23,855 bases of DNA. It comes from an uncultured Porphyromonadaceae bacterium (GTDB lineage: Bacteria > Bacteroidota > Bacteroidia > Bacteroidales > Muribaculaceae). Shown one piece after another: positions 1 through 23,855 of the stretch. Position 1 is the stretch's first letter; each line of letters opens with the position of its first letter. The stretch spans positions 1-23,855 of the forward strand of contig CAMWKC010000005.1 in the NCBI GenBank assembly GCA_947174735.1. The letters run 5' to 3'. The translations under genes and the position numbers were made by a program. The notes under the pieces were generated by a model. That model saw nothing but the letters and a program-made list of their open reading frames with translations, was not told the DNA's origin and did not search any database.

Positions 1-90
1 TTAATATATTAAACTAATTTTCAATAACTTCAGTAATTTTTACCGAATCATTGTAAATTCAAGATGTTTTGTAATTTAGCAATTACGATT

Positions 91-567
91 ATGAACAACC
101 CGTTTGATTATACACCGCATGTAGTGTGTGAGGAGGCTTTTCGGAAACTGATTGTCAGACTGGAGACTTTAAAGAAGAGTGACAAACCTGATGATGTTAA
201 TTTCTGTCGTGAACTTGAGGCCGGGAAAATGCTTGGTGTGCTTATTGCTACCGACTCTTATGGCGTAAGCCATACATTGTACGCTTTTTCCGGACAAGTA
301 GGCGACAGAGGTTTCTATTATCACGGATTTGTGGGTCCGGTATTCGATTATCTTCAGCCTGACGGTTATTTCAAAACAAAGGAAGCAGATATTTCCCGCC
401 AGAACATTGAGATAGCTCTATTTGAAGAAGGAGCGTTAGTTAAGATAAGAAATGCCTATGAGTGTGCTAAAGATAGGCTGAATGCTGAAGTTGCAGAATA
501 TAAAGAAAGATGTCGTTTATCAAAGCTGGAAAGAGATGCTAAAAGGCAATCGGGTGTTACAGATTAG
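91..567 (+). pseudogene. RluA-family pseudouridine synthase, N-terminal part, ended by in-frame TAG
   Basis: This is the amino-terminal piece of a long Bacteroidetes-type RluA-family RNA pseudouridine synthase. It opens with MNNPFDYTPH, which I recall as the usual start of the roughly 550-residue versions of this family in Bacteroidales. The reading frame also opens at ATG 64, but ATG 91 fits that start better. The last 50 or so residues are rich in charged residues and probably form a helix or coiled coil. The frame ends at TAG 565-567. The catalytic half (583-1713) continues in exactly the same frame, so one nonsense codon separates the two. This piece has no catalytic motif of its own. It is either half of a broken gene, a separately translated domain, or the start of a readthrough protein. 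The family assignment rests on remembered family architecture and on the unbroken frame. Confidence 0.6.
565..567 (+). other. In-frame TAG interrupting the pseudouridine synthase frame
   Basis: The codons read GAT (562-564), TAG (565-567), AAT, GAA, TTG, GCT, GTC, ATG (583-585), with no shift of frame. One base change from CAG, GAG, AAG or TGG would produce the TAG. No Shine-Dalgarno sequence stands before the second half. The likely sigma-like gene at 18112-18726 also ends in TAG, so TAG appears to be an ordinary stop in this genome. Confidence 0.75.
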
Positions 568-582
568 AATGAATTGGCTGTC

Positions 583-1713
583 ATGATACGCCAGAGTCAA
601 TTTGAGAAAGATGAGCTTCACCGTCTTAAAAAGAGAGCGGCTTCTGATCTTGAACCCTTTGCAATCAGACTGAAGGAGGCACAGGCTCATCTTGACTCTC
701 TGAAGAAAGTGCGGCATGTCGATTCTGAAGCCTTACAAAATTGGTTATTCTCTAATTTCAGACTTCTTAATGCACAAGGTGAAAGTAAGAGTCTGAGTGA
801 GATTTTTGCAGAAACTTCTATGAAAATTCCGCCATCCGGTGCCGGCGAATGTTGTGCTCCGAAATTGTTACAGGCTGCTTATTTACAAGGCTGGCGTCCT
901 ATAGCAATGGCTGAATATTGGTATGGGAAACCCAAAGGAGGAGAAGTGCGGATACACGGCAAACATTATCCGGCATGCCGTGGTAAGTGCCTTCCTGTGC
1001 TCAGCTGGATGCTTCAGGGACTCTGTATAGAGCCACCGCTCGATAGCAATTGCCTGTCAGCGACTGTTCATAATCCGGAAATTATTTACGAAAACCAGTG
1101 GTTTTGCGTAGTCAATAAACCCGGCGGAATGTTATCTGTGCCTGGTAAGAGCAAAGCGATTTCAGTACAACAATGGCTTGAAGACAAATATGGATCCGAC
1201 CGGCCTGTGAAATTGGTACATCGTCTTGACCAAGATACATCAGGGTTGCTCATAGCTGCTTTCGGACAACTTCCATTTAAAGTAATACAGTCTCTTTTTG
1301 CTACGAGGAGAATAAAGAAAACATATATAGCTGAGTTGGAAGGTAATTACGAATCATATAATATACCTCAGCAAGGCCGTATAGAGTTGCCACTTTCTCC
1401 TGATTGGCTTGATCGTCCCCGTCAGCGTATAGACTTTGATAATGGCAAGGCAGCAGTAACAGATTACGAATTTATAGGTATTTCTACAGGACGCAGTCGG
1501 ATAATGTTTCGTCCGCTCACAGGACGTACTCATCAATTACGAGTGCATGCAGCCTCAGAAATGGGATTAGGTATACCAATTGCAGGCGATCGTCTCTATG
1601 GCAAAAATGCAGGTGACGGTTCTGAACGTCTTCACCTCCATGCTCAAAGGTTGGAATTCACCTTCCCGATAGATGGCCAACGTTACTGTTTTGAATCTCC
1701 TGTACCATTTTAA
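583..1713 (+). CDS. RluA-family RNA pseudouridine synthase, catalytic part
   Basis: The protein is predicted to isomerise uridine to pseudouridine in rRNA or tRNA in the cytoplasm. The catalytic motif HRLDQDTSG is encoded at 1219-1245, with the nucleophilic Asp at 1228-1230. An upstream VVNKPGGMLSVPG segment and a downstream GRTHQLRVH segment are typical of RluA/RluC/RluD enzymes. The region before the catalytic domain (helical QSQFEKDEL segment, then a Cys-containing segment near nt 844-1020) is the extra N-terminal module of the Bacteroidetes long form. I chose ATG 583; the frame stays open back to TTG 574 and on to the TAG at 565. If the upstream piece is really part of it, the full protein would be about 540 residues. 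All catalytic motifs look intact, so a separately initiated product could be active. RNA target unknown. Confidence 0.8.
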   Translation: MIRQSQFEKDELHRLKKRAASDLEPFAIRLKEAQAHLDSLKKVRHVDSEALQNWLFSNFRLLNAQGESKSLSEIFAETSMKIPPSGAGECCAPKLLQAAYLQGWRPIAMAEYWYGKPKGGEVRIHGKHYPACRGKCLPVLSWMLQGLCIEPPLDSNCLSATVHNPEIIYENQWFCVVNKPGGMLSVPGKSKAISVQQWLEDKYGSDRPVKLVHRLDQDTSGLLIAAFGQLPFKVIQSLFATRRIKKTYIAELEGNYESYNIPQQGRIELPLSPDWLDRPRQRIDFDNGKAAVTDYEFIGISTGRSRIMFRPLTGRTHQLRVHAASEMGLGIPIAGDRLYGKNAGDGSERLHLHAQRLEFTFPIDGQRYCFESPVPF

Positions 1714-1719
1714 TAAAAT

Positions 1720-1766
1720 GCGTCCCGGCTATTCTTACAATGGTAAGAGTATTCGGGACGCTTTTT
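1720..1766. terminator. Bidirectional terminator between convergent genes
   Basis: GCGTCCCG (1720-1727) pairs with CGGGACGC (1754-1761), and ATTCTTAC pairs imperfectly with GTAAGAGT inside. A run of T follows on the plus strand (1762-1766) and an A-rich stretch precedes it, giving T's on the minus strand. It lies 7 nt after the pseudouridine synthase stop and just beyond the stop of the convergent VOC gene. Confidence 0.8.
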
Positions 1767-1771
1767 ACACT

Positions 1772-2167
1772 TCAGAGCTTTTCGCAGAACTCAATTTTTT
1801 CATTGTCCGGACCGAGAATAGTGAAGAATTTTACACCGTTTTCCCAGAAGGGAAGACTCATTACTTTTTCTTCAACTATACGATGGCCATCCTTACAAAT
1901 CTGCTCGTAGAGAGTGTCGATATTTTTCACGTCAAGAGCTATATGGTCGATTGCACCCGAACGTTTTTCGGTAGCTTTGTTGCCGTATGCCTCGATTATG
2001 AGATTACCGAGGCGTAAGAAAGCCACATGTTCGTTAGCCGGTTTATTCTCGGTAATAAGAGCTGGCTCAAATCCAAGAGATTTGTAAAACTCTATTGTCC
2101 GATCGATGTCGGAAACAGGTATACCTATATGTTGTACACCTTCGCTGAAATTTTTTAAGTCAGTCAT
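1772..2167 (-). CDS. VOC-superfamily (glyoxalase/bleomycin-resistance fold) metalloprotein
   Basis: A small cytosolic protein of 131 residues, the usual size for a two-module vicinal-oxygen-chelate protein. The first module starts VQHIGIPVSDIDRTIEFY and the second starts IDHIALDVKNID. His13, Glu59, His75 and Glu126 fall at the four positions that form the metal site in glyoxalase I-like members, so a divalent metal is likely. The substrate cannot be read from sequence; glyoxalase I, methylmalonyl-CoA epimerase-like and fosfomycin-resistance-like members share this layout. The gene is convergent with the pseudouridine synthase and lies about 89 nt downstream of the DUF6377 gene on the same strand, with only a weak promoter-like GAAAGATA (minus TATCTTTC, 2208-2215) between. 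A glyoxalase-type detoxification role is a reasonable guess only. Confidence 0.85.
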   Translation of the reverse strand: MTDLKNFSEGVQHIGIPVSDIDRTIEFYKSLGFEPALITENKPANEHVAFLRLGNLIIEAYGNKATEKRSGAIDHIALDVKNIDTLYEQICKDGHRIVEEKVMSLPFWENGVKFFTILGPDNEKIEFCEKL

Positions 2168-2256
2168 TATACAGTATTTATAATTTTAAGTTGCTACTTC
2201 AGTATCTGAAAGATAAGTTTATCCGGAGGTCTTAGTATAAAATAAGATAATTTTCC

Positions 2257-3867
2257 TCAGGCGCCAGGCGGGAGAGTAGGACAGATCTCAGTCACTTCTT
2301 TTTCAAAGTTATCACGGTTTTTGGCCCGGTTACGTACCTGGGTACGATGATTGAAGATAGTCTGAGAGGAGAGAAACAGCAACAAAGCTATCTTATTGCT
2401 GTCAGTGATACCCATTCTGACAAGAGCATAAATCCGCAGGTCGGTATTCAGCAACTCACCCTTTTTAGGAAGAATAGGGGTATCGGGACGTAATAATGTA
2501 TTGAATTCAGTGATAAAGTCAGGATACAGGCGTAAGAAAGCTGTGTCGAAATTAAAGAACATTTCTCTTGTCTCAGCTTCCGAAGGACGTACATAACGGT
2601 CAGCTACAGAAGTCAGATCGCCGATATTCTTTACTTTAAGTTTCAGTACGGTCGGAAAGCGGTTTAGTTTGTCAATATAGGCAGCACACAAATCCATGAA
2701 CAGGCTGACGTACTGTTCCCGCGATTTATTTGTCTGGCTGAGTTGATTATTGAGTCGTTTCAGTTGTTCGTTCAGCTCTGCGAAAGCATCTTTTGTCTTT
2801 GATACTTTCCGGTTTTGTCTGTACACATAAATAACTGTTACGCCAAGAGCGAACATCAGCAAGATTATTATGAGCAGATATATCTTCAGACGTGAGTTCT
2901 GATGCTCTATAGTATCCTGATATACATTGGCTATGTTCGGAATCTTTTCTGCAATCTCAAGCATCCGCAAACGGTTATTATAAAAGATAGCATCTTCAAG
3001 GGCCAGTTTCAGATATCCGTTAGCCCTGCAGAGATCTCCCTCTTCGGTTTTTAGATAAATAGCGAGTTGCTGAAGTGCGAGATTTTCCTTGAGAGGAACG
3101 CTTTGGTCAGATATGGCTGCATTTACCAGCCACTCCTTGTACTTTTCTTTATTACCTAACCCCTTATATGTCAGTGCAAGTGCATAGGCCGCCTGTGCAT
3201 ACAGTCGGCTGTCCACAGGGACTCGGCTGATAGCCGACAGATAGTTTTTTTCAGCTTCGGTATAATTCCGTGCCCGCAGATTCATTTCGGCGGTTCTGTA
3301 GGCATATTCCGGAGTGGCAGGATCCGTAACCTCTACAAGCGAATCAAGATATACAAGGCTTTTACGGGTGAATTCCGGAGCTATAGTCCGTTTATCCGAA
3401 TATTCGGCCCAGACACCGTAAGTCCATTCACAGGCTGTATAGTATTCTTCTCTTATCTTAACAGACAGTCTCCTTGAATCAATTCTCTTAAGAATGTCAA
3501 TAGCATGGCTGAAGTGTCCGGAAGTTGCCAGTGACAGCGCCCGGTGTATGCTGACCTGAGCTTTAATATTATAATCGTCACTGTTTTCTGTCAGGTGTTC
3601 GGCTCTGTTCACATAGACCATTGCCGAATCGAAATTAAAAGTCAGATATTCCTCATACAGCTTATTGTAGAATTCAAGCTGTTTTTTATAGTCCTGTTGT
3701 GAATTTGCAAGTATCCGGAGACTATCGAGTCTGTGTTCCTTGCGTTGCAGAAACGAATGACGATGTTCTATGGCATCGTCAAGACGGCGTAGTACAGTAT
3801 CACCGGCAACAGCATTACACGTTATCGCCAAATACATTAATATAACAGTCAGTAAGCGGCTCGGCAT
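2257..3867 (-). CDS. DUF6377-type membrane regulator with TPR-like repeats and C-terminal HTH
   Basis: The sequence resembles the Bacteroidetes DUF6377 family: signal peptide or N-terminal helix (MPSRLLTVILMYLAITCNAVA), a periplasmic region of TPR-like helical repeats over about 290 residues, one membrane helix (around IYLLIIILLMFALGVTVIYV), a coiled coil, and a C-terminal domain. The C-terminal domain contains LLNTDLRIYALVRMGITDS and SQTIFNHRTQVRNRAK, which look like a LuxR-like helix-turn-helix. Periplasmic sensing coupled to DNA binding at the membrane is the inferred role. The frame runs back to a TTG at 3894, but that overlaps the promoter -7 box (3892-3899), so ATG 3867 (536 aa) is the better start. 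It is divergent from a TonB-dependent receptor and alpha-galactosidase, so it probably controls them. The ligand is unknown. Confidence 0.8.
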   Translation of the reverse strand: MPSRLLTVILMYLAITCNAVAGDTVLRRLDDAIEHRHSFLQRKEHRLDSLRILANSQQDYKKQLEFYNKLYEEYLTFNFDSAMVYVNRAEHLTENSDDYNIKAQVSIHRALSLATSGHFSHAIDILKRIDSRRLSVKIREEYYTACEWTYGVWAEYSDKRTIAPEFTRKSLVYLDSLVEVTDPATPEYAYRTAEMNLRARNYTEAEKNYLSAISRVPVDSRLYAQAAYALALTYKGLGNKEKYKEWLVNAAISDQSVPLKENLALQQLAIYLKTEEGDLCRANGYLKLALEDAIFYNNRLRMLEIAEKIPNIANVYQDTIEHQNSRLKIYLLIIILLMFALGVTVIYVYRQNRKVSKTKDAFAELNEQLKRLNNQLSQTNKSREQYVSLFMDLCAAYIDKLNRFPTVLKLKVKNIGDLTSVADRYVRPSEAETREMFFNFDTAFLRLYPDFITEFNTLLRPDTPILPKKGELLNTDLRIYALVRMGITDSNKIALLLFLSSQTIFNHRTQVRNRAKNRDNFEKEVTEICPTLPPGA

Positions 3868-3891
3868 GTGGTGGTAATTAAAGGTAACTTG

Positions 3892-3899
3892 CAAAGTTA
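3892..3899 (-). promoter_or_regulatory. Promoter -7 box TAACTTTG for the DUF6377 gene
   Basis: The minus strand reads TAACTTTG, an exact match to the Bacteroidetes -7 consensus TAnnTTTG, about 25 nt before ATG 3867. No clear -33 TTTG was found. Its position rules out the upstream TTG start. Confidence 0.65.
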
Positions 3900-3987
3900 A
3901 CTATAATTTACGGTTCTTTCATCACTACCTGAATATTATTTCATCATAAAATTAAGTTCTTGATTATAAATAAAATATATATTTTGT

Positions 3988-4020
3988 TCACTTCCTGGTC
4001 ACTACCTGTCCACTCCCGGC
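3988..4020 (+). repeat. Three 11-bp tandem direct repeats in the divergent promoter region
   Basis: The units are TCACTTCCTGG (3988-3998), TCACTACCTGT (3999-4009) and the more diverged CCACTCCCGGC (4010-4020). A further exact ten-base copy, TCACTACCTG, lies at 3922-3931. The array ends just before the TTG at 4023 of the receptor promoter. A repeat every 11 bp puts the units on one face of the DNA, as expected of an activator-binding array. The DUF6377 protein is the obvious candidate binder, by position only. Confidence 0.6.
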
Positions 4021-4022
4021 TA

Positions 4023-4054
4023 TTGACAGCGGGCTTTCAGTCTATCTAACTTTG
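4023..4054 (+). promoter_or_regulatory. Promoter of the TonB-dependent receptor/alpha-galactosidase operon
   Basis: TAACTTTG at 4047-4054 matches the -7 consensus. A TTG at 4023-4025 lies 21 nt upstream, slightly more than the usual 19 to 20. The start codon is 26 nt after the box. The weak -33 fits a promoter needing activation through the adjacent repeats. Confidence 0.6.
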
Positions 4055-4079
4055 CAAAAAACATAACCGCGAAATCTCC

Positions 4080-6356
4080 ATGATACGCAAACCCAAACTG
4101 ACACAACTTGCGGCCCTGAGCGCCGCCACCCTCCTGCCAATGACAGTCTCGGCACAGGAACCTACCGACAGCATAGCACCGACTGAGAAAGGTGAAAAAC
4201 GGAATGTTATGCTTAACGCATCGGATGCTACCAGACCACGCGAAATACAGATAGGTCTGCCGAGCGAAGACGTAAATGTCTATGAGAATGGTCTGCCAGC
4301 CGTCTACTCTTCGGCAGTGCATAAGCTGCCTCAGCACTGGCGCAGTGATGCCAGTCTCGGTACCGTAGGACTTATGAACCCTATGGAGTCCGCTATCAAA
4401 ACAGGCAACATAGCCTATTCGGTAGACAGTTATTCGAACTTCGGACAGCAGGAATTCAAAGGTGTTTTCAACTATCGCACCAATACTTTCGGCTGGCAGA
4501 ATTTTGACTTCAATATATCCGGTGGTATCGGAGATAAATGGCTTTATACCGCAAGTGTATATCAGAATTTTGACCCCGGTTATTTCAAGATAAGGTTTAC
4601 TGATTTTTCTGACCGTACACAGATATATCATGCCGGTCTGACACGTTTGCTTGACAAAGGTCAGATAAGTATACTTTATAAATTTTCCAAAAGCAATGCC
4701 CTCGGGTCGATGATAAATAATGCTCCGTTTATCTATGTGGGTGACGGAAGCGTGAAGGAAATCCCGGCCTTCGCTCTCGGCACCACCTCTTATGCACCTA
4801 TAGGCGGCGAATTTGAATACATGGACGTTATGGATGGCAAGATGAAGAAAGGACGTTGGGGTGATTTTACCGATAATTACGCTCACGACATTACCGCTCA
4901 TTTCGATTATGTGTTCGGCGATAATTATAAGCTTGACGTCAATGCCAAGTATATGATTGCACCGCATGCCGATTACTGTGATTTCGGAGGCAGCTCAATT
5001 TTTGAAACCACAGCATCCGACCAGCTTTATAAAGCGGGAGAGTCAAAACCATATATAGGTCTTGCCGAAGGACGCCGTACATGGCTTCATGCCGGTAAAG
5101 TAAGTAATGCTCTGCTGACATCGGAACTCAGTAAACGTTTTGCTAACCATGATCTCCGTATAGGTCTGAATGAGTGGTACTATCATCTTGATTACAACTC
5201 ATCATCTTTTCAGTGGACAGGAACCGTATCGGAATATCCCGATGTTCTTGTGCGTCATAAGCCCGACGGCTCTGAAGAGCAGTTTTATGGATTTAACGAA
5301 CTTTCACCTGAATATACCAAAGGCTACGAAAACAAACTGGCTGTGTATGCCACAGACAACTGGCAGGTAACTCCGAAGTTCAACCTTTATTTCGGTGGTC
5401 GTCTCGAATACTACTGTATGAGTGCTGACCAGATTCCTTATTCCCGTTATTCAGGCTTTCATATCGGTGATACACATCAGTACACCGGCAGTGACGGTAC
5501 GGTCCATACAGTTACTATAGCTCCCCATAAGGTGTTGAAGAACAAACTCAACTATGCCGCCACACTACAGGGCATATATAATTTCAACCGTCATTTCGGT
5601 CTGACCGCCGATGCAACAGTAGCCACACGTTATCCGCGCATTAACGAGTACGCCGGTACCGGACCTACCGAGGAGCAATACAAGAAAGTGACTATACCTC
5701 TGATACGCGGAGGTATCACTTACCGTAACGATTGGGTGGATCTCACCTCTATGGTGACTTATATCTCTAAGTCGAACAATATCGACCAGCAGAATGTGAC
5801 AAAACCTGGAACAACACAGTCTAAGACGACGTTGCTCATATATAGTATCAAGACTATAGGGTGGACAACCTCAGCCGAGCTTCATCCTTTCAGGGGTTTT
5901 AATCTGCATGCTTTGCTGACGCTGCAGAAGCCGACTTATGATAATTATTTTATCAAGTCACCTTTTGAAGGCGTGCCTGACCTTGATGCTAACGGTAATA
6001 TAGTTAAGGAGATTCCGCAGGTGCTTATAGAACTTGACCCGAGCTATCAGCTTAATGAGCGGCTGCGTTTCTGGCTTTCGTTCCGTTATTTCGGCAAGAC
6101 CTACGCCAATCTTACCAACGCATTATTTTTTAACGGTCGCTGGGAGACCTTCGGAGGTATCAACTGGACCGTCAATAAGCACTTTGATCTCGGTTGCACA
6201 GTGATAAATTTTCTTAATCAGAAGGGTGCAAGCGGTACCATCAACGGAGCCGAACTTCTCAGTAAGGAAGAGAGCGGTAAGTACAAGAACTATTATATGA
6301 GCGGCAGTTATCTGCGTCCCTTTACGGTTGAGTTCAGTGCGACTTTCAGATTCTGA
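4080..6356 (+). CDS. TonB-dependent outer-membrane receptor
   Basis: An outer-membrane active transporter of 758 residues. It starts with a signal peptide (about residues 1-25, ending TVSAQE), followed by a plug-like region (about 55-135) and then many alternating aromatic beta strands, ending in FSATFRF with the terminal Phe typical of beta barrels. It is shorter than SusC proteins (about 1000 residues) and I see no carboxypeptidase-regulatory-like N-terminal domain, so it is not a typical SusC. No susD-like gene follows. Seventy-three nt downstream, without an evident terminator, lies a GH36 alpha-galactosidase, so uptake of galactosides such as melibiose or raffinose-family sugars is a fair inference. 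An iron or vitamin substrate is not excluded by the protein alone. Confidence 0.8.
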   Translation: MIRKPKLTQLAALSAATLLPMTVSAQEPTDSIAPTEKGEKRNVMLNASDATRPREIQIGLPSEDVNVYENGLPAVYSSAVHKLPQHWRSDASLGTVGLMNPMESAIKTGNIAYSVDSYSNFGQQEFKGVFNYRTNTFGWQNFDFNISGGIGDKWLYTASVYQNFDPGYFKIRFTDFSDRTQIYHAGLTRLLDKGQISILYKFSKSNALGSMINNAPFIYVGDGSVKEIPAFALGTTSYAPIGGEFEYMDVMDGKMKKGRWGDFTDNYAHDITAHFDYVFGDNYKLDVNAKYMIAPHADYCDFGGSSIFETTASDQLYKAGESKPYIGLAEGRRTWLHAGKVSNALLTSELSKRFANHDLRIGLNEWYYHLDYNSSSFQWTGTVSEYPDVLVRHKPDGSEEQFYGFNELSPEYTKGYENKLAVYATDNWQVTPKFNLYFGGRLEYYCMSADQIPYSRYSGFHIGDTHQYTGSDGTVHTVTIAPHKVLKNKLNYAATLQGIYNFNRHFGLTADATVATRYPRINEYAGTGPTEEQYKKVTIPLIRGGITYRNDWVDLTSMVTYISKSNNIDQQNVTKPGTTQSKTTLLIYSIKTIGWTTSAELHPFRGFNLHALLTLQKPTYDNYFIKSPFEGVPDLDANGNIVKEIPQVLIELDPSYQLNERLRFWLSFRYFGKTYANLTNALFFNGRWETFGGINWTVNKHFDLGCTVINFLNQKGASGTINGAELLSKEESGKYKNYYMSGSYLRPFTVEFSATFRF

Positions 6357-6429
6357 ATCTGTACATGGTAATAAAATATATAAGGTAAAAAGATTGTTTT
6401 TCATTTTAATTAATTCTAAAGGCAATATC

Positions 6430-8625
6430 ATGAAAGCTTTGTTTTCAGTAGCCCTCTCTCTGGCAGCGGTACTGTGGGCCGGAGCACAGACCGGGGACCG
6501 TAAGATCATACGGATCGCAACCGATAATACCGATCTTGTTCTCGAAGTCGGTCCTAACAAAAGACTTTACCAGACTTATCTCGGTCCTAAACTTTTACAC
6601 GAGTCAGACTTACAGAATCTGTCATGGAGCCAACATGCCGGATCTGACGGTTCGGTATCAACACGTGGCTGGGAAGCATATTCTACCTCAGGCAATGAGG
6701 ATTTCTTCGAGCCGGCTCTCGGTATAACCCATGCCGACGGCAACATGACTACTTATCTTTATTATGTTGACTCTTCACAGAAGGCGGTGCCCGGCGGTAC
6801 GCATACCCGTATAAATCTGCGTGATGATAAATATCCTGTTAATGTCACCCTGAACTATGTGGCTTATCCTGCCGAGAATGTTATCAAGACATGGACGGAA
6901 GTGTCTCATCAGGAAAAGAAACCTATAACCCTGTCTCAGTATGCTTCAGCCATGCTGTATTTCAATGAACCTCAGTACTGGCTAACCGAGTTCAGCAGTG
7001 ACTGGGCAAAAGAGGCACAGATGTCAACACAGCAGCTACAGTTCGGTAAGAAAGTCATAGATACTAAGCTCGGCAGTCGTGCGGCTATGCACACTCACCC
7101 GTTCTTTGAAATCGGTCTCAATGGACCGGCTAAAGAACATAGCGGCGAGGTACTGATGGGCACACTTGGATGGACGGGTAACTTCCGGTTTACCTTCGAA
7201 GTGGATAATGTGGGTAATCTCCGTGTATTGCCCGGTATAAATCCTTATGCCTCTAATTATGAACTGAAAGCAGACGAGGTATTTACCACTCCTGAATTTA
7301 TTTTTACACTCAGTTACAACGGTACAAGTCAGGGAAGCCGAAATCTGCATGACTGGGCGCGCAAATACGAACTGAAAGATGGCGAAGGCAGCCGTCTTAC
7401 TCTGCTTAATAACTGGGAGAACACGGCCTTCGATTTTGATCAGGAGATTCTTGCCGAGCTTATGAAAGAAGCCAAACATTTAGGCGTTGATATGTTCCTT
7501 CTTGATGACGGCTGGTTCGGAAACAAATATCCGCGTAAAGACGACCACGCCGGACTCGGTGACTGGGAAGTGACACACAGCAAACTCCCCGGCGGAATAC
7601 CCGCACTTGTGGAGGCTGCAAAAGAAGCTGACGTCAAATTCGGTATCTGGATTGAGCCTGAAATGGTCAATCCGAAGAGTGAGCTTTATGAGCAGCACCC
7701 TGATTGGATTATCGAACAGCCTAACCGTGACACTTACTATTACCGTAACCAGCTGGTACTCGATATGAGCAATCCTAAAGTGCAGGATTATGTCTACGGA
7801 GTGGTTGACAACATTCTTACCGAGAATCCTGAAGTAGCGTACTTCAAATGGGACTGCAACAGCCCTATCACCAACATCTATTCTCCCTACGCCAAGGATA
7901 AACAGGGGCAGCTATATATCGACCATGTGCGCGGTATATACAATGTGCTTAAACGTATCAAGGATAAGTATCCCAATGTGCCTATGATGCTTTGTTCAGG
8001 CGGCGGTGCACGTTGTGACTATGAAGCCTTGAAGTATTTCACAGAATTCTGGTGCTCTGATAATACTGACCCTGTGGAGCGTATCTACATTCAGTGGGGT
8101 TTCTCACAGTTCTTCCCATCAAAGGCTATGGCTGCACATGTGACAAGCTGGAACAAAAACACTTCTGTGAAATTCCGTACCGATGTGGCAGCCATGTGTA
8201 AGCTTGGATTCGATATAGGTCTGCAGGAGCTTGAGGCTGATGAGCTTGCCTACTGTCAGGAGGCTGTCGCCAACTGGAAACGTCTTCAGCCCGCTGTCAT
8301 GGACGGAGACCAGTACCGTCTGGTATCACCCTACGAGAGTAATCATGCTGCTGTTGAATATGTCGATAAATCCAGAAAGATGGCTGTGCTTTTCGCCTAT
8401 GATCTTGCTCCGCGCTTTCAGGAGAAACTGCCTGCCGTAAAACTCCAGGGTCTCGATCCTGACCGGAAATATCTGGTAAAGGAAATCAATCTCATGCCTC
8501 GCACCGAATCTACATTCGCTCAGAACGGTAGGGTCTTTACCGGTGACTATCTGATGAAAGTCGGTCTTGATGTCTTTACATGGCATCACAACACCTCAGC
8601 AGTGATAGAGCTTACCGCGCAATAA
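6430..8625 (+). CDS. Secreted GH36 alpha-galactosidase
   Basis: Hydrolyses terminal alpha-1,6-galactose from melibiose, raffinose-family or galactomannan oligosaccharides. The 731 residues match the usual length of the family. From ATG 6430 there is a signal peptide (MKALFSVALSLAAVLWAGAQ); the frame is open further upstream to 6328 but that overlaps the receptor gene. An N-terminal beta-sandwich is followed by a (beta/alpha)8 barrel with LLDDGWFG, WIEPEMVNPKS, FKWDCN and WCSDNTDP. Asp475 (in KWDCN) is the likely nucleophile and Asp544 (in SDNTD) the likely acid/base, with spacing like that of characterised GH36 enzymes. The protein is probably periplasmic or surface-exposed. It is very likely co-transcribed with the receptor and ends at a strong terminator. 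Exact linkage preference is not visible. Confidence 0.93.
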   Translation: MKALFSVALSLAAVLWAGAQTGDRKIIRIATDNTDLVLEVGPNKRLYQTYLGPKLLHESDLQNLSWSQHAGSDGSVSTRGWEAYSTSGNEDFFEPALGITHADGNMTTYLYYVDSSQKAVPGGTHTRINLRDDKYPVNVTLNYVAYPAENVIKTWTEVSHQEKKPITLSQYASAMLYFNEPQYWLTEFSSDWAKEAQMSTQQLQFGKKVIDTKLGSRAAMHTHPFFEIGLNGPAKEHSGEVLMGTLGWTGNFRFTFEVDNVGNLRVLPGINPYASNYELKADEVFTTPEFIFTLSYNGTSQGSRNLHDWARKYELKDGEGSRLTLLNNWENTAFDFDQEILAELMKEAKHLGVDMFLLDDGWFGNKYPRKDDHAGLGDWEVTHSKLPGGIPALVEAAKEADVKFGIWIEPEMVNPKSELYEQHPDWIIEQPNRDTYYYRNQLVLDMSNPKVQDYVYGVVDNILTENPEVAYFKWDCNSPITNIYSPYAKDKQGQLYIDHVRGIYNVLKRIKDKYPNVPMMLCSGGGARCDYEALKYFTEFWCSDNTDPVERIYIQWGFSQFFPSKAMAAHVTSWNKNTSVKFRTDVAAMCKLGFDIGLQELEADELAYCQEAVANWKRLQPAVMDGDQYRLVSPYESNHAAVEYVDKSRKMAVLFAYDLAPRFQEKLPAVKLQGLDPDRKYLVKEINLMPRTESTFAQNGRVFTGDYLMKVGLDVFTWHHNTSAVIELTAQ

Positions 8626-8653
8626 CCTCCTCTGTGTCATCTATAATCATATC

Positions 8654-8690
8654 TCTGCTTAGCTAATCTATCTTCTGCTTAACTAACCTA
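8654..8690 (+). repeat. Imperfect 17-nt direct repeat, 20-nt period
   Basis: TCTGCTTAGCTAATCTA at 8654-8670 recurs as TCTGCTTAACTAACCTA at 8674-8690, with two mismatches. It runs straight into the terminator stem. It may be replication slippage in the 3' untranslated region. Confidence 0.5.
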
Positions 8691-8738
8691 CTCCGGGGGC
8701 AGGAAGGCGAAACCCGTCTTCCTGCCCCCGGAGTCTTT
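8690..8738 (+). terminator. Strong rho-independent terminator after alpha-galactosidase
   Basis: A perfect 17-bp stem: ACTCCGGGGGCAGGAAG (8690-8706) pairs with 8718-8734 across an 11-nt loop, followed by CTTTTG. It closes the receptor/alpha-galactosidase operon. Confidence 0.9.
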
Positions 8739-9089
8739 TGGTTTGACAACAGGCATAGTATCTTTACCGGATGTCATTTTTCCTGAGACTGTTTTAACCA
8801 TTATGACTTCTTCGGGTCAGAACCGATATCCGCCTTCGGACTCACTGAGACCGGAGGTGGAGACAAAAGCTTCGCTTTTGAACTGAACCGCTTCGCGCTG
8901 GTCCGGTGCTTCGGCTTTTGCCGGCTTTTTATCTTCTGTATCCTCAGCAGTTCCTTCTTTTTGCCTCTCTTTAGCCTTTCTTCCGGGGTGAGGCTAATTG
9001 GTCAGCGCGAAGCGGTTCAGTTCAAAAGCAGAGCTTTTGTAGTAGTTTGCAGTAATTTATTGTCTCACTCTTTTCCAATCTTTTTTCTT
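8739..9089. other. Gene-free stretch upstream of the RAYT transposase
   Basis: No convincing gene is present. It holds the 38-nt inverted-repeat pair described separately, and between the arms a small hairpin CGGC-TTTT-GCCG (8912-8923) followed by five T's. The sequence from 8961 onward stays open in the transposase frame, but it crosses the right-hand repeat arm and gives low-quality protein, so it is treated as non-coding. Confidence 0.6.
8863..9040. repeat. 38-nt inverted repeats (REP/REPIN-like) beside the RAYT gene
   Basis: The arm at 8863-8900 and the arm at 9003-9040 are reverse complements at 36 of 38 positions; the only differences are two adjacent bases near the outer end. The gap is 102 nt. 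Each outer end contains its own small hairpin (AAAAGC/GCTTTT). Two inverted REP-like units next to a REP-associated transposase gene fit the arrangement known as a REP doublet or REPIN. The link to the neighbouring transposase is by position. Confidence 0.75.
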
Positions 9090-10082
9090 ATGGGTGATTT
9101 TCCTAAGGCTTTGAAGCGCCAGCTTATTCCCAACGGTCAGCGGCGTGCGCCCTGGCATGATTATTACGGGCGTAGCATTTATATGATTACTCTGAATGCC
9201 GCCTCAGGTGTGCCTCGCTTCTCATCGCTGAAGGGAATCCCCGGAAATCACGACTGGCCTCCATGTACTGTCCTGACACCTCTTGGAGAGATAATAGCCA
9301 AAAGCATTTCATCTATAAAAACAGCTTTCCCTTTCACTAAGATAATGCGTCGTGTCATCATGCCTGAGCATGTGCATTTCGTACTTTATGTTACCGAAAA
9401 GACTGAATATCATCTCAGAGATATTATATCATGGCTGAAGAGTGCTTGTACACGTGCCTACGCAGGTTTTGAATCTGTGAGAACAGATAAATTTGATATA
9501 AAGTTGCAATCGGTCTTTGAAACCGGTTATCATGACCGGCTTCTTCTTAAAGATGGTCAACTGGACCGTATGTTACGATATGTCAGCGATAATCCCCGCC
9601 GCCGTCTGGAGCGAATGAATAACCCGGATTTTCATATTCGTTGCAGTCTGTCTGATCATGAAGGTAATCAATATGAGGCATACGGAAATATCCAGCTTCT
9701 GGAAGACCATGACATAGAAGCTGTGAAAATCAGCCGCAGTTATTCTCCGGAACATTTGCGTAGATTAAAAATAAACTGGCTCAGAACTGTGCAGAATTGC
9801 GGTGTTCTGGTCTCACCTTTTATCTCTATAGCCGAAAAAAGAGTCCGTGACTGGGCCATTGACAATGGCGGCCGTCTGATATATATTATTCCTAATGGTT
9901 TCGGTCCGAGATTCTCTCCCAAAGGTATGCTTCATGACTTATGTAGCGAAGGGCGTCTGCTAATGATAACACCCTGTGAATATAAAACTTCAGCATCTCC
10001 TGTCAGTAAGCATGTCTGTAATATTATGAATCAACTTGCCGTAGGTATCTCGGAGGGTATATTTTCCAAAAGCTATCGGTGA
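9090..10082 (+). CDS. REP-associated tyrosine transposase (RAYT, Y1 HUH family) with C-terminal extension
   Basis: A single-strand DNA nuclease of the IS200-like Y1 superfamily. Taking ATG 9090 (330 aa), the HUH motif is in VIMPEHVHFVLYV (His94 and His96). GYHDRLLLKDGQLDRMLRY followed by VSDNPRRR matches the HDR...RYxxxNP pattern of RAYTs, so Tyr164 is the likely catalytic residue. RAYTs are domesticated relatives of IS200 transposases that act on REP sequences in their host. The inverted repeats just upstream support that class. Beyond about residue 180 the protein has roughly 150 extra residues (for example GVLVSPFISIAEKRVRDWA and EGRLLMITP), which look like an alpha/beta, perhaps Rossmann-like, domain. 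Upstream frame extension to 8961 is rejected because it crosses the repeat arm. No tnpB or terminal repeats of a mobile IS were seen. Confidence 0.85.
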   Translation: MGDFPKALKRQLIPNGQRRAPWHDYYGRSIYMITLNAASGVPRFSSLKGIPGNHDWPPCTVLTPLGEIIAKSISSIKTAFPFTKIMRRVIMPEHVHFVLYVTEKTEYHLRDIISWLKSACTRAYAGFESVRTDKFDIKLQSVFETGYHDRLLLKDGQLDRMLRYVSDNPRRRLERMNNPDFHIRCSLSDHEGNQYEAYGNIQLLEDHDIEAVKISRSYSPEHLRRLKINWLRTVQNCGVLVSPFISIAEKRVRDWAIDNGGRLIYIIPNGFGPRFSPKGMLHDLCSEGRLLMITPCEYKTSASPVSKHVCNIMNQLAVGISEGIFSKSYR

Positions 10083-10127
10083 ATTATTTGCTTATTAGTT
10101 TGCACAACAGGAAAATTTATATGGTAA

Positions 10128-10174
10128 CAACTAAAATAACTAAATAATTAGTTGGATAATTAAAAAATTAGTTG
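10128..10174. promoter_or_regulatory. Operator-like half-sites for the BlaI-type repressor
   Basis: Four half-sites lie here: CAACTAA (10128-10134), AACTAA (10138-10143), TTAGTTG (10148-10154) and TTAGTTG (10168-10174). The middle two form the dyad AACTAA-N4-TTAGTT. The third overlaps the -33 position and the fourth touches the -7 box, as expected for repression by blocking polymerase. Binding by the adjacent BlaI-type protein is inferred from position and from the autoregulation known in this family. Confidence 0.65.
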
Positions 10175-10182
10175 TAGCTTTG
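10152..10182 (+). promoter_or_regulatory. Promoter of the blaI-like/M56-TonB operon
   Basis: TAGCTTTG at 10175-10182 matches TAnnTTTG. A TTG at 10152-10154 lies 20 nt upstream, inside an operator half-site. The start codon is 43 nt after the -7 box. Confidence 0.7.
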
Positions 10183-10225
10183 TGGTGTTAAATTTATTTT
10201 CTTATAAAGTCCACTTTGAGAGAAT

Positions 10226-10609
10226 ATGAAAGCCGGAAGAAAAAAGCAGATTCTGACACAGAAGGAAGCCGTGATAATGCAGATGCTATGGGAGCGCGGA
10301 CCACTGTTTGTGCGTGAAATGTTAGAGCTTTATCCAGAGCCTAAACCTCATTTCAATACCATAGCCACAACGGTAAGAATACTTGAAGGAAAGGGTTATG
10401 TGAGTCATGAAGTATTAGGTGGCACACATCGTTTCTTTGCTGTAGCTGATAAGAATGAATTTCGTACCCGTTCGTTAGCTGACGTGATTCGCGATTATTT
10501 CGGAAATTCCTATAAATCGGCTGTTTCGGCTCTTGCCGAAGAGGAAAAGATATCGGTTGATGAGTTGAAAGAGATTATTGCTATGATTGAAGGCAAAGAC
10601 AAAAAATAA
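10226..10609 (+). CDS. BlaI/MecI/CopY-family repressor
   Basis: A winged-helix DNA-binding dimer of 127 residues, the normal family length. The N-terminal region (LTQKEAVIMQMLWERGPLFV, then HFNTIATTVRILEGKGYV) carries the winged helix, with the recognition helix in the TIATTVRILEGKG segment. The C-terminal helices (about 90-125) would form the dimer and contain the likely cleavage region in this family. It is followed 24 nt later by an M56 peptidase, the standard partner that inactivates the repressor by proteolysis. No beta-lactamase gene is nearby, so a role in drug resistance is not supported; the target is probably this operon and unknown others. Confidence 0.9.
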   Translation: MKAGRKKQILTQKEAVIMQMLWERGPLFVREMLELYPEPKPHFNTIATTVRILEGKGYVSHEVLGGTHRFFAVADKNEFRTRSLADVIRDYFGNSYKSAVSALAEEEKISVDELKEIIAMIEGKDKK

Positions 10610-10633
10610 TTTATCTCTAAACACCTTATTATC

Positions 10634-11983
10634 ATGTCATATCTGTTTTCATACTCACTTAGTTCAGCCGTAATATTATGTTTCGGTTATATAGCCTATA
10701 AATGGCTATTGGCTGATGAACGTCAGCATACCTTCAACCGTATAGCTCTCTATTGTATATATATCATGTCATTAGTGCTACCTATGATGATAGATATATT
10801 TCCTCATATTACAGCCGCATCCGGAAAAGGTGGTATAGAGATAGGTGCCGTGACAGGTGGTTTCATAGATTCTCCGGTAGCCTATAGTTCATCTGCATGG
10901 ATCAGTACCATTATACTTCGGCTTCTTATTATGATTTATCTTGCAGGTATTATCGTTATGACGGTTTATTCGCTATCGGCTGTAATGTCATTACGCAGGA
11001 TAATCAGCAATGGCGAAAAAGAGCAGTTCGGACGCTGGACCCTTGTTATAACTGACCGTAACGAAGTAGCACCTTTCAGCTGGATGAGTTATATAGTTAT
11101 AAGTCGGAAAGACTATGACAGCTATACCGAAGCGGTTATATGTCATGAATTGCGCCATCTTGAACTCCGACACTGGATGGACATGTTGTTGGCGCAGATA
11201 GTTGTCATATTACAGTGGTTTAATCCAGCAGCATGGCTGATGCGTGATGAATTCCGTAATGTACATGAATATCAGGCTGATGAAGCTGTGATTCGTTCCG
11301 GTGCTGATATAAAGGAATATCAGATGATGTTAATAAAAAAGGCTGTAGGCACGCGCTTCCAATCACTTGCCAACAGCCTCAGACATAGTAAACTTAAAAA
11401 ACGTGTAACTATGATGTACAAAAAACAATCACCCCGTTCGCGTCGTTTCGGCGCTGTGGCGCTCATACCGGCTATGCTGCTCGGCGCCGCTGTGACACAG
11501 ATTCCCGCAGTCGCTTCTGCTTTGCAGAGAGTGAATGCTACTCCGTTGCTCGCTACTGTTTCGGTTAAAGCCTCCACTGATGCATCAACATCAGTAGAGA
11601 GCAAAGTTAATAAAAAAACTCCTGCTTCCGAAGAAGAAGTTTATACTGCGGTAAGTGAGATGGCTGAATATCCCGGTGGAATGAAGGCCATGATGGAGTT
11701 TTTGAAGACACACATACAGTATCCCGAGGAAGCTGAGAAGAACGGTGAGCAGGGCCGTGTAATAGTTAAGTTTATAATTGACAAAAACGGTAAAGTAACT
11801 TCTCCCGAGGTTATAAGAGGTATTTCTCCGCTTCTTGATAAAGAGGCACTGCGTGTGGTAAGCGAGATGCCCAACTGGACTCCGGGTAAAAATAACGGCA
11901 AAGTTGTGAATAGCTATTTTACACTGCCTGTATCTTTTACTCTACCGTCCTCATCGACTGATTCCACAACTACTGAAAACTGA
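10634..11983 (+). CDS. M56 (BlaR1-like) membrane metallopeptidase fused to a TonB C-terminal domain
   Basis: A 449-residue inner-membrane protein. Likely membrane helices are near residues 5-25, 37-57, 88-113 and 273-290, with another possible one near 185-205. The zinc motif is HELRH (171-175) in VICHELRHLELRH, with a likely third ligand in HEYQAD (Glu212). The segment from about 340 to 440 (YPGGMKAMMEFLK, then GEQGRVIVKFIIDKNGKV and VVSEMPNWTPGKNNG) is a TonB C-terminal domain. There is no penicillin-binding sensor domain as in true BlaR1. In this arrangement, common in Bacteroidetes, the peptidase is expected to cut the co-encoded BlaI-like repressor, while the TonB domain may touch outer-membrane receptors. 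The signal is unknown. Confidence 0.88.
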   Translation: MSYLFSYSLSSAVILCFGYIAYKWLLADERQHTFNRIALYCIYIMSLVLPMMIDIFPHITAASGKGGIEIGAVTGGFIDSPVAYSSSAWISTIILRLLIMIYLAGIIVMTVYSLSAVMSLRRIISNGEKEQFGRWTLVITDRNEVAPFSWMSYIVISRKDYDSYTEAVICHELRHLELRHWMDMLLAQIVVILQWFNPAAWLMRDEFRNVHEYQADEAVIRSGADIKEYQMMLIKKAVGTRFQSLANSLRHSKLKKRVTMMYKKQSPRSRRFGAVALIPAMLLGAAVTQIPAVASALQRVNATPLLATVSVKASTDASTSVESKVNKKTPASEEEVYTAVSEMAEYPGGMKAMMEFLKTHIQYPEEAEKNGEQGRVIVKFIIDKNGKVTSPEVIRGISPLLDKEALRVVSEMPNWTPGKNNGKVVNSYFTLPVSFTLPSSSTDSTTTEN

Positions 11984-12016
11984 CTTGTTACAAACTCATA
12001 CTAAAAATCTTATAAA

Positions 12017-12052
12017 AGAAGGTGGTGTATCAATTTTGATATACCACCTTCT
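12017..12052. terminator. Stem-loop terminator after the M56-TonB gene
   Basis: A 16-bp stem with one G-T wobble (arms 12017-12032 and 12037-12052) closes on an ATTT loop. There is no T-run on the plus strand after it, but the minus strand would have TTTTATA. It is still well placed to end the operon, 34 nt after the stop. Confidence 0.65.
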
Positions 12053-12123
12053 ACTGTGAACGTAACCACGTGTCCGGGCGTTAGATAGTCAGTACAGATA
12101 ACTCAATTTAAGATTAAAGCAAT

Positions 12124-12690
12124 ATGGAAAATTATATAGTTAAAGAGTTTGAGAAGCGGGTCCATGATGATCTGTATGATTTCTTAGTACGTAAAGAAGC
12201 TATTGATAAACATCTGCCAGAATGTCCCGACGTTGAGGAAAAGTGGCAAGAGGTATGTAGTGCCTATCTGCCTGACGGCGCACGTGAATTTCAGCAATAT
12301 CCGGTGGTTTCACTCGGTTGGATGATGTTTATCGGTATGGCCTTAGCTTATTATTGGGATATCGACTGGGAGAAATACGGTCCCCGTACAGGCGCCGAGC
12401 TATATGACGAATTACGTGATCGCAACGGTTATGACAATCTTGATGATACAGTTGTAAAAGACCTTTTAGGATATGACGGCGAAAAAGCTGAGATGATTTC
12501 GGATATGGTAGCACAGTGTGCATCACGTGTCAACAGTATGCTATTGCGTGAGCATTTGCAAGGCGGCTCAGAAGAGGCCTTCGGATGCTACATGGCCGCT
12601 CTGCATCAGCTCTATATCATGGGTATGGCAGTCGAGCTTAATGCTCTTGGCTATCACATGACTCCCTTTACACCGCCTTCAGTAAATTAA
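12124..12690 (+). CDS. Conserved Bacteroidales hypothetical protein
   Basis: I recognise this only as a protein of the sort found widely in Bacteroidales and without assigned function. It has 188 residues, is acidic, predicted mainly helical, and has no signal peptide. A hydrophobic stretch (VVSLGWMMFIGMALAYYW) could be a buried helix rather than a membrane segment, since charged sequence surrounds it closely. Another hydrophobic helix is near the C-terminus (LYIMGMAVELNALGY). No catalytic motif is evident. It stands alone between two terminator structures, so it is probably a single-gene transcript; no clear promoter box was identified upstream. Confidence 0.8.
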   Translation: MENYIVKEFEKRVHDDLYDFLVRKEAIDKHLPECPDVEEKWQEVCSAYLPDGAREFQQYPVVSLGWMMFIGMALAYYWDIDWEKYGPRTGAELYDELRDRNGYDNLDDTVVKDLLGYDGEKAEMISDMVAQCASRVNSMLLREHLQGGSEEAFGCYMAALHQLYIMGMAVELNALGYHMTPFTPPSVN

Positions 12691-12697
12691 GATTCTT

Positions 12698-12750
12698 AAT
12701 GACACTGCAGCGGGCTTACGGTTGAACCGTAAGCCCGCTGCAGTGTCATT
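12698..12750. terminator. 53-nt perfect palindrome, bidirectional terminator
   Basis: The arms 12698-12723 and 12725-12750 are perfectly complementary over 26 bp with a single central base, G12724. It sits between convergent genes, 8 nt after one stop and 13 nt before the other. AAT/ATT ends give short T-rich flanks on both strands. It is unusually long and exact for a terminator. Confidence 0.85.
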
Positions 12751-12762
12751 TATCTGTATATG

Positions 12763-14172
12763 TTAGAAATGTGATGAACCGTCAAAGCAGTGTGTGCAAA
12801 GCTTACACTTAGGCAATCCTATACTTTCTACCAATGTCTCTATAGGATTGAACTGGAGTGATGTGAGTCCGAAGCGCTCACGTATCTTCTCGACAAGAGC
12901 ATTATACTGCGGCGAACCGGTCTTGGCATAAAGCTCCAGATTTTTCTCCGGATCACCTTCAAGGTCTTTGATGATGCGGCGTGTCAACAGCTCCATATCG
13001 CTCTTTGATGAAGTAAAACCCAGGTACCGACAACCATATATAAGTGGCGGACATGCTATACGCATGTGTACTTCTTTAGCACCGTTGGCGTAAAGTTCCG
13101 ATACGTTATCATTAAGTTGTGTACCGCGTACTATCGAATCATCACAGAACAATGCACGTTTGCCCTGCAACACGGCGCGGTTAGGCACAAGTTTCATCTT
13201 TGCTACGAGGTCACGCATCGACTGGTCGCTCGGAGTAAAACTACGTGGCCATGTCGGAGTGTACTTAGCTATACAGCGTTGATACGGTACATTATGCCCT
13301 GCTGCATAGCCGAGTGCCATACCTATACCGGAATCAGGAATACCGCAGGCACAATCTACTTCGGTTGTATCGGTTTCACCCATTGCTTTACCGGAAGCAA
13401 AACGTGTCTCTTCTACGTTACGACCCTCATAACAAGAGGTGGGGAAACCGTAATATACCCATAGAAACGAACATATCTGCATTTCTTCAAGCGGTTCGCT
13501 GAGTACATTGACTCCGTCGGCGGTAAATTCAACTATCTCGCCAGGTCCGAGGTCACGCATTATCTTGTAGCCGAGATTCGGGAAAGCAGTAGTCTCGGAT
13601 GTAGCTGCTATAGCTCCCTTCTTCTGACCGAGTACAATAGGTGTACGGCCGAGTTTGTCACGTGCGGCAATGATACTATGCTCGGTAAGTATCAGCATCG
13701 AGCATGACCCCTTGATTTTGGCGTAGACGTTACGTATGCCTTCTGTAAAGTCACGACCACGGTTTATCAACAGTGCCACTAACTCGGTCTGATTAGTACG
13801 TCCCTGACTCAATTCACCGAAATGTACACCTGAGTCCAGAAGTTCTGTGACGAGTTCGTCGAGGTTAGTGATGTAGGCTACGGTGACTATAGCATACTTC
13901 CCTAAATGCGAATGTATGACGATAGGCTGCGGGTCAGTGTCACTGATGATACCTATACCGATGTCACCTTTGAATTTATCAAGTTCTTTCTCGAACTTGG
14001 TGCGGAAATACGTGCTCTCCAGACTATGTATGGAGCGGCAGAAACAGTGTTCGTCGGCATCGTATGTCACCATACCTGCACGACGTGTGCCGAGATGTGA
14101 GTTGTAGTCAACTCCATAGAATAGGTCAGTACGGCATGCTTTCTTAGCCGCGACCCCGAAAAATCCTCCCAT
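12763..14172 (-). CDS. PurF-like amidophosphoribosyltransferase paralogue lacking the glutaminase nucleophile
   Basis: A 469-residue cytosolic protein with the two-domain layout of amidophosphoribosyltransferase, which makes phosphoribosylamine from PRPP and glutamine. The PRPP-binding loop is intact (LFCDDSIVRGTQ, 342-352). Cys234, Cys381, Cys456 and Cys459 resemble the four Fe-S ligands of the Bacillus enzyme. However, the protein begins MGGFFG, so residue 2 is Gly where PurF has its catalytic Cys, and the expected HNGN oxyanion segment reads VTVAYITN (97-104). The glutaminase half therefore looks inactive, while the phosphoribosyltransferase half looks functional. I recall the same MGGFFG form in Bacteroides, so it is probably a conserved paralogue, not a mutation. 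It might use free ammonia or another amine; the true purF would be elsewhere. Confidence 0.85.
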   Translation of the reverse strand: MGGFFGVAAKKACRTDLFYGVDYNSHLGTRRAGMVTYDADEHCFCRSIHSLESTYFRTKFEKELDKFKGDIGIGIISDTDPQPIVIHSHLGKYAIVTVAYITNLDELVTELLDSGVHFGELSQGRTNQTELVALLINRGRDFTEGIRNVYAKIKGSCSMLILTEHSIIAARDKLGRTPIVLGQKKGAIAATSETTAFPNLGYKIMRDLGPGEIVEFTADGVNVLSEPLEEMQICSFLWVYYGFPTSCYEGRNVEETRFASGKAMGETDTTEVDCACGIPDSGIGMALGYAAGHNVPYQRCIAKYTPTWPRSFTPSDQSMRDLVAKMKLVPNRAVLQGKRALFCDDSIVRGTQLNDNVSELYANGAKEVHMRIACPPLIYGCRYLGFTSSKSDMELLTRRIIKDLEGDPEKNLELYAKTGSPQYNALVEKIRERFGLTSLQFNPIETLVESIGLPKCKLCTHCFDGSSHF

Positions 14173-14200
14173 AAAATGAATAAGATAGTTTTTGCAAGTG

Positions 14201-14208
14201 CAAAGTTA
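14201..14208 (-). promoter_or_regulatory. Promoter -7 box TAACTTTG for the PurF-like gene
   Basis: The minus strand carries TAACTTTG about 29 nt before the start codon. No clear -33 element was found. Confidence 0.6.
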
Positions 14209-14263
14209 TATCATTTTTGCGAGAACTGAAAAACACTGCCTGTAATATCGTCACACACCTGCG

Positions 14264-14941
14264 TTACTCCTCAAGCAAATCCGGACGCAAACGGCGTGTG
14301 CGTTCAAGTGCCTGTTCATAACGCCATTCAGCTATCTTAGCTTCATGTCCTGACAACAGAATGTCAGGCACACGCCAACCATTATATTCAGCAGGGCGTG
14401 TATAAACCGGAGGAGCTAACAGATTGTCCTGGAATGAATCGGACAGTGCCGACTGTTCATCGCCTATCGCACCGGGTATCAGGCGCACAATGGCATCAGC
14501 AATGACGGCTGCCGGTAATTCACCACCGGTCAACACATAGTCACCTATCGAAATCTCTCTGGTAACGAGATGTTCGCGTATACGATAATCTATTCCCTTA
14601 TAGTGACCACAGAGTATAATCAGATTACGTGCCATTGAGAGACGGTTAGCTATCGGCTGGGTCAGTGTTTCGCCGTCAGGACTGGTAAATATAACCTCAT
14701 CATAGTCACGTTCTGCCTTCAGACGAGATATACACGCGTCAACAGGCTGTATCTGCATCACCATGCCTGCCTCACCTCCGAAAGGATAGTCATCTACCTT
14801 ACGGTGCTTATTAGTGGTGTAGTCACGCAGATTGTGTACGTGTATCTCTACAAGTCCTTTATCCTGGGCTCGTTTCAGTATTGAACAGTTAAGCGGAGAT
14901 TCAAGCATCTCCGGCATCACGGTGATTATATCTATACGCAT
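14264..14941 (-). CDS. trmD: tRNA (guanine-N1-)-methyltransferase
   Basis: Methylates G37 of tRNAs at N1 using S-adenosylmethionine, preventing +1 frameshifting. The 225-residue length is typical. The trefoil-knot SAM site is visible in [14 protein letters not shown] (108-121) and [14 protein letters not shown] (130-143). Arg153 (VRLIPG) and Asp168 (SDSFQDNLL) fall at the positions of the catalytic pair in the E. coli enzyme. [10 protein letters not shown] (54-63) and [13 protein letters not shown] (177-189) are further family signatures. The gene is on the minus strand, upstream of the PurF-like gene, but has its own promoter box. It is not with rpsP, rimM and rplS as in many bacteria. Confidence 0.96.
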
Positions 14942-15018
14942 GAGATTATGTATAAGCTTGATATGTATAGGTTAGCTGACCCATATCCTGACTATCAGCC
15001 GGTGATCAGCCTTAGCTG

Positions 15019-15026
15019 CAAAGTTA
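15019..15026 (-). promoter_or_regulatory. Promoter -7 box TAACTTTG for trmD
   Basis: The minus strand reads TAACTTTG 77 nt before the trmD start, implying a leader of about 70 nt. No strong -33 element was seen. Confidence 0.55.
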
Positions 15027-15112
15027 ATCATAAAAATCTGATTATAAATCCCGAATTAGGCACTCTGTCATAAATAAAATATAAGAATATTGTTATTTTA
15101 AGAACAATATGT

Positions 15113-15143
15113 TTTGATTTTAAAGAAATTTAATTTACCTTTG
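15113..15143 (+). promoter_or_regulatory. Consensus Bacteroidetes promoter for the Omp28-like gene
   Basis: TTTG (15113-15116), a 19-nt spacer, then TACCTTTG (15136-15143) fits the consensus TTTG-N19-TAnnTTTG exactly. The start codon at 15218 implies a leader of roughly 68 nt. Confidence 0.85.
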
Positions 15144-15217
15144 CGCCAGAAACAATCCGAGTAAATATCATAATGACATTTGACTCACTAATATTTATTA
15201 ATTCTAAATTATATTTA

Positions 15218-17257
15218 ATGAAAAGAACTTTACTTACACTTACTACGGCAGCTGCCGTCACAAGTGCATTTGCACTTTCGACATCCACCTCACATCTCGG
15301 ACGGCAGGTTAATCACCTAAATCCCCGTAACCCTCTTGCTTCGTATGTTGAGAATAAGACTACTCGTCAGCAGAATAATATTCTCCTGCGTGCAGGTTCC
15401 GATCAGGAACTTTCAATGGAATGGGGCTATTGCGAAGGCATTCAGACTGCTTTGCCTATGGCTCCCGGTGAGTTTAAAGGAGCTATTATACTTCCCGCTG
15501 AAGTAGCCGACCAATTCGCCGGTGCTGTGCTTAGCTCAATCTCTGTAGGTAATCCTGTTGATGCCAGCACTGTTGATGCTTATTACAACTATGAGAATCC
15601 TATACGCGAAGCTACTGTGTGGCTTGCCGAAAGTTTCGATGATGAACCTTTCGTCAGTGCAAAGGGGGAATTAGGTGAAGACGGTTTTGGGTGGAGTACT
15701 ATCGAATTACCCGAACCTTATACACTCAAAGCCGGAACTCCCGTGATAATCGGATACACTATAGATATTCCGGAAAATAACGGGGAAATCTATGCTGTAC
15801 TCACAGACTATAGCTATGATGTTAATGGATATTCCTTCTGGATATATTCAAATTACGCCGGCTGGGATGATGAAGGCTATCTTATTTTCGATGGTGATCC
15901 AAGATGGCAGGATGTAGCTGAGGATTTTGGTAATATCGCTATCCGTGCCCGTATCTCAGGCGATATGCTTCCTGTAAACAAGGTAACTACAGTAGGTTAT
16001 CAGGCTCCGCAGTATGCCGCTCCCGGCGAACCGTTCAATATACTCAGTATGGTTCGTAATGATGGTGCTAATCTTGTAACTTCAGTTGAATATACATTGG
16101 AAGTTCAAGATATGGCTCCTCAGACATATACGGTAGAAATCAATCCTCCTCTTGAGTATAATGCTATAAGTGATGTCCTATCAATGGAGTTTGTATGTGA
16201 TACTAAGGGAAATAATATATCCTATGAACTCTATATCTCGGCTCTTAACGGAGAGAAACTTGCTGAGCATGAAGCTCCGATGAGTGGCACACTGCTCTGT
16301 ATTGAAGATGGCTATCCAAAGAATAATGTCTTTGAGGAGGCTACCGGAACATGGTGCGGATGGTGTGTCTACGGTTATGCGGGTATGGAATACATGTCAG
16401 AGCACTACTCTGATCTTGGATTCATCGGTATCGCTGTCCATAACGACGCTCAGATGGGTGTTACAGGAGAAGGTCAGGCCTATGAAGAGTTTGGTACTTA
16501 TGTAAGTGGCTATCCCTCAGCATACGTAAACCGTGATATGGGTAACGACGTGTATCCGGCTCCAGAAGAACTTGAAGATGAATTTAACTGGATACGTAAC
16601 ATTCCTGCTTACGCTACTATTTCAGCTACTATAGAGGCTGGTGAGTCTGATAATGTTATCAAGCTTTCAACTGTTACGGAGTTCGGTGATACTGAAGGAA
16701 ACACAAATTATCAGATAGGCTATACTGTTGTTGAGAACGGTGTCGGTCCTTATCCTCAGCAGAATTATTGTTCAGGTGCCGGATACGATTGTTATGGTTT
16801 CGAGAATATGGATCCTATCGTATTGCTGACATTTAACGATGTTGCCCGTAACTGTTCGAAGCCAATGGGTATAGAAGGTAGTCTTCCTGCATCAGTTGAA
16901 CAGGGCCAGAAGTATACTTATGAAACTGAAATCACACTTGATGATGTAACTGAGCCGAAAAATGCACGTGTGGTAGCTATGGTTATCAACAAGAATAACG
17001 GTGCTATCGAGAACGCCTGCTCTGTCAATATTTCTGAGCTTACAGATGTTAACAAGCTTTCCGTTTCTAAGGAAGAGGTATTTGTCTACGGTACCAAAGG
17101 CGCACTTAACTTCCGTGTTAATGCTTCCAAGGCTAATGTTTACACCATCGACGGCCGCTGTGTCACTAACGGTGTAAAGGGTAATTCTCTTCGACTTCCT
17201 GCCGGTGTCTACATCGTGACTCTCAACGGTAAAACTTGCAAGGTGGCTGTACGCTAA
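15218..17257 (+). CDS. Secreted Omp28/thioredoxin-like protein with T9SS-type C-terminal tail
   Basis: A 679-residue secreted or surface protein. From ATG 15218 there is a signal peptide (MKRTLLTLTTAAAVTSAFA); the frame also opens at 15173 but that adds a non-signal prefix. The first half is beta-rich. A thioredoxin-like domain follows, with EEATGTWCGWC (Cys380-Gly-Trp-Cys383), then a GYPSAYVNRD segment typical of the Omp28-type fold, where the loop before the Tyr holds a Pro opposite the active site. The last 70 or so residues (VYTIDGRCVTNG and LRLPAGVYIVTL, ending KVAVR) resemble type IX secretion sorting domains. A role in disulfide handling or ligand binding on the surface is inferred. 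It stands alone with a strong promoter and a terminator. Confidence 0.82.
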   Translation: MKRTLLTLTTAAAVTSAFALSTSTSHLGRQVNHLNPRNPLASYVENKTTRQQNNILLRAGSDQELSMEWGYCEGIQTALPMAPGEFKGAIILPAEVADQFAGAVLSSISVGNPVDASTVDAYYNYENPIREATVWLAESFDDEPFVSAKGELGEDGFGWSTIELPEPYTLKAGTPVIIGYTIDIPENNGEIYAVLTDYSYDVNGYSFWIYSNYAGWDDEGYLIFDGDPRWQDVAEDFGNIAIRARISGDMLPVNKVTTVGYQAPQYAAPGEPFNILSMVRNDGANLVTSVEYTLEVQDMAPQTYTVEINPPLEYNAISDVLSMEFVCDTKGNNISYELYISALNGEKLAEHEAPMSGTLLCIEDGYPKNNVFEEATGTWCGWCVYGYAGMEYMSEHYSDLGFIGIAVHNDAQMGVTGEGQAYEEFGTYVSGYPSAYVNRDMGNDVYPAPEELEDEFNWIRNIPAYATISATIEAGESDNVIKLSTVTEFGDTEGNTNYQIGYTVVENGVGPYPQQNYCSGAGYDCYGFENMDPIVLLTFNDVARNCSKPMGIEGSLPASVEQGQKYTYETEITLDDVTEPKNARVVAMVINKNNGAIENACSVNISELTDVNKLSVSKEEVFVYGTKGALNFRVNASKANVYTIDGRCVTNGVKGNSLRLPAGVYIVTLNGKTCKVAVR

Positions 17258-17302
17258 TCCTTTCTTAGAAAGATGTATCATTGACCAGGATAATCTAATC
17301 TG

Positions 17303-17344
17303 AATTTATCCGCTGTTACTTTGTGACAGCGGATAAATTTTTAT
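17303..17344 (+). terminator. Rho-independent terminator after the Omp28-like gene
   Basis: A 17-bp stem with one T-G wobble (17303-17319 with 17323-17339), a 3-nt TTT loop, then a T-rich run. Confidence 0.88.
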
Positions 17345-17430
17345 CTATACAATTCGATTTCTTAAAAATGAATTACATTTGTATGTAATTTTCTTTATGT
17401 TACCTGCATGGAAAGCTCGTAATTTTTATT

Positions 17431-17438
17431 TAAATTTG
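17431..17438 (+). promoter_or_regulatory. Candidate -7 box TAAATTTG for the 17.5-kb gene set
   Basis: TAAATTTG matches TAnnTTTG, 87 nt before ATG 17526. No good -33 match was seen. It is the only obvious promoter ahead of the dense gene set. Confidence 0.45.
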
Positions 17439-17525
17439 CAAAAAGGTATACGCTATGAACTGGTTAAATTGAAAATATAAATTAGCTGACTGTTCACTTA
17501 AAAATTATTTTTGATAATAGAGAAT

Positions 17526-18107
17526 ATGAGTGTATTTACAGTTTTGGTTGATAAGTATAAAAGACGGGAGGCTTTATCGGTGTCTTATGACCGCAGAGCT
17601 TCAATAGTTACGTGTATGGTACTGATTGTAGAGATAGCCTTAGTTATAGCTTGCTTGTTTCAGATGAGATTGCTTGTTATCAGTGATAATGGCTTACATT
17701 TGAAGTCGGTAATTGCGACATGGCCTTCTCCGCTGCTTTGGGTACCGTTGGTATTGCTATGTATCATTACTGAAATAGCTTTCTTTATGGCACCACGCAG
17801 TATAAAATTAGATGATAACAGTATTTATATAAACAGTACCAATTGGTTTCGCCGTCTTCCATTTGCAAAGATAGAGAAAATAGAACGTTATTACGAAGAG
17901 CAAATTGCTGCTGACCGTCCGCTACTGTGTAGCTATGGATTTATGGGGTACTGGGGACGTTATCGCTCGTCTCAGTTCGGTATTTATCATGCCTGCTACG
18001 GCGATTGTCTTCAATGTCTGGTTATCACTATGTATGACGGACGTCACTATGTAATAGGATGCAAAGACCCGGAAGCATTACTTACTCAACTGAATATAAT
18101 AAGATAA
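17526..18107 (+). CDS. Two-helix membrane protein with PH-like domain
   Basis: A 193-residue protein. Two membrane helices are predicted near residues 27-50 and 68-89, with a short loop between. The rest (about 91-193) reads like a bacterial PH domain: SIKLDDNSIYINSTNWFRR, PFAKIEKIERY, and C-terminal ITMYDGRHYVIGCKDPEALL. Such proteins are common in Bacteroidetes and have no assigned function. I chose ATG 17526 over TTG 17511. The downstream sigma-like gene starts 4 nt after its stop, so the two are probably co-transcribed. It could therefore be a membrane component or anchor for the following gene set, or an unrelated neighbour sharing the transcript. Confidence 0.75.
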   Translation: MSVFTVLVDKYKRREALSVSYDRRASIVTCMVLIVEIALVIACLFQMRLLVISDNGLHLKSVIATWPSPLLWVPLVLLCIITEIAFFMAPRSIKLDDNSIYINSTNWFRRLPFAKIEKIERYYEEQIAADRPLLCSYGFMGYWGRYRSSQFGIYHACYGDCLQCLVITMYDGRHYVIGCKDPEALLTQLNIIR

Positions 18108-18111
18108 ATTG

Positions 18112-18726
18112 ATGACACGACTTTCTATAGATAAAGAACTTTTAAAAGACTATCTTTATAATGATAATATGGATAGTTTGTATCGTCTTATTTTTGAGAT
18201 AAATGGTGATTCTTTGAAAAAGATAATTGCCAAAATGCTGGATACTACTGACCCAAGTACGATTACCGAATGTTTGGTGGATTTCTATGATGATTTGACA
18301 AAGCCGACTAAAGCCGGGGGAAAAAAGCTAAGGACTTTCGACTTTAACTTTGAGTTGCCTCCGTATTTAAAGCAGTCTCTCAGAGGTTACATCACGGATA
18401 ATTTCAGAGCTAAACAAAAGACTTCGGCTTTAGAACAGCCTATAGACGATTTCTCAACCCTTAAAACAGATGATAATGTTACTGAAGATTATTCTGAATG
18501 TTATGAATCTTTATTGAAGGCATTGTATAAATGTGAATCCATATCGCTTAGAGACCGTTATATAATGCTGACGTACTTACTTAGTAAAATCGGGAATCCC
18601 TCCATGTCAGAAGTACAGATAAATAAAAGTATCGCTGAACAATTAAGTATGAAAGAGGACACGGTCAAGAAAGCTCGCCAGAGAGCTGTGGAAAAACTGG
18701 CCTCGGCAATGGAATTTAAATTATAG
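18112..18726 (+). CDS. Small sigma-70-like/HTH regulator
   Basis: A 204-residue protein starting at ATG 18112 (a TTG at 18109 is ignored), 4 nt after the previous stop. The last part, INKSIAEQLSMKEDTVKKAR followed by QRAVEKLASAM (170-200), has the layout of sigma region 4: a helix-turn-helix with the KxAR..A..KL recognition helix. The N-terminal half (about 10-65) is helical and may correspond to a diverged region 2. The linker around 65-130 is charged. A diverged ECF sigma factor is the best reading; a non-sigma HTH regulator is possible. It probably controls the genes after it. It ends in TAG. Confidence 0.7.
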   Translation: MTRLSIDKELLKDYLYNDNMDSLYRLIFEINGDSLKKIIAKMLDTTDPSTITECLVDFYDDLTKPTKAGGKKLRTFDFNFELPPYLKQSLRGYITDNFRAKQKTSALEQPIDDFSTLKTDDNVTEDYSECYESLLKALYKCESISLRDRYIMLTYLLSKIGNPSMSEVQINKSIAEQLSMKEDTVKKARQRAVEKLASAMEFKL

Positions 18727-18803
18727 GGACAATTTATGAAACTTAATTTGTCCCGATTTATAAAATTGTTCGTATAGAATATAAATAATAAATCCTATAA
18801 ACT
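18726..18803 (+). other. 78-nt spacer with a weak hairpin within the gene set
   Basis: GGGACAA (18726-18732) can pair with TTGTCCC (18748-18754) around a 15-nt loop. The rest is A+T-rich, with TAAAATTG (18762-18769) near but not matching the promoter consensus. This is the only sizeable gap in the set; a secondary promoter or weak attenuator is possible. Confidence 0.35.
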
Positions 18804-19442
18804 ATGATCATTACGACTGAGCTACTTGTTATCGGAGGTTATCTGGCTTATGAAGGTGTCGTATGGGGCATTGGCCAGTGGAAGCATTGGAAACTCGGAA
18901 AGAAAACTAAGGAATTCCGCGTTAAGCCTGAGCTGACCGAAGACGACCATATTCTTATTGAAAAATGTCGTGAAATCATGAAATCTAATTTTCCGCAAGG
19001 TATTGAAGACAGACTGAAAGTAATGACACCTACGGAAAGAGCTGATTTGTTTCAGAAACTTATTCTGGAATTGAACAGTGTTTACGGAGTAAATATAACT
19101 AATATTGCTTTTCTTCATACTGACGAAATAGGTTCCGGTACATACGGATATTATCTTCGTGAGACACATTCGATTCGGTTTAACTTCGATTTGCTCAGTT
19201 TAGATGACCCTATGATTCTCCGGGAAATGGTAGATACCATATTCCACGAAATGAGACATGCGCTGCAATATAAGGCTGTGAGTGACAGTTCCTGTAATTA
19301 CGGCACTGACGAACAGCGGTATCTATGGGCACTCAATTTTTTAAACTACATTCCGGGTTATGTGGACTTTGCCTATTATCAGCAACAGATACTGGAAGCT
19401 GACGCACGTCAGATAGCCGAATTATCAATGAAAGATTTTTAA
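18804..19442 (+). CDS. Membrane-anchored HExxH metallopeptidase-like protein
   Basis: A 212-residue protein. Residues 3-24 (ITTELLVIGGYLAYEGVVWG) form one probable membrane helix with a basic segment after it, so the rest is probably cytoplasmic. The zinc motif is IFHEMRHALQYKA (His148, Glu149, His152). LEADARQIAEL follows 46 residues later, with Glu198 as a likely third ligand, the gluzincin pattern. Its small size and lack of a long insert set it apart from M48 or M13 enzymes; I cannot name the family. A proteolytic role on membrane or Hsp70-bound substrates is inferred from the motif and neighbours. Starts ATG 18804; the next gene begins 3 nt after its stop. Confidence 0.75.
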   Translation: MIITTELLVIGGYLAYEGVVWGIGQWKHWKLGKKTKEFRVKPELTEDDHILIEKCREIMKSNFPQGIEDRLKVMTPTERADLFQKLILELNSVYGVNITNIAFLHTDEIGSGTYGYYLRETHSIRFNFDLLSLDDPMILREMVDTIFHEMRHALQYKAVSDSSCNYGTDEQRYLWALNFLNYIPGYVDFAYYQQQILEADARQIAELSMKDF

Positions 19443-19445
19443 GTT

Positions 19446-19889
19446 ATGATTAACAGAAACAGCACAAAGATACTTGTGAATTTCGCTTCTTTGCGAAAGA
19501 GTCTCAGACAGGCCTACCGTTATTCGGAAACTGAAGTTCTGCATACCGTATGGCGCCTTATGAATGCTTTGGATGAGATTAAAATCTCGTTTGCTAATTG
19601 GTTTAATGACGATGTAACTCCTCATCTTGAATGTGAAGGTATATCATGGGAAGAACTTATCAATAAACGGGGACTGAATCCCTATAATGCTTTTCTGTTT
19701 ATGGATACCATGAAGAAAGATCCTGCTCAGGGAATGATTATGCTAAAAGGCCAGATGCATCCGTCACTCAGACTTGATATTGATGAATTGCGTCCCGACT
19801 TACGTGAGCTTATAATCCGGAAAGGAGCTCAGACCACTTCGAAGAGAGAATTAAAAACAGATGCGGAAGGTAATATTGATTTAAAATAA
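19446..19889 (+). CDS. Unrecognised 147-aa protein
   Basis: I do not recognise this protein. It is largely helical and soluble, with an N-terminal basic stretch (LRKSLRQAYRY) and a helix that could be amphipathic around residues 25-50. The middle has WEELINKRGLNPYNAFLFMD, and the C-terminus is charged (KREL, DAEGNIDLK). There is no signal peptide, membrane helix, zinc motif or P-loop. It is packed between the metallopeptidase (3-nt gap) and the Hsp70-like gene (4-nt gap), so it is almost certainly translated with them. An adaptor or cochaperone is conceivable but unsupported. Confidence 0.72.
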   Translation: MINRNSTKILVNFASLRKSLRQAYRYSETEVLHTVWRLMNALDEIKISFANWFNDDVTPHLECEGISWEELINKRGLNPYNAFLFMDTMKKDPAQGMIMLKGQMHPSLRLDIDELRPDLRELIIRKGAQTTSKRELKTDAEGNIDLK

Positions 19890-19893
19890 CATC

Positions 19894-21945
19894 ATGGCAT
19901 TACTGGACTTTACAAGATTCGGAGTCACTGCACAAGATGTGCGTGATGGTAAATATTCCTATATAATAGGTTTTGATTTAGGTGACGGTGAAATAGCTGC
20001 CGCTTATTGGAATCTTAAAGAAGATGGTTTTATAAAACCGGAAGACCTGAAATTTGATATAAATGAAAGTCATAAAATATTAAGTGCACTGTTTACTGAA
20101 AAAAACGGCACTATTCATATCGGTACCTTAGGAGTGATGTCAAGTCTGGCGAATACCCAGGGTAACTTATATATTAATTTTAAAGTGACTCCTAAAAGGT
20201 TGCATGAAGGGGAGCTTTACGAAGGTGATAGCATTTCCAAAAAGCAACTGATGCAACTGATGCTTCGGACGAGTCTTGAGAATATTTACAAAAACAATCC
20301 GAATAAATTCAGCGGTGAAGGCTTGTTAGTGGTCGGTTGTCCCTCCGGACCGGAATGGCTGGAAAACGATGCGGACTCAATGTATGCCGAGATAATCAGA
20401 GAGAGTCTTGAGGGTCTGGACTTATGTCTGAAAGTGATTATAATGCCGGAGTCACGGGCCTCCCTTATTAAAGTCTATAAGGAACAGGGTGAACTGGTAG
20501 GCAAGCATATACAGGATGGTGTCGTAGTTATGGATCACGGATCAAGTACATTTGATATTACCTTGATTAATTTCCTGACCAACCAGCAGACAGACGACAG
20601 TGTGCCGTTAGGAGCTAATAAAATAGAACGCACCATGTTAAAGACTCTGTTGGAGCAGAATAATAAGACCAGATTTGATCTGTCGGATTTCCGGTCACAA
20701 TTGTTGCTTATCAGAACTGCGAAGGAAGCGTTTTTTACAAATCCTGTAAGTAAGCCGAGGATATTTATGGAATGGACCGATGGCGACTGTGCCATGTCGC
20801 GGATATCCGAGGATTTCATGACCGGTATTACCCACCATTCTCCTCAGTCTTATACAAGTGAAAAACATTCGCTCGCTAAAGGAAGCTGGGTGGAGTTACA
20901 TAGAAATTTTACAGAGAAAAACGTTAATACGCTCTGTGAAGCTATGGGAGTCGCACCTAATGAATTCAAGGGAGTAATATTGCTGACCGGAGGTGCTTCC
21001 AAAATGCAGTTTATCAAAAGTACTGTCTGTGAATTATTTCCAAACGCGCACGTAGTCGTTGATGCGGAACCATCTTACTGTGTGTCAAGAGGACTGGCAT
21101 GGGCAGCTTATACAGATTTAAAAGCACTTGAGCTGATTTCCACTGTAAAAGAACGTATCGGAGAAGCAATCAAAGCTGATTTTCCTACCCTGAAAGCTAT
21201 AATGGCAAATAAATTGTCGCCAATTGTATACGAATACGCTTTGGGTCAATTGTCAGCTTGGGTAGATAACGGTGATAATATCACTCTGACAGAGTTTGTT
21301 AAAAATGTGGAAAATTCTTTTCTGGATTCTTCTACCCCGGAAGGCAGAGCAAGAGCACAACTTATACAAAGGACAATTAAAGAGTCAATTACAGAGTATC
21401 TGAATAATAATGATGATACAGGTGTCCGTGCTCTGATTGTAAATACAGTCAATGAAGTTTTCTCAGCTACGTTTCCCGGTAAGATTAAGGCCCAGAATAT
21501 CACGCCGTTTAAAATCAGAGATAATGAATGGGCTAATGTAGTCAGGGAAGTATCTTCCAATCAAATAAAATTCAGAAGTTCTCTGCTACAGGCAATAAAT
21601 CTGGAAAATGTATTGATGGGGGTTCTTAAAGTTATTCTTGCCGTTTGTATTCTTACGGGCGCTCTTTTATTAACTATATTTACCCTCGGAATGGTCAATA
21701 TGGAAGCGGTAAGCAAGCAGTTGGATAAAATGTTCGTTGAAAATCAGACATTATCGAAAAATAAAAGGCAAAAAGCGCTGAAGAAGTTTGAGGATAATAA
21801 AGAAGAAAATATTAATAAAATCACCGAAGCTATCAGAAACGCCCCGATGTCTGCGGAAGTCCGGGATAACGTCTCATCTCAGATAATACAGACTCTGTCG
21901 CCTGTTATAGACAAAGCAGTGGATGTAGTTTCTATTTATTTCTAA
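19894..21945 (+). CDS. Membrane-anchored Hsp70/actin-like ATPase without substrate-binding domain
   Basis: A 683-residue protein whose first 410 residues have the Hsp70-type nucleotide-binding layout: phosphate-1 motif IIGFDLGDG (24-32), phosphate-2 motif VVMDHGSSTFDITLI (211-225), a connecting motif MPESRAS (184-190) and the adenosine motif VILLTGGASKMQFIK (361-375). There is no beta-sandwich substrate-binding domain or EEVD tail. The region 411-570 is helical, followed by one membrane helix (about 574-600) and a charged coiled tail (about 605-683). DnaK proteins are cytosolic and lack such an anchor. ATP binding looks intact. It is packed with the metallopeptidase and the AAA+ gene. Alternatives such as FtsA/MreB-like filaments are less likely from the motifs. 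Confidence 0.85.
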   Translation: MALLDFTRFGVTAQDVRDGKYSYIIGFDLGDGEIAAAYWNLKEDGFIKPEDLKFDINESHKILSALFTEKNGTIHIGTLGVMSSLANTQGNLYINFKVTPKRLHEGELYEGDSISKKQLMQLMLRTSLENIYKNNPNKFSGEGLLVVGCPSGPEWLENDADSMYAEIIRESLEGLDLCLKVIIMPESRASLIKVYKEQGELVGKHIQDGVVVMDHGSSTFDITLINFLTNQQTDDSVPLGANKIERTMLKTLLEQNNKTRFDLSDFRSQLLLIRTAKEAFFTNPVSKPRIFMEWTDGDCAMSRISEDFMTGITHHSPQSYTSEKHSLAKGSWVELHRNFTEKNVNTLCEAMGVAPNEFKGVILLTGGASKMQFIKSTVCELFPNAHVVVDAEPSYCVSRGLAWAAYTDLKALELISTVKERIGEAIKADFPTLKAIMANKLSPIVYEYALGQLSAWVDNGDNITLTEFVKNVENSFLDSSTPEGRARAQLIQRTIKESITEYLNNNDDTGVRALIVNTVNEVFSATFPGKIKAQNITPFKIRDNEWANVVREVSSNQIKFRSSLLQAINLENVLMGVLKVILAVCILTGALLLTIFTLGMVNMEAVSKQLDKMFVENQTLSKNKRQKALKKFEDNKEENINKITEAIRNAPMSAEVRDNVSSQIIQTLSPVIDKAVDVVSIYF

Positions 21946-21956
21946 AATTTTTATTT

Positions 21957-23816
21957 ATGAAACAGATAGATGAAATAGTAAACAGATGTAGAACCGCGAT
22001 TCATGCCGGTATTCCGATTCTGTACATAGAATCAGATGACATGGGTATAATCGATGACCTACTGCATACACAGAAGCTGACGGAATACTGGCATTTAAAT
22101 TTCGAAGGTGAGCTACCTCAGTGGTTCCGTTTTAAAGAAAAAGCTGTAGATATCGGTACGAGACCTACTAATATCTTTGTAACCAACCAGAAACTTCCGG
22201 CATCTTTTTTCTGGATAGGAAACTCGCAAAGACAGAATAAATCTTTCGGCAGAGCCGATTCCACGTTTGTGGTGAAGGGTATCAAACCTATCATTAAAAA
22301 TGACAGAAATGTCAGATATATACTCGGAGTCAGAAATTTTTTCTGTGATGCATCGGCGGAAAATGCTTTAATCAGTCATGTGACCTCAGTGATTAATTCA
22401 AATGAAGATGACGACATTCGGAAGTGTGTGATAATACTTCAGTCTCCGTCAGTACAGATTCCTAAGGGTCTGGAACCATATATAGAACTGATTGAAGTAC
22501 CTAAACTGAAAGATGAGGAGATTCGTGAAATTATCGTAGATTTTGCAAAAGAAAAAGGTGAAATCCCGTATGATAATTTACTTCAGCCTCTGATAGTGAA
22601 TCTACGTGGCTTTAATATCCGTAAAATTAAAGATATACTAAACCGTCTTTACCTTCATTGTCAGGGTCTATTTACCATTAAGTGTGAAGAAGACGGCATA
22701 AAGCTGATTCGTACTGTAAAAGAACAGATGCTGAAAAAAGAGGGTCTGTTAAAGCTAAAGTATGTAGATAAAAAAGCTCATGTCTCAGGTCTTGATCAGC
22801 TTACAGAATGGCTTGTCAGCAGAGCGGAATTATTCAGAGATCCGATTAAAGCCGAAACACAGTGGAATTTATCCACTCCTAAAGGTATATTGGTGAGCGG
22901 TATTCCCGGCACCGGTAAATCTGCTTTAGCCAACCAAATAGCTATGGTGTTTGATTTGCCTATACTTCAGTTTGATATGGGTAGTGTTCTTGGAAAATAC
23001 TCCGGTGAAAGTGAGGGTAATATGAGAAAAGTGCTGAGACTGGCTGAATCAATGTCACCTTGTGTATTATGGATAGATGAAATAGAAAAAGCCTTTTCCT
23101 CGGCTTCTTCTTCCGGTGACTCTGACGGCGGACAGGGAAAAAGACTGTTCGGACAGTTTCTTACATGGATGCAGGAGAAAAAAGAAGCCTGTTTCATCTT
23201 TGCTACTGCAAACGACATATCCGCTTTACCCCCGGAGTTTCTGAGACGCGGTCGCTTTGACCAGAAGTTCTATACTTTTATGCCTTCAAAACAGGATTGT
23301 ATTGAAATCTTCAAAGGAATTATTTCCCGTTTTAACGGCAAATCAAAACCATTTGATACTCTTCTTAACAATACTTCTGACCTTGAGAAATACCTTACTG
23401 AACTTGTAGAGTTCTGTGGTACGAATGGTAAGTTTATGACAGGTGCGGATATAGAAGGTATCGTAAAAGATGCAATGTTTTCATACTATAGAAAATATTG
23501 GTACGGAAATGCTGACAATTCCGGAAAATATATTCCGGAAAAGTTTATAGAAGAACTTCGGACAGCTGTTTTGAACGTCCGGACTTACGGTGAGACAGAT
23601 ATGAAGCGTATTGTGGAATGTCTTTTTAAATTAGCTGAAAATCAGTTTTCGCCAGCTTCCGCCTCCGACAACTTGTTATCTCTTAAAGATGTCAGTGTAA
23701 GAAATTTCTCTATCGGTGAATTTAAAGGCATTAAAAACGGATATGATGAGTTGCTTCATGATAAAATTAAGGCCGAAACAGACTATCTACGTACTTCCGG
23801 ACAAAAACATAAATAA
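21957..23816 (+). CDS. Ycf46-like AAA+ ATPase
   Basis: A 619-residue ATPase with two halves. Residues 1-250 (starting with RCRTAIHAGIPILYIESDD) resemble the degenerate N-terminal half of Ycf46-type proteins and have no Walker motif. The second half is a full AAA+ module: Walker A GIPGTGKS (315-322), Walker B VLWIDEIEKAF (Asp374, Glu375), sensor 1 FATAND (Asn419) and the FLRRGRFD arginine-finger loop (Arg430, Arg433), then a helical lid (436-560). A Ser/Gly-rich loop (SSASSSGDSDGGQG, about 380-395) follows Walker B. It starts 11 nt after the Hsp70-like stop. A protein-remodelling role is likely; the substrate is not visible. Function of Ycf46 homologues is poorly known. Confidence 0.86.
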   Translation: MKQIDEIVNRCRTAIHAGIPILYIESDDMGIIDDLLHTQKLTEYWHLNFEGELPQWFRFKEKAVDIGTRPTNIFVTNQKLPASFFWIGNSQRQNKSFGRADSTFVVKGIKPIIKNDRNVRYILGVRNFFCDASAENALISHVTSVINSNEDDDIRKCVIILQSPSVQIPKGLEPYIELIEVPKLKDEEIREIIVDFAKEKGEIPYDNLLQPLIVNLRGFNIRKIKDILNRLYLHCQGLFTIKCEEDGIKLIRTVKEQMLKKEGLLKLKYVDKKAHVSGLDQLTEWLVSRAELFRDPIKAETQWNLSTPKGILVSGIPGTGKSALANQIAMVFDLPILQFDMGSVLGKYSGESEGNMRKVLRLAESMSPCVLWIDEIEKAFSSASSSGDSDGGQGKRLFGQFLTWMQEKKEACFIFATANDISALPPEFLRRGRFDQKFYTFMPSKQDCIEIFKGIISRFNGKSKPFDTLLNNTSDLEKYLTELVEFCGTNGKFMTGADIEGIVKDAMFSYYRKYWYGNADNSGKYIPEKFIEELRTAVLNVRTYGETDMKRIVECLFKLAENQFSPASASDNLLSLKDVSVRNFSIGEFKGIKNGYDELLHDKIKAETDYLRTSGQKHK

Positions 23817-23830
23817 ATTTCAGACAGGTT

Positions 23831-23855
23831 ATGATTAATATAGACGGCTATAATA
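23831..23855 (+). CDS. Start of the next gene, cut by the window edge
   Basis: ATG 23831 opens a frame MINIDGYN that is still open at the window end, 14 nt after the AAA+ stop. The spacing matches the rest of the set, so the operon probably continues. With eight codons nothing can be said of function. Confidence 0.4.

Follow-up and report, generated by a model that had tools for sequence, protein, structure and literature searches.

The window, that is, the whole stretch of 23,855 nucleotides analysed here, is an entire contig (G000:C5) and ends in six consecutive genes on the + strand (17526-23816) separated by gaps of 4, 77, 3, 4 and 11 nt, in agreement with the first-pass annotation. The features are as follows, and the operon presumably starts in the intergenic region before g1:

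17258..17525, + strand: upstream intergenic region, a 268-nt gap after an Omp28-family gene ending at 17257
17526..18107, + strand: g1, membrane protein of 193 aa with a bacterial PH-like domain (bPH_5 match)
18112..18726, + strand: g2, sigma-factor-like regulator of 204 aa (sub-cut-off TIGR02937 match)
18804..19442, + strand: g3, HExxH metallopeptidase-like protein of 212 aa, proposed effector
19446..19889, + strand: g4, small protein of 147 aa, proposed to partner g3 or to give immunity to it
19894..21945, + strand: g5, Hsp70-like ATPase with a nucleotide-binding domain at about 20-412, a helical C-terminus, a hydrophobic segment at 580-598 and no substrate-binding domain
21957..23816, + strand: g6, AAA+ ATPase with a Cdc48-like ATPase domain and a long N-terminal region

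The set runs past the end of the window, as had been expected, since locus L002 has four further genes; the full set, a feature of gut bacteria, comprises ten genes (g1-g10), the last four seen in L002 and the first six in the window. The promoter and terminator scan of L002 (6300-11100) gave sites no more numerous than in shuffles, and the tRNA scan found no tRNA in the window. The Omp28-family gene was rejected as the mark of a fixed empty site because it is one of many paralogues, with 16 matches in G000; in the three relatives fetched, that gene alone was common with the window, and the only syntenic relative was G713. None of the six window proteins reached the cut-off of any NCBIfam model, while PADLOC models run without cut-offs matched among them the AAA+ protein alone (best IetA, E 1.3e-17) and gave at best weak, coiled-coil-level matches for three of the four later proteins (all except the 230-aa one).

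The PH-like membrane protein g1 is borne out by bPH_5 (28.6 bits against a curated Pfam cut-off of 22.5) and by hydrophobic segments at 27-45 and 63-93 in the hydropathy scan; its orthologue lies at 145-726 of L002, whereas the L032 copy showed none, and g1 is therefore probably accessory. The product of g2, which is kept in L032, resembles TIGR02937 (E 1.2e-7), so that the sigma-like character proposed earlier stands as a similarity, but the score (31.5 of 42.9 bits) does not reach the cut-off of this model for an ECF sigma factor; with the first gene of the type C loci, g2 is collinear and shares a modest profile match (hhalign E 5e-4, probability 32%). For g3, all Pfam matches are sub-threshold, including that to SprT-like peptidases, and the description as a metallopeptidase-like protein holds on the HExxH and downstream E-x-D-A motifs, kept in 41/41 aligned relatives, g3 itself included; the search for g3 homologues yielded 459. 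The fold neighbours of g3 are the IrrE/PprI, SPRTN and CapP zinc peptidases, which differ from it in standing in another gene setting. Of the membrane anchors proposed earlier, those of g1 and g5 (580-598) were recovered, whereas the hydropathy scan at 1.6 gave none for g3, the first 32 residues of which were modelled mostly as low-confidence helix. The 147-aa g4 belongs, as noted before, to no family above cut-off in Pfam or NCBIfam; it comes directly after g3, as a candidate for the adjacent immunity gene of a polymorphic toxin system, and adjoins g3 in 19 of the 21 g3-bearing loci (window and L002 both counted), the exceptions being L039, without g4, and L055, with a weak g4 match only (E 3e-3). 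A relationship of g4 to g10 was rejected (profile comparison E 0.11), and the g10 profile matched no solved structure.

The Hsp70-like fold of g5 was upheld by structure prediction, with the nucleotide-binding domain and its catalytic motifs present, although Pfam HSP70 did not match the protein at E 1. The model has no strand of at least three residues after residue 389 and therefore no substrate-binding beta domain, as the first-pass annotation had read from the letters. The profile of this protein matched 20/397 family genomes, weak tails included, and 3/395 phylum genomes (one being the window's own and two weak); no phage record matched it, and the plasmid collection gave one g5 match, on a Calothrix plasmid where no partner gene was recognised, and no g3 match. 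The AAA+ assignment of g6, which we take to be Ycf46-like, is firm, with 99.4 bits against the Pfam AAA cut-off of 21.2 (PF00004, E 2.9e-28), with Walker A, Walker B and the arginine-finger R-x-x-RFD in 6/6 sequences, and with Cdc48/NVL structures matched by the profile of six g6 relatives (best E 1.3e-47). PRTRC, IetA and FtsH were considered because of sub-threshold matches and were rejected, PRTRC_D scoring 26.7 of 214.8 bits, the IteA model of the IetAS defence system 59 of 510 bits, and FtsH 54.2 of 600 bits with AAA+ and HExxH on two separate genes and not on one chain.

The possibility that these neighbours stand together in this genome alone was examined, and the genes were found to recur together in other genera, with gene order rearranged and motors swapped. 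Among the 397 family genomes, g3 lies no more than 10 kb from 10/11 of the strong Hsp70-like loci (E<1e-40), for a chance of about 3e-4 per locus, an estimate that excludes two of the 20 HExxH places (one in G478 that is a fragment, and one in G492 within a 4467-aa frame). The other 12 of the 23 Hsp70-like places have E above 1e-40 and lie outside this count; five of them represent three type C genomes, of which G650 has g3 nearby, G525 lacks it and G705 has contigs too short to tell, and the other seven were left out. Dropped before counting were L003, L045, L046, L056 and L057 (Hsp70-like alone, partial or weak), and, as the same contigs, L031 (that of L002) and L058/L059 (those of L030/L029); two members of the Hsp70 cluster (L029 9028-9618 and L030 7192-8925), joined through single linkage and by eye not Hsp70-like, were ignored. 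In the 10 type B loci, the order coiled-coil/membrane gene, Hsp70-like gene, HerA-like motor is kept, the AAA+ motor being swapped for a HerA-like ATPase; type D loci carry a dynamin pair. The HerA profile alone (E 1e-20) recovered 13 loci in 12/347 genomes, the 7 best all with the Hsp70-like gene, and 11/13 carrying g3. A coiled-coil protein adjoins the Hsp70-like gene in types B and C and has no GrpE match; its identity as GrpE, an idea drawn from the order of the genes and from a pattern at the C-terminus spotted by eye, stays a guess, profile comparisons and a solved-structure search having given nothing. A cyanobacterial plasmid carries GrpE, Hsp70 and g6-like AAA+ genes in one gene run. 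Between g7 of type A and the 293-312 aa protein of type C, the likeness was weak and N-terminal only (hhalign E 0.054), and homology was not accepted.

Downstream of the motor stand toxin-like genes, the g3-g4 pair or both, and their order varies: L049 has a toxin and then g3-g4, L053 has g3-g4 and then a toxin, and L082 (G599) has a toxin-like gene without g3. The g3-g4 pair occupies the position that toxin and immunity genes take in related loci, and, being absent in L038, L041 and L082, it is optional, as cargo would be. Pfam toxin families were found in 4/6 of the loci scanned, namely WHH/Colicin-DNase in L053 and Lactococcus and LHH in L049 and an E. coli plasmid (a copy present in 1/5426 E. 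coli genomes at megablast sensitivity), and SUKH immunity was matched in L053 (Pfam) and SMI1/KNR4 annotated in E. coli and Exiguobacterium. Toxin domains are present in related type D loci, and the ten genes of the window-type operon have no Pfam toxin domain above cut-off. A motif drawn by eye from the toxin-like proteins, [LY][DN]xP[LIVFM], occurs in 8/10 of these against 3/19 HExxH proteins, and in 13/358 proteins of a set containing most of both; a shared N-terminal cargo motif was rejected as support for g3 being cargo in general.

The gene set, its recurrence, the exchange of motor and partner between related loci, the conserved catalytic motifs and the place of g3-g4 in the toxin and immunity slot are observed, and on them we tentatively read the operon as an undescribed, membrane-bound, NTP-driven conflict machine with a metallopeptidase effector, a reading with somewhat less than an even chance. 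The membrane-anchored g5, the coiled-coil co-factor g9 and the membrane protein g10 would work with the AAA+ motor g6, presumably a hexamer, and g4, as a putative immunity protein, would keep the putative effector g3 in check. On a signal, the motor may free or thread g3, trigger and direction of action being proposals; g3 would then cut its target proteins either inside its own cell (abortive type) or once delivered. Expression would be under the control of the sigma-like g2, perhaps with g10 as membrane partner. A regulated proteolysis, quality-control or conflict role was offered as inference in the first-pass annotation and keeps that standing, and the comparison across loci leans towards conflict over quality control.

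Quality control of membrane proteins, in which the Hsp70-like protein and AAA+ would extract membrane clients for degradation by the HExxH protease as in a split FtsH-like machine, would fit a Cdc48-like motor, a membrane-anchored Hsp70-like protein and a peptidase in one operon; it appears improbable, since the Hsp70-like gene is rare and patchy, unlike housekeeping genes, and related loci replace the motor with a HerA-like ATPase and carry toxin genes in the same slot. Less improbable, though still rather unlikely, is a signalling protease: once the Hsp70/AAA+ membrane complex detects stress or phage, g3, as an IrrE/CapP-like sensor protease, would cut a regulator (g2, g4 or g10) and so turn on the operon or further genes.

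Defence by DNA or phage sensing, with the HerA/AAA+ motor as sensor and g3 as a minor processing enzyme, has a low probability. In its favour, the type B motor is matched by PADLOC models of the HerA type (E 4.9e-12), IMG/VR contigs carry two of the type B loci, and restriction or defence models pick up some of the flanking proteins. Against it, no HerA, nuclease or DNA-binding effector was recognised in the window operon, and no phage record matched the Hsp70-like protein. The flank set comprised 128/129 ORFs of at least 110 aa around 13 loci (one left out), pooled into a meaningless alignment for scanning only, and gave matches to 56 PADLOC families at E 1e-10, among the 25 listed type II restriction, PDC-S27 (4 proteins) and SngC; ten long flank proteins (10/128) scanned singly matched nothing in PADLOC at E 1e-10. 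The 56 are a raw count pooled across the loci, on which no defence-island claim is made.

Broader than the conflict machine, and doubtful, is a modular weapon chassis: one membrane platform, made of a dynamin pair or of a tail-anchored Hsp70-like protein and its coiled-coil partner, on which exchangeable engines (Cdc48-like AAA+, or HerA/VirB4-like) would load effectors (proteases and nucleases accompanied by their own immunity genes), unfold them and either export or release them. Such a chassis would amount to a new machine for protein delivery or abortive infection across Bacteroidota, Bacillota, Pseudomonadota and Cyanobacteriota. If the conflict reading is true, Hsp70-type ATPases minus the client-binding domain were recruited into the membrane portion of a weapon or defence machine of bacteria, in which motor and partner would be exchangeable while the HExxH-small protein pair stays. 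It would join loci annotated at best one gene at a time, namely dynamin-HerA-toxin cassettes (E. coli, Lactococcus plasmids), Hsp70-HerA sets (Bacteroidales) and the GrpE-Hsp70-AAA+ set (cyanobacterial plasmid), and it predicts, in a form open to direct test, that g3 is toxic by itself and harmless beside g4.

The open literature searched yielded no described system made up of these parts, as the first-pass annotation had supposed. Polymorphic toxin systems (Zhang et al. 2012, PMC3482391) have toxin and immunity gene pairs, and the WHH/LHH nucleases with SUKH-type immunity behind the related motors resemble them; they differ in that the window operon has no recognised toxin domain, and the parts of that account consulted mention neither dynamin nor Hsp70. 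The LeoABC bacterial dynamins, dynamin-like proteins tied to toxin release by vesicles (PMC4159319), recall the type D dynamin pair; the abstract mentions no HerA motor or HExxH pair, and the window operon has no recognised dynamin. GTPase-centred conflict systems with HSP70 (Kaur et al. 2020, PMC7159879) have the NTP-driven conflict theme in common and, from the portions consulted, include an HSP70 protein without the peptide-binding domain and GrpE, with peptidases in other classes; at their core stand GTPases, MoxR/vWA or tubulin, none of which is recognised in the window operon, where a Cdc48-like AAA+ stands instead, and neither vWA nor MoxR has a Pfam match in the ten genes, as the MoxR-vWA ternary systems would require. 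CoCoNuTs, as far as the excerpts of PMC11090510 describe them, are marked by genes for an McrB-type GTPase, CnuC and vWA, which were not recognised in the window operon (McrB-type GTPase and CnuC have no Pfam match in the ten genes), and their Hsp70 keeps its substrate-binding unit. Their Type III-A extensions, in the same excerpts, combine an Hsp70-like protein with alternative SpoVK/Cdc48-like, EssC-like or EccE3-HerA ATPases, and these alternatives parallel the AAA+/HerA swap seen here.

The window constitutes a complete contig (G000:C5; 23,855 bases), and the six consecutive genes that the first-pass annotation had placed on one strand all lie on the plus strand, as follows:

ends at 17257: Omp28-family gene, upstream neighbour of the operon, followed by a 268-nt gap
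17526-23816, plus strand: six genes, g1 (PH-like membrane protein), g2 (sigma-like), g3 (HExxH peptidase-like), g4 (147 aa), g5 (Hsp70-like) and g6 (AAA+), the last of which stops 39 bases short of the contig end

The same operon was observed in a second genome of an uncultured Porphyromonadaceae bacterium (locus L002, contig CAMWVA010000024.1; G713:C24 carries the same genes), whose Hsp70-like protein shows 89% identity to that of the window. The set had been expected to run past the window, and past g6 L002 indeed exhibits four further genes (g7 to g10), encoding a 368-aa protein, a 230-aa protein with a membrane segment close to its start, a 324-aa coiled coil and a 509-aa protein with membrane segments at 391-432; the last three overlap end to start, and the run ends at L002 10703. 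A separate G713 contig encodes proteins with 92–99% identity to five upstream proteins of the window and stops 129 bases past the Omp28-family gene, and the operon is therefore probably located at the same place in both genomes. The Omp28-family protein (15173-17257) has many paralogues in G000 (16 matches). Further upstream, a BlaR1-type M56 peptidase is fused to a TonB C-terminal domain (10634-11983), and a 188-aa protein without Pfam match comes after it.

Four gene arrangements were distinguished among the related loci. Type A includes three loci (the window, L002 and L032), and L032, from another genus (G606), retains nine of the ten operon genes in unchanged order, namely sigma-like, HExxH, 147 aa, Hsp70-like, AAA+, 368-like, 230-like, coiled coil and 509-like, with the PH gene as the sole absentee. 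Eight of these nine were matched at E 8e-20 or better, and the coiled coil (281 aa, L032 4291-5136) was assigned from its position and 25% identity. Type B (10 loci: L029, L030, L033-L039 and L044) is defined by the order coiled-coil/membrane gene, Hsp70-like gene and HerA-like motor of about 920 aa, with the HExxH gene coming next in 9/10 and a g4-like gene present in 8/10. Type C (L040, L041, L043, and G705 split across L042 and L055) contains AAA+ and Hsp70-like genes in all four loci (on separate contigs in G705), HExxH and 509-like genes in three each, and a sigma-like gene in front. Within type B, MORN-repeat-like proteins flank the HExxH gene of L039 on both sides (3090-5954), with an adjoining radical-SAM-like gene and no g4, and an EF-Tu-like GTPase with a C-terminal extension stands immediately ahead of the type B genes of L030 (7192-8925), all recognised by eye.

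Type D comprises seven Bacteroidales loci (L049-L054 and L082) in which the HerA-like motor is longer and an Hsp70-like gene was not recognised. Dynamin-like GTPases stand in the Hsp70 position in L053, with two Pfam-supported proteins (Dynamin_N, E 1e-11 and 7e-13), and in L049, where the same motifs are visible by eye. A dynamin pair is also annotated on E. coli and Lactococcus plasmids, and L082 and an Exiguobacterium plasmid carry only one long gene there. Toxin-like genes stand behind the type D motors; among six proteins scanned with Pfam (L049, L051-L053, E. coli and Lactococcus), those of L053 and Lactococcus matched WHH/Colicin-DNase, those of L049 and E. coli matched LHH, and those of L051 and L052 matched no toxin family; the L082 gene resembles that of L049 by BLAST. 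A SUKH immunity gene comes after the toxin gene in L053, and annotated SMI1/KNR4 genes come next in E. coli and Exiguobacterium. The HExxH-g4 pair shares this slot, lying before the toxin-like gene in L052-L054 and after it in L049-L051, with none in L082. The HExxH protein of L051 (9307-10140) appears by eye to be fused at its N-terminus to an 80-aa domain that type B loci encode separately, behind g4. On the E. coli plasmid pTW10590_133 (L062 2770-11169), the dynamin pair is accompanied by genes for a 290-aa protein, a HerA-like ATPase, an LHH nuclease and SMI1/KNR4, and this cassette is present in 1/5426 E. coli genomes by megablast.

The gene set is real and recurrent, and the neighbours recur together elsewhere; adjacency confined to this genome would, according to the first-pass annotation, have argued against a single system. 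The Hsp70-like profile (A1) matched 20/397 family genomes at E 1e-3, with 11 strong loci (E<1e-40), and the HExxH profile (A2) matched 19/397; an HExxH gene lies within 10 kb of 10 of these 11 loci, at distances of 452-4085 bases, the exception being G713:C49. The chance of such a neighbour is about 3e-4 per locus, estimated from 18 HExxH sites in 397 genomes (two of 20 places were set aside). Profile A1 derives from database proteins; some of the mapped loci supplied the sequences for A2-A7, so that the scores of those loci are circular. In the phylum set, A1 matched 3/395 genomes (the window's own and two weak), and a single Hsp70-like query matched 3/393 order genomes, own genome included. 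All but one of the seven type D loci came to light through the HExxH search, a biased view corrected by searching with the motor profile alone (E 1e-20), which recovered 13 loci in 12/347 family genomes (7 type B, 6 type D). An HExxH gene adjoins 11 of them and is absent from G713:C49 (L038) and G599:C1 (L082), thus the HExxH-g4 pair is optional.

Relatives were also observed outside Bacteroidales. Two cyanobacterial plasmids encode a full-length type B motor relative (38.5–38.8% identity across 97–98%). In these HerA loci (L060 13833-17203 and L061 13811-16269), the product of the third gene past the motor is another kind of HExxH protein, whose tail is cysteine-rich, and a gene for a DUF692 iron enzyme lies nearby, as in modified-peptide pathways. 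A Pseudanabaena plasmid carries a g6-like AAA+ gene (33% identity) in the following run:

L085 1274-9431: GrpE, Hsp70, DUF1257, ATP-binding, DUF2997, g6-like AAA+ and WD40 protein

This run, a candidate separate Hsp70-AAA+ system, lends independent support to these parts belonging together. An Enterocloster MAG (L003 7001-11935) encodes an Hsp70-like relative alongside proteins of 290 aa and 693 aa (the latter with an HD-like motif by eye), and no motor or HExxH gene was recognised next to them.

The ATPase and peptidase motifs are intact, the motor and its NTPase partner are exchanged between related loci, and the g3-g4 slot is common to toxin-like and immunity genes. As the best explanation overall, offered tentatively, g3 would be an effector, acting in either its own cell or a neighbour, that g4 restrains and that the AAA+ motor, together with the Hsp70-like protein in the membrane, holds or moves; g2 would regulate it, along with g10, whose N-terminus looks like a putative anti-sigma domain. 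The main rival makes g3 an IrrE/CapP-type signalling protease, a reading favoured by the fold match of g3.

In line with the first-pass annotation, to which no described system with these parts was known, no account of this gene set was found in the open-access literature searched (subscription papers mostly outside the scope, bioRxiv not covered), and as far as searched it is undescribed. In the parts consulted, PMC7159879 covers conflict systems that centre on GTPases and in some cases include an HSP70 domain minus the peptide-binding part, PMC11090510 covers CoCoNuT extensions pairing Hsp70-like proteins with SpoVK/Cdc48-like, EssC-like or HerA ATPases, and PMC3482391 and PMC4159319 cover polymorphic toxins and LeoABC dynamins, respectively; the operon's parts list differs from those given there for all four. 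Rather than being placed in any named family, the gene set is filed within the broad NTP-driven conflict systems.
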